From Candidatus Blautia faecavium (GTDB lineage: Bacteria; Bacillota; Clostridia; Lachnospirales; Lachnospiraceae): a DNA stretch of 56,173 bases. Below, piece after piece: positions 1 to 56,173 of the stretch. Location: assembly GCA_019118425.1 (NCBI GenBank), contig DWYZ01000305.1, positions 1 to 56,173 on the forward strand, read 5' to 3'. Every line of letters starts with the position of its first letter. The first letter of the stretch is position 1. Made by a program: the position numbers and the translations under genes. Below the pieces are notes generated by a model. It made no database searches, was not told where the DNA came from, and saw only the letters and a list, made by a program, of their open reading frames with translations.

Positions 1-90
1 ATGTATCATCCATATGTAGTGCATGCAGATGATCTAAGAGAAGAAGATGGAATCGTATTTCTTCCTTTATATATGACCCCGCTTCTTTAA
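1..90 (+). CDS. Possible 3' end of a CDS cut by the window edge (...MYHPYVVHADDLREEDGIVFLPLYMTPLL*)
   Basis: Frame 1 open from base 1 to TAA at 88-90; family not recognisable. Confidence 0.3.
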   Translation: MYHPYVVHADDLREEDGIVFLPLYMTPLL

Positions 91-161
91 AAAGAATTTA
101 TGGTATCTAAGAGCTATCTGTTTAAATAAAAAATAGGTGCTGCAGGGATATAGCGAAAAAC

Positions 162-191
162 GCCTGAGAAGCAGCTGTCTGCTTCCCAGGC
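162..191 (-). terminator. Intrinsic terminator for the CBS-domain gene
   Basis: GCCTGAGAAGCAG/CTGCTTCCCAGGC stem (162-174/179-191), followed on the minus strand by GTTTTTCG. Confidence 0.7.
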
Positions 192-196
192 TCTTC

Positions 197-634
197 TCAT
201 TTCTGGCTTTGTTCTTCTTTATGAGAATAGGCCTTTTTTAATTCTTTGTAGCAATATTTGATGATCTCTTTACGTGTAATGATCCCGATGAAATATCCCT
301 GGTCATCCACTACAGGAACATAGTTTTGGTTAATGGCGCGGTCCAGAAGGTCTTCCATTTTCGAATCAGCATGCACCGGCTTGTAGGTGGCACGGCGGGG
401 AATCGCCATAATGGAAAAGTTTTCCGCGTCCTTCATATTCGTGATGGAAAAACGCTTCATGCCCCACAGCAGATCGCCTTCGGAAATAGAACCGGTATAC
501 TTGCCGTCCAGACTTAAGATAGGAATGCACGAAAACTTCCGGTGCTCCATTTTTTCCAGAGCCTGACGTAAAGTTTCATTTTCAAATATGTATGCTACAT
601 CACTTTTTGGTGTTAAAAAAAACAAAATATTCAC
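197..634 (-). CDS. CBS-domain protein
   Basis: Two CBS-like halves (ETLRQALEKMEHRKFSCIPILSLDGKYTGSISEGDLL; KMEDLLDRAINQNYVPVVDDQGYFIGIITRKEII). GTG at 634 behind AGAGG is the likely start; the supplied ORF extends to 706. Confidence 0.8.
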   Translation of the reverse strand: MNILFFLTPKSDVAYIFENETLRQALEKMEHRKFSCIPILSLDGKYTGSISEGDLLWGMKRFSITNMKDAENFSIMAIPRRATYKPVHADSKMEDLLDRAINQNYVPVVDDQGYFIGIITRKEIIKYCYKELKKAYSHKEEQSQK

Positions 635-757
635 AATATATACCTCTTCTGTTCTGTGGTTTTTATATCTTTTCTTAATGATAGTATGGAGGTACTTCCC
701 TGTCAATAAGATGAATTATTAAATTTTCGGTAATTAAAAATATGGTGAAGAACAATA

Positions 758-802
758 AAAAATGCTGTCCCGCAAAAATAAGAAAAGGACAGCATTTTTT
801 AT
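758..802. terminator. Terminator hairpin downstream of asnA
   Basis: AATGCTGTCC...GGACAGCATTTTTT inverted repeat. Confidence 0.7.
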
Positions 803-806
803 ATCA

Positions 807-1814
807 TCACAAAAGCGGAATGTTATTGGCTTCGGCAGCTTCCTGGACTTCCTTGGGCCACAGGGATACATGGACTTCGCCGATATGCGCCTTGCGCAGG
901 AAGAACATGCAGATCCTGGACTGGCCGATTCCTCCGCCTATAGTATAAGGAAGCTCTTTGTTCAGGATCGCCTTCTGGAAAGGAAGCTCACGGCGGTCAT
1001 CGCATCCGGCAAGGGTAAGCTGTCTGTCGAGAGATTCCTCGTCAACGCGGATTCCCATGGAGGAAAGCTCAAGAGCAATATCCAAAACCGGATAGTAAAC
1101 CAGGATATCTCCGTTTAACTCCCAGTCATCGTAGTCCGGAGCGCGTCCATCGTGGCGCTCTCCATTGCTTAAGGTTTTTCCTACCTGCATGATAAACACT
1201 GCGCCCTTTTCTTTCGTAATCTTATATTCCCTTTCTTTAGGGGTGCAGTCAGGATACATATCTACCAGTTCCTGAGTGGTGACAAAAGAAATTTCTTTAG
1301 GAAGGATTTCTTCAATGTAGTCGTACTGGACTGCCATGTACTTTTCCGTTTTACGAAGTACACTGTAGATGCTGCGCACAGTCTGGATCAAAGTGTCCAT
1401 GGTACGTTCTTCCTTGTTAATGATTTTTTCCCAGTCCCACTGATCCACATATACAGAGTGGATATTATCCAGATCCTCATCCCTGCGGATAGCCACCATA
1501 TCTGTATACAGGCCTTCTCCGTGGGAAAAACCGTATTTTTTCAGGGCATACCGCTTCCATTTCGCCAGCGAATGGACGATTTCAGCAGGTTCTTCCTGAT
1601 TTTTAATATCGAAGCTTACCGGACGTTCCACGCCATTTAAGTTATCATTTAAGCCGGAGCTGGGAGATACAAAGATCGGCGCGGACACACGCAGCAGATT
1701 TAATTTTTGTGCCAGAGTCTGCTGAAAGAAATCCTTCACTGTTTTAATTGCAACCTGGGTATCATGCAGGTTTAGGTCTGCATGGTAGCCGGCAGGAATT
1801 TTAATTTGTTCCAT
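807..1814 (-). CDS. asnA: Aspartate--ammonia ligase
   Basis: 335 aa; AsnA-type motifs DLNLHDTQVAIKTVKDFFQ, VYVDQWDWEKII, LPYTIGGGIGQSR. Confidence 0.95.
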   Translation of the reverse strand: MEQIKIPAGYHADLNLHDTQVAIKTVKDFFQQTLAQKLNLLRVSAPIFVSPSSGLNDNLNGVERPVSFDIKNQEEPAEIVHSLAKWKRYALKKYGFSHGEGLYTDMVAIRRDEDLDNIHSVYVDQWDWEKIINKEERTMDTLIQTVRSIYSVLRKTEKYMAVQYDYIEEILPKEISFVTTQELVDMYPDCTPKEREYKITKEKGAVFIMQVGKTLSNGERHDGRAPDYDDWELNGDILVYYPVLDIALELSSMGIRVDEESLDRQLTLAGCDDRRELPFQKAILNKELPYTIGGGIGQSRICMFFLRKAHIGEVHVSLWPKEVQEAAEANNIPLL

Positions 1815-1960
1815 GGAAAGCCCTCCTTTAATGATTGAAATAAATAGGCAGCTTATCCGGAAAAAGCTTGCCGGATCGCCATCAATAATTTATGATTATA
1901 GCAGGAAACAATGCAGTTTGCAATTTATACCTGCAAGATTTTATAAAATGGAGGAGGAAC

Positions 1961-2584
1961 ATGATGAAGAAAAAACGCTGCCAGATCTGTGACGGGCCGA
2001 TATCCAATGGAAGATGTAAATTATGCGGAATGCCATACCGTAACGATGAAATCTTATATCATTTAAATGAAAACCGCAGTGACCATTACCGCCATGCTAC
2101 GGAGAATGCCCGCCGGATCATGCGGGAGATGGAAGTCCCTCTGGGAGATAAAGAGAAACAGAAGAAAGCGAAGGAGGCAAGGTCAAAGATTCAGGAGCAG
2201 CAGCAGAAGGTTCGCCAGGAGGCAGTGCAGCGGATCAATACGACCAAAACGCCAAATACTACAGAAACATCGAAAAAGAAGCCTGCATATAAAAACCGAG
2301 GGACATCCGCTTACGGAAAAAGTGAAAAAAACGCAAAGAAGACGTCTTCCTGGATATCTGCGATCATTATCATTATAATCCTTTTGTGTACTTTAGGCCC
2401 CAGTATTGTGGAATATGTACAGGAGAATTTTGGCTATGAGATCCAGTCTTTCTTTTCTCAGGAGGAAAGCGCAGATTCTTATGAGACAGACACCTTAGAT
2501 TTGGAAAACGAATACAGAATAGAGGATATCAATATGGAGGATACCCAATGGCTGGAGGACTGGCTGAGGATGCAGGCGAAATAA
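1961..2584 (+). CDS. Zinc-ribbon membrane protein of unknown function
   Basis: N-terminal CQICDGPISNGRCKLCGMPY zinc ribbon, Lys/Gln-rich linker, one TM segment (ISAIIIIIILLCTLGPSIV); ATG 1961 behind GGAGGA. Confidence 0.75.
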   Translation: MMKKKRCQICDGPISNGRCKLCGMPYRNDEILYHLNENRSDHYRHATENARRIMREMEVPLGDKEKQKKAKEARSKIQEQQQKVRQEAVQRINTTKTPNTTETSKKKPAYKNRGTSAYGKSEKNAKKTSSWISAIIIIIILLCTLGPSIVEYVQENFGYEIQSFFSQEESADSYETDTLDLENEYRIEDINMEDTQWLEDWLRMQAK

Positions 2585-2740
2585 ACGAACGGAAAAATAA
2601 TTGTTACTGGTCACAAGAAATTTGCCATTCCATTTTTGGAAAAGATGTGGTATACTCGGAAAAGCAACGCTAAATATGGTACAGGATGGACAAAAAACAG
2701 GAGATATTGTCCATATATTGTTTTTTAGGAGAAGGAAACC

Positions 2741-4876
2741 ATGATCTATGTAATCAAAAAAGACGGGACAAAAGAAGAATTTAACGCACAGAAGATCGTT
2801 GCGGCAGTGAATAAATCAGCCCAGCGTATCCTTTATACATTTTCCCAGGAAGAAAAGGATTTTATCTGCCGTTTTGCCGAGGAACATGCATATTCTCTTG
2901 GAAAAGAAGAGATTGCCATTCAGGAAATGCATAATATTGTGGAAGGAGCTCTTGAGAGAGTGAATCCTGCTGTGGCAAAAAGCTATCGGGATTACAGAAA
3001 CTATAAGCTTGATTTCATCCACATGATGGATGATGTATATACAAAGAGCCAAGCGATCCGCTACATTGGAGACAAGAGCAATGCAAACACAGACAGCGCT
3101 CTTGTTGCGACTAAGAGAAGCCTTATTTTTAATGAATTAAATAAAGAACTTTACCGTAAATTTTTTATGAACCGCAATGAACTTCAGGCGTGCAAGGACG
3201 GTTATATCTATATCCATGACCAGTCCGCCCGTCTGGATACTATGAACTGCTGCCTTTTTGATGTGGCGGCTGTGCTGAAAGATGGCTTTGAAATGGGGAA
3301 TGTCTGGTATAATGAGCCGAAAACTCTGGACACTGCATTTGATGTCATGGGAGATATTATTTTAAGTACCGCGGCCCAGCAGTACGGCGGATTTACCGTT
3401 CCTGAGGTGGATAAGATCCTGGCCCCTTATGCGAAGAAAAGCTATGACAAATATATCGCTGAATTCATGAAATATTCAGATGAGAGCTGGAGCGGCAGAG
3501 AAGAGCGGGCCATTGAATATGCCTTGGATAAGGTGCGCAGAGATTACGACCAGGGATGGCAGGGGATCGAATATAAGCTGAACACGGTAGGGTCTTCCAG
3601 AGGAGATTATCCCTTTGTGACAGTAACCTTAGGCCTTGGAACAAAACAGTTTGAAAAAATGTGCAGCATGTCCCTCTTAGAGGTACATAAGGGCGGACAG
3701 GGGAAAAAGGGCCATAAGAAGCCGGTCCTGTTTCCTAAAATCGTATTTTTATATGATGAGAATATCCATGGACCTGGAAAATGCTGCGAGGATGTGTTTG
3801 AGGCCGGTGTGGACTGTTCGGCTAAGACGATGTATCCTGACTGGCTGTCCCTTACCGGCAAGGGTTATATTGCCAGTATGTATAAAAAATACGGTAAGGT
3901 AATAAGCCCTATGGGATGCCGGGCTTTCTTAAGCCCCTGGTACGAAAGAGGCGGCATGAATCCGGCGGATGACGAGGATGTTCCCGTTTTTGTAGGAAGA
4001 TTTAATGTAGGGGCAGTGAGTCTGCACCTTCCTATGATCCTTGCAAAGGCCAGGGCAGAGAGCAGGGACTTTTACGAAGTTCTTGACTTTTATCTGGAAA
4101 TGATCAGGAACCTTCACATCCGTACTTATGAATATCTGGGACAAATGCGCGCCTCCACGAATCCGCTTGCGTACTGTGAGGGAGGCTTTTACGGCGGTCA
4201 TCTCAAGCCCCATGAAAAAATCGGAAAAATCTTAAAGCCTATGACCGCATCCTTTGGGATCACGGCGCTAAACGAGCTTCAGGAGCTGTATAATGGCAAA
4301 TCTATCCGGGAAGATGGCCAGTTTGCCCTGGAGGTCCTTCAGTACATCAATGACAAAGTAAATCAGTTTAAGCAGGAAGACGGATATCTTTACGCTATCT
4401 ACGGAACGCCTGCGGAGAGCCTCTGCGGCCTGCAGGTGGAACAGTTCAGGAAAATGTATGGAATCGTAGAAGGGGTTTCTGACCGCCCTTATGTAAGCAA
4501 CAGCTTCCACTGCCATGTGACAGAGGATGTGACTCCTATTGAAAAGCAGGATCTGGAAGGACGATTCTGGGAACTGTGCAACGGGGGAAAGATCCAGTAC
4601 GTACGTTATCCTATTGATTATAATCGGGAGGCCATCCGTACCTTGATTCGCAGAGCAATGGATCTGGGGTATTATGAAGGGGTAAATCTTTCTTTGGCTT
4701 ACTGTGACGACTGTGGTCATGAAGAACTGGAAATGGATGTGTGTCCTGTGTGCGGCTCCAGGAATCTGACGAAGATCGACCGCATGAACGGATACCTTTC
4801 TTACAGCCGGGTTCACGGGGATACCCGGTTAAATGAGGCGAAGATGGCCGAGATTGCAGAGAGAAAATCTATGTAG
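2741..4876 (+). CDS. nrdD: Anaerobic ribonucleoside-triphosphate reductase
   Basis: 711 aa; N-terminal ATP-cone, C-terminal Cys4 motif (CDDCGH...CPVCGSR) and RVHGDTRLNEAKMAEI. Confidence 0.95.
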   Translation: MIYVIKKDGTKEEFNAQKIVAAVNKSAQRILYTFSQEEKDFICRFAEEHAYSLGKEEIAIQEMHNIVEGALERVNPAVAKSYRDYRNYKLDFIHMMDDVYTKSQAIRYIGDKSNANTDSALVATKRSLIFNELNKELYRKFFMNRNELQACKDGYIYIHDQSARLDTMNCCLFDVAAVLKDGFEMGNVWYNEPKTLDTAFDVMGDIILSTAAQQYGGFTVPEVDKILAPYAKKSYDKYIAEFMKYSDESWSGREERAIEYALDKVRRDYDQGWQGIEYKLNTVGSSRGDYPFVTVTLGLGTKQFEKMCSMSLLEVHKGGQGKKGHKKPVLFPKIVFLYDENIHGPGKCCEDVFEAGVDCSAKTMYPDWLSLTGKGYIASMYKKYGKVISPMGCRAFLSPWYERGGMNPADDEDVPVFVGRFNVGAVSLHLPMILAKARAESRDFYEVLDFYLEMIRNLHIRTYEYLGQMRASTNPLAYCEGGFYGGHLKPHEKIGKILKPMTASFGITALNELQELYNGKSIREDGQFALEVLQYINDKVNQFKQEDGYLYAIYGTPAESLCGLQVEQFRKMYGIVEGVSDRPYVSNSFHCHVTEDVTPIEKQDLEGRFWELCNGGKIQYVRYPIDYNREAIRTLIRRAMDLGYYEGVNLSLAYCDDCGHEELEMDVCPVCGSRNLTKIDRMNGYLSYSRVHGDTRLNEAKMAEIAERKSM

Positions 4877-4936
4877 CTTAGATAAAAACAGCAGACGGGC
4901 TTTTGCCTGATCGGAGAAAGCTGATGAATAAAAAAG

Positions 4937-4980
4937 GCGTGCGGCACAATTTTGTGCGGCACGTCTTTTTTTACTAAGGT
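4937..4980. terminator. Terminator between convergent nrdD and carbamate kinase
   Basis: AAAAAAGGCGTGCGGCACAATTTTGTGCGGCACGTCTTTTTTT. Confidence 0.7.
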
Positions 4981-4982
4981 GA

Positions 4983-5912
4983 TTATTTAATGATGGTTCC
5001 GGTTTTTTCACGGTAGCCGTCCCTGGCGTGGGGAATGTCTGTAATAATGGTGCGGCGCCCTTCCCCTTTTTCGATGAAGGAAATGCCTGCCTCAAATTTC
5101 GGAAGCATAGAGCCGGGAGCGAATTGGTTCTCGCTCATGTGCTTTTTGGCCTCCTTTACGGTGAGTTCATCCAGGAATTCTTCCTTGTCTGTGCCAAGAT
5201 TTAGACTTACTTTTTCCACGCTTGTAAGGATCAAGAGGGTATCTGCGTTTAAGGCCTCTGCCATAAAGCCGCTGGCAAGATCTTTTTCAATGATGGCGCT
5301 GGCACCGTGAAGGTCGATGCCCTGCTCCATAACAGGAATGCCGCCGCCTCCTGCGGCTATGACTACCTGGCCGGCATCTACAAGAGTGCGGATCGTTTCC
5401 AGCTCGATGATCTTCTGCGGTTTAGGAGAAGCTACGATTCTGCGGTAGCCGCCTTCCACCGGCGTTACGAAGTTCCCTTTTTCCTCCTCCATCTCCGCTT
5501 CTTCGGCAGTCAGGATACGGCCGATGATCTTTTCCGGTTCTGCAAAGGCATCATCATAAGGATCGATCACTACCTGAGTGAGAACCGTGCTCACTGGCTT
5601 ATAAATTCCCCTGGAAATAAATTCTGCCCGAATGGCATTCTGGAGATCATATCCAATGTAGCCCTGGCTCATGGCTGAGCAGACAGACATAGGGGCAAAT
5701 GTATAGTCAGGATGCGCCTTTCCGAATTCATTCATTGCGGTATGGATCATGCCTACCTGGGGGCCATTGCTGTGAGAGATGACTACGCGAGTCCCTTCCT
5801 CCACCAGATCGGCGATAGCCTTTGCGGCTTTTTTTGTGGCGATTTTCTGTTCTGGCAGGGTGGTACCTAAAGCTCTGTGACCTAGTGCAACTACTACGAT
5901 TTTTTCGCTCAT
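4983..5912 (-). CDS. arcC: Carbamate kinase
   Basis: 309 aa; VVALGHRALG, SHSNGPQVG, AAGGGGIPV, MLPKFEAGISFIE motifs. Confidence 0.93.
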   Translation of the reverse strand: MSEKIVVVALGHRALGTTLPEQKIATKKAAKAIADLVEEGTRVVISHSNGPQVGMIHTAMNEFGKAHPDYTFAPMSVCSAMSQGYIGYDLQNAIRAEFISRGIYKPVSTVLTQVVIDPYDDAFAEPEKIIGRILTAEEAEMEEEKGNFVTPVEGGYRRIVASPKPQKIIELETIRTLVDAGQVVIAAGGGGIPVMEQGIDLHGASAIIEKDLASGFMAEALNADTLLILTSVEKVSLNLGTDKEEFLDELTVKEAKKHMSENQFAPGSMLPKFEAGISFIEKGEGRRTIITDIPHARDGYREKTGTIIK

Positions 5913-6011
5913 AGGAAGTACCTCATTTCTTTTGGTTTATCTCTTTATTATAAAAGACAGATGAAGGAATTGCAATAAAAAGTGACAGGGATCGCAGGGA
6001 ATCTTATATAC

Positions 6012-6089
6012 AACAAGAAACCCCGCCTTGCTGCGGGGTTTCTCTGCTTTTTTGAGGGGGGAGATAGAGAGTGGTTATTCATCTATCCA
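6012..6089 (-). ncRNA. Candidate small RNA, copy 1 (C-rich region plus terminator)
   Basis: Minus strand: TATAAT (6096-6101), then GGATAGATGAATAACCACTCTCTATCTCCCCCCTCAAAAAA, then AAACCCCGC-AGCAAG-GCGGGGTTT-CTTGTTG terminator; near-identical second copy ~300 bp away. Confidence 0.5.
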
Positions 6090-6159
6090 AGACCTATTAT
6101 AGCGAAGAAATGTGAGCAAAGTGTGTCGAGTTTCTGAAAGAAATCGAAAAAATATAAAG
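6016..6159. repeat. Copy 1 of a ~145-bp direct repeat
   Basis: Aligns with 6313-6457; the core TTTTTTGAGGGGGGAGATAGAGAGTGGTTATTCATCTATCC is identical in both. Confidence 0.9.
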
Positions 6160-6167
6160 GTTTTTTA

Positions 6168-6262
6168 AATTTCGTTTCGTCTTAACCAAATTGCCTGTTG
6201 AATCATATTGGCCTGTAACCACGCATCAGGTGCGTGGTTCGGGTATGGCATGCAACTAAATT
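6168..6262 (+). repeat. Dispersed palindromic element, partial copy A
   Basis: AAATTGCCTGTTGAATCAT and AACCACGCA-TCAGG-TGCGTGGTTCGGGTATGGCATG shared with copies at 14.2 and 53.3 kb. Confidence 0.8.
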
Positions 6263-6312
6263 TTTTCTAAATAAAGAAAAAATCGGATTTTGGGAAAAAG
6301 AGATACAGACAC

Positions 6313-6387
6313 TAAGAACCCCCGCATTGCTGCGAGGGTTCCATGTTTTTTGAGGGGGGAGATAGAGAGTGGTTATTCATCTATCCG
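6313..6387 (-). ncRNA. Candidate small RNA, copy 2
   Basis: Same architecture: minus-strand TATAAT (6394-6399), identical C-rich segment, terminator AACCCTCGC-AGCAAT-GCGGGGGTT. Confidence 0.5.
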
Positions 6388-6457
6388 AAACCTATTATAG
6401 CGAAGAAATGTGTGCAAAGTATGACAGGTTTGTAAAAGAATTAGAAAAAGTATAAAG
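6313..6457. repeat. Copy 2 of the ~145-bp direct repeat
   Basis: Aligns with 6016-6159. Confidence 0.9.
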
Positions 6458-6711
6458 AAAAATTAAAAAATACATATAATTATAGAAGCATCTTGTAGTT
6501 TTTTTTAAAGCGTGGTAGAGTATAGCTATCTTATTTCCCGGTTCTCGGGAAATAGATCCTGGTTATTGTCAGGCCGCAGGCGCTGATGATAACTTAAATT
6601 CTTTTGTACCGGTCCGGTACGTTTATTCCAAATTTATTTTAACCGAATCAGGGAAGTCCATTGCTTCATACATCGTGCCCTGCGGATATTGCAGTGAGCA
6701 ATAAGGATGCT

Positions 6712-6757
6712 TGTCATACCCGAACCACGCATTCGCTGCGTGGTTACGGGCCAAGCT
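6712..6757 (-). repeat. Dispersed palindromic element, partial copy B (inverted)
   Basis: TTGTCATACCCGAACCACGCA-TTCGC-TGCGTGGTTACGGGCCA is the reverse complement of the hairpin-2 half of copies A and D. Confidence 0.8.
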
Positions 6758-6844
6758 TTGGTACCCGGAAAGGGGGAATGCCTATGCTCTGAGAGAAATT
6801 CCGAAGAAAATTAAGAGATATAGAAAGAACAGGAGGATCATAGG

Positions 6845-8806
6845 TTGAAAAAAAGAATATGTTTAAAGGCGGGAGCCTTTTTTATGACAGGAGCTGTCAT
6901 TCTGGCCGCAGCGGCGGGAATGGAGCGTAAAGTGTATGGCGCCCAGGATACAGGAATGCTGACGCTTTCTCAAAGCGCGGCCTGGACAGAGGAAAATCAA
7001 TACAGAGCAGAGGTTACTTTGACCATTCAGGGATTAGACAGTTACTTTAAACAACAGATAAATTCTGCATCTTCCGAGGAAACGCAGCCTGTAGAGCAGA
7101 TGTCAGATACAACAGGCACATTTGTTTCACAGGACAGCCTTGGACAGTACCCTTCAGAGGAAAATCCAGATGGGAATACAGAGCCGCACAGTGCGGCAGG
7201 TTCTGCAGAAGCAACGACAGACCCTGCCGGGAGCGAGGAAGGCAGTCCCACGGACAAGCAAAACACAGAAACACAAGGAGCATACAGGCAAGACATAGAT
7301 GAGCAGGAGGCAGAAATCCAAAGTGCAGACAACCAAAGCACAGGCCCTCAAGGTGCAGACAACCAAAGCGCAGAATCCCAAGATGCAGATAATCAGAGCG
7401 CAGAAATCCAGGCCGCAGATATCCCCAATAGAGCTGTCCAATACACAGAGCAGGCCGGCGAAGGAAAAATTGACGGGGCAGAGATGTCATCGTCTCTTTC
7501 CCTGGTCTATTTTCTCTCCGAATATTTCCTTCCGGATACGCAGAAGATTCCCTCTTTCTATATTGCAGAGGAACTTACTGTTTCCAAAGAGAATGGAGAG
7601 CAGACCTCAGTTATTAAAATCACGATCCCTCTTTTGCCGAATGCTTCCTATACTGAGCCAGCAGTATATACCCTCCCTCTTTTGTTAAAAGAGGAGTTTC
7701 AGGATCTGGGCCAAGGCTGTTCCTATCCTGTAAGCCGGGAGATTTCCCTTCAGGAAGGGGATGGAGGCCAGGGAGTTTATCTCATAAGAAATACAGACTC
7801 CCAGATTCTCGCAAAGGCATCTATGACATACCTTGATGTAAAACCGGTATCTGCGGATTTTCAATTGTCTGTAAATACAGCCCCCCAAACGCCTAAGGCA
7901 GGGGAACGGCTTACCTATGAGATAGTTTTAAAAAACACAGGCGAAATCCCTCTCACCCAGATACAGCTGAAAAATAATTTTTCTCAGGGAGGCCTCACCC
8001 TTGTATGGGAACAGGCACAGGGAGTGACTATGCCGGAGAACGGGCAGGGTGCATTGCTTGATATGCTGGAAAAAGGAGAAACACGGACCTTATATGCCTT
8101 TGTGGATCTGCCGGAGAGTCAGGAAGAGACCTTTACAAATATCTTTCATATTATTTGCCAGAATCCGGCCGCGCCTCAGACGGTCCTGGAAAGACAGGCA
8201 CAGGTGGAAACAGGAGTTACTCCTTTAAAAGCAGAGTTTACTGTAGAGAAGACAGCAGACAGGACTACGGCCTTCCCTGGGGAGACCATTCGCTATCAAA
8301 TATGCATTCGAAATACAGGAGAAAAAACACTCCATTCTGTTTTAAGTACAGAAAGATTTTTATCCTCTAATATCCAGGCACAGTTTTTAGAAAAAGAAGG
8401 AGTAGAGTTAAATGCCGCGAAAAACCAGGCCCTGATCCCTCAGATCCTTCCAGGAGAAGCTTTCGCTCTGGAAGCGGCGGTCACGCTGCCTTTGAATATG
8501 GTAAGCCAGGAGCTGATCAACCAGGTGATCGTTGTGAGCCGTGAGACAGGAACCCGTTCCGTTCAGTCTCAGGCAGGAATACAGGTGCAGGCGCTTCCGT
8601 CAACACCTACGCCGACTCCATGGCTCACTCAGTATCCTGTACAGAATACACTGTATAAAAGCGGCGGCTCACTGGCCAAGCAGGCTTCTTCTTATCCTAA
8701 GACAGAGGATGAATCGCCTATAGCTTTCTGGGCTGTCACGGCGGGAGGCGCTCTTTTGGTCATGGCAGCGGCGTTTCACCTTGGGAAAGGGAAAAGGAAA
8801 CATTGA
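6845..8806 (+). CDS. Large secreted or cell-surface protein with DUF11-like repeats and a C-terminal anchor-like segment
   Basis: TTG start behind AGGAGG; signal peptide; Gln/Ser-rich repeats; two DUF11-like segments (TPKAGERLTYEIVLKNTGEIPL; AFPGETIRYQICIRNTGEKTL); PKTEDESPIAFW-TM-KGKRKH C-terminus. Confidence 0.75.
   Translation: MKKRICLKAGAFFMTGAVILAAAAGMERKVYGAQDTGMLTLSQSAAWTEENQYRAEVTLTIQGLDSYFKQQINSASSEETQPVEQMSDTTGTFVSQDSLGQYPSEENPDGNTEPHSAAGSAEATTDPAGSEEGSPTDKQNTETQGAYRQDIDEQEAEIQSADNQSTGPQGADNQSAESQDADNQSAEIQAADIPNRAVQYTEQAGEGKIDGAEMSSSLSLVYFLSEYFLPDTQKIPSFYIAEELTVSKENGEQTSVIKITIPLLPNASYTEPAVYTLPLLLKEEFQDLGQGCSYPVSREISLQEGDGGQGVYLIRNTDSQILAKASMTYLDVKPVSADFQLSVNTAPQTPKAGERLTYEIVLKNTGEIPLTQIQLKNNFSQGGLTLVWEQAQGVTMPENGQGALLDMLEKGETRTLYAFVDLPESQEETFTNIFHIICQNPAAPQTVLERQAQVETGVTPLKAEFTVEKTADRTTAFPGETIRYQICIRNTGEKTLHSVLSTERFLSSNIQAQFLEKEGVELNAAKNQALIPQILPGEAFALEAAVTLPLNMVSQELINQVIVVSRETGTRSVQSQAGIQVQALPSTPTPTPWLTQYPVQNTLYKSGGSLAKQASSYPKTEDESPIAFWAVTAGGALLVMAAAFHLGKGKRKH
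7310..7429 (+). repeat. 30-bp tandem repeats encoding xxxQxADNQS
   Basis: AEIQSADNQS / TGPQGADNQS / AESQDADNQS / AEIQAADIPN. Confidence 0.85.
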
Positions 8807-8898
8807 AATGACCGGTTAGGTGTGCTATTCTATAAAGGAATCTATACTTAATAGGAAGATTTTTGTTATTTCAGATAGATATGGAGGCTGGAGAAAAA

Positions 8899-10356
8899 AT
8901 GAAATTATCATCGCTGTTGGAACGGGTGGAATACACCTGCTGCCAGGGAAGCCTGGACCAGGAAGTGACCACAGTCACTTACGATTCCAGAAAGGCAGAA
9001 CCTGGATCGATGTTTATCTGCATACGGGGAGCTGTGGTGGACGGACATAAGTTCATTCCCGATGTGGTGGAAAAAGGAGCGAAGGTGCTTGTGGTGGAAG
9101 AAGAGACGCAGGTTCCTTCAGGCGTAACGGTCATTCGCGTAAAAGATACCCGTTATGCTATGGCGTTTATCTCCGCCGCGTATTTCGGATATCCCGCGGA
9201 AAAACTTAAGACTATAGGGATAACAGGAACGAAAGGAAAAACCACCACCACCTATATGGTAAAATCTATCCTGGAAAATGCCGGCTATAAGGTGGGGCTT
9301 ATCGGTACCATCGAGGCGATTATCGGAGACAAAGTCATTCCTGCAGCGAATACCACACCGGAATCTTTCGTGATCCAGAAATATTTCCGGGACATGGTGG
9401 ACGCTGGCTGCGATTGTGTGGTTATGGAGGTTTCCTCTCAGGGGCTGATGCTTCACCGGACCCAGGGATTTATTTTTGATTTCGGAATTTTTACCAATAT
9501 CGAACCAGATCATATAGGGCCTAATGAGCACAAGGATTTTGCCCATTACCTTGCCTGTAAGTCCTTGCTTTTAAAACAGTGCAGGGTGGGGATCGTAAAT
9601 CGTGACGATGAACATTTTGACAAGATCATAGAAGGGCATACCTGCACCCTGGAAACCTACGGGTTTTCCCCTGAGGCGGATCTGCGCGCAGAGGATGCCA
9701 AGCTGGTAAGCGGAAAAGGATATCTTGGCATTTCCTATCACTTAAAGGGACTTTTGGATTTTCCGGTGGAAATTGATATTCCTGGAAAATTCAGTATTTA
9801 TAATTCTCTGACAGCAATAGCCATCTGCCGCCATTTTAAGGTATCAGAGGATAATATTATCAAAGCCTTAAAAGTGGCCAAGGTAAAAGGCCGTATCGAA
9901 ATGGTGAAGGTATCGGATGAATTTACCCTGATGATCGACTATGCCCATAATGCCATGGCGCTGGAAAGCCTTTTGACCACTTTGAGGGAGTACCATCCTC
10001 ACAGACTGGTGTGCCTTTTTGGCTGTGGAGGCAACCGTTCCAAATACCGCCGGTATGAAATGGGCGAGGTATCCGGAAAGCTTGCGGATCTTACCATCAT
10101 CACTTCAGATAACCCCAGAGATGAAGAGCCTCAGGCTATTATAGATGATATTAAGATCGGTATCGGGAAAACAAGCGGAAAGTATGTGGAGATCATTGAC
10201 AGAAAAGAGGCTATCCGTTATGCCATAGAGCATGGCGAGCCGGGAGATATCATCATCCTTGCCGGAAAGGGTCACGAAGATTACCAGGAAATTAAAGGCA
10301 AGAAGTACCCCATGGATGAAAGGGTGCTGATTGCAGACATCCTGGCAGAAAGATAA
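8899..10356 (+). CDS. murE: UDP-N-acetylmuramyl-tripeptide synthetase (meso-DAP type)
   Basis: GITGTKGKTTTT P-loop; DNPRDEEP motif typical of meso-DAP ligases; ATG 8899 behind GGAG. Confidence 0.9.
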   Translation: MKLSSLLERVEYTCCQGSLDQEVTTVTYDSRKAEPGSMFICIRGAVVDGHKFIPDVVEKGAKVLVVEEETQVPSGVTVIRVKDTRYAMAFISAAYFGYPAEKLKTIGITGTKGKTTTTYMVKSILENAGYKVGLIGTIEAIIGDKVIPAANTTPESFVIQKYFRDMVDAGCDCVVMEVSSQGLMLHRTQGFIFDFGIFTNIEPDHIGPNEHKDFAHYLACKSLLLKQCRVGIVNRDDEHFDKIIEGHTCTLETYGFSPEADLRAEDAKLVSGKGYLGISYHLKGLLDFPVEIDIPGKFSIYNSLTAIAICRHFKVSEDNIIKALKVAKVKGRIEMVKVSDEFTLMIDYAHNAMALESLLTTLREYHPHRLVCLFGCGGNRSKYRRYEMGEVSGKLADLTIITSDNPRDEEPQAIIDDIKIGIGKTSGKYVEIIDRKEAIRYAIEHGEPGDIIILAGKGHEDYQEIKGKKYPMDERVLIADILAER

Positions 10357-10359
10357 GAT

Positions 10360-10432
10360 GTTACTGGTCACCGTGTGAACAGTAACGATAAGATTGCCTT
10401 GCTGCTGGCTGCCGTACGGCCAGTAACTAAGA
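10360..10432. repeat. Dispersed palindromic element, degenerate copy between murE and priA
   Basis: GTTACTGGTCAC-CGT-GTGAACAGTAAC hairpin (10360-10386), then GATTGCC and ...GGCCAGTAAC. Confidence 0.65.
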
Positions 10433-10443
10433 AAGAGAGAAGC

Positions 10444-12660
10444 ATGATTTTTGCAGATGTAATTGTAGATATTTCCCACGAAAAACTTGACAGATGCTTC
10501 CAATATATTGTACCCCGGGAGCTGGAGCAGGAGATAGGGATCGGCATGGTAGTGGAGATGCCTTTTGGAAATGGGAACCGCATACGGAAAGGATATGTGA
10601 TCGGTCTTTCAGACCAATCCAGATTCGACGTAAACAGAATGAAGACCATCCAAAGACTGTGCAATGGAGAAGAAACCACGGAATCCCGGCTGATCGCCCT
10701 TGCATCCTGGATGCGGGAACGCTATGGAGCTACTATGATCCAGGCTTTAAAAACAGTGATCCCTGTTCAGGAAAAAGTAAAAACAAAGGAAAAACGCCGG
10801 ATCTGCCTTTCTGTGCCAGCAGAAGAGGCAAATGCGCTCATGGAGAAACTGGAGGGAGGAAGATGCAAGGCCAGGACCAGGCTTCTTCGGGCTCTTTTAA
10901 AAGAAAAAGAGCTGGACTATACCAAGGCGGCCAAGGAGCTTGGAGTGACTCAGAATGTGATCAAGCCTTTGCTGGAAGAAGGGGTCATCTGTATTAAGCA
11001 CGACCAGGTATACCGGACGCCTGCAAATCCTTCCTCCATGCCGGGAGATCGGGAATGGAGCTTAAGTCCCCCTCAAAGAGAGGCGGTCTCCCTGATAAAA
11101 AATGAATGGTCTATGGGAAAACGGCCGGTGCTTCTTCACGGCGTCACAGGAAGCGGAAAGACCCAGGTATATATGGAGCTGATAGAAGAAACGCTGAAGG
11201 AGGGAAAACAGGCTATTGTCCTTATCCCTGAGATTGCCCTTACTTATCAGACGGTGAGAAGATTTTATGCCAGGTTTGGAGAGGGCGTTTCAGTCCTTAA
11301 CTCCAAGCTTTCCCAGGGGGAGCGGTATGATCAGTTTAAACGGGCAAAAAAGGGAGAGATCCAGGTGATGGTAGGCCCCCGCTCGGCCTTGTTTACTCCT
11401 TTTCCTGAGCTTGGCCTTATTATTATCGATGAAGAACATGAACCTACATATAAAAGTGAAAACACACCCAGGTATCATGCCAGAGAGACAGCAGTAAAAA
11501 GAGCCCAGCTGGAGGATGCCAGGGTGCTGTTAGGCTCTGCCACTCCTTCTCTGGCTTCTTATAGCCGCGCTATGTCCGGGGAATACGCACTGGTGACACT
11601 AAAAGGCCGATATGGAAACAGCATTCTGCCGGAGGTATTAATTGTAGATTTACGGGAAGAATTAAAAGAAGGGAATCGTTCTATATTAAGCAGAAAGCTC
11701 AGAACCGCCATTTCGGATCGCCTGTCTAAAAAAGAGCAGGTCATGCTGTTTTTAAATAGGAGAGGATATGCCGGCTTTGTTTCCTGCAGATCCTGCGGGC
11801 AGGTGATGAAATGTCCCCACTGTGACGTTTCCCTTTCAGAGCATAACAACGGCAGGCTGGTGTGCCATTACTGCGGCTACGAGCAGAGAAAGCCGGAGAA
11901 ATGTCCGGTATGCGGTTCGCCTTATATCGGAGGCTTTAAGGCAGGCACCCAGCAGATAGAGCAGGTGATACAGAAGTCCTTTCCAGGCGCCAGGGTGCTT
12001 CGGATGGATTTCGATACCACCAGGCATAAAGGAAGCTATGAGAAGATCCTGGCGTCTTTCGCCGCTCATGAGGGGGATATCCTCGTGGGAACGCAGATGA
12101 TCGTTAAGGGACATGACTTCCCGGATGTAACACTTGTGGGTGTGATCGCTGCGGATCTGTCTTTAAACGCGGAGGATTATCAGTGTGCGGAGAGAACTTT
12201 TCAGCTTTTGACCCAGGCGGTTGGACGTTCCGGAAGGGGAAAGAAGGCGGGAGAAGCGATCATACAGACTTATAATCCGGAGCATTACAGCATTGAGGCT
12301 GCCGCAAGGCAGGATTACGAAGCTTTTTATAAGGAAGAAATGAGTTACCGCACCCTTCTCGATTATCCACCCTGTTCCCATATGCTGGCAGTGCTGGCGT
12401 CCAGTCCGGACGAAGCACTCTTAGAGCAGGGGATGGAATATCTGGCAAGATTCGTAGGAAGGATTTATTCCGGACCGGATCTTCACGTGATCGGCCCTGC
12501 CTATGCCGCGGTGGGAAAGGTAAACGATGTGTACAGAAAGGTCCTTTACTTAAAGCATAAGGAGGGCAGCGTGCTCTTTGCTGTAAAAGACCGGCTGGAA
12601 AAATACATAGAAATTAATTCGGGATTTCGAAAAATATATATACAATTTGATTTTGTTTAG
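10444..12660 (+). CDS. priA: Primosomal protein N' (PriA helicase)
   Basis: GVTGSGKTQVY, DEEHEPTYK, Cys-rich zinc region (CRSCGQVMKCPHCDVSL...CHYCGYEQRKPEKCPVCGS). ATG 10444 preferred; the supplied ORF starts at 10375 inside the repeat. Confidence 0.95.
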   Translation: MIFADVIVDISHEKLDRCFQYIVPRELEQEIGIGMVVEMPFGNGNRIRKGYVIGLSDQSRFDVNRMKTIQRLCNGEETTESRLIALASWMRERYGATMIQALKTVIPVQEKVKTKEKRRICLSVPAEEANALMEKLEGGRCKARTRLLRALLKEKELDYTKAAKELGVTQNVIKPLLEEGVICIKHDQVYRTPANPSSMPGDREWSLSPPQREAVSLIKNEWSMGKRPVLLHGVTGSGKTQVYMELIEETLKEGKQAIVLIPEIALTYQTVRRFYARFGEGVSVLNSKLSQGERYDQFKRAKKGEIQVMVGPRSALFTPFPELGLIIIDEEHEPTYKSENTPRYHARETAVKRAQLEDARVLLGSATPSLASYSRAMSGEYALVTLKGRYGNSILPEVLIVDLREELKEGNRSILSRKLRTAISDRLSKKEQVMLFLNRRGYAGFVSCRSCGQVMKCPHCDVSLSEHNNGRLVCHYCGYEQRKPEKCPVCGSPYIGGFKAGTQQIEQVIQKSFPGARVLRMDFDTTRHKGSYEKILASFAAHEGDILVGTQMIVKGHDFPDVTLVGVIAADLSLNAEDYQCAERTFQLLTQAVGRSGRGKKAGEAIIQTYNPEHYSIEAAARQDYEAFYKEEMSYRTLLDYPPCSHMLAVLASSPDEALLEQGMEYLARFVGRIYSGPDLHVIGPAYAAVGKVNDVYRKVLYLKHKEGSVLFAVKDRLEKYIEINSGFRKIYIQFDFV

Positions 12661-12679
12661 AGGAAAGGAAGAGATAGAG

Positions 12680-13162
12680 ATGGCGATTAGAACGATCAGA
12701 ATCCAGGGAGACGAGGTACTTACGAAAAAAAGCAGGCCGGTTAAGGAGATGACGCCGCGCCTTAAAGAATTGATCGCGGATATGCTGGATACCATGTACG
12801 AGGCAAACGGAGTAGGGCTGGCAGCGCCCCAGGTAGGGATCTTAAGACGGATCGTTACTATTGATGTGGGCGAAGGCCCCATTGTTCTGGTGAATCCGGA
12901 GATCATAGAGACAGATGGAGAGCAGACCGGAGACGAGGGCTGCTTAAGCGTTCCGGGGATGTCCGGACAGGTGACACGGCCGAATTATGTGAAAGTCCGG
13001 GCCCTGGATATGGATATGAACCAGGTGGAATATGAGGGAGAAGAGCTTTTAGCCAGGGCCTTCTGCCATGAGATCGATCACCTGGATGGAAAGATGTACA
13101 CCGATCTGGTGGAGGGAGAGCTTCACCGGGTAACTTATGAAGACGAGGAGGAAGAGGAATAA
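12680..13162 (+). CDS. def: Peptide deformylase
   Basis: GVGLAAPQVG, EGCLSVPG, CHEIDHLDG motifs. Confidence 0.97.
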   Translation: MAIRTIRIQGDEVLTKKSRPVKEMTPRLKELIADMLDTMYEANGVGLAAPQVGILRRIVTIDVGEGPIVLVNPEIIETDGEQTGDEGCLSVPGMSGQVTRPNYVKVRALDMDMNQVEYEGEELLARAFCHEIDHLDGKMYTDLVEGELHRVTYEDEEEEE

Positions 13163-13165
13163 AAT

Positions 13166-14107
13166 ATGAAGCTGGTTTATATGGGAACACCGGATTTTGC
13201 AGTCATGCCTCTTCAGGCGCTGGTGGAAGCCGGCTATCCGGTAGAGGCGGTGATCACGCAGCCGGATAAGCCGAAGGGAAGAGGCAAGGAGCTTAAGCCT
13301 ACTCCGGTAAAGGAAGAAGCGCAAAAGCATGGCATTGCCGTGTATCAGCCGCAGAAGGTAAAGGATCCGGATTTTATAAAGACGTTGGAGCAGATAGGGC
13401 CGGATATCATCATAGTAGCGGCCTTTGGGCAGATCATTCCCAGACAGGTGCTGGAACTGCCGAAATTCGGATGTATCAACATCCATGCTTCTCTCCTTCC
13501 GAAATACAGAGGGGCAGCGCCCATTCAGCAGGCGGTCATTGACGGAGAAAAAGAATCCGGCGTAACGATCATGAAAATGAGTGCCGGGCTGGATACAGGC
13601 GATATGATCGCTAAGGTTGTGGTGCCTTTGGATAAGGAAGAGACGGGAGGCAGCCTTTTTGATAAACTTGCAAAAGCAGGGGCGAAGCTTTTGATCGAGA
13701 CGCTTCCATCCATCTTTGACGGCACGGCTGTATATGAAAAACAGCCAGAGGAAAGTCCGACCCCCTATGCGGGAATGATCACCAAGCAGATGGGGCTCAT
13801 GGATTTTGGCAAGGATGCCTGGGCATTGGAGCGGCTTGTGAGGGGAATGGATCCCTGGCCAAGCGCATATACCTATCTGGACGGAAAGGTATTAAAGGTC
13901 TGGAAGAGCAAGGTGAGGGAAGAAGAGAGCAGCAGCATGCCCGGCACGGTTTTGCTCACAGATAAAAAAGGAATCCATGTGGCCTGCGCAAAAGGAATCC
14001 TGGTGCTTACAGAGATACAGCTTGCCGGAAAAAAACGTATGAGCGCAGATGCTTTCCTGCGTGGATATTCCATTAAAAAAGGTACTGTGCTGGGAGGAGG
14101 AGAATAG
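13166..14107 (+). CDS. fmt: Methionyl-tRNA formyltransferase
   Basis: MGTPDFAV; INIHASLLPKYRGAAPI; GDMIAK. Confidence 0.97.
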   Translation: MKLVYMGTPDFAVMPLQALVEAGYPVEAVITQPDKPKGRGKELKPTPVKEEAQKHGIAVYQPQKVKDPDFIKTLEQIGPDIIIVAAFGQIIPRQVLELPKFGCINIHASLLPKYRGAAPIQQAVIDGEKESGVTIMKMSAGLDTGDMIAKVVVPLDKEETGGSLFDKLAKAGAKLLIETLPSIFDGTAVYEKQPEESPTPYAGMITKQMGLMDFGKDAWALERLVRGMDPWPSAYTYLDGKVLKVWKSKVREEESSSMPGTVLLTDKKGIHVACAKGILVLTEIQLAGKKRMSADAFLRGYSIKKGTVLGGGE

Positions 14108-14119
14108 GTTAATTACCCT

Positions 14120-14294
14120 ATTGCCGGTCAACTTGCGACCGGTAATAATTAGAAGTATATAATTACATGCCACACCCGGACCACGCACCAGCTGCTTGGT
14201 CACGGGCCAGTATGATTCAACAGGCAATTTGGCTAAAGCGAAGCGAACTTTAAATGCCCAATTGCCCGTTACTGGTCACTGTGTGACCAGTAAC
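14120..14294 (-). repeat. Dispersed palindromic element, full-length copy C (inverted relative to copy D)
   Basis: Reverse complement CTGTTACTGGTCACACAGTGACCAGTAACGGGCAATTGGGCATTTAAAGTTCGCTTCGC...AAATTGCCTGTTGAATCAT...CGTGGTCCGGGTGTGGCATG aligns along its length with copy D; extra terminal hairpin ATTGCCGGTC/GACCGGTAAT at 14120-14146. Confidence 0.9.
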
Positions 14295-14349
14295 AGTATA
14301 TATTGACTGTAAAGTTGTGGGAGTATACAAAAATAAAGGAGTGAGCGCA

Positions 14350-15060
14350 ATGTTTGGATACGGATATGGATACAGATGGGGATTTGACTGGACGTATCTG
14401 CTTTTGATCGCTGGTCTGATCCTGTCACTTTTGGCATCGGCAAAATTAAAAAGCACCTTTTCTGTTTACAAAAGACAGCGAAGCGCTTCAGGGCTTACAG
14501 GAGCTCAGACTGCCCAGAGGATACTGAGAGCGGCTGGGATTTTCGATGTACAGGTGGTTCCTGTGCAGGGCAGCCTTACGGATCATTATGACCCTGTGAA
14601 AAAGGTAGTTCGGCTGTCCCAGGACGTTTATAACCAAACTTCTCTGGCCGCGGTAGGAGTGGCTGCCCATGAGTGCGGACACGCAATCCAGCATGCCAGA
14701 AATTATGCTCTTTTAAATATCCGAAGCGCTATCGTGCCGGCGGCGAACATTGGAGCGAATATTTCCTGGCCGCTGTTTATCCTGGGGCTGATCTTTTCCA
14801 TTCAGCCGCTGATCACACTGGGGATCCTTTTGTTTTCTCTGGCTGTCCTTTTTCAGCTTGTGACTCTGCCTGTGGAGGTAAATGCTTCTTCCAGGGCTCT
14901 GCGCATGCTGGAAACTACAGGGATTTTAAGCCCCAGCGAAAACAAAGGGGCAAGAAAAGTTTTAACAGCCGCGGCCCTTACCTATGTGGCTGCCCTTGCT
15001 TCCTCCATCCTGCAGCTTTTGAGATTAGTGATACTTGCAGGAGGACGCAGACGTGACTAA
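14350..15060 (+). CDS. YugP-like membrane zinc metallopeptidase
   Basis: HECGHAIQHARNY zinc motif, several TM segments; ATG 14350. Confidence 0.9.
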   Translation: MFGYGYGYRWGFDWTYLLLIAGLILSLLASAKLKSTFSVYKRQRSASGLTGAQTAQRILRAAGIFDVQVVPVQGSLTDHYDPVKKVVRLSQDVYNQTSLAAVGVAAHECGHAIQHARNYALLNIRSAIVPAANIGANISWPLFILGLIFSIQPLITLGILLFSLAVLFQLVTLPVEVNASSRALRMLETTGILSPSENKGARKVLTAAALTYVAALASSILQLLRLVILAGGRRRD

Positions 15061-16405
15061 TGGAATCAATACCAGAGAATTGATCCTGGAAATATTATTA
15101 GAGATCGAGCAGGAAGGGCAGCACAGTCATATTGCCATTCGAAACGCTCTGTCAAAATACCAGTTTCTTCCTAAACAGGAGAGGGCCTTTATCACAAGAG
15201 TCTGTGAAGGAACACTGGAATATCGAATATTAATAGATTATATAATAGATTCTTTTTCAAAAATTACAGTAGATAAAATGAAGCCGGCTATCCGGGAAAT
15301 TTTAAGAAGCGCGGTGTATCAGCTGAAATTCATGGACAGCGTACCGGACAGCGCCGTATGCAACGAAGCGGTGAAGCTGGCTCAGCGCAAGGGATTTTAT
15401 AATCTGAAGCCTTTTGTAAACGGGGTTCTCCGAACGGCAGCAAGGCAAATGCAGGAGCTAAAGTATCCCTCCAGGGAGACAGACCTTGTGCGGTATCTTT
15501 CTGTGAAATATTCTATGCCGGAAAATCTGGTCGTCCGATGGCTTGGGGATTACGGAGAGGAAACGACAGAGTGTATGCTGAAGGATTTTCTTACAGAGAA
15601 GCCTCTTACGGTACGCTGCCGTACCTACCGTTCTTCCATGGAGGAGATTATACAAAGCCTCACGGATCAGGGAGTAGAGGTAGAACCGGCTCCGTATCTT
15701 CCATATGCCTGTACCATTTCCGGATTTAATCATATTTTAAGTCTGGACGCTTTTATTCAGGGAAAGATTCAGGTACAGGACGTGAGCTCCATGTTTGTAG
15801 CTGAGGCGGCAGACCCGAAAAAAGGCGATTATGTGATCGACCTATGCGCGGCACCCGGAGGAAAGAGCCTTCACATCGGAGATAAAATGGAAGGCTACGG
15901 GACAGTGGACGCCAGGGATATCAGCCAGGGAAAGATTGACCTGATCGAGGAAAATATAAGAAGGACCGGTTCTATCAATGTGCAGACAAAGGTGCAGGAT
16001 GCCACGGTATTTGACCTGGATTCTGAGTTTAAGGCGGATATCGTCATTGCGGATGTACCCTGTTCCGGATACGGCGTGATAGGGAAAAAACCGGAAATCA
16101 AATACAGGATGACGCCCCAGAAGCAGGAAGAGCTGGTGATCCTTCAAAGGACCATCCTGGATAGGGCGGCAGAGTATGTAAAACCAAGAGGAACTCTGAT
16201 CTTCAGTACCTGTACTATTGCAAAAGAAGAAAATGAAGAAAACATGCTGTGGTTTCTAAATAACCATCCTTTCCGATTGGAAAGCCTGGACGCGTATCTG
16301 CCCGAGGAACTTCATTCGGAGACAACGGCTCTTGGATACCTTCAGTTCCTTCCGGGCATACATAAGACAGATGGGTTCTTCATTGCGAAATTCAGAAGGA
16401 AATAG
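15035..16405 (+). CDS. rsmB: 16S rRNA (cytosine-967-C5)-methyltransferase
   Basis: NusB-like N-terminus; VIDLCAAPGGKSLH; ADVPCSGYG; STCTI. The start may be slightly downstream. Confidence 0.93.
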   Translation: MQEDADVTNGINTRELILEILLEIEQEGQHSHIAIRNALSKYQFLPKQERAFITRVCEGTLEYRILIDYIIDSFSKITVDKMKPAIREILRSAVYQLKFMDSVPDSAVCNEAVKLAQRKGFYNLKPFVNGVLRTAARQMQELKYPSRETDLVRYLSVKYSMPENLVVRWLGDYGEETTECMLKDFLTEKPLTVRCRTYRSSMEEIIQSLTDQGVEVEPAPYLPYACTISGFNHILSLDAFIQGKIQVQDVSSMFVAEAADPKKGDYVIDLCAAPGGKSLHIGDKMEGYGTVDARDISQGKIDLIEENIRRTGSINVQTKVQDATVFDLDSEFKADIVIADVPCSGYGVIGKKPEIKYRMTPQKQEELVILQRTILDRAAEYVKPRGTLIFSTCTIAKEENEENMLWFLNNHPFRLESLDAYLPEELHSETTALGYLQFLPGIHKTDGFFIAKFRRK

Positions 16406-16415
16406 GATTGGAAAA

Positions 16416-17462
16416 ATGGACAGAAAAGATATAAGATCCATGACCATAGAAGAACTGAAAGTGCTGATGGGAGAGCTTGGAGAAAAGCCTTTTCGGGCGA
16501 AACAGGTATACGGATGGTTTCATGAAAAGCTGGTCTCTTCCTATGATGAGATGACCAATCTTCCTAAAAGCCTCAGGGAAAAGCTTTCCGCTTATCCCAT
16601 TAATCCGCTTAAAGCCGTGGATGTACAGGTCTCCCGGCTGGATGGAACCAGAAAATATTTGTTCCGTTTAAGTGATGGAAATGTGATAGAAAGCGTGCTT
16701 ATGCGCTATAAACATGGAAATTCCGTGTGCATTTCTTCTCAGGTAGGCTGCAGGATGGGCTGCCGTTTCTGCGCTTCTGCCATTGGAGGACTGACCAGAA
16801 ATCTGACTGCAGGGGAGATGCTGGATCAGATTTACCGCATACAGGTTCTGACCGGGGAAAGAGTTTCTAACGTAGTTGTTATGGGAACGGGAGAACCTTT
16901 GGATAATTATGAGAATCTTCTGCGGTTTATCCGCATTCTCACGGAAGAAGGGGGGCTGCATATCAGCCAGAGAAATCTTACGGTTTCCACCTGCGGGATA
17001 GTGCCTAAGATAAGAGAGCTGGCAGGGGAAAAACTGCAGATGACCCTGGCCCTTTCCCTTCATGCCCCAAACGATGAAAAACGCCGGGAGCTGATGCCCA
17101 TAGCCAGAAAGTATACGATAGAGGAAATTCTTGCAGCTTGTGAGTATTATTTTAAAGAAACCGGGCGCAGGATCACTTTCGAGTACAGTCTTGTGGCAGG
17201 AGTAAACGATTCCCAGGCGGATGCGGCCCAACTTGCGGACAGAATAAAAAGTATAAACTGTCATGTGAACCTGATCCCGGTGAATCCGGTAAAAGAGCGT
17301 TCTTTCAGGCGTTCTGCCCGGGAGGCAGTGGAAAAATTTAAAATAAAACTTGAAAAATACGGAATAAATGTTACTATTAGAAGGGAAATGGGCGGCGATA
17401 TAGACGGTGCCTGTGGACAACTGAGAAAAAGTTACATGGAAAAAACAGAAAGCGAGAAGTGA
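16416..17462 (+). CDS. rlmN: 23S rRNA (adenine-2503-C2)-methyltransferase, radical SAM
   Basis: SSQVGCRMGCRFCASA, GTGEPLDNY, SLHAPND. Confidence 0.97.
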   Translation: MDRKDIRSMTIEELKVLMGELGEKPFRAKQVYGWFHEKLVSSYDEMTNLPKSLREKLSAYPINPLKAVDVQVSRLDGTRKYLFRLSDGNVIESVLMRYKHGNSVCISSQVGCRMGCRFCASAIGGLTRNLTAGEMLDQIYRIQVLTGERVSNVVVMGTGEPLDNYENLLRFIRILTEEGGLHISQRNLTVSTCGIVPKIRELAGEKLQMTLALSLHAPNDEKRRELMPIARKYTIEEILAACEYYFKETGRRITFEYSLVAGVNDSQADAAQLADRIKSINCHVNLIPVNPVKERSFRRSAREAVEKFKIKLEKYGINVTIRREMGGDIDGACGQLRKSYMEKTESEK

Positions 17463-17463
17463 C

Positions 17464-18210
17464 ATGAGGGTATATTCAGCTACAGATGTAGGGCAAAAAC
17501 GGAAGATGAATCAGGATTATGTGTTCGTGTCCGAAAGCCCGGTTGGAAATCTACCGAACCTGTTTGTCGTCGCAGATGGAATGGGAGGTCATAATGCAGG
17601 AGATTTTGCCTCTTCCCATGCGGTAAAAACATTAGTGGATGAGATTTCGGAAGATGAGGACTTTAATCCGGTTAAAGTGATCCGTCATGCCATTGAAACT
17701 GCAAATACGGAAATCGTGGACCAGGCGGAAAGGGACGAGTACCTGCGTGGGATGGGAACGACTATGGTCGTGGCTACCATTGTAGGACATTATGCCTATG
17801 TGGCAAATGTGGGAGACAGCCGCCTTTATGTGATCCAGGAAAAAATCCATCAGGTGACAAAGGATCATTCTCTTGTGCAGGAAATGGTCAGGATGGGAGA
17901 GCTTAAGGAAGAAGAGGCCAGAAACCATCCGGATAAAAATATCATTACAAGGGCTTTAGGCGCAGAGAAGACAGTGGATATTGATTTCTTTGATCTGAAG
18001 CTGGAACCAGGCAGTATCATCCTAATGTGTTCCGATGGTCTGAGCAATATGGTGGAGGATGCGAAACTGCAGCAGATCGTTACAATGCCAGGCAGAGAGC
18101 TTGGTGAAAAAGGGGAGGAACTGCTTCGGGAAGCGAATCAGAATGGCGGAAAAGATAATATTGCGATTGTATTGATAGAGCCATTCACAAATGAGGTGGA
18201 AAAATGTTAA
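17464..18210 (+). CDS. PP2C-family Ser/Thr phosphatase
   Basis: FVVADGMGGHNAGD, NVGDSRLY, CSDGLSNMV; adjacent to PASTA kinase. Confidence 0.95.
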   Translation: MRVYSATDVGQKRKMNQDYVFVSESPVGNLPNLFVVADGMGGHNAGDFASSHAVKTLVDEISEDEDFNPVKVIRHAIETANTEIVDQAERDEYLRGMGTTMVVATIVGHYAYVANVGDSRLYVIQEKIHQVTKDHSLVQEMVRMGELKEEEARNHPDKNIITRALGAEKTVDIDFFDLKLEPGSIILMCSDGLSNMVEDAKLQQIVTMPGRELGEKGEELLREANQNGGKDNIAIVLIEPFTNEVEKC

Positions 18211-20390
18211 AGACAGGAATGATCATAGCTGAACGTTATGAAATATTAGCGAAAATAGGAACAGGCGGCATGGCGGACGTCTATAAAGCAAAGGATCATA
18301 AGCTGAACCGTTTCGTTGCTGTTAAGGTATTAAAAGCCGAGTTCCGGGAAGACACTACTTTTGTTCGGAAATTCAGAAGAGAGGCTCAGGCGGCTGCAGG
18401 GCTGACCCATCCGAATATTGTGAATGTGTTCGATGTAGGTGATGACGAAGGCGTATATTACATCGTAATGGAGCTGATTGAAGGGATCACGCTGAAGGAA
18501 TACATTGCGAAGAAGGGAAAGCTGTCCATTAAAGAGGCGACCAGTATTGCCATTCAGGTATCCATGGGATTGGAGGCAGCCCACAGCCACGGGATCGTGC
18601 ACCGGGATGTAAAACCCCAGAATATCATTATCTCTACGGATGGAAAGGTAAAGGTTACAGACTTTGGCATTGCCAGGGCGGCTTCTTCCAATACGATCAG
18701 TTCTAATGTGATGGGCTCTGTACACTATAGTTCGCCGGAACAGGTGCGGGGCGGATACAGTGATGAAAAGAGCGATATTTATTCTCTGGGAATCACCATG
18801 TATGAGATGGTGACGGGAAGAGTGCCTTTTGACGGGGATACCACGGTTGCAATTGCGATCAAACATCTTCAGGAGGAGATGGTTCCTCCGAGTGTGTACA
18901 CAGAAGAGCTGCCTTACAGTCTTGAACAGATCATTTATAAATGTACACAGAAAAGTGTAGACCGCAGATACAGCTGTATGGAAGAAGTGATCGCGGATCT
19001 GAAGCATTCTCTGATTGATCCTCAGGGTGATTTCGTAAAAATGAATTCGGTGGATCATGATGCGAAAACCGTAGTTATCTCTGATGAAGAACTGGGAGAG
19101 ATCAAGCATTCGCCTAAGCAGGGATCAAGAACTTCTTCTGATCTTTTAGAGGAAAAAGAAGATTCCAGATCTTACGACAAGGATTATGATGACGACACAG
19201 ACGAGGAAGAGCGTTTAAGAAGACGCGTCAGAGAAAAACAGCGCCGCAATACGCGCAAGCCTCCCAAGGGAAGAAGCGATACAGGGCGCGTGATCACCAT
19301 AGCTGCATTGTTGGTGGGAGCGATCCTTCTTGTGGCTTTGATCTTTTTTATTGTAAGAGCTACAGGCCTTCTTGATGGAAACAGCAATACAGAAGAGCCT
19401 CAGCAGACAGAAGAGGAAGAGACCACTCTGGCGACGGTTCCTGATTTCCTGGGAAAGACAGAGGCAGAAGTAGCGGAACTGGCGGCAGCCCAGAATCTTG
19501 GAACACAGATGGTGGGTGAGGAAGCCTCAACCCAGGAGAGAGGAAGGGTTTCTTATCAGGATATCCCGGCGGGCACTCAGGTGGAACCGCATACCACAGT
19601 AAAATATCGCATCAGTACAGGTTCTCAGGAAGTAACTGTTCCTGATGTGGATGGAAGGACTGGAATCGACGCCCAGCAGGTGCTGGAAGATATGGGCCTT
19701 ACCGTGGAAGTGCAGAAAGAATACAGTGAACTGGATGACAGCGGTTACGCGGTAGTAGAGCCGGGTTATGCTTATTACACTACACCTGAAGCAGGAAGTA
19801 CAGTAACTACAGGGGATACAGTGACTTTGGTAGTCAGCAGAGGCGTGGATTACGGAAGCAGCGCAGAGGTGCCAAGCGTTGTGGGAATGAGTGAAAATGA
19901 CGCGATAACGACTCTCGGCAAATGGCTTACGGTAAACGTAGTGGAGGAGCAGAATGCAGATGTAGAGGCAGGAGAGGTTATCTCCCAGTCTCCGGAGGCT
20001 TATTCCTATGCAAATCCAGATGAAGCCATCACCATTACCGTAAGCACGGGAGATACACCGCCTTCACAGGAGACAGCGGACAGTACTTCTGCGGATTATG
20101 CGCAGCAGCAGGCTGCGGTTGAGGCAGGAGAAGTGTGGAAATGTACCCAGAGTCTGAACACTCCGGTTGGATATTCCGGCGGTCTTGTACGTATGGAGCT
20201 TATCCAGGAAGTAGGCGGAGAGCCCACTGTAACTATGATCGTAGACGAGCAGCAGGTACAGTTCCCATATAAATTGGATATCACCGGAGCTCCCGGCGTG
20301 GCAGAGGGAACCATTGTCCTTTACGAAAAGATTGACAATCAGTACCAGAAGCTGGGAAATTACACCATAACCTTTGAAAAAGTGGAGTAA
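18204..20390 (+). CDS. prkC: Ser/Thr protein kinase with PASTA domains
   Basis: GTGGMADVYKAKD, HRDVKPQNI, DFGIARA; TM segment; three PASTA-like repeats. Confidence 0.95.
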   Translation: MLKTGMIIAERYEILAKIGTGGMADVYKAKDHKLNRFVAVKVLKAEFREDTTFVRKFRREAQAAAGLTHPNIVNVFDVGDDEGVYYIVMELIEGITLKEYIAKKGKLSIKEATSIAIQVSMGLEAAHSHGIVHRDVKPQNIIISTDGKVKVTDFGIARAASSNTISSNVMGSVHYSSPEQVRGGYSDEKSDIYSLGITMYEMVTGRVPFDGDTTVAIAIKHLQEEMVPPSVYTEELPYSLEQIIYKCTQKSVDRRYSCMEEVIADLKHSLIDPQGDFVKMNSVDHDAKTVVISDEELGEIKHSPKQGSRTSSDLLEEKEDSRSYDKDYDDDTDEEERLRRRVREKQRRNTRKPPKGRSDTGRVITIAALLVGAILLVALIFFIVRATGLLDGNSNTEEPQQTEEEETTLATVPDFLGKTEAEVAELAAAQNLGTQMVGEEASTQERGRVSYQDIPAGTQVEPHTTVKYRISTGSQEVTVPDVDGRTGIDAQQVLEDMGLTVEVQKEYSELDDSGYAVVEPGYAYYTTPEAGSTVTTGDTVTLVVSRGVDYGSSAEVPSVVGMSENDAITTLGKWLTVNVVEEQNADVEAGEVISQSPEAYSYANPDEAITITVSTGDTPPSQETADSTSADYAQQQAAVEAGEVWKCTQSLNTPVGYSGGLVRMELIQEVGGEPTVTMIVDEQQVQFPYKLDITGAPGVAEGTIVLYEKIDNQYQKLGNYTITFEKVE

Positions 20391-20393
20391 TTT

Positions 20394-21272
20394 ATGCTGG
20401 GAAAAATTATAAAAGGCATTGCCGGTTTTTATTATGTGTATGCAGAAGATGAGGAGATTTACGCATGCAAGGCTAAGGGGATCTTCCGAAAGGATAACCA
20501 GAAGCCGCTGGTAGGGGATGATGTGGAGATCACAGTTCTTCATGAAAAAGATAAGGAAGGCAGTTTGATCCGCATCCTCCCCCGGAAAAATTTTTTGATC
20601 CGTCCGGCAGTGGCCAATGTAGATCAGGCCTTTGTGATTTTTGCTCTGGAGGATCCCAAGCCGAACTTCATGCTTCTGGACCGATTCCTTATTATGATGG
20701 AGCAGGCCGGCCTTCCGGCAAAGATATGCTTTAACAAGAAAGATCTGGCCAGGGAAGACGAGACTGCTCATATATGTGAGATTTACAGAAACTGCGGGTA
20801 TCAAGTAATCCTTTCCAGTACGGTAAAACAGGAGGGGATAGAAGAAATACGGAATGCTCTTAGAGGAAAGACTACTGTGGTAGCCGGACCTTCCGGGGTA
20901 GGAAAATCCTCCCTGACAAATACTCTCCAGGGAGAAATAAAAATGGAGACCGGAGAGATCAGCAAAAAGCTTAAAAGAGGCCGGCACACTACACGGCATT
21001 CACAGGTGATTCCCATTGGAAAGGATACGTATCTCATGGATACGCCTGGTTTTTCTTCCCTGTATCTTACAGATATGGAGGAAGGAGAGCTGAAGGACTA
21101 TTTCAGGGAATTTAGAAAATATGAGGGACAGTGCCGGTTTCAGGGATGCGTTCATATTCATGAGCCGGGATGCGCGGTCAAGGAGGCTTTAAAGAGTCAG
21201 GAGATCAGCTCTCTGCGTTATGAGGATTACTTGGGCTTATATGAGGAATTAAAAGAGAAAAGGAGATATTAA
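20394..21272 (+). CDS. rsgA: Ribosome small-subunit-dependent GTPase A
   Basis: GPSGVGKSSLTN, DTPGFSSL, C-terminal CRFQGCVHIHEPGC. Confidence 0.96.
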   Translation: MLGKIIKGIAGFYYVYAEDEEIYACKAKGIFRKDNQKPLVGDDVEITVLHEKDKEGSLIRILPRKNFLIRPAVANVDQAFVIFALEDPKPNFMLLDRFLIMMEQAGLPAKICFNKKDLAREDETAHICEIYRNCGYQVILSSTVKQEGIEEIRNALRGKTTVVAGPSGVGKSSLTNTLQGEIKMETGEISKKLKRGRHTTRHSQVIPIGKDTYLMDTPGFSSLYLTDMEEGELKDYFREFRKYEGQCRFQGCVHIHEPGCAVKEALKSQEISSLRYEDYLGLYEELKEKRRY

Positions 21273-21947
21273 ATGGAATATCAGTTGTGCCCTTCTATAT
21301 TATCAGCAGATTTTAATCGCTTGGGCGAACAAATCAAGGCCCTGGAGCGCGCCGGGGTAAAATGGCTTCATATTGATGTGATGGACGGAGATTTTGTGCC
21401 CAGTATTTCTTTTGGAATGCCGGTGATCAAATCAATCCGTAAGGAGTCCAGTCTGTTTTTTGACGTACATTTAATGGTGAGCGCGCCGGAAAGATATATT
21501 AAGGATTTTGCGGAGTGCGGAGCGGATTCTATTACTGTCCATGCGGAAGCCTGTGAGGATCTGGAAAGGGCGATCCAGCTGATCCGGGATGCCGGAGCGG
21601 AGGTGGGGATATCCATCAAGCCGGCTACGCCGGTGAATGATATCAGTCATTTCCTGGATGATGTTGATACGGTTCTGGTAATGACTGTTCAGCCGGGGTT
21701 CGGCGGACAGAAATATATAGAGGACTGTACGGAAAAGATCCAGGAGCTTAGAGAACTGATCCAAAAAGAAGACTTGGATGTAAACATTCAGGTAGACGGA
21801 GGAATAAACGATGATACTCTGGAGACTGTGATCAGGGCGGGAGCGAATCTTTTAGTGGCAGGCTCTTATGTGTTCCAGGGGGATCTGGAAGCCAATACAA
21901 GAAAGATCATAGATAAGATCCAGGAGATCAGTGAAGAGGTTGAATAA
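21273..21947 (+). CDS. rpe: Ribulose-phosphate 3-epimerase
   Basis: CPSILSADF, HIDVMDGDFVP, VQPGFGGQ. Confidence 0.97.
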   Translation: MEYQLCPSILSADFNRLGEQIKALERAGVKWLHIDVMDGDFVPSISFGMPVIKSIRKESSLFFDVHLMVSAPERYIKDFAECGADSITVHAEACEDLERAIQLIRDAGAEVGISIKPATPVNDISHFLDDVDTVLVMTVQPGFGGQKYIEDCTEKIQELRELIQKEDLDVNIQVDGGINDDTLETVIRAGANLLVAGSYVFQGDLEANTRKIIDKIQEISEEVE

Positions 21948-21954
21948 GGGATTT

Positions 21955-22626
21955 ATGATCGATACGATAATTGTAAGCGGGGGCAATATCCAAAAAGATT
22001 TTGCCCTCGATTTTTTGAAAAATCAGATTAGAAAAATTGATAATGCCATCCCTGTTCTGATAGCAGCGGACAAGGGAGTGGAGTTTTTTATGGATACGGA
22101 ATATGCTCCGGCAATTGCTGTAGGTGACTTTGACAGCTTGTCAGAAAAAGGCAGAAAATATCTCCGTGCGCACAAAGAGACAGAGATTATAAGCCTTAAG
22201 CCGGAAAAAGATGATTCCGACACGCAGTCAGCCATGAACCTGGCTATTGACAGAAGAGCCAGGAATATCCTGCTTTTAGGGGCTACCGGCACTAGGATGG
22301 ATCATTTTATGGCAAACCTGGGACTTTTAAGCTTAGGGAAAAAAAGGGGCGCAAAGGTTGCCATTGTAGATGCCAACAATTACATTTCCCTCATCCCAAG
22401 CGGCAGCGTAATTAAGAAGGAGGGGCAGTTTGGAAAATATGTTTCCTTTTTTCCTGTAGGAGGAGAGGTGGAGGGGCTTACTTTAGTTGGCTTTAAGTAT
22501 CCTCTGTCCCGCTATCATCTTAAGCCGGAGGACAGTGGACTTACGGTGAGCAATGAGCTTATAGGAGACGAAGCGGCTGTTTTCTATGAATCCGGCACGC
22601 TCATGATGATCATGTCCAGGGATTAG
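21955..22626 (+). CDS. thiN: Thiamine diphosphokinase
   Basis: AVGDFDSLS, KDDSDTQSAMNLA, GATGTRMDH. Confidence 0.9.
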   Translation: MIDTIIVSGGNIQKDFALDFLKNQIRKIDNAIPVLIAADKGVEFFMDTEYAPAIAVGDFDSLSEKGRKYLRAHKETEIISLKPEKDDSDTQSAMNLAIDRRARNILLLGATGTRMDHFMANLGLLSLGKKRGAKVAIVDANNYISLIPSGSVIKKEGQFGKYVSFFPVGGEVEGLTLVGFKYPLSRYHLKPEDSGLTVSNELIGDEAAVFYESGTLMMIMSRD

Positions 22627-22827
22627 TCGCCGCATATAGGAAAGGTAAGCGCCGGATTTTGGACCGGCAAAGCCAAATTGCCGGATATATGGCGGCAGAG
22701 TATTTATTTTGCCGGGAGAAAGTAGTATAATTAGTGTGTATTATATAGTAACTATACGTTTGTTATAATTTATATTGAAAATTAAGCGGGAATCGTGTAA
22801 ATTGATGTAGGAAAATAAACAGAAAGG

Positions 22828-22906
22828 CGAAAACCGGAAAGAATGCTCTTTTGGTGCGGCTGTCTGATGAAAAAATAGGCAGCGCAAGAGAAGAAAGCGG
22901 TTTTCG
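22828..22906 (+). promoter_or_regulatory. Structured 5' leader hairpin upstream of ychF
   Basis: CGAAAACCG (22828-22836) pairs with CGGTTTTCG (22898-22906); internal TGC-G-GCTGTCT/AGGCAGC-GCA helix. Confidence 0.5.
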
Positions 22907-22923
22907 GATAGGTATACAGAAAA

Positions 22924-24021
22924 ATGAAACTGGGAATCGTTGGACTGCCTAACGTGGGAAAAAGCACATTGTTTAATTCTTTGACAAAAGCCGGTGCGGA
23001 ATCTGCGAATTATCCTTTTTGCACCATTGACCCTAACGTGGGGATCGTTACCGTACCGGACGAAAGACTGAAACTTTTAGGAGATTTTTACCATTCTAAG
23101 AAAGTGACGCCTGCGGTAATCGAGTTTGTGGATATTGCGGGACTTGTAAAGGGCGCGTCCAAGGGAGAGGGTCTGGGAAACCAGTTCCTGGCAAATATCC
23201 GGGAGGTAGATGCCATAGTCCATGTGGTGCGCTGCTTTGAAGATTCTAATGTAGTTCATGTGGACGGCAGCATCAATCCTCTTAGGGATATCGAAACCAT
23301 CAATCTGGAACTGATCTTTTCAGATTTGGAAATCCTGGAACGCAGGATCGCGAAGGTGACAAAGACAGCCCGCATGGATAAAGAGGCGGCAAAGGAGCTG
23401 ACCTTCCTTGAAAAGATCAAGGCGCACCTGGAAGAGGGAAAAATGGCCATCACCATGGAGCTGGAAAATGAGGATGAAGAGCATTTCATGGCCGGCTATA
23501 ATCTCCTTACCTGGAAGCCCGTGATCTATGCGGCGAATGTTGCGGAGGATGATCTGGCGGATGAGGGAGAGGGCAATGCTTTTGTCCAGGAAGTAAAAAA
23601 ATACGCAGAAGAGCAAAACAGTGAGATTTTTGTGATCTGTGCCCAGATCGAGCAGGAGATAGCGGAGCTTGACGAGGATGAAAGGAAGATGTTCCTGGAA
23701 GACCTGGGACTTTCACAGTCGGGACTGGAGAAGCTGGTTAAGGCAAGTTACCGTATTCTGGGGCTTATGAGCTTTTTGACAGCAGGGGAAGATGAAACCA
23801 GAGCCTGGACGATTAAGATCGGGACAAAGGCGCCCCAGGCAGCAGGAAAGATTCATACAGACTTTGAAAGAGGATTTATTAAAGCAGAAGTTGTCAATTA
23901 TCAGGACCTTCTGGACTGCGGTTCATACGCAGGAGCAAGGGAAAAGGGCCTGGTGCGCATGGAAGGGAAAGAATACGTTGTACAGGATGGAGATGTGATT
24001 TTATTCCGGTTTAACGTATGA
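22924..24021 (+). CDS. ychF: Redox-regulated ATPase YchF
   Basis: [26 protein letters not shown]-terminal TGS-like domain. Confidence 0.97.
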
Positions 24022-24033
24022 TAAAGGTGTGTT

Positions 24034-25398
24034 ATGGATATGTCGATTCGTTTTCCCAATCTTGGCATTGATCTGGATTATGTGGGAAAGTCTGTTCATA
24101 TATTTGGCTTTGAGATAACCATATACGGAATATTGATCGCGGCGGGCATGCTTCTTGGAATCTGTTTTGTGGTACTGGAAGCGAAAAGAAAAAATTATGA
24201 CCAGGATAAATATCTGGATATGATGATCCTTTCTCTCATTGGGGCGGTGATCGGGGCCAGGCTTTATTATGTGGCTTTTTCCTGGAACCTTTACCGGGGC
24301 AGCCTTTTGGAGATCCTTAACACCAGAAACGGCGGCATGGCTTTTTACGGCGGCCTTCTGGGAGGGGCGGCGGCAGCGGCTCTTTTCTGCAAGATAAAAA
24401 AACAGTCCTTCTGGGCTATGGCAGATATAGCCTGCATGGGACTTCTGATCGGGCAGATCATAGGAAGATGGGGAAACTTTTTTAACAGAGAATCCTTTGG
24501 AGAATATACAGACAGTCTTTTTGCCATGCAGGTTCCTCTTTCTGCAGTACATGCAGGGGAAGTAACTGCGGCTATGCGGGAGCATCTGGAGACGATTGAC
24601 GGTATTTCTTATATACAGGTGCATCCGGCGTTTTTATATGAGAGTGTATGGTGCCTGCTTCTGCTTCTTATCCTTCTGGCTCTAAGGAGGAGAAAAAGAT
24701 ACGATGGGGAAATCTTTATGGAATACCTGGCAGGCTACGGACTCGCCCGCTTTTTTCTTGAGTGGATCCGCACGGACAGTCTTTGCTGGCCAGGAACCAG
24801 GATTGCGGTTTCACAGGTGATCTCGGCGTTTTTGTTCCTGTTTTTTACTATGGTGGTGCTGGTGCGGCGGACTATGGTGAAAAAAAGGGAGGAAATACGA
24901 AAACGCAGACGGGAAGCTTTTTATCAGGCAGAGGAAAAGGCTGCAGGAGAGGATCAGGATTGGAGTGTTCCTAATAGGGAGCAGGAGAGCCTCTTGGAGG
25001 AAACAGACTTAAAGGATGGATCTGAAGACGAGGCAGGAAAGAGCGCCGGCGATGAGTCTCCAGAGGAAGAACCAGAAGAAATTGCCGGAGAGGATTCTCC
25101 TGAGACAAGAGAAAAAGAGAGCGCTGGTAAGGAGTTACCCGAAGAAGAATCTGAAGAGAGTGCCGGCGATTCTCTGCCGGAGAAAGAACCTGGAGAGAGC
25201 GCCGTTATGGATTTGCCGGAAATTGATCCAAGTGAGAGAACGGATACGGACCCGCAGGAAGGGGAAACGGATAAGAAAACCATTCCGGATGGGATAGAAA
25301 AGATTCCGAAAGATACAGAATCCCAAAATCCTTCAGAAAAAGAGCGGGATGAGAAAACCAGTCTGGACGAGGATCCTGTCAAAGAAAACATAGAATAA
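24034..25398 (+). CDS. lgt: Prolipoprotein diacylglyceryl transferase with long acidic C-terminal tail
   Basis: YGGLLGG, GRWGNFFNRESFG, HPAFLYES; ~150-aa Glu-rich repetitive tail. Confidence 0.93.
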   Translation: MDMSIRFPNLGIDLDYVGKSVHIFGFEITIYGILIAAGMLLGICFVVLEAKRKNYDQDKYLDMMILSLIGAVIGARLYYVAFSWNLYRGSLLEILNTRNGGMAFYGGLLGGAAAAALFCKIKKQSFWAMADIACMGLLIGQIIGRWGNFFNRESFGEYTDSLFAMQVPLSAVHAGEVTAAMREHLETIDGISYIQVHPAFLYESVWCLLLLLILLALRRRKRYDGEIFMEYLAGYGLARFFLEWIRTDSLCWPGTRIAVSQVISAFLFLFFTMVVLVRRTMVKKREEIRKRRREAFYQAEEKAAGEDQDWSVPNREQESLLEETDLKDGSEDEAGKSAGDESPEEEPEEIAGEDSPETREKESAGKELPEEESEESAGDSLPEKEPGESAVMDLPEIDPSERTDTDPQEGETDKKTIPDGIEKIPKDTESQNPSEKERDEKTSLDEDPVKENIE

Positions 25399-25402
25399 GT
25401 GT

Positions 25403-25441
25403 AAAAAGGCATTCGCAAAATAAAAAAGCGAGTGCTTTTTT
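25403..25441 (+). terminator. Intrinsic terminator after lgt
   Basis: AAAAAGGCATTCGC...GCGAGTGCTTTTTTT. Confidence 0.75.
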
Positions 25442-25529
25442 TATGGAATCATCCGTACTTCCGCTGCTTGGGACGCGGCGATTCATAATCAGAGCTTTCC
25501 GGTTTTACTTAAAAAACGTATGTTCAGCC

Positions 25530-25558
25530 TTGTTTTTTACATAGTTATGGGGTAGAAT
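25530..25558 (+). promoter_or_regulatory. Promoter of mraZ/dcw cluster
   Basis: TTGTTT (25530-25535), 17-bp spacer, TAGAAT (25553-25558). Confidence 0.7.
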
Positions 25559-25566
25559 AGACACAT

Positions 25567-25613
25567 AAGTGGTAGAAAGTGGAGAATAGTGGTGGTAGAT
25601 GGAGGCAAAGTGG
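25567..25613 (+). promoter_or_regulatory. Probable MraZ operator: 10-bp-phased GTGG repeats
   Basis: AAGTGG 25567, AAGTGG 25577, TAGTGG 25587, AGATGG 25597, AAGTGG 25608. Confidence 0.7.
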
Positions 25614-25681
25614 CAGAGAAATCCATTTGCCCCAGGAGGCACGAAGGGGAGAATCGTGTTTCCCGAGAGTAGGTGAGTTAC

Positions 25682-26113
25682 ATGTTCATGGGAGAATATA
25701 ATCATACGATCGACGCGAAGGGGCGTTTGATTATCCCTTCTAAGTTCAGAGAACTCTTAGGGGAAGAGTTCGTACTGACTAAGGGACTGGATGGTTGTCT
25801 TTCTATCTATCCTATGGATGAATGGGAAGCCTTTGAAGAAAAGCTCAGAACCTTACCACTTACGAATAAAAACGCAAGAACCTTCTCACGTTTCTTTGTA
25901 GCAGGCGCCACGGTCTGTGAGCTGGACAAGCAGGGGAGAATTCTCGTACCGCAGACGCTGCGGGAGTTTGCGGGTCTGGAAAAAGATGTGGTTTTGACAG
26001 GAAATCTGAACCGGATTGAAGTCTGGAGCAAAGAAAAGTGGAGCGAGAACTGCAATTATGATGATATGGACAGTATTGCACAGGGTATGCAGGACATGGG
26101 TATCATCATCTAA
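25682..26113 (+). CDS. mraZ: Transcriptional regulator MraZ
   Basis: [23 protein letters not shown]; second copy of the fold [15 protein letters not shown]. Confidence 0.97.
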
Positions 26114-26147
26114 GAGTTACGCCGAGGGAATCCCACAGGAGACGCAT

Positions 26148-27086
26148 ATGGAATTTAAACATGAATCTGTATTGCTAAAGGAGACCATTGAAGGCTTAAG
26201 GGTAAAGCCGGATGGAATCTATGTGGATGGAACTTTAGGAGGAGCGGGACATGCCGTAAAGGTATGTGAGAAACTTTCTGCCAAGGGGAGATTTATTGGC
26301 ATAGATCAAGACCAGGATGCGATAATTGCTGCGAGTGGGAGACTGGCGCCTTATGGGGATAAGGTGACGGTCATTCGCAGCAATTATTGTTACATGGCAG
26401 AGGAACTTCATGCCCGCAATATCCGCCAGGTGGACGGTATCCTGCTGGACCTGGGGGTTTCATCCTATCAGCTGGATAATGAAACGCGTGGTTTTTCTTA
26501 CCGCGCAGATGCACCGCTTGACATGCGGATGGATCAAAGACAAAGCCGGACAGCAGGAGACATTGTCAACGGCTATGAAGAAAAAGAATTGTACCGTATC
26601 ATTCGGGATTACGGAGAAGATAAATTTGCAAAAAATATCGCGAAGCATATTGCTGCGGCAAGAGAGAAAGCTCCCATTGAAACGACAGGACAGCTGACGG
26701 AAATCATCCGGGGAGCGATTCCCATGAAAATGCAGGTGTCCGGAGGCCATCCCGCCAAGCGGACTTTTCAGGCCATCAGGATTGAGCTTAACAGAGAACT
26801 GGAGGTTTTGAGGGACTCTTTGGATGGAATGATCGATCTGTTAGGAGACGGGGGAAGAATCTGTATCATTACTTTTCATTCCCTGGAGGATCGCATTGTA
26901 AAGACGATTTTCAGAAAAAATGAGAATCCCTGCACCTGTCCGCCGGATTTTCCAGTATGTGTCTGCGGTAAAAAATCCAAAGGAAAAGTGATCACCAGAA
27001 AACCGATCCTCCCAAGCCAGGAAGAAATGGAGAGAAATCCCCGTTCCAAAAGCGCGAAGTTGAGAATCTTTGAAAGAGTAATTTAG
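26148..27086 (+). CDS. rsmH: 16S rRNA (cytosine-1402-N4)-methyltransferase
   Basis: [46 protein letters not shown]. Confidence 0.97.
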
Positions 27087-27120
27087 GTTAACAGCAGTAA
27101 AGCAGTAAAAGGGGCAGAAA

Positions 27121-27681
27121 ATGGCAAGGACAGACAGAGCGGAAACAGCCAGAAGAACAGCGGCAGCCGTACGAAATAACAGAGGAATGTATGTAGATGG
27201 AAATACAGCCAGGAGACTTCAGGAGGTTCCGGCGAGGAAAAGACGTCCTGCGCAGGTAAAACGGAAACGCGCGGAAACAAAGAGAAAAGAACAACTGGCT
27301 GCGGCGCGTCCGCACAAGCTTAGCAAGGAGACACAGAGAAACAGAGAAAAGGCTATGAATATGAATCTTGGCTTTGTGATTTTTCTTTCAATGGTCTCAG
27401 CAGCAGTTTTGTTTTTCTGCATTAATTATCTTCAGTTAAAATCTGAGATAACAGGCAGGATGAGCGATGTGGCCGCACTGGAGTCGGAGCTTTCCCAGTT
27501 AAAAGAGGATAACGATGCTTATTACAGTCAGGTTACTTCTAATGTGGATCTGACAGAGATCAAGCAGATCGCCATTGGACGCCTTGGAATGAAGTACCCT
27601 TCTGAGGAACAGACTATGACGTACCAGACGGCGCGCAGCAGCTATGTAAGACAGTATCAGGACATTCCGGATTCTAAGTAG
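27121..27681 (+). CDS. FtsL-like division protein
   Basis: Basic N-terminus, one TM, short coiled coil, located between rsmH and a PBP. Confidence 0.75.
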   Translation: MARTDRAETARRTAAAVRNNRGMYVDGNTARRLQEVPARKRRPAQVKRKRAETKRKEQLAAARPHKLSKETQRNREKAMNMNLGFVIFLSMVSAAVLFFCINYLQLKSEITGRMSDVAALESELSQLKEDNDAYYSQVTSNVDLTEIKQIAIGRLGMKYPSEEQTMTYQTARSSYVRQYQDIPDSK

Positions 27682-27692
27682 GTGATGAGTAA

Positions 27693-29921
27693 TTGAGCAG
27701 CAAAAAGAACAGAAATAGAAAAATACCTGAAAAAAAGATTAATTATCAGATGAGAAAGAAGCTAGTAGTACTCTTTGGAGGAGTATTACTAGCTTTAGTA
27801 GGTTTGACGGTCAGGATTACTTATATTAACGCAACGAGCGGAAATAAATATAGAAAGCAGGTTTTAAGCCAGGCGCAGCAAAGATATGAAAGCCGGGTCC
27901 TTCCTGCTAAAAGAGGCGACATTTATGACAGGAACGGAAATCTATTGGCTACCAGCAATAAAGTTTATAATGTGATCTTAGATTGTAAGGCAGTAAATTC
28001 CAATGAAGATTATATAGAGCCTACAGTAAACGCACTGGTGAATATTTTAGGGCTGGATGAGGAAGATATCCGCGACCGTTTGAATGATCCCAGCACAGAA
28101 AACAGCCAGTATCAGATTCTGAAAAAAGAATTGTCTATGGATGAGAAGAAGGCCTTTGACGAGTACACCACGATTTCTGAGGACAGTACTCTTACCCCGG
28201 AAGAGGAGAAGGAGAGAAACAATGTTCAGGGAGTATGGTTTGAAGAGGATTATCTGAGAAGCTACCCCTTTAATGAGTTAGCCTGCGATACCATAGGTTT
28301 TACCCTGGCCAGGGATACAGCAGACATCGGGCTGGAGGGATATTATAACAGCATGCTCACAGGGGCAGACGGCCGCCAGTATGGATATTTTAATCAGAAT
28401 TCTGATGTAGAGCAGACGATCATTGAGCCTTCCAACGGGCATAATATAGAAACTTCCTTGGATGTAGGCGCTCAGCAGATCGTAGAAAAATATGTGAACG
28501 GATTTATGAAAGCAATGGGGGCGGCAAACATCGGCGTTATTGTAGAAGATCCTGATACCGGGGAAATCCTCGCCATGGATGGAGGCGACCGATATGACCT
28601 GAACGAGCCCAGAGATATGTCAAACATATATTCAGAAGAAGAGATCAAAGAGATGAACGATGCTGAGACAGTGGAAGCTTTAAACGCTATGTGGAGCAAT
28701 TACTGTGTCACTGAAGCTTATGAACCGGGTTCTACGGTGAAGCCTATCGTAATGGCTGCAGCCTTGGAGAAGGGAAGCATTTCTTCCGCAGATACCTTTG
28801 TCTGCGACGGAGGCCAGTCTTTCGGACAGAATGGAGACACTTATATAAAGTGCGCAGTGTATCCGGGATCTCACGGCACAGAGTCATTGCAGCAGATCAT
28901 AGCGAACTCATGTAATGACGGTATGATGCAGGTCGCTGCTGAAATGGGGAGCGAGCAGTTTATTAAAACCCAAAGCCTATTTAATTTTGGAACAAGAACA
29001 GGTATTGATCTTCCTAACGAAGGAACCGGGATCATCCATACTACAGAGACTATGGGAGAGACAGAGCTTGCCTGCTCTGCCTTCGGACAGGGCTTTACCT
29101 GTACCATGCTTCAGGAAATCAACGCTATGTGTTCTGTTATCAATGGCGGTTATTATTACCAGCCCCATCTGGTGACGCGTATCACAGACAGCAGCGGAGG
29201 TACGGTACGCAATATTTCCCCTACTTTGCTGAAGCAGACAATTTCATCCAATATCTCTGCGGATATCCGTAGCTACATGGAATCCAGTGTGCTGGAAGGT
29301 ACTTCCCATTATGCGAAAGTACAGGGCTACAGTATGGGCGGTAAAACGGGTACGGCGGAGAAGTTTCCTCGCGGAAACGGAAAATATCTGGTGTCCTTTA
29401 TTGGTTTTGCGCCTGTAGATGATCCTGAGGTAGTAATTTATGTTGTCATAGATGAGCCGAACGCAGAAGAACAGGCCACTAGCTCTTATCCACAGTATGT
29501 GGCTCAGGGAATCCTTTCAGAGCTTCTTCCATATCTGAATATCGCGCCGGATGAGGTTTCAGACGGATATGTTCCCACTACAGAGCTGTGGGAGGGATTT
29601 TCAGGAAATCTAGAGACAGTTCCGGGAGGAGAGATTGATTCAGAGGGAAATCTTGTGGATGGAGAAGGGAATCGGATTGATGCACAAGGCCGCCGGATCG
29701 ATGAGCAGGGTTATCTTTTGGATGAAAATGGAGAATATATGCTGGATGAAAACGGACAGTATATTCTGTCAGACAGTCTTAACACAGGCGAGTCGTCCGG
29801 ACAGTCAGACGGTGTTTCCAATGAAAGCGCGCCTGCGCCTCTTGAGGATGACTCGGAACCTATTCAGGGAAACGATATAGAAAGTGAAGGCATTACCAAC
29901 GAAGAGGCTGGATTGGAATAA
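27693..29921 (+). CDS. Class B penicillin-binding protein (FtsI/SpoVD-like) with acidic repeat tail
   Basis: EPGSTVKP (SxxK), SCN-type motif, GGKTGTAEK; dimerisation domain RGDIYDRNG. Confidence 0.93.
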   Translation: MSSKKNRNRKIPEKKINYQMRKKLVVLFGGVLLALVGLTVRITYINATSGNKYRKQVLSQAQQRYESRVLPAKRGDIYDRNGNLLATSNKVYNVILDCKAVNSNEDYIEPTVNALVNILGLDEEDIRDRLNDPSTENSQYQILKKELSMDEKKAFDEYTTISEDSTLTPEEEKERNNVQGVWFEEDYLRSYPFNELACDTIGFTLARDTADIGLEGYYNSMLTGADGRQYGYFNQNSDVEQTIIEPSNGHNIETSLDVGAQQIVEKYVNGFMKAMGAANIGVIVEDPDTGEILAMDGGDRYDLNEPRDMSNIYSEEEIKEMNDAETVEALNAMWSNYCVTEAYEPGSTVKPIVMAAALEKGSISSADTFVCDGGQSFGQNGDTYIKCAVYPGSHGTESLQQIIANSCNDGMMQVAAEMGSEQFIKTQSLFNFGTRTGIDLPNEGTGIIHTTETMGETELACSAFGQGFTCTMLQEINAMCSVINGGYYYQPHLVTRITDSSGGTVRNISPTLLKQTISSNISADIRSYMESSVLEGTSHYAKVQGYSMGGKTGTAEKFPRGNGKYLVSFIGFAPVDDPEVVIYVVIDEPNAEEQATSSYPQYVAQGILSELLPYLNIAPDEVSDGYVPTTELWEGFSGNLETVPGGEIDSEGNLVDGEGNRIDAQGRRIDEQGYLLDENGEYMLDENGQYILSDSLNTGESSGQSDGVSNESAPAPLEDDSEPIQGNDIESEGITNEEAGLE
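29634..29769 (+). repeat. 7-8-aa D-x-x-G repeats in the PBP C-terminus
   Basis: IDSEGNL VDGEGNR IDAQGRR IDEQGYL LDENGEYM LDENGQYI. Confidence 0.8.
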
Positions 29922-29971
29922 AAAGTGACAGCGGGCTGCTTATGGATGACGGCTGCCCGCGGGTAAGGCAT

Positions 29972-30026
29972 ACTCCTGCAGAGACCGGTCATATATTAGT
30001 ATGATCAATCTCTGCGGGAGTTTTTT
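29972..30026 (+). terminator. Terminator/attenuator hairpin abutting the second PBP
   Basis: ACTCCTGCAGAGA (29972-29984) pairs with TCTCTGCGGGAGT (30009-30021, one GU), then a T6 tract. Confidence 0.75.
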
Positions 30027-30028
30027 AT

Positions 30029-31759
30029 TTGAAAAAGAACAAAACATTTCATAAGAAAAAGGTCTGGATTGTGTTCTTTTGCTGCGGAGCCATGCTTTTG
30101 GGGCTTTTGGGGCGTTTGATCTATCTTATGGGATTCCGGTCAGATTACTACTATGAAAAGGCCCAGGATCTTCATGAAAGGGAGAGAGATATCAAGGCGG
30201 AGAGAGGAGAAATCCTGGACGCCACAGGAAAGGTCCTTGCGGCTAATAAAACAGTATGTACGATCTCGGTCATACACAGTCAGATAGAGGAACCGGAGAA
30301 AGTGATCTCCATATTGTCCAAGGAACTTGATATGGAGGAAGAAGAGGTCCGTAAAAGGGTGGAAAAGGTGTCCTCCATTGAGAGGATCAAGACGAATGTG
30401 GATAAAGAAGTAGGAGACGCCATACGGGATTATGGACTGGAAGGGGTAAAGGTGGATGAAGACTATAAGCGGTATTATCCTTATGGCTCCCTTGCGTCCA
30501 AGGTGCTGGGGTTTACCGGAGGAGACAACCAGGGGATCATTGGTTTGGAGGTAAAATACGAGGAGACGTTAAAAGGCGTTTCGGGAAAAATCCTAACTAC
30601 TACAGACGCCAGGGGAGTGGAAATCGATGAGATAGGAGAAAGCCGTATTGATCCTGTGCCGGGAGACAATCTCCAGATCAGCCTGGATATCAGCATACAG
30701 GAGTTTGCGGAACAGGCGGCAAAGAAGGTGATGGAGGAGAAGCAGGCGGAGAGGGTATCCATCCTGCTTATGAATCCTCAGAACGGAGAAATCTACGCCT
30801 GTGTGAATGTGCCGGAATTCGACCTGAACGACCCTTTTACATTAAATACCCAGATGGATACCTCTTCCATGAGTCAGGAAGAAAAGCAGGATCTTTTAAA
30901 TCAGATGTGGAGAAACCCTTGCCTGAACGATACGTATGAACCTGGTTCCACCTTTAAGATCATTACCATGTCTGCCGGACTGGAGGAAGGGGTGGTTTCT
31001 CTTGAAGATCAATTTTTCTGCCCCGGATACAAGGTGGTGGATGACAGAAGGATACACTGTGCCAAAAGGACGGGACACGGAGCCCAGACCTTTGTGGAAG
31101 GAGCCCAGAACTCCTGTAATCCAGTGTTCATAGAAGTAGGGCTGCGGCTGGGAGTAAAAAATTATTATAAATATTTCAGGCAGTTTGGGCTTTTAAAAAA
31201 GACTGGGATAGATCTGCCCGGAGAGGCGGGAACGATCATGCATAAGGAAGAAAATATGGGAAATGTGGAGCTGGCTACCGTATCTTTTGGCCAATCTTTC
31301 CAGATCACGCCCATTCAGCTTGCTGCTACAGTGAGCGCTCTGATTAACGGTGGAAACAGGATCACGCCTCATTTCGGTGTAAATATCCAAAGTCCTGACG
31401 GAAGTTATGTGAAAAAAATCGAATATCCGGTGGAAACAGGAATCATTTCGGAAGAAACATCACGCACAGTCCGGGAAATATTGGAAAGCGTGGTATCCCA
31501 GGGTTCTGGAAAAAATGCAAAGATCGAAGGATATCGTATAGGGGGAAAGACGGCGACTTCCCAGACTCTTCCCAGAAGCGCCAATCGGTACATCTCTTCC
31601 TTTCTGGGGTTTGCTCCGGCGGATGATCCCCAGATCTTAGGCCTGTGTATTATTCACGACCCGCAGGGGGTATACTATGGCGGAACGATTGCAGCCCCGG
31701 TCATACGCAGTATTTTCGCCAATGTTCTTCCTTATCTGGGCATAGAACCGGAAGAGTAG
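30029..31759 (+). CDS. Second class B penicillin-binding protein
   Basis: TTG start; RGEILDATGKVLA; EPGSTFKI; SCN; GGKTATSQ. Confidence 0.92.
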   Translation: MKKNKTFHKKKVWIVFFCCGAMLLGLLGRLIYLMGFRSDYYYEKAQDLHERERDIKAERGEILDATGKVLAANKTVCTISVIHSQIEEPEKVISILSKELDMEEEEVRKRVEKVSSIERIKTNVDKEVGDAIRDYGLEGVKVDEDYKRYYPYGSLASKVLGFTGGDNQGIIGLEVKYEETLKGVSGKILTTTDARGVEIDEIGESRIDPVPGDNLQISLDISIQEFAEQAAKKVMEEKQAERVSILLMNPQNGEIYACVNVPEFDLNDPFTLNTQMDTSSMSQEEKQDLLNQMWRNPCLNDTYEPGSTFKIITMSAGLEEGVVSLEDQFFCPGYKVVDDRRIHCAKRTGHGAQTFVEGAQNSCNPVFIEVGLRLGVKNYYKYFRQFGLLKKTGIDLPGEAGTIMHKEENMGNVELATVSFGQSFQITPIQLAATVSALINGGNRITPHFGVNIQSPDGSYVKKIEYPVETGIISEETSRTVREILESVVSQGSGKNAKIEGYRIGGKTATSQTLPRSANRYISSFLGFAPADDPQILGLCIIHDPQGVYYGGTIAAPVIRSIFANVLPYLGIEPEE

Positions 31760-31901
31760 TTTCGGACGGTAAGAAAAAATAGCCCCTGTTTCCACTGAGG
31801 GTTGATAAATCAGGAGAAAGGCCTTATACTAGAAACTGCAATGCACCTGAATGAAGGGTGTCCATTAAAGAAAACACGAAAAAACGAAAGATTTATGAGG
31901 T

Positions 31902-32864
31902 GTGAGGATGGAGTTTCAAATTGTAATCCCCGTGTTGATCTCTTTTGGGATCAGTGTAGTGCTGGGACCGATCATTATTCCCTTTCTTAGAAAATTGAAA
32001 ATGGGTCAGACAGAAAGAGTGGATGGCGTACAGTCCCACTTGAAAAAGGCGGGTACGCCTACTATGGGCGGAGTGATCTTCTTGATCGCCACAGTGATCA
32101 CTTCCTTGTTTTATGTAAGAGATTATCCCCTGGTCATACCGGTGCTGTTTCTTACGTTGGGATTTGGAATCATAGGCTTTCTGGACGATTATCTTAAAGT
32201 AGTATTAAAACGTTCCGATGGGCTTCTGCCATGGCAGAAATTTTTGCTTCAGGTGATCCTGACCGGCATATTTGCTTTTTATCTGGTAAATTATACGGAT
32301 ATTTCTCTGACTATGCGGATTCCCTTTTGGAGCGGACATTTCCTGAACATTGGCTGGCTTGCCGTACCTATAATGTTTTTTGCCGTGATCGGAACTGTGA
32401 ACGGCGTAAACTTTACAGACGGGCTGGACGGGCTGGCTTCCAGCGTGACGCTGATCGTGGCCATGTTTTTTACTGTAGTTTCTGTGGGGCTTGATTCCGG
32501 GATCGAACCCATTACCTGCGCGGTGGTGGGAAGCTTGATGGGCTTTCTGCTGTTTAATGTCTATCCGGCCAAGGTCTTTATGGGAGATACAGGATCTCTT
32601 GCTTTGGGCGGTTTTGTAGCGGGAGCGGCCTATGTGATGCAGATGCCCTTGTTTATTATCCTGGTAGGGCTGATTTATCTGGTAGAGGTACTGTCCGTTA
32701 TTATCCAGGTGTCCTATTTTAAGATTTCCCATGGGAAGCGTGTGTTTAAAATGGCGCCGATCCACCATCATTTTGAGCTTTGCGGATGGTCTGAGACAAG
32801 GGTGGTCACGGTATTTTCTGTGATCACCGCTATTATGTGCCTGCTCGCGCTTCTGGCATTATAA
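31902..32864 (+). CDS. mraY: Phospho-N-acetylmuramoyl-pentapeptide transferase
   Basis: GTPTMGG, FLDDYLK, NFTDGLDGLA, MAPIHHHFE. GTG 31902 or ATG 31908. Confidence 0.97.
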   Translation: MRMEFQIVIPVLISFGISVVLGPIIIPFLRKLKMGQTERVDGVQSHLKKAGTPTMGGVIFLIATVITSLFYVRDYPLVIPVLFLTLGFGIIGFLDDYLKVVLKRSDGLLPWQKFLLQVILTGIFAFYLVNYTDISLTMRIPFWSGHFLNIGWLAVPIMFFAVIGTVNGVNFTDGLDGLASSVTLIVAMFFTVVSVGLDSGIEPITCAVVGSLMGFLLFNVYPAKVFMGDTGSLALGGFVAGAAYVMQMPLFIILVGLIYLVEVLSVIIQVSYFKISHGKRVFKMAPIHHHFELCGWSETRVVTVFSVITAIMCLLALLAL

Positions 32865-32878
32865 AGGAGGAGAAACGC

Positions 32879-34234
32879 ATGAGGTTACATAATAAAAAAG
32901 TTCTCGTGTTCGGTTCCGGAAAGAGCGGGATCGGAGCGGCGGATCTGCTGGGAGCAGTAGGTGCTTTCCCTGTGATCTTTGATGGAAACGGCGAGATTGA
33001 TAAAGAACAGGTGAGAAAAAAGACTACGGGAACCTATCCTGTGGAAGTCTATGCAGGAGAGCTTCCAAAGGAAGTCCAGGACAGTCTGGATCTGGTGGTG
33101 TTAAGTCCTGGAGTTCCCATAGATATTCCTCTGGTAAAGAGCTTTTATGCACAAGGGCTACCTGTATGGGGAGAAGTGGAGCTGGCTTACCAGATCGGTA
33201 AGGGCCAGGTGCTTGCCATTACAGGAACTAATGGAAAGACCACGACGACGGCTCTTCTGGGAAAGATTATGGAAGACGCATGCCCGTCCGTTTTTGTAGT
33301 GGGAAACATCGGTACCCCTTATACATCAAAAGCCCTGGAAATGCGGGAAGACAGCGTGACTGTGGCGGAGATCAGCAGCTTTCAGCTTGAAACGATTGAA
33401 ACCTTTGCGCCTAAGGTGAGCGCTGTGTTAAATATTACTGAGGACCATCTGAATCGACATCACACCATGGAAGAATATATCCGGGTAAAGGAACTGATCG
33501 TAAAAAACCAGACAGCTGAGGATTTTTGTATCCTTAATTATGAGGATGAGGTTTTAAGGGCGTTCGGAAAGAAAATCACGCCGAAGGTGATTTATTTTTC
33601 CAGTGCCCGCCCTTTGGAAGAAGGGATTTACCTGGATGGAGATCAGATCATTTTAAGCTTATCCGGAGAAAAGAGAACCGTGGTCAGGACCGGGGAACTG
33701 AAGCTTTTAGGCGTGCATAATTACGAAAATGTGATGGCTGCCGTGGCTATGGCATACTGTGCAGGGGTTACTTTAGAAAGTATAAAAAAGAGCGTCTGTG
33801 CATTTACTGCCGTGGAGCACAGGATCGAATATGTTACAGAAAAAAATGGGGTGGCTTATTATAACGACTCCAAGGGAACGAATCCGGATGCGGCTATCAA
33901 GGGGATTCAGGCTATGAACCGCCCTACCCTTCTTATTGGAGGAGGATACGACAAGGAATCCAGTTATGATGAGTGGATCCAGGCCTTTGACGGAAAGGTG
34001 AGATATCTGGTGCTTATTGGACAGACCAGAGAAAAGATCAGAGACGCTGCCAGGAGACTTGGCTTTACCAATTGTATCCTATGTGAGGATCTGAAGGAAG
34101 CCGTTCAGGTATGCGCAAAAAAAGCACGGCCCGGAGACGCCGTCCTGTTATCTCCTGCCTGCGCCAGCTGGGGACAGTTTGATAATTACGAACAGCGGGG
34201 AGAACGGTTTAAAGAATATGTAAATGAACTTTAA
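32879..34234 (+). CDS. murD: UDP-N-acetylmuramoylalanine--D-glutamate ligase
   Basis: GTNGKTTTTAL, NITEDHLNRH, SPACASWGQFDNYEQRGERFKEYV. Confidence 0.97.
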   Translation: MRLHNKKVLVFGSGKSGIGAADLLGAVGAFPVIFDGNGEIDKEQVRKKTTGTYPVEVYAGELPKEVQDSLDLVVLSPGVPIDIPLVKSFYAQGLPVWGEVELAYQIGKGQVLAITGTNGKTTTTALLGKIMEDACPSVFVVGNIGTPYTSKALEMREDSVTVAEISSFQLETIETFAPKVSAVLNITEDHLNRHHTMEEYIRVKELIVKNQTAEDFCILNYEDEVLRAFGKKITPKVIYFSSARPLEEGIYLDGDQIILSLSGEKRTVVRTGELKLLGVHNYENVMAAVAMAYCAGVTLESIKKSVCAFTAVEHRIEYVTEKNGVAYYNDSKGTNPDAAIKGIQAMNRPTLLIGGGYDKESSYDEWIQAFDGKVRYLVLIGQTREKIRDAARRLGFTNCILCEDLKEAVQVCAKKARPGDAVLLSPACASWGQFDNYEQRGERFKEYVNEL

Positions 34235-34241
34235 AAGAAAG

Positions 34242-34293
34242 AGAGACTGCCTTGGAAAGGAAAGATTCCTGTCAAGGCAGTCTCTTCTCTTTT
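34242..34293 (+). terminator. Intrinsic terminator after murD
   Basis: GAGACTGCCTTG...CAAGGCAGTCTC, then CTTTTTATTTTC. Confidence 0.8.
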
Positions 34294-34491
34294 TATTTTC
34301 TTGCTATTTTTTCCCGGAAAAGTGATGATTATTACCGAATATGGTATGAAAAGAGGCTTTTTAAAAGAAGCCGCACAGTGTTCGGTTATAAGCAAGCAGC
34401 GGGCGGATTCCGAATATCCGCTTGACAGCGCCTGTGAAAGAGACAGAGAGGACCATATCGTTAAAGTCAAAAGAAGGGAAGGTTTTTACAA

Positions 34492-35640
34492 ATGTCAAGA
34501 AAAGGTGAGAACATTTACAGAAGAAAAGACGGAAGATGGGAGGGAAGGTATATAAAAGGCCGCCGAGAAGACGGAAAAGGAATCTATGGATCCGTATATG
34601 CTCCCACATACCAGGAGGCAAAAAGCAAACTTCAGAAGGCGGCGCTGAATTCAAAGGAATTTTTGCCGGGCCTTTCAAAGGACACTTTCGAACAGATAAC
34701 AAAACAGTGGCTGACGGCTGTCCGCCCCCAGATCAAAGAATCCTCCTATGTAAAGTATTTAAGCTTGGTGGAAAAGCATATTCTTCCTGGCCTGGGCAGT
34801 ATTTCCATAGACAAATTTACCACAGACAGTATGGAACAGTTTATACACAAAGAACTGACATGCGGAAGGCTGAAAGATGGAAACGGACTGTCGCCTAAAA
34901 CTGTGAGGGATATTCTAAGTGTGCTGCGCCAGATCGTCCGCTTTGCAAAGGGACAGCACTGCAGGGTGTCCTGCGATGTGCAGGGAGTGACGGTAAAGGT
35001 GAAAATAAAAGAAACCCATGTGCTTACCATACCGAACCGGAAAAAACTGGAACAATTTCTGATTCAGGAAAATACGCCCATCAGTGACGGTATCCTTTTA
35101 AGTCTTTATACAGGGCTGCGGATCGGAGAAATCTGCGCTCTTCGGTGGGAACAGATCCTCCTGGAGGAAGGGCTTTTGCAGATACGTTACACTCTCCAGC
35201 GTATCCCTAATCTGGATTATGATAAAAAAGATGTTTCCTCTAAGAAAACAAAAATAATCATAACGCCTCCTAAAAGCAGCTGTTCCAACAGGGATATTCC
35301 CCTGCCAATGTTTTTGCTGGAGCGGATGAAGAGAAGCCTTCCTTCCTCCCGGCAGGCTTTTTTTCTTACAGGCTCCTGTGAAGAATATGTGGAACCGAGG
35401 ACCATGAACAATTATTTTAAAAAGATCCTTCGCCAGTGCGGCATCCCGGAGACGAATTATCATACGCTGCGCCATACGTTCGCGACCAGATGCGTTGAGC
35501 TGAATTTTGATATAAAAACATTAAGCGAGATCTTAGGGCATTCTAACGTAAACATTACCTTGAACCGGTATGTGCATATCACTTTGGAACAAAAGCGGAA
35601 AAACATGGATATGCTCCGTCTTTCGGAATCGCTGTCATGA
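34492..35640 (+). CDS. Tyrosine recombinase / site-specific integrase
   Basis: Arg-binding N-terminal domain; catalytic R (TGLRIGE), HTLRHTFAT, LGHSNVNITLNRYVH (R-H-R-H-Y complete). Confidence 0.93.
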   Translation: MSRKGENIYRRKDGRWEGRYIKGRREDGKGIYGSVYAPTYQEAKSKLQKAALNSKEFLPGLSKDTFEQITKQWLTAVRPQIKESSYVKYLSLVEKHILPGLGSISIDKFTTDSMEQFIHKELTCGRLKDGNGLSPKTVRDILSVLRQIVRFAKGQHCRVSCDVQGVTVKVKIKETHVLTIPNRKKLEQFLIQENTPISDGILLSLYTGLRIGEICALRWEQILLEEGLLQIRYTLQRIPNLDYDKKDVSSKKTKIIITPPKSSCSNRDIPLPMFLLERMKRSLPSSRQAFFLTGSCEEYVEPRTMNNYFKKILRQCGIPETNYHTLRHTFATRCVELNFDIKTLSEILGHSNVNITLNRYVHITLEQKRKNMDMLRLSESLS

Positions 35641-35694
35641 ATCAGGGGAAGTTTTCATATTTATAAATGAATGAAACGGATCCGGAGGCAGACA

Positions 35695-36819
35695 ATGGAA
35701 AAGAATGAGAGCAGGCCGGTCAGAACAGATAAGACGCTTTTAGTTCTGGTACTGCTTCTGGTGATATTTGGCCTGGTGATCCTGTTCAGTGCCAGCGCCT
35801 ACAACGGCAGAGTGCGGTTTCATGATCCGGCTTATTATTTTAAGAAACAGTTGTTTGCCACAGCCCTGGGGCTGGCTGTTATGTATGCGGTGTCTCAGAT
35901 AGATTATCATATATTGGTATCCATGGCACCAGGCGCGTATCTCGTGTCTATGCTTCTCTCTACTGCTGTGCTTTTGTTCGGCCAGGAGATCAACGGCTCC
36001 AAGAGATGGCTGAATCTGGGGCCTCTTTCCTTCCAGCCTTCGGAATTCGCCAAGGTTGCGGTGATTCTTTTTCTTTCCTGGCAGATCAGCCGGACGAAAA
36101 AGAATACGGCGGGCTTTGGGTTTATGTGCCGGGTCATGGTCACCCTTCTTCCTATTGTAGGGCTGGTGGGATCCAATAACTTAAGCACAGCGATTATCAT
36201 CCTTGGCATCGGCGTTGTGCTGATCTTTGTGTCTAATCCGAAATATATGCAGTTTATCGGGCTTGGTGCGGCTGGGATCGCCTTTGTGGCGGTTTTTCTG
36301 GCTGCGGAGAGCTACCGGCTGGAACGGCTTGCTATTTGGAGAGACCCGGAAAAATATGAAAAAGGGTTTCAGACTATTCAGGGATTGTATGCCATAGGGA
36401 GCGGAGGACTTTTTGGAAGAGGACTGGGCAGCAGTCTTCAGAAATTGGGATTTGTGCCGGAAGCACAGAACGATATGATTTTTTCTATTATCTGTGAAGA
36501 ACTGGGACTTATGGGAGCGGGGACTTTGATTTTGATCTTTGCCCTGCTTTTGTGGAGACTTTGCGTGATATCCACTCACAGCAGTGATCTGCAGGGAACA
36601 CTGATCTGCGGAGGGATATTGGGGCATATGGCGATCCAGGTGATCCTAAATATTGCCGTTGTCACCAATACTATACCCAATACAGGCATCACTCTGCCTT
36701 TTGTCAGCTATGGAGGAACCTCTGTGGTTTTTCTGCTGGGAGAAATGGGGCTGGCGTTAAGCGTTGGCAGTCACAGAAAACCGGAGGCTGCATACAATAA
36801 ATCTAAGAGGCTCTTTTAG
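35695..36819 (+). CDS. ftsW: FtsW/SpoVE-type SEDS glycosyltransferase
   Basis: FSASAYNGR, KRWLNLGPLSFQPSEFAK, NTIPNTGITLPFVSYGGTS. Confidence 0.93.
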   Translation: MEKNESRPVRTDKTLLVLVLLLVIFGLVILFSASAYNGRVRFHDPAYYFKKQLFATALGLAVMYAVSQIDYHILVSMAPGAYLVSMLLSTAVLLFGQEINGSKRWLNLGPLSFQPSEFAKVAVILFLSWQISRTKKNTAGFGFMCRVMVTLLPIVGLVGSNNLSTAIIILGIGVVLIFVSNPKYMQFIGLGAAGIAFVAVFLAAESYRLERLAIWRDPEKYEKGFQTIQGLYAIGSGGLFGRGLGSSLQKLGFVPEAQNDMIFSIICEELGLMGAGTLILIFALLLWRLCVISTHSSDLQGTLICGGILGHMAIQVILNIAVVTNTIPNTGITLPFVSYGGTSVVFLLGEMGLALSVGSHRKPEAAYNKSKRLF

Positions 36820-36821
36820 GA

Positions 36822-38084
36822 GTGAAAAGCTTGGATAGTATCCGCGTTACAGGAGGAAGGCCCCTTGACGGGACTGTTTCCATACAAGGTTCGAAAAACG
36901 CGGCGCTGCCGATGATGGCGGCATCCCTTCTGCACCGTGGAGTCAGTGTGCTTAAAGGCTGTCCCAGGATTGCGGACGTATTATGTATGGAAGGGATTCT
37001 GGGCGAAATGGGGGCTGTTACCTGGTGGGAAGGGCACGATCTGTATTTGGACTGCACAAAGGCAGATAAGACGGAAATATCGGAAGTTTACACAGGGAAA
37101 ATGCGTTCCTCTGTGATCCTTTTAGGAGCCATGCTGGGAAGAAATAAAAAGGGATGCCTGGGATATCCGGGAGGCTGTGTGATTGGAAAGCGCCCTATCG
37201 ACCTGCACCTTTTGGCCCTTAGAAGCCTGGGGGCCAGGATAGAAGAAGGTCCTTTTTTTCTGTGTGCATCCTGCAGGGAACTTAAGGGCAGTACGATTTC
37301 GTTTCCGGGGAAAAGCGTGGGAGCCACAGAGCAGGGAATCCTTGCGGCAGTTTTGGCAAAAGGAGAAACCTGCCTGAAAAACTGTGCAAGGGAACCGGAG
37401 ATCCAATGGCTCTGCAGATATTTAAGGGGAATGGGGGCAAAAATTTCCGGAGAAGGCGGAGAGTGTATTTATATTACCGGAGTAGAGGAGCTGAATGGAG
37501 GGAATATGCAGGTACCGCCGGACCGGATCGTAGCGGGAACTTACCTGTGTGCCTGCGCGGCTACCAGAGGAAGGATCACTATAGAAAATCCTCCGGAAGG
37601 GGAATTGGATGCTTTTCTTGAAGTGTACAGGAAAATAGGTGGACAATATAAAGCAAAGAGTGGTAAACTAATAGCTGACGGAAGCGGCGTCCGCTTTTCC
37701 CTTCCCTATTTAGAGACAGGAGTTTATCCTGGATTTCCCACGGATCTCCAGTCGCCTATGATGGCTGTCCTGGCTACCATACCGGGGGAAAGCCATATTC
37801 GGGAAATGATCTTTGAAGACCGGTTTAAGGCAGCAGAGCAGATGAACAGGATGGGAGCCGGGATCGTTACAGCCGGGAGAGACGCCTTTATACATGGCGG
37901 GCATCCTCTTTTGGGCTGTCAGGTTTATGCGCAGGAGCTTCGGGGAGGGGCCGCTCTTATTTTAGCCGCCCTTGCGGCAAAAGGGGAGACAGAAATACAT
38001 GGCTATTCGTATATCCGCCGCGGTTATGAAAGGATTGGCGATGATCTGAGGACGCTGGGGGCAAAATGTCAGCCGGCTTTTTAA
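36822..38084 (+). CDS. murA: UDP-N-acetylglucosamine 1-carboxyvinyltransferase
   Basis: GGRPLDGTVSIQGSKNAALPMMAASLL; GFPTDLQSPMMAVLA; RGGAALILAALAAKG. Confidence 0.93.
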   Translation: MKSLDSIRVTGGRPLDGTVSIQGSKNAALPMMAASLLHRGVSVLKGCPRIADVLCMEGILGEMGAVTWWEGHDLYLDCTKADKTEISEVYTGKMRSSVILLGAMLGRNKKGCLGYPGGCVIGKRPIDLHLLALRSLGARIEEGPFFLCASCRELKGSTISFPGKSVGATEQGILAAVLAKGETCLKNCAREPEIQWLCRYLRGMGAKISGEGGECIYITGVEELNGGNMQVPPDRIVAGTYLCACAATRGRITIENPPEGELDAFLEVYRKIGGQYKAKSGKLIADGSGVRFSLPYLETGVYPGFPTDLQSPMMAVLATIPGESHIREMIFEDRFKAAEQMNRMGAGIVTAGRDAFIHGGHPLLGCQVYAQELRGGAALILAALAAKGETEIHGYSYIRRGYERIGDDLRTLGAKCQPAF

Positions 38085-38138
38085 AATCCTCAGTAAAAAG
38101 GGCGAAAGGTCAGTTTAAGGAAATACAGGAATTTTTAT

Positions 38139-39461
38139 ATGAGAACATCCAATTACAGAAAAAAGCTACACATTGATAAGAAGGTCTGGAGAATAGCAGG
38201 CGCCGGTCTCGCGGCGCTTCTTCTTGCTGGAGTTATCTTCTTTTTTACCTATTATAGGGTAGAAAACGTGGAGGTAATGGGAAGCAGCCATTATACGGAG
38301 GAAGAAGTGAGAGAAATGATTTTAAGAGGCCCACTGGCATCCAATTCTATTCTCGCCCCTATTTTATATTCCAGAGACGATGTGGGGGATATTCCTTTTG
38401 TGGAGGGGTTTCGGGTCAGGAGATCAAACCGGAACACGATTGTGATCACAGTGAGAGAAAAGCAGCCGGTGGGGTGTATTCCTTATTTGGACAGTTACAT
38501 CTATTTTGACCGGAACGGGATTTTTATCGAAAGCTCCCTGGAACGGGATGAATCGGTTCCCTATTTTGATGGGATTGAAGTGGATCATGTCATTAAAGAC
38601 GAAAAGCTCCCCATTAAGGGAAATACTGTGCTGAATACAGCGGTAGCCCTGGCTACGATCTTCCAGAAAAATGAGATGATACCGGATCATATCCAGTTTG
38701 ACAGCAGTTACCACATCAGCCTTGTTTACGGGGATATTACTGTGCAGCTGGGAAAAGATGAATATCTGGAAGACAAGATGGCCAGAGTGATCGCCATTCT
38801 GCCTAAGCTTAGCGGGCAGAAAGGGATCCTCCATCTGGAAACCGTGACAGATACGGTAAAGACCATAACTTTCGAAAAAGAGGAAGTGGAATATACGTCA
38901 GAAAACTGGCCGGGCGGCTATGATGAAAACGGAGACTATACCGGTTATGACGAGTATGATGCAGAGGGAAATTATGTAGGTCCCAAGCCAATGTCAGAGC
39001 TGGATTACGCTTTGGAAAACTGGGTGGGCGGCTATGATGAGGAGCTGGACTATACAGGAAATGGAGAATACGACCAGTACGGAAACTATGTGGGACCGGC
39101 ACCTACTCAGGAAAGCATAGATGCAAAAGGCGACTGGACCGGCGGCTATAATGAAGAGGGAGGCTACGACGGGGTAAGTGAATACGACAGAGAGGGAAAC
39201 TATGTAGGTCCGAATCCTAATGCGGAGGACACGCAGACCACAGATGGAAATACTTCCGATGAGGGCTATGAAGACGGGGAGTATGAAGAAGACTATGAAG
39301 ACACGGGAGATTACGGAGACGGCTACTCAGAAGAAGATACTTATTATGGAGAGAGTTATACAGACGACAGCAGTTATGACGAAGGCTATTATGAGGATGG
39401 TTATACAGACGACAGCAGCTATGGAGACGGTTATTACGAGGATTCCTATGAGACGTACTAA
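38139..39461 (+). CDS. FtsQ/DivIB-type division protein with repetitive C-terminal extension
   Basis: TM, then POTRA-like VENVEVMGSSHYTEEEVREMIL; FtsQ-like RVRRSNRNTIVITVREKQPVGCI; ~185-aa Tyr/Asp/Gly-rich tail. Confidence 0.85.
   Translation: MRTSNYRKKLHIDKKVWRIAGAGLAALLLAGVIFFFTYYRVENVEVMGSSHYTEEEVREMILRGPLASNSILAPILYSRDDVGDIPFVEGFRVRRSNRNTIVITVREKQPVGCIPYLDSYIYFDRNGIFIESSLERDESVPYFDGIEVDHVIKDEKLPIKGNTVLNTAVALATIFQKNEMIPDHIQFDSSYHISLVYGDITVQLGKDEYLEDKMARVIAILPKLSGQKGILHLETVTDTVKTITFEKEEVEYTSENWPGGYDENGDYTGYDEYDAEGNYVGPKPMSELDYALENWVGGYDEELDYTGNGEYDQYGNYVGPAPTQESIDAKGDWTGGYNEEGGYDGVSEYDREGNYVGPNPNAEDTQTTDGNTSDEGYEDGEYEEDYEDTGDYGDGYSEEDTYYGESYTDDSSYDEGYYEDGYTDDSSYGDGYYEDSYETY
38901..39242 (+). 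repeat. Three exact-length 114-bp (38-aa) tandem repeats in FtsQ
   Basis: ENWPGGYDENGDYTGYDEYDAEGNYVGPKP... / ENWVGGYDEELDYTGNGEYDQYGNYVGPAP... / GDWTGGYNEEGGYDGVSEYDREGNYVGPNP... Confidence 0.95.
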
Positions 39462-39510
39462 GCTTATGGCGAAAATTCGTGAAAAAAGTATAAAAAAACA
39501 AAAATAGTGG

Positions 39511-39539
39511 TTGATAAATTCCCAAAAAAAATATATGAT
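39511..39539 (+). promoter_or_regulatory. ftsZ promoter
   Basis: TTGATA, 17-bp spacer, TATGAT. Confidence 0.65.
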
Positions 39540-39607
39540 ATATCTATATGCAGCTCGCTATGAATGACTGAGTATGGATATCAGGTAGAAATAAAGGAGG
39601 AAGTACA

Positions 39608-40774
39608 TTGTTAGAGATTATGACAAATGAGGCTGAGTCATCTGCAAAAATAATCGTCATTGGTGTAGGTGGAGCCGGAAATAATGCAGTAAACAGAATG
39701 GTGGAAGAGGCCATTGGCGGAGTGGAGTTTGTAGGTATCAATACAGATAAGCAGGCTTTGACTCTGTGTAAAGCTCCGACAGTACTTCAGATTGGTGAAA
39801 AGATAACGAAAGGCCTTGGTGCAGGTGCAAAGCCGGAAGTTGGTCAGAAGGCCGCTGAGGAGAGTATAGAGGAAATAAAGAAATTAGTAGAAGGCGCTGA
39901 TATGGTATTTGTTACCTGCGGTATGGGCGGCGGCACCGGGACTGGTGCAGCTCCTGTTATTGCGGCAGCTGCCAAGGAAATGGGTATCCTCACAGTCGGA
40001 GTCGTGACCAAGCCTTTCCGTTTTGAGGCTAAGACACGTATGAATAATGCTCTTGCAGGCATTGAAAATCTGAAGAAAGCTGTAGATACATTGATCGTGA
40101 TTCCCAATGACAAGCTTCTGGAAATCGTCGACAGACGCACCACCATGCCGGAAGCTCTGCGCAAGGCGGATGAGGTTCTTCAGCAGGCAGTACAGGGCAT
40201 TACTGACCTGATCAATCTGCCGGCTCTGATCAATCTTGACTTTGCGGATGTTCAGACGGTTATGACAGATAAAGGAATCGCACATATTGGTATTGGTGAA
40301 GCCAAGGGCGATGAGAAGGCTATGGAGGCGGTACAGCAGGCTGTATCCTCACCGCTGCTTGAGACTACGATCAAGGGTGCGACCCATGTTATTATCAATA
40401 TTTCCGGAGATATTTCTCTTATGGATGCAAACGACGCGGCAAGCTATGTACAGGAGCTTACCGGAGAGGATGCAAATATTATCTTCGGTGCAATGTATGA
40501 CGATTCTGTTGCGGACTATGCGCGTATTACCGTTATTGCTACAGGCCTGACAGACAGCGTACAGAGCAATACCTCTTCTTTCGGAGCAAGATCTTCTTCT
40601 CCGTTTAGCATGAGAAAGCCAGCCTCCAGTACAGGACAGGCTTCCGCTGGTACGATGAATATGCCCAGCTTTAACCTTCCTAATATGAATTCTAATCCAT
40701 TCGGCACGAAGGTTCCGTCCAGTACGGTTCAGAAAAAGGATATTCAGATACCGGATTTCCTGAAAAACAGATAA
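39608..40774 (+). CDS. ftsZ: Cell division protein FtsZ
   Basis: [25 protein letters not shown]; conserved C-terminal peptide ([10 protein letters not shown]). Start TTG 39608 or ATG 39620. Confidence 0.98.
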
Positions 40775-40787
40775 AGAGAGAATAAGC

Positions 40788-40822
40788 CTCTTATGGAATA
40801 TCCATAAGAGGCTCTTTTATAT
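40788..40822. terminator. Terminator downstream of ftsZ
   Basis: AAGCCTCTTATGGA-ATA-TCCATAAGAGGCTCTTTT. Confidence 0.75.
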
Positions 40823-40838
40823 AATACATGGCAAGAGA

Positions 40839-41165
40839 TCAGCTGCATTTGCAGTGGAAGGTAGTGCATTTTGTATCTTGGCACTGACAGGCACCTTCTC
40901 CTGCTATACCGATGGCGGAAGCGGTACATTTGCAGTTGTCATTGTAGGTACATTCCGCTGCCTTGCAGTCAATCTGGATTTTTTCACATCCGCAGCCTTC
41001 TGTAAAGCTGTTTTTGGCAGAAGTGTCCGTCCGTTCCTGGAAGCTTGCGCAGCAGGTTTCATCCGCGTAACGTGCGTCAGCCCCATTTACTTTAATTTCG
41101 CCTTTGGAGCAGAGCTCTTTCTGATTATACATACAGGTGGTTGCGGAACATTTAAGAATTGTCAT
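40839..41165 (-). CDS. Cysteine-rich protein with two DUF1540-like modules
   Basis: LKCSATTCMYNQKELCSKGEIKVNG and IDCKAAECTYNDNCKCTASAIGI modules. Confidence 0.85.
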   Translation of the reverse strand: MTILKCSATTCMYNQKELCSKGEIKVNGADARYADETCCASFQERTDTSAKNSFTEGCGCEKIQIDCKAAECTYNDNCKCTASAIGIAGEGACQCQDTKCTTFHCKCS

Positions 41166-41250
41166 ATTTTTAGTCCTCCTTTTTTACAAGATGGGAATAG
41201 TTTGTACAAAAGAAGTGGAAAATATGCATAAAAAGAAAAATAAAAAAAGC

Positions 41251-41279
41251 TTGACATTTTATAAATAGCATGGTATCGT
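41251..41279 (+). promoter_or_regulatory. infC operon promoter
   Basis: TTGACA (41251), 17-bp spacer, TATCGT (41274). Confidence 0.7.
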
Positions 41280-41285
41280 TTAACA

Positions 41286-41425
41286 GTACGTGAAGAAAAG
41301 AAGCAGAGTTCACCTCTCACCTTAGCGCAATTAGGCGACTTGGGTTTATATTGCACGAAACCGTACAGATAGTCTGTGGTGAAGTGGGTATAAGAGTGTG
41401 GATTTCTGTCCGCGCTTTTTTCATG
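41286..41425 (+). ncRNA. Ribosomal protein L20-type leader RNA with attenuator
   Basis: Position upstream of infC-rpmI-rplT; GTTCACCTCTCACCTTAGCGCAATTAGGCGACTTGGG leader sequence; ends in GTGTGGATTTCTGTCCGCGCTTTTTT terminator. Confidence 0.7.
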
Positions 41426-41550
41426 TAAAGGAGTTTGAAAGTAAACTTCAAAATCTATCTTGATGATGCAGCAGATGCGTCAGAAAGAGGGAAAAATGAG
41501 GGTGACGACAGGAGTCATTGTTTATCTATCGGGTATGGAGGTGTACAACA

Positions 41551-42057
41551 ATTAGCAATTTAATGATTAACGAACAGATCAGAGACAAAGAGGTACGTTT
41601 GATTGGAGCGGATGGAGCACAGCTTGGCATTATGTCCGCGAAGGAAGCCATGTTTAAGGCTCAGGAGGCAGGGTTGGATCTGGTTAAGATCGCTCCCCAG
41701 GCAAAGCCGCCGGTATGCAAGATCATCGATTACGGAAAATACCGTTACGAGCTTGCCAGAAAAGAAAAAGAAGCAAAAAAGAAACAGAAAACCATCGAAG
41801 TCAAAGAAGTGCGTCTTTCTCCCAATATTGATACCAATGACTTAAAGACAAAGGTTAATGCGGCGCGCAAGTTTCTCACTAAGGGAGACAGGGTAAAAGT
41901 TACCTTGCGTTTCCGCGGAAGAGAAATGGCTCACATGGCAAGCAGCAAACATGTGCTTGACGATTTTGCGGAGATGTTAGCCGATATTGCGGTTGTTGAC
42001 AAGGCACCGAAGGTAGAAGGCAGAAGTATGACGATGTTTTTATCTGAAAAACGCTAA
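41551..42057 (+). CDS. infC: Translation initiation factor IF-3
   Basis: [17 protein letters not shown]; probable ATT start at 41551 with GGAGG nine nt upstream. The supplied ORF begins at 41518, upstream of the SD. Confidence 0.93.
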
Positions 42058-42145
42058 GATGTTATCCGAGCGCCATCCGCTGTTTTACGCTGGTGGCGCA
42101 AAACTAACATTAAATAGAACCACGAAGATTAAGGAGGAAATTACA

Positions 42146-42343
42146 ATGCCAAAAATTAAAACATGTAGAGCAGCAGCAAAGCGTTTCAAAAAGACAGGTA
42201 CAGGAAAATTAATGAGAAATAAAGCGTATAAGAGCCATATCTTAACTAAGAAATCTCAGAAGAGAAAGAGAAATCTTAGAAAAGCGACTGTTGTGGATTC
42301 TACCAATGTTAAGAGCATGAAGAAATTATTACCTTATTTATAA
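42146..42343 (+). CDS. rpmI: 50S ribosomal protein L35
   Basis: [22 protein letters not shown]. Confidence 0.97.
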
Positions 42344-42380
42344 GAAAGAATAGAGAAGACGAACAGGAGGAAATTAAGAA

Positions 42381-42737
42381 ATGGCAAGAATTAAAGGCGG
42401 TTTAAACGCAAAAAAAAGACATAATCGTACATTAAAGCTGGCAAAGGGATACAGAGGAGCACGTTCCAAACAGTACAGAATCGCAAAACAGTCTGTTATG
42501 AGAGCGTTAGCTACCGCTTATGCAGGAAGAAGACAGAAAAAGCGCCAGTTCAGACAGCTTTGGATTGCTCGTATCAATGCAGCTGCAAGACTGAACGGCC
42601 TGTCCTACAGTAAAATGATGCACGGATTGAAAGTTGCAAATATCGACATTAACAGAAAAATGCTTGCAGAGATGGCAGTAAACGATGCAGAAGGTTTTGC
42701 CGCACTCGCAGAGATTGCAAAGAAAGCAGTCGCATAA
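42381..42737 (+). CDS. rplT: 50S ribosomal protein L20
   Basis: [33 protein letters not shown]. Confidence 0.98.
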
Positions 42738-42750
42738 ATATACAAAAATC

Positions 42751-42783
42751 AAAAAGCCCGGGAGATCTCTTCCGGGCTTTTAT
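42751..42783 (+). terminator. Terminator after rplT
   Basis: AAAAGCCCGGGAGATCTCTTCCGGGCTTTT. Confidence 0.8.
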
Positions 42784-42902
42784 AGGATTGATCCTTCCAG
42801 GTAACTTCTTTGATTCGGTGAAAACGAGAGGGAAAGGTCTATTTTTCAGCATTTTAACAGAGAATTCTTCCATTAGATTCTTAAATTTTTATAAATTTCC
42901 AC

Positions 42903-42931
42903 TTGTATTCAAAATCGCTTGATGCTATAAT
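42903..42931 (+). promoter_or_regulatory. Promoter of the liv operon
   Basis: TTGTAT (42903-42908), 17-bp spacer, TATAAT (42926-42931). Confidence 0.75.
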
Positions 42932-43089
42932 CATAACATTAAAGTATTAGCGAGCGAAAGTCAAGGGAATCCAGGGGGCTGACAGCTGTTTGGAACTTGG
43001 AGGGGAGCAGTGTCCTGCGCCTTTTCTTTGGCGGACCAAAGGTGAAAGACACAGCGTCCATCGCTCAGAACATAAGGAGGAGATATATT

Positions 43090-44250
43090 ATGAGAAATTG
43101 GAAAAAAGCGATCAGTATTGCCTCTGTAGTTGCATTATCCGCATCTGCACTGGCAGCCCCTGTATCCGTACACGCGGAAGAAGAGGCCACCTTTAAGATC
43201 GGCGGCATTGGACCGACTACCGGAGCAAATGCTGCATACGGAAGCGCAGTTATGAATTCTGCTCAGATCGCAGTGGATGAGATCAATGAAGCAGGCGGCG
43301 TAAATGGATATATGCTTGAGTTTAATGCTCAGGATGATGAGAGCGATGCAGAGAAAGCAGTAAACGCATACAATACCTTAAAAGACTGGGGTATGCAGAT
43401 GCTTCTTGGTACCGTTACTTCCGCACCTTGTATCGCGGTAGAGGCAGAGGCTGTAAATGACAATATGTTCCTGCTGACACCATCTGCTACCGCTGTTGAG
43501 AGCATTTCCGGTGAGAATGCATTCCGTGTATGTTTCGCAGACCCTGCACAGGGTACAGCATCAGCTAAGTACATCGGAGAAAACGGCCTCGCAGAAAAAG
43601 TAGCGGTTATCTATGACAGCTCTGACGTATATTCTTCCGGTATCTACAATGCATTCCAGACAGAAGCGCAGAATCAGCCGTTCGAGATCGTAGCTGCAGA
43701 AGCGTTTACCGCAGACAGCAAGACAGACTTTTCTGTACAGCTTCAGAAAGCTAAGGATTCCGGAGCAGATCTGGTATTTATGCCTTTCTATTATAATGAG
43801 GCTGCCCTTGTTCTGAAACAGGCATCTGATATGGGATTTGAGCCTACATGGTTTGGTGTAGACGGTATGGATGGTATCCTTTCTGTAGAGGGATTTGATA
43901 CATCTCTGGCAGAAGGACTGATTCTTCTTACTCCGTTCAGCGCAACTGCAGAAGATGAGCTGACACAGAATTTTGTTACCAAGTATCAGGATGAGTACGG
44001 CGAAGTTCCGAACCAGTTCGGTGCAGATGCATATGACGGCGTATATATTCTGAAAGCTGCTCTTGAGCAGGCAGAAGCTACACCGGATATGGATGCCAGC
44101 GCACTTTGCGATGCGCTTAAGGCTGCTATGCAGGAGATCACCTTCACCGGTATCACCGGAAGTGACATTACCTGGGGTGCAGACGGCGAGCCTGTAAAAG
44201 ATCCTATCGTTGTACAGATCGTAGACGGAGCTTATCAGCTTATGGATTAA
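43090..44250 (+). CDS. livJ: Branched-chain amino acid ABC transporter substrate-binding protein
   Basis: FKIGGIGPTTGANAAYGSAVMNSAQIAVDEINEAGGVNG; signal peptide; ATG 43090 behind AAGGAGG. Confidence 0.92.
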   Translation: MRNWKKAISIASVVALSASALAAPVSVHAEEEATFKIGGIGPTTGANAAYGSAVMNSAQIAVDEINEAGGVNGYMLEFNAQDDESDAEKAVNAYNTLKDWGMQMLLGTVTSAPCIAVEAEAVNDNMFLLTPSATAVESISGENAFRVCFADPAQGTASAKYIGENGLAEKVAVIYDSSDVYSSGIYNAFQTEAQNQPFEIVAAEAFTADSKTDFSVQLQKAKDSGADLVFMPFYYNEAALVLKQASDMGFEPTWFGVDGMDGILSVEGFDTSLAEGLILLTPFSATAEDELTQNFVTKYQDEYGEVPNQFGADAYDGVYILKAALEQAEATPDMDASALCDALKAAMQEITFTGITGSDITWGADGEPVKDPIVVQIVDGAYQLMD

Positions 44251-44299
44251 TTCCTTGATCAAGGTCCGGCAGATATAGAATTATACTGTATGAATCCGG

Positions 44300-44329
44300 C
44301 AGGGGGTTGCCAAGGCAACCCCCTGTTTT
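44300..44329 (+). terminator. Hairpin between livJ and livH (possible partial terminator)
   Basis: Perfect palindrome CAGGGGGTTGCC-AA-GGCAACCCCCTG, then TTTTG. Confidence 0.7.
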
Positions 44330-44383
44330 GATAAGATTAGGGGAAATGCATAAATTTTCTCTAAAATAATAAAGAGGTGTCTT

Positions 44384-45268
44384 ATGAGTGTATTGTCCTA
44401 TTTAGTGAACGGAATAAGCCTCGGCAGTGTATATGCCATAATTGCATTGGGCTATACCATGGTTTATGGTATTGCTAAAATGCTGAATTTTGCCCATGGG
44501 GACGTGATCATGGTGGGTGCTTATGTAGCCCTTACTATGATGATGAGTGCAGGTTCCCATCCTCTGCTTGCAGTGCTTGTGGCAATTGTGGTATGTACAG
44601 TGCTGGGTGTTTTAGTGGAAGGGATTGCGTATCGTCCTCTTCGTGAGGCGGCATCGCCGCTGGCAGTTTTGATTACAGCCATTGGTGTGAGCTATTTGCT
44701 TCAGAACGTGGTTCTTTTAATTTTTGGATCCAATCCAAAAAGCTTTCAGTCTGTTATCAATCTTCCGGATCTGGAGCTGGCAGGTGGATCCCTGGTGATC
44801 ACTGCGGAAACGATCGTTACAATTATTAGCTGTATTGTCATCATGATAGTCCTTACTTCATTTATAAATAAAACGAAACCAGGACAGGCTATGTTGGCGG
44901 TGTCCGAGGATAAAGGAGCAGCTCAGCTTATGGGAATCAATGTAAACAGAACGATTGCTCTGACCTTTGCCATTGGTTCTGGACTGGCAGCTATCGCGGG
45001 TGTACTTTTATGTTCTTCTTACCCGTCTCTCTCTCCTTATACAGGATCCATGCCCGGTATTAAAGCTTTCGTAGCCGCCGTATTTGGCGGTATCGGTTCC
45101 ATTCCCGGAGCAATGGTAGGAGGAATCCTCCTGGGTGTGATTGAGATTTTAGCCAAGGCCTATATTTCTTCACAGCTTGCGGATGCTATCGTGTTTGCTG
45201 TGCTGATCATAGTGCTGCTTGTGAAACCTACCGGTTTGTTTGGTCGTGAGATTCAAGAGAAAGTGTAG
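44384..45268 (+). CDS. livH: Branched-chain amino acid ABC transporter permease LivH
   Basis: LVNGISLGSVYAIIALGYTMVYGIAKMLNFAHGD. Confidence 0.95.
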   Translation: MSVLSYLVNGISLGSVYAIIALGYTMVYGIAKMLNFAHGDVIMVGAYVALTMMMSAGSHPLLAVLVAIVVCTVLGVLVEGIAYRPLREAASPLAVLITAIGVSYLLQNVVLLIFGSNPKSFQSVINLPDLELAGGSLVITAETIVTIISCIVIMIVLTSFINKTKPGQAMLAVSEDKGAAQLMGINVNRTIALTFAIGSGLAAIAGVLLCSSYPSLSPYTGSMPGIKAFVAAVFGGIGSIPGAMVGGILLGVIEILAKAYISSQLADAIVFAVLIIVLLVKPTGLFGREIQEKV

Positions 45269-46324
45269 GTGTGGAAGATGAAGAGTAAGACATTTAAAAA
45301 TAATATGATCACTTACTGTATGGTGATCGTTGTATTTGTTATCGTGCAGGCATTGTTGAGCGGTGGAAAGATTTCCAGTCTGATCGAAGGTTTGCTGATT
45401 CCTTTGTGTGTATATGTGATACTGGCTATTTCCCTTAATCTTGTAGTGGGAATTTCCGGTGAACTCAGCCTTGGCCATGCAGGGTTTATGTGTGTCGGCG
45501 CATTTGCCAGTGCATTTTTTTCCAAATGTACAATGAATACGATTACTTCCGTGCCAGTGCGTTTTACCCTGGCTATTCTGATCGGAGCTGCTGTAGCGGC
45601 GGTGTTTGGCGTTCTGATCGGCATTCCGGTTCTGCGTCTGCGGGGAGATTATCTGGCAATCGTTACCTTGGCCTTTGGAGAGATTATTAAAAACGTGATC
45701 AATATTTTTTATGTGGGAATAGACAGCAAAGGAATTCACATATCCATAAAGGATCAGTTCTCTTTAGGAATGGAAGCGGACGGTACTATGATTATCAGCG
45801 GTCCACAGGGAATTTCCGGAACTCCGAAAAATTCCACTTTCCTTATTGGTGTGATCCTGATTCTGATTACTTTGTTTATTGTTTTAAACCTGATCAATTC
45901 CAGAGAAGGAAGAGCCATTATGGCAATCCGGGATAACAGGATCGCGGCGGAATCCATAGGAATCAATATAACGAAATATAAGCTGATGGCTTTTACTATT
46001 TCTGCGGCTCTTGCAGGAGTGGGCGGCGCCCTTTATTCTCATAATCTGGCAACGCTTCAGGCATCCAAGTTTAATTTTAATACTTCTATTCTGATCCTTG
46101 TATTTGTTGTTTTAGGCGGAATCGGAAATATAAGAGGTTCGATTATTGCAGCGGTTATTTTAACTCTTCTGCCGGAGCTCCTGCGTGGCTTGAGCGATTA
46201 TCGTATGCTTTTCTATGCGATTATCCTTATTCTTATGATGCTCATCAACTGGGCTCCGAAGGCTATTGAGTGGAGAGAGCGTGTTCTGCAGGCAGTGTTT
46301 AAGAAAAGAAAGAAGGAGGCGTAG
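45269..46324 (+). CDS. livM: Branched-chain amino acid ABC transporter permease LivM
   Basis: AISLNLVVGISGELSLGHAGFM; LRLRGDYLAIVTLAFGEI; GGIGNIRG. ATG 45278 also possible. Confidence 0.95.
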   Translation: MWKMKSKTFKNNMITYCMVIVVFVIVQALLSGGKISSLIEGLLIPLCVYVILAISLNLVVGISGELSLGHAGFMCVGAFASAFFSKCTMNTITSVPVRFTLAILIGAAVAAVFGVLIGIPVLRLRGDYLAIVTLAFGEIIKNVINIFYVGIDSKGIHISIKDQFSLGMEADGTMIISGPQGISGTPKNSTFLIGVILILITLFIVLNLINSREGRAIMAIRDNRIAAESIGINITKYKLMAFTISAALAGVGGALYSHNLATLQASKFNFNTSILILVFVVLGGIGNIRGSIIAAVILTLLPELLRGLSDYRMLFYAIILILMMLINWAPKAIEWRERVLQAVFKKRKKEA

Positions 46325-46327
46325 ATC

Positions 46328-47086
46328 ATGGCAATGCTTGATGTAAACCATTTAAATATTTCTTTTGGCGGACTGCATGCAGTGGACGATTTTCAGATTT
46401 CTATTGAAAAAGGAGAGCTTTACGGTCTTATTGGACCTAATGGAGCTGGAAAAACGACGATTTTCAATCTTTTGACAGGGGTTTATAAGCCGGATGAAGG
46501 AAAAATTCTTCTTGACGGACAGGACATTACCGGTAAAAAGACTATTGAGATTAATAAAGCAGGTATTGCCAGAACATTTCAGAATATTCGTCTCTTTGAC
46601 AAGCTGTCCGTGCTGGACAACGTAAAGGCGGGTCTTCATGAACATAATAAATACAGTGTGTTGACGGCAATCTTCCGTCTGCCGAAATATTATAAAACAG
46701 AAAAACATATGGATGAGGAGGCTATGGAGCTTCTGAAGGTATTTGACCTGGATAAAGAAGCGAACACTCTTGCTTCCAATCTGCCATATGGAAAGCAGCG
46801 CAAGCTGGAAATTGCCAGAGCTCTTGCCACAAAACCAAAACTGCTGCTTTTGGATGAGCCCGCGGCGGGTATGAATCCTAATGAGACTGCAGAACTTATG
46901 GAGACCATCCGTTTTGTGCGAGACCATTTTGATATGACGATCCTTTTGATCGAACATGATATGAAGTTGGTGTCCGGTATCTGTGAGAAACTGACCGTAT
47001 TAAATTTTGGTCATGTTCTGGCACAGGGGGAAACCTCAGAGGTTCTTCATGATCCTGAGGTCATCAAGGCATATCTGGGAGAATAG
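46328..47086 (+). CDS. livG: Branched-chain amino acid ABC transporter ATP-binding protein LivG
   Basis: GPNGAGKTT Walker A, ARTFQNIRLF, LLLLDEPAAGMNP. Confidence 0.95.
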   Translation: MAMLDVNHLNISFGGLHAVDDFQISIEKGELYGLIGPNGAGKTTIFNLLTGVYKPDEGKILLDGQDITGKKTIEINKAGIARTFQNIRLFDKLSVLDNVKAGLHEHNKYSVLTAIFRLPKYYKTEKHMDEEAMELLKVFDLDKEANTLASNLPYGKQRKLEIARALATKPKLLLLDEPAAGMNPNETAELMETIRFVRDHFDMTILLIEHDMKLVSGICEKLTVLNFGHVLAQGETSEVLHDPEVIKAYLGE

Positions 47087-47097
47087 GAGGAAGAACA

Positions 47098-47808
47098 ATG
47101 GCATTGCTGGAAATTAAAGATATTCATGTTTATTACGGAGTGATCCAGGCGCTGAAGGGCATCTCCTTCGAAGTCAACCAGGGAGAGGTTGTGGCGCTGA
47201 TCGGAGCAAACGGGGCCGGAAAAACCACGACGCTTCACACCATTACCGGTCTTTTAAAGGCCAAGTCAGGACATATCCTTTTTAATGGGAAGGAGATTTC
47301 CAAGATTCCTGCCCATAAGATTGTAAGCATGGGAATGGCTCACGTTCCGGAAGGAAGACGTGTGTTTGCTAACATGACTGTGCTGCAGAATCTGAAAATG
47401 GGCGCTTTTACCAGAAAAGATAAAGACGGTATCGAAGAGACGATCCAGAAGGTATACCATCATTTCCCGCGATTGGAAGAGCGTAAAAATCAGCCGGCAG
47501 GTACTTTAAGCGGAGGGGAACAGCAGATGCTTGCCATGGGGCGCGCTCTTATGAGCAAGCCCAGCATCATCTTGATGGATGAGCCTTCGATGGGACTTTC
47601 TCCTATCTTTGTAAATGAGATCTTTGATATTATAAAAGAAGTCAGCCAGGATGGAACCACAGTTCTTCTGGTGGAGCAGAATGCAAAAAAAGCACTTTCT
47701 ATTGCAGACAGAGCCTATGTTCTTGAAACAGGAAAGATCACTCTTGAAGGCTCAGCCAATGATCTGCTGCATGACGAATCCGTGCAGAAAGCATACCTGG
47801 GAGAATAA
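47098..47808 (+). CDS. livF: Branched-chain amino acid ABC transporter ATP-binding protein LivF
   Basis: GANGAGKTTTLHTITGLL, LSGGEQQMLAMGRALM, DEPSMGLSP. Confidence 0.95.
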   Translation: MALLEIKDIHVYYGVIQALKGISFEVNQGEVVALIGANGAGKTTTLHTITGLLKAKSGHILFNGKEISKIPAHKIVSMGMAHVPEGRRVFANMTVLQNLKMGAFTRKDKDGIEETIQKVYHHFPRLEERKNQPAGTLSGGEQQMLAMGRALMSKPSIILMDEPSMGLSPIFVNEIFDIIKEVSQDGTTVLLVEQNAKKALSIADRAYVLETGKITLEGSANDLLHDESVQKAYLGE

Positions 47809-47831
47809 ACCGGGAAAGGGAGGAAGGTTAC

Positions 47832-48455
47832 ATGGAACATTTTGTAATTACCATTGCGAGACAGTATGGAAGCGGCGGACGTACCGTTGGAGAAATGCTG
47901 GCGAAGAAGCTGGGAATTTCCTACTACGACAAGCAGATCATCCATATGGCATCTGATGAGAGCGGTATAGATGTGAGCCTGTTCGGAAAAGTAGAAGAAG
48001 GAAACAGCGTAAAAAAGAATTCTCTTTTTAACAGAACAGGGCTGTATAAAGGGGATCTTATCCCTCCTGACAGTAAAGAATTCATTTCTGATGAAAACCT
48101 TTTTAACTATCAGGCAAAGGTGATCCACGATCTTGCTGAAAAAGAATCCTTTGTTGTGATTGGCCGGTGCGTGAATTATGTATTAAAGGACCGTCCGAAC
48201 ACTCTACGTGTGTTTGTCCATGCACCCTGGGAATTCAGAGTAGAGCAGGCGATGACGAAGATCAGCGGGACGAGGGAAGAGGTAGAGAAATTCCTTTTAA
48301 AGGATGACAAGCGGAAACAGGATTATTACCGCCGTTTTGCCGGCGGTGTGTGGAATGACGCTACGAACTATGACTTATGTCTGAACTGCGGCAAACTAGG
48401 TTTTGACAAGTGCGTGGAGGCCATTGAGGCACAGATGAATATTATGCGGAGATAA
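47832..48455 (+). CDS. Cytidylate kinase-like family protein
   Basis: ITIARQYGSGGRTVGEMLAKKLGISYYDKQII. Confidence 0.85.
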   Translation: MEHFVITIARQYGSGGRTVGEMLAKKLGISYYDKQIIHMASDESGIDVSLFGKVEEGNSVKKNSLFNRTGLYKGDLIPPDSKEFISDENLFNYQAKVIHDLAEKESFVVIGRCVNYVLKDRPNTLRVFVHAPWEFRVEQAMTKISGTREEVEKFLLKDDKRKQDYYRRFAGGVWNDATNYDLCLNCGKLGFDKCVEAIEAQMNIMRR

Positions 48456-48468
48456 AGACCGCCTAAAT

Positions 48469-48525
48469 AGAAAAAGAGAACCGGATTATCGCGGGTTTTG
48501 CCTGCTGGTCCGGTTCTCTTTTTCT
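48469..48525. terminator. Bidirectional terminator between convergent genes
   Basis: Perfect 17-bp stem AGAAAAAGAGAACCGGA/TCCGGTTCTCTTTTTCT. Confidence 0.8.
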
Positions 48526-48538
48526 GTGTTTTCGGAAC

Positions 48539-49375
48539 TTATTCCTGGTGATGTCTGCCGTGATGGCCGCGGCCCTTTGAGGTACCGTTTGCATTTGTAT
48601 TGTTTTGCGCGTTGTGTTGGTTTTGGCAGTTTTCTCCCTGGAAAGAACCGTTTTGCCCTTGCTGGGAGGAGAGGGTGCTGGTATTTGTGTTTTCTCCAGA
48701 AGACAAAGCGTTTATCCGATCCCATATTTCACGCATGGTAAGCCCCTGGACATCCTCTTCCGTGACAGAAGGATCAAGTTCCTGCAGAATAAGAAAAGCA
48801 TTATATTTTCCATAGGAAAACCCTGCTTCATGGGCGTGTTCCACTGCTTTTGAATTGCCGGAGTGGCAGTAGATATTTGTCTGTCCGTTCGTACAGGACC
48901 GGACATTATCCATCACTTCATTGTTTTTTTCTTCGCTGTCACTGACTACTGTGATCGACATAGCCTCATTCTGCGCCAGACATTCCTGGATCGTTTCATT
49001 TTCAAGGATATTTTCCAGGGCTTCTGTGTAAGACTTGTATTTTATCTGCAGGGCTTCCATCAGGTTTTCTCCGTCTTCATTAAAGGCTTTGATATCTACC
49101 ACCCTGTCAAAGTAGTTAATCCCCAATTCAATGGAGGGATTGATGTCTACGCTTATAGTGGACACTGGGGTGAAAAAGAAGACCCCTCCTGCCAGCAGAA
49201 AAAGCAAAAGACAGGATAAAGCGGCAGCAAATCTGACTGACGGAAGAGAAAAATGTTTCTTTTTTTCCGGCTGCTCTATGTAATTTTTTAGAAACTCTTT
49301 GGTATGTTCCAATAATTCATCTTCAGCCCGAATACTGTCAAATGCTTTTTTCAGACGGTCATTCATAGTCCTCAC
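48539..49375 (-). CDS. RsgI-like membrane anti-sigma factor
   Basis: TM, then TISVDINPSIELGINYFDRVVDIKAFNEDGENLM (RsgI-type); Asn/Gln-rich, His-ending C-terminus; overlaps upstream sigma gene. Confidence 0.75.
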   Translation of the reverse strand: MRTMNDRLKKAFDSIRAEDELLEHTKEFLKNYIEQPEKKKHFSLPSVRFAAALSCLLLFLLAGGVFFFTPVSTISVDINPSIELGINYFDRVVDIKAFNEDGENLMEALQIKYKSYTEALENILENETIQECLAQNEAMSITVVSDSEEKNNEVMDNVRSCTNGQTNIYCHSGNSKAVEHAHEAGFSYGKYNAFLILQELDPSVTEEDVQGLTMREIWDRINALSSGENTNTSTLSSQQGQNGSFQGENCQNQHNAQNNTNANGTSKGRGHHGRHHQE

Positions 49376-49841
49376 CTCCCAGTTTTTCCTTCAGGAGCAG
49401 ACGGGCTCTGGTCAAAAGAGTGTAAATAGTATTTACCTTTTTTCCAAGGAGCCGGCTGATCTGCGGGGCTGTGTATCCTTCGTAATAGTGAAGGTAGATC
49501 ACATTTCTATATTTTTGCGGCAGAGAAAGGACCGCCTCTAAAACTTCGTTTGTGTCTGAGGATTGGACAGCAGGCTGGGAAACCAAAGTATCCAGAGAAA
49601 CGGTGCGGCTTCGGAAAAAATTCTTTTTCAGATCCTTGCAGGCATTGATGGAAACGCGGATAAACCAGGCTTTTTCGTGCTCCGGGTTTTCAAATACCTG
49701 GGTATTTTGAAGATATTTTAAAAAAACTGTTTGAAAAATATCTTCTGTGTCCGCATAATTTTTCAGATAGATCATACAGACTCGCCTGACAGTATCCGCG
49801 TATAATTTCATTGCTCTGTCTATTTCCTCTGGGCTTCGCAT
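49359..49841 (-). CDS. ECF-type RNA polymerase sigma factor
   Basis: Sigma2 region DRAMKLYADTVRRVCMIYLKNYADTEDIFQTVFLKYLQ; sigma4 region LPQKYRNVIYLHYYEGYTAPQISRLLGKKVNTIYTLLTRARLLLKEKL; ATG 49841 preferred over the supplied start at 50270. Confidence 0.88.
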   Translation of the reverse strand: MRSPEEIDRAMKLYADTVRRVCMIYLKNYADTEDIFQTVFLKYLQNTQVFENPEHEKAWFIRVSINACKDLKKNFFRSRTVSLDTLVSQPAVQSSDTNEVLEAVLSLPQKYRNVIYLHYYEGYTAPQISRLLGKKVNTIYTLLTRARLLLKEKLGGEDYE

Positions 49842-49857
49842 GGTGAGTGTGCCTGGG

Positions 49858-50337
49858 TTATCTGTGACAGTATCCCTGGCCGTGGCTGCAGTTGGTCTTG
49901 TCACTGTGATGATGTCCTTGTCCGGATTGAGAGCAGGAACCCTGTCTGTCGCAAATGCCGTCCCCATCCTCATCCAGGAAGGAGCAGGAAGAGCCGTGCC
50001 TGTCGCAGACACCGTCTCCGTCTTCGTCCAGGAAAGAGCAGGAAGAGCCGCATCTATCGCAGATACCGTCTCCGTCTTCATCCAGGAAGGAGCAGGAGGA
50101 GCCGTGCCTGTCGCAGACACCGTCTCCGTCTTCGTCCACAAAGAAACAGGAAGAGTTGTGTCTGCCCCACAGATCGGTTTCTTCTTCGTCAGCAGCTTGA
50201 CAGTAAGCATTTGTATAATTTTTACTGCCAAAATTTTTTCTTCCATGTCCATGTCCTCCCGCAAAAACAACAGTTACACTTAAAGAAAGAAGCAAAGCAA
50301 CAGTGATAATAACAGATAATACTTTTTTCATTTTCAT
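49858..50337 (-). CDS. Secreted Cys/His-rich protein with four DEDGDG(V/I)CDR repeats
   Basis: Signal peptide MKMKKVLSVIITVALLLSLSVTVVFA; repeats CSFLDEDGDGICDRCGSS; GGAGG SD. Confidence 0.8.
   Translation of the reverse strand: MKMKKVLSVIITVALLLSLSVTVVFAGGHGHGRKNFGSKNYTNAYCQAADEEETDLWGRHNSSCFFVDEDGDGVCDRHGSSCSFLDEDGDGICDRCGSSCSFLDEDGDGVCDRHGSSCSFLDEDGDGICDRQGSCSQSGQGHHHSDKTNCSHGQGYCHR
49933..50148 (-). repeat. Four 54-bp (18-aa) tandem repeats
   Basis: CFFVDEDGDGVCDRHGSS/CSFLDEDGDGICDRCGSS/CSFLDEDGDGVCDRHGSS/CSFLDEDGDGICDRQGSC. Confidence 0.95.
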
Positions 50338-50527
50338 TTTCCTCCAATCTTATCCAAATGTTTTCTGTTTTACTGTTTCACTATAAATACGATTGAAAAA
50401 GGAAAAACCATTCAAAAAGTGAAAAAAATATCAATAACATCATAACATTTTTTAGGAATGGAATCTACCGGTATTCTCAAGGACAGAAAAACATATAATA
50501 TGTGGAATAGAGATAGGGTGGCTGGAA

Positions 50528-51229
50528 ATGAAAAAAGGCTTTCTGTTCGCAGGTTTGTTTCTGGCAGCAGGCGTAGTTCTGTTTGCAGCGGAAAGGAAAA
50601 GGACAGATCAGGCTGTTGGTCATGCTGCCGCAGAAAAAACTGCGATCCGTGTATCAGGCGAGGTATGCGAGGAGTGTCCAAGAGCAGCTTTGACTTTTGA
50701 TGATGGCCCCAGTAAAAAATATACGCCGATTCTTTTAGATGGTTTGAAAGAGAGAGGGGTTAAGGCAAGCTTTTTTCTCCTAGGAAGGAATATAGAAGGA
50801 AATGAGGATCTGGTAAAGCGGATGCATGAGGAGGGACATCTTATAGGCAACCATACCTATAATCATGTGCGGATTACAAAGGTAAGTAAAAAAGAGGCGA
50901 AGGAAGAAATTGAAAGGACAGGAAATAAGATTTATGAGACTATAGGGGTTTATCCTATTTACCTTCGTCCTCCCTTCGGGGAAGTGCGGGAGGATTTAGA
51001 GCTTCCTGTAGAGTTGTTTTATGTGTCCTGGAATATTGACACCCTTGACTGGAAGACAAGAAATATGGATTCCATTCTCCAGATCGTAAAAAAGCAGATC
51101 AAAGACGGTTCTATCATTCTTATGCATGATGAGTATGAGACTTCTGTGGAAGCCGCCTTAAGGATCGTGGATGATCTGACGAAGGAAGGATACCGGTTTG
51201 TAACAGTAGACGAACTTCTCCTTCCGTGA
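50528..51229 (+). CDS. Polysaccharide deacetylase family protein
   Basis: ALTFDDGPSKKYTPILLDGL, GNHTYNHVRI, LRPPFGE, ILMHDEYETS. Confidence 0.92.
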   Translation: MKKGFLFAGLFLAAGVVLFAAERKRTDQAVGHAAAEKTAIRVSGEVCEECPRAALTFDDGPSKKYTPILLDGLKERGVKASFFLLGRNIEGNEDLVKRMHEEGHLIGNHTYNHVRITKVSKKEAKEEIERTGNKIYETIGVYPIYLRPPFGEVREDLELPVELFYVSWNIDTLDWKTRNMDSILQIVKKQIKDGSIILMHDEYETSVEAALRIVDDLTKEGYRFVTVDELLLP

Positions 51230-51338
51230 GGAAAAAAGAATTGATTAAACAGAAAGGCAGGGGTATACTGATAGCTATAGTTGTTTTGCAGATATAGGAT
51301 CAGATACTTTGCAAGAATAGAGGAGGAAATACATACAG

Positions 51339-52658
51339 ATGGATTTATTCGAATATGCGAAATCAAAAACATTGGATAGGGAATCGCCTTTGGCGTCCAG
51401 GCTGCGCCCGACGACACTGGAAGAGGTAGTGGGACAGGAGCATATAGTAGGAAAGGGCAAGCTGCTTTACCGTGCCATTAAAGCAGATAAGCTTACCTCT
51501 GTTATTTTTTACGGACCTCCTGGAACGGGCAAAACAACTTTAGCGAAAGTGATAGCTAATACTACAAGCGCGAATTTTACCCAGATCAATGCTACCGTGG
51601 CCGGAAAAAAAGATATGGAGGATGTGGTGAAACAGGCTCAGAATGATCTGGGCATGTATGGAAAAAAGACGATTCTGTTTATTGACGAGATCCACCGCTT
51701 TAATAAGGGGCAGCAGGATTATCTTCTGCCTTTTGTGGAAGACGGGACGATCATCCTGATTGGGGCTACTACGGAAAATCCATATTTTGAGGTAAATGGA
51801 GCGCTTCTTTCCCGGTCTATTATTTTCGAATTAAAACCGTTGGAAAACGAGGAGATCAAGACATTGCTTTTAAGGGCAGTGCAGGATTTTGAAAAAGGAA
51901 TGGGAAGTTATAATGCAGTGATCGATGAGGAGGCATTGGATTTTCTGGCGGATATGGCGGGAGGAGATGCAAGGAACGCGTTGAATGCGGTAGAACTTGG
52001 GATTCTCACCACGCCCAGAAGTGAAGATGGAAAAATCCATCTCACGCTGGAAGTGGCGTCAGAATGTATTCAAAAACGGGTGGTTCGGTACGATAAAAAA
52101 GGAGATAACCACTACGATATCATTTCCGCATTTATTAAAAGTATGCGAGGCTCGGACCCGGATGCAGCCGTTTATTACCTGGCAAAAATGCTTTACGCAG
52201 GAGAGGACGTAAAGTTTATCGCCAGACGTATCATGATCCTTGCCTCAGAGGACATCGGTAATGCGGATCCCCAGGCTCTGTGCGTGGCTGTGGCAGCGGC
52301 CCAGGCTGTGGAGAGAGTGGGAATGCCGGAGTCTCAGATTATATTGTCCCAGGCAGCGGCTTATATGGCCTGTGCGCCAAAGAGCAATTCTGCCGTGAAC
52401 GCCATCTCCGCGGCCATGGACAGTGTGAAAAAGAAAAAAACTACCGTTCCGCCTCATCTCCAGGACGCCCATTACGGAGGCCATGAAAAGCTGGGACATG
52501 GGATCGGATACAAATACGCCCATAATTTCCCAAATCATTATGTAGAGCAGCAGTATCTTCCAAGTGAGATTCTGGGAGAGAGATTTTATGAACTCAGTGA
52601 TATGGGGTATGAGAAAACGTTGAAGGAGCATATGAGGCGTATAAAAGGGGAGGATTGA
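51339..52658 (+). CDS. rarA: Replication-associated recombination protein A (AAA ATPase)
   Basis: LASRLRPTTLEEVVGQEHI, YGPPGTGKTTLAKVIA, FIDEIHRFNKGQQDYLLP, HYGG..LGHG.GYKYAHN. Confidence 0.95.
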   Translation: MDLFEYAKSKTLDRESPLASRLRPTTLEEVVGQEHIVGKGKLLYRAIKADKLTSVIFYGPPGTGKTTLAKVIANTTSANFTQINATVAGKKDMEDVVKQAQNDLGMYGKKTILFIDEIHRFNKGQQDYLLPFVEDGTIILIGATTENPYFEVNGALLSRSIIFELKPLENEEIKTLLLRAVQDFEKGMGSYNAVIDEEALDFLADMAGGDARNALNAVELGILTTPRSEDGKIHLTLEVASECIQKRVVRYDKKGDNHYDIISAFIKSMRGSDPDAAVYYLAKMLYAGEDVKFIARRIMILASEDIGNADPQALCVAVAAAQAVERVGMPESQIILSQAAAYMACAPKSNSAVNAISAAMDSVKKKKTTVPPHLQDAHYGGHEKLGHGIGYKYAHNFPNHYVEQQYLPSEILGERFYELSDMGYEKTLKEHMRRIKGED

Positions 52659-52665
52659 GCATACA

Positions 52666-52701
52666 AATTATGGAGGAGCTTATAAAAGCTCCTCCATAAT
52701 T
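52666..52701. terminator. Bidirectional terminator between rarA and the DUF4364-like gene
   Basis: Perfect 16-bp stem AAATTATGGAGGAGCT(T)-loop-AAGCTCCTCCATAATT. Confidence 0.75.
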
Positions 52702-53192
52702 ATTTCGTATATACTCTGGCTTTTTTTCGGCCAGTGGCGGCAGATGGATTTTGCTGCTTCGCTGTTTGGGGCGATGAGGTTTAGGTCAATTAAAGTGGTC
52801 CCTTTTTCTACAAGCTGGCAGCGTACTGCGTAATTGCCATGGGAAGTTTCATAACAGTCTGCGGGAGTAAGGATCCGCTCCTGCTCTTTATTGCCCTGGG
52901 CTTTTAGATGCGCTAGAATTTCTTTTCGTATATCAGAGGAGAGCTCTGCTTCCAGGTAAGAGAGAACAGATTTTCCTTCTTCTGTAAGAGAGTAATAGGA
53001 AGTGTTTAAAACCGTCCGTTTTTCCAAAAGTTTGGCTTCTACAAGCTCGGAAATTGCCTGCTGAAGATGGAAATAACTGGTGTACCCCCGTTCCAGAATG
53101 AAATCTGTAATTTGTGAATTACTGATCTCCCGTTCGGAATGGGAAATCATATAGAGGACGATAAGCTTATAGGTTGTAAATGGTGCTGCCAT
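52680..53192 (-). CDS. DUF4364-like winged-helix protein
   Basis: MAAPFTTYKLIVLYMISHSEREISNSQITDFILERGYTSYFHLQQAISEL; start 53192 behind AAAGGAGG. Confidence 0.85.
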   Translation of the reverse strand: MAAPFTTYKLIVLYMISHSEREISNSQITDFILERGYTSYFHLQQAISELVEAKLLEKRTVLNTSYYSLTEEGKSVLSYLEAELSSDIRKEILAHLKAQGNKEQERILTPADCYETSHGNYAVRCQLVEKGTTLIDLNLIAPNSEAAKSICRHWPKKSQSIYEIIMEELL

Positions 53193-53300
53193 TGTACTGC
53201 CTCCTTTTACATAAACTTTAATGCCTGAGAAATAAAACGCTTTGCTTATAATATGCGATACACTTATATATATATACTTTGCTGCCGGGGAAAATTGTTT

Positions 53301-53431
53301 GTTACTGGTCACACGTTGACCAGTAACGGGCAATTTGGCATTTAAAATTCGTTTCGCGAAGCAAAATTGCCTGTTGAATCATGTTTGCCCGTAACCACGA
53401 GGCAAGTGCGTGGTTCGGGTATGACATGTAA
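53301..53431 (+). repeat. Dispersed palindromic element, full-length copy D
   Basis: GTTACTGGTCA-CACGT-TGACCAGTAAC (perfect 11-bp stem), GGCAATTTGGC...GCAAAATTGCC, CCCGTAACCACG...CGTGGTTCGGG. Confidence 0.9.
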
Positions 53432-54349
53432 GAATTGTTTCCCCTGAAAGCTCTGACGCTCCTTCATGGTATGGTGAAGGCAGTTTAGAACCTCACGTTT
53501 GCGGCTGGTCCAGAGAGGTGCGATAAGGAGATCTTTCGGACCATCGCCGGTCATGCGGTGGATGACAATGGAAGGATCTAGATGTTCCAGGCATTCTATG
53601 AGAAGGTCCAGATACTCGTCCTGTTCCATAGCCTTAAATTTTCCCGCATAATAATCCGTTGCCAGATCTGTTCCTTTTAAAATGTGCAAAAGCTGAAGTT
53701 TGATTCCCTGGATGTCCTGGGTATTAAGGTAATCCATGGTTCTTAAGACGTCTTCACGTGTTTCTCCGGGAAGTCCGAGGATTGTATGAACTACAACTTC
53801 AATTCTCATTTTTCTGAGAGCTGCTGCTGCCTCTTCGAAACAGGCTAAAGGATAACCACGCCGTATATATTCTGCCGTTTTTTCATGCATGGTCTGAAGT
53901 CCAAGCTCTACCCAGACGGGCTTTTTCTGATTCAGGCTATTTAATAGATTCAGCACATCCGGCCCCAGGCAGTCCGGCCTTGTTCCTATAGAAATTCCAA
54001 CGATCTGAGGATGGGAGAGAGCCTGAACAAATACCTTTTCCAGATAAGGAACAGGGGCATAGGTGTTGGTATAAGCCTGAAAATATGCAATATATTTTTT
54101 TATGGGCCGCTTGGACTGAAGCAGCCGGATCTGACTGTCAATCTGTTCCGTGATAGAAAGATGGGAATCTGCGGCAAAATCTCCGCTTCCTCCTTCGCTG
54201 CAAAAAATACAGCCGCGGCGGCCAAGAGTGCCGTCGCGGTTCGGACATGTCATACCTGCATTTAAGGTAACTTTATATACTTTTTCGTGAAAGCGTTCTC
54301 TTAACATATAATCCAGAGAGTGATACGGCTTTTCGTTCCAAGTTTTCAT
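53342..54349 (-). CDS. Radical SAM protein, TIGR01212/YhcC-like
   Basis: CPNRDGTLGRRGCIFCSEGGSGDF; IGTRPDCLG; VWVELGLQTMHEKT. Confidence 0.9.
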   Translation of the reverse strand: MKTWNEKPYHSLDYMLRERFHEKVYKVTLNAGMTCPNRDGTLGRRGCIFCSEGGSGDFAADSHLSITEQIDSQIRLLQSKRPIKKYIAYFQAYTNTYAPVPYLEKVFVQALSHPQIVGISIGTRPDCLGPDVLNLLNSLNQKKPVWVELGLQTMHEKTAEYIRRGYPLACFEEAAAALRKMRIEVVVHTILGLPGETREDVLRTMDYLNTQDIQGIKLQLLHILKGTDLATDYYAGKFKAMEQDEYLDLLIECLEHLDPSIVIHRMTGDGPKDLLIAPLWTSRKREVLNCLHHTMKERQSFQGKQFLHVIPEPRTCLVVTGKHDSTGNFASRNEF

Positions 54350-55092
54350 AGGGCACTGTCTCCGGAATGAGGAAGAGCCTCACTGCTAGTATCTTGCGTA
54401 TTGGGAAGAGCGGTTTCTCCGTCCGTATTTTCGGCAGAAAATTCTTCCTCCTGTGAATCCTTTTCTTCAGGAATGTATTTATCAAATATTTTTACAAAAA
54501 ATTTCGAATTAATATATGCGATAACGGACATTCCCATAAGGAAGACAAGCATAAGCAGCGTGGCCTGGATCCGGATATCCGGAATGAACAGGACGGCGAC
54601 AGGAATCAGGCTGACAATGAGCATGATGATAGTCTGGGGCAGATGCCGGATTGCCATTAGGAGGGAATTGGAAAAAGTATTTTTAATTGTATTGTAAAAT
54701 TTAGCCTGTAACGGATATATGTACAGGAATACTAAAAGATACAGGAAGGTAAATGCTATAAAAATGCAGGAAAGAACCTGAGAAAGAGTACCAGTAAGGT
54801 TATGGGAAATATTCAGGTCAAAAAACAGCATTATAGCGGTTACCAGCATGATCAGGTTAATGATAGTGGACTGTTTAAAGTTTTCCTTGAAGGATTTAAA
54901 AAAGCTTTTTATAATGTAAGATTCTTCATTTCGGACCATCTTCAAGGTGACGTAAAACAAAGCAGTCAGGGACGCCCCGATGGTGACGATGGGAATACAG
55001 CAAACAAGGCAGATGAGATTTAAAATAATAAGATCTGCAACTCTTCCCATAAATACAAAAAATTTATTGTCCATGTTAAAAATTCTGTTCAT
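54346..55092 (-). CDS. YesL-like (DUF624) membrane protein
   Basis: MDNKFFVFMGRVADLIILNLICLVCCIPIVTIGASLTALFYVTLKMVRNEESYI. Confidence 0.85.
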   Translation of the reverse strand: MNRIFNMDNKFFVFMGRVADLIILNLICLVCCIPIVTIGASLTALFYVTLKMVRNEESYIIKSFFKSFKENFKQSTIINLIMLVTAIMLFFDLNISHNLTGTLSQVLSCIFIAFTFLYLLVFLYIYPLQAKFYNTIKNTFSNSLLMAIRHLPQTIIMLIVSLIPVAVLFIPDIRIQATLLMLVFLMGMSVIAYINSKFFVKIFDKYIPEEKDSQEEEFSAENTDGETALPNTQDTSSEALPHSGDSAL

Positions 55093-55290
55093 AGTGTATT
55101 GCTTCCTTTCTGTACCTTGGGGGCTCCGCAGCGTAATGTAGTGAATGATGGCTGCGGAGTCAGTGGGTTTAATGCTTAAAGAATAGTATAACGAAAATGA
55201 CATAAAAAAGCAATGGAAAATCCTTACCCAAAAGCAAGAAAAAGATGTATAATAGGAGCGGAAAATACTATGCGTCAGAAGGAGGAAACA

Positions 55291-56019
55291 ATGAATTACC
55301 AAAGTGTTTTAGACCTGCACACACATACGGCCGCCAGCGGACATGCTTACTGTTCCCTGCGGGAGATGGCCAAGGCAGCGGCTGATAAAGGCCTGAAGCT
55401 GCTTGGGATCACAGAACATGCGCCCAAGATGCCGGGAACCTGCCACAGTTTTTATTTTCATAATCTTAAAGTAGTTCCAAGGCAGATGTACGGGATCGAA
55501 CTGCTTTTGGGCTCTGAGGTAAATATTCTGGACGAAGAGGGCCATGTGGATCTGGAGGATGTAGAAATTCCAAAGATGGACGTAATCATTGCCAGCCTTC
55601 ACACCCCATGCATCCGGCCCGGAACTATAAAAGAAAATACAAACGCTTATTTAAACGTGATGAAAAATCCTTACGTAAATATTATCGGCCATCCGGACGA
55701 CGGAAGGTATGAGATTGATTACCGGGCGCTTGTAGAAGGCGCAAAAAAGTATGGGAAAGTCCTGGAATTAAACAATCATTCTCTGGCACCGGACTGCTTT
55801 CGCAAGAATGCAAGGGAGAATGATACAGTGATATTGGAATTGTGCCGGGAATACCAGGTTCCCATTCTCATGGGAAGCGATGCTCATTTTGATACTTATA
55901 TTGGTGAGTTTCCTTATGCAGTTTCTCTTTTGGAAGAGCTATCCTTCCCGGAAGAATTGGTTTTGAATCGTTCAGTGGAAGCAGTGGAAAAATATGTGAA
56001 TCGTAAGTTGGACATCTAA
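55291..56019 (+). CDS. PHP-domain phosphatase (YcdX-like)
   Basis: DLHTHTAASGHAY, HVDLEDVEIPKMDVIIASLHTP, ILMGSDAHFDTYIGEF; ATG 55291 behind AGAAGGAGG. Confidence 0.9.
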   Translation: MNYQSVLDLHTHTAASGHAYCSLREMAKAAADKGLKLLGITEHAPKMPGTCHSFYFHNLKVVPRQMYGIELLLGSEVNILDEEGHVDLEDVEIPKMDVIIASLHTPCIRPGTIKENTNAYLNVMKNPYVNIIGHPDDGRYEIDYRALVEGAKKYGKVLELNNHSLAPDCFRKNARENDTVILELCREYQVPILMGSDAHFDTYIGEFPYAVSLLEELSFPEELVLNRSVEAVEKYVNRKLDI

Positions 56020-56094
56020 AAACGATAAAAAATTAACAATATAATAAAAAATCTGTTTTGTTAAGAAAATAACGAAGAATACCAGAAAAAATAC

Positions 56095-56123
56095 TTGAAT
56101 AAAAGAAGCAAATATGATAAAAT
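56095..56123 (+). promoter_or_regulatory. Strong promoter for a gene beyond the window
   Basis: TTGAAT, 17-bp spacer, extended -10 TGATAAAAT. Confidence 0.6.
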
Positions 56124-56173
56124 TTAGAAAATTGAAGAGATAACCTGGAGAGTGGAGCAAGGTTTATAAGGCA

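Follow-up and report, generated by a model that had tools for sequence, protein, structure and literature searches.

The question that this locus raises is whether two C-rich units, lying about 300 bp apart on the minus strand of the 56,173-nucleotide stretch of Candidatus Blautia faecavium DNA analysed here (the window), are genes in their own right and, if so, what their products might do. The original prediction had read them as a tandem pair of small RNA (sRNA) candidates, and its description of them holds: both units are there, GGATAGATGAATAACCACTCTCTATCTCCCCCCTCAAAAAA is the same in the two copies, TATAAT is found at 6399–6394 (copy A) and at 6101–6096 (copy B), and the terminator stems have diverged between the copies with pairing retained. 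In each unit (6386 to about 6313 and 6088 to about 6013) TATAAT is followed by a hairpin at the 5′ end of the RNA, then by CUCCCCCCUCAAAAAA, which stays unpaired, and last by an intrinsic terminator. The segment GGATAG...CTCCCCCCTCAAAAAA is identical between the copies, which are near-identical from 35 bp before the −10 element through the end of the A-tract. On folding, the 5′ part, GAUAGA...UCUAUC, is predicted to form a hairpin too, so that the C-rich tract lies single-stranded with a stem-loop on either side, and the two RNAs fold with z scores of −4.1 and −4.8 against shuffled sequences (0 of 200 shuffles as good). Exact matches to CTATCTCCCCCCTC in the 3.5-Mb assembly of this genome (92% complete) are confined to the two window copies.

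The promoter region of copy A (6394–6441) consists of a T-rich block, an 11-bp direct repeat, TCATACTTTGCACACATTT (6424–6406), and the −10 TATAAT, without a −35 element; a position weight matrix from whose training the window copies had been excluded scores it at 50.6 bits. That of copy B (6096–6143; T-rich block, repeat ACACACTTTGCTCACATTT at 6126–6108, TATAAT) reaches 57.8 bits, with the best other, non-sRNA site in the window at 1.9 bits. The transcribed parts match our covariance model, R1, at 6307–6386 for copy A (86.6 bits, E 2e-17; predicted transcript about 6386–6313) and at 6008–6088 for copy B (86.9 bits, E 1.8e-17; predicted transcript about 6088–6013), scores that come from a model built partly from these same copies. 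Within copy A the 5′ hairpin, HP1 (GGAUAGAUGA...UCUCUAUCU), folds at 6360–6386, the putative unpaired anti-Shine-Dalgarno (anti-SD) linker CUCCCCCCUC occupies 6352–6361 and the terminator hairpin folds at 6313–6342; the corresponding elements of copy B lie at 6062–6088, 6054–6063 and 6013–6044. An inverted pair of hairpin elements (6209–6251 and 6714–6752; CCACGCATCAGGTGCGTGG type with a CGGGTATG flank) brackets the copy A segment, possibly a small repeat element connected with how the unit was duplicated.

The units are not confined to this genome. BLASTN finds them in 46 of 64 genomes of the genus at E<1e-5, and a search with R1, which covers the transcribed part only and holds no promoter sequence, finds them across the Lachnospiraceae in 129 of 397 sampled genomes (112 of 334 genera) at E≤0.01, a figure that is a lower bound because the scan filters were strict. 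Among 392 genomes of the class four matches remain; the two that fall outside the family are weak, have no linker and were discarded as chance matches, so that the unit is essentially absent from the class outside the Lachnospiraceae. Genomes often hold two to four copies, and copies in tandem turn up repeatedly in genera unrelated to each other. A 15-mer scan of contigs returned mostly chance matches next to true Blautia copies. No Rfam family scored above its gathering threshold for the window and ten homologous loci, a lax threshold adding chance matches only, and none of the papers found among openly licensed full texts describes the family.

Across 141 distinct copies HP1 ranges from 21 to 28 nt and forms on its own in 139. 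Its pairs 2–6 are invariant in 141/141, and the hairpin is backed mostly by sequence conservation, not covariation, because these pairs never vary; at pair 7, 44 copies have A-U and 91 have U-A (paired in 135 of 141, unpaired in 6), a two-sided compensatory change. The linker reads TCCCCCCTCA(T) in the DNA, that is UCCCCCCUCA(U) in the RNA, in 120 of the 141. A long form, seen in 34 copies (among them loci L217, L218, L223, L228, L232, L238–L242 and L245–L259), runs hairpin, CUCCCCCCUCAUAAAGUA, second hairpin, ACUUUACUCUCAUUCCUUUAGAUAACUAUA, terminator hairpin; its second linker, ACUUUACUCUCAUUCCUUUAGAUAACUAUA, is conserved, and AACUAU could be a competing partner of HP1's 5′ arm. Two other Lachnospiraceae loci (L104:932–946 and L108:918–932) carry a short variant, AGATAGAGAAATTCTATCTCCCCCCTCAUAA followed by a terminator, without the repeat described below upstream; this may be another branch of the family. 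RNA gene anatomy, conservation, one compensatory pair and a free-standing placement (see below) are direct results of the computation, and we regard the units as sRNA genes with near certainty. The two in the window are a local example of a large, widespread and unnamed sRNA family without an Rfam entry.

How would such genes be switched on? The original prediction found no convincing −35 box, and the homologues bear this out: TTGACA is matched at two or fewer of its six positions in 135 of 141 promoters. Aligned on the −10 element, the 141 promoters read T-rich TTTCTTTTA, ACAYAnTTT-N2-ACACATTT, 6 bp, TATAAT, and the correlation between promoter columns peaks at a shift of 11 (0.61), with no other shift in the tested range of 5–21 exceeding 0.33. 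The missing −35 is thus explained, since an 11-bp direct repeat ends 6 bp before the −10. Direct repeats of 11-bp period that abut the core promoter are a signature of OmpR/PhoB-family activators, and the layout, judged from sequence, is that of a putative OmpR/PhoB-type response-regulator site in place of the −35. Because R1 contains no promoter sequence, conservation of the promoter in divergent copies is independent evidence for a promoter-driven gene. Control by PhoB/PhoP was considered and dropped: the pstS promoter of this genome has TTTACG-N5-TTTACA-like repeats and not the ACAYAnTTT-N2-ACACATTT box.

Placement of the units bears on two further explanations. In the window an arcC-like carbamate kinase gene (4983–5912, minus strand; gene cluster c1) lies downstream, a gene for a secreted or cell-surface protein (6845–8806, plus strand; cluster c0) is the divergent neighbour outside the unit, and a murE-like gene (8863–10356, plus strand; clusters c2/c3) follows. 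Blautia copies usually sit between a divergent secreted-protein gene and an arcC-like gene, mostly 50–260 bp upstream of the latter and in the same orientation, as would be expected of a cis-acting leader or attenuator, riboswitch-like, of a downstream gene such as arcC; some other Blautia copies precede regulator or dehydrogenase genes. In other genera, however, the next downstream gene is usually convergent (opposite in strand for 69 of 99 copies), with 60 families represented, each unit ends in a terminator of its own, and the window arcC-like gene has its own promoter-like TTGCAA-17-TATAAT, for which reason we do not count it as part of the sRNA unit. As a general explanation the leader is largely refuted, and we consider it very improbable. 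With neighbours this varied, most of them in the opposite orientation, the C-rich unit is better described as a free-standing RNA gene. With murE and recJ frequent neighbours in many other genera, the murE neighbourhood looks like the ancestral location.

An RNA antitoxin of type I, which the original prediction had also offered, or an antisense RNA to the overlapping plus-strand ORF, is more improbable still. Some type I loci typically do have tandem copies, and short plus-strand ORFs do overlap the units; no conserved toxin ORF was found opposite or beside the RNA, however, the neighbours belong to 60 families, and hairpins of 21–28 nt together with divergent terminators break the plus-strand frames, while promoter and linker are kept. 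Homologues that keep the plus-strand ORF while TATAAT and terminator decay were the pattern that, by the original prediction, would speak against small RNAs, and the outcome is the opposite one, with promoter and terminator kept.

The promoter also led beyond the C-rich family. A scan for the repeat in 10 Blautia genomes, followed by a scan of all fetched DNA with the matrix, whose training set had consisted of sRNA promoters only, turned up strong sites of three main kinds: those before the C-rich sRNA, those before members of a second sRNA-like family and those before htrA. When the best htrA homologues from 24 genomes of 13 genera were collected (loci L364–L387), all 24 of these Lachnospiraceae genomes had a site before the gene, at 13.6–32.3 bits compared with 5.1 bits for the best of 64 background loci, with the start codon 12–124 bp downstream of the −10 in every locus. 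In the genome that holds the window, the htrA site (L373, G000:C51) scores 31.4 bits, and the identity of htrA is given by Pfam PF13365 (E 2.6e-27). The shared repeat at htrA and at the second family is thus a computed result, and C-rich sRNAs and htrA very probably have a regulator in common. The gene for this regulator was not found in a search in which the sole box-bearing response-regulator operon of that genome proved not conserved: this OmpR-type response regulator–histidine kinase operon, with a similar box upstream (L410, G000:C245:1193), was rejected as the general regulator because a close orthologue occurs in only one other of 16 genomes. At about position 371312 of G001:C1 (in L456) a site of 35.1 bits precedes a hairpin CUUAAGG...CCUUAAG, a linker UCUUUCCUUUCCC and a terminator, from its sequence a possible third small RNA under the repeat.

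Homologues of the second family were found in 51 of 64 Blautia genomes, that of the window included (G000:C242:2247 and G000:C182:8398); further loci are L273/L332 (G001:C1:3476412), L267, L271, L279 and L330–L359. Behind the same tandem box they have a 5′ hairpin followed by CUUUUUCUUUUUCAUAC, and then a GCCGG hairpin followed by CUCCUUC; in 26 of 26 loci, some collected with a query that included the box and others by the 3′ part alone, the best matrix site has the tandem box, the U-rich linker following in 25 inside the segment inspected. CUUUUUCUUUUUCAUAC is complementary to AUGAAAAAGAAAAAG starts and CUCCUUC to GAAGGAG, in collinear order, which makes the U-rich family complementary to the AUG-AAA-AAG starts of secreted proteins. 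Among 956 genes of one Blautia genome, for which simple rules based on hydrophobicity and on the ribosome-binding site defined the secreted class and the gene starts, respectively, the U-rich linker is predicted to pair better with secreted-like starts (median −7.9 kcal/mol) than with others (median −5.9 kcal/mol; p 1e-14, compared with a smallest p of 4e-4 among 20 shuffled linkers).

What the C-rich RNA pairs with is a separate matter. Across eight genomes GGGGGGA followed by ATG within 2–12 nt is about 2.5 times as frequent as in the reversed control, an excess that is ordinary SD enrichment, and resemblance to an anti-SD sequence carries little weight by itself because the SD sites of any bacterium will pair with a C-rich sequence. 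Single good candidates are the pyruvate kinase gene of the genome that holds the window, with AGGGGGGA (L320), and a G041 gene with UGAGGGGGGA (predicted pairing −24 kcal/mol). By their pairing energy with the C-rich linker, secreted genes do not stand apart from the rest (p 0.30; 956 genes, one Blautia genome), and between two genomes of very close species pairing is conserved no better than for shuffled linkers (169 orthologue pairs). The best target by energy in one genome, beside an sRNA locus (G001, about 3,078,750), was set aside, as it is not conserved in the window or at other loci. These results leave some room for a stress-induced RNA that titrates an RNA-binding protein instead of pairing with mRNAs, a role that would suit a near-invariant short single-stranded tract, the invariance of HP1 pairs 2–6 and the fact that the comparison of two close genomes yielded no conserved target. 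Against it, the linker ends in CUCA(U), its flanks resemble those of known anti-SD sRNAs, and the linkers of the co-regulated second family are complementary to start sites, so that we hold titration to be unlikely. That the C-rich RNAs act mainly by covering SD sequences is the view we lean towards, with some reserve.

Known systems offer several precedents for an anti-SD sRNA of this kind. Streptococcal csRNAs, under CiaR direct-repeat control and with an unpaired anti-SD stretch between two stem-loops (PMC3091779), are likewise multicopy and activated through a direct repeat of 11-bp period just upstream of the −10; they differ in host (streptococci versus Lachnospiraceae), in their unrelated sequences and in the CiaR box, TTTAAG-N5-TTTAAG, which is absent here, the consensus of the 141 promoters being that given above. 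Listeria monocytogenes LhrC1-5, controlled by LisRK and carrying UCCC motifs (PMC4132741), resemble the C-rich family in being multicopy and CU-rich with UCCC, and respond to envelope stress through a two-component system, but have three CU-rich sites and a LisR responsive element further upstream. RoxS/RsaE, under ResD/SrrA (SrrAB/ResDE) (PMC4409812), has C-rich regions that pair with SD sequences and is under response-regulator control, as predicted for the C-rich family, but has several CCCC/CCCCUUUGUU regions and is conserved in Bacilli/staphylococci; as for LhrC, there is no Rfam match to it here. In Bacillus subtilis htrA is under CssR, with the canonical box TTTTCACA (PMC6749698), and shares with the present case a regulator box with a TCACA core, but TTTTCACA as such is missing from the window copies, the exact octamer occurs only in some second-family copies, and the CssRS literature searched holds no comparable sRNA. 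The C-rich family appears to repeat the csRNA/LhrC design, an anti-SD RNA in several copies under envelope-stress control, in a distant lineage with unrelated sequence, which suggests convergent evolution. Streptococcal CiaR controls htrA as well as the csRNAs.

We therefore favor the csRNA-like reading of the original prediction, which the conserved promoter, hairpin, linker, terminator and free-standing placement uphold and in which pairing with SD targets is inferred. Each copy would be a free-standing gene for a trans-acting sRNA of about 75 nt, transcribed from a sigma-A promoter without a −35 that an OmpR/PhoB-family response regulator would activate on the 11-bp direct repeat, and two or more near-identical copies would raise the dosage. 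The unpaired CUCCCCCCUC(AU) linker would pair with the G-rich SD of mRNAs and block translation initiation. The same regulator would drive htrA, which makes secretion or cell-envelope stress the most likely signal (CssR/CiaR/LisR-like logic). On our best reading, then, these are sRNAs of an envelope- or secretion-stress response that would work in the manner of streptococcal csRNAs or Listeria LhrC, and to the whole model, a response-regulator-driven stress sRNA with an anti-SD linker that blocks translation, we assign a probability of roughly 0.7. A wider proposal is tentative and, in our estimate, has the odds somewhat against it: htrA and several start-site-covering sRNA families might form a Lachnospiraceae secretion-stress regulon, in which the C-rich RNAs cover SD sequences and the U-rich RNAs read lysine-rich signal-peptide starts, switching off the secretome as a class.

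The literature searched describes no sRNA regulator of the anti-SD, response-regulator kind in Lachnospiraceae, which are dominant human gut bacteria. The C-rich unit is a new sRNA family of known design whose unexpected link to the control of htrA is well supported, and its recurrence across the Lachnospiraceae under the control sequence of htrA makes it an RNA family and not a curiosity of one genome. Because the regulatory site is shared with htrA, the C-rich family is tied to secretion stress, and the U-rich family would allow a direct test of whether an sRNA recognizes secreted proteins by their signal-peptide codons.
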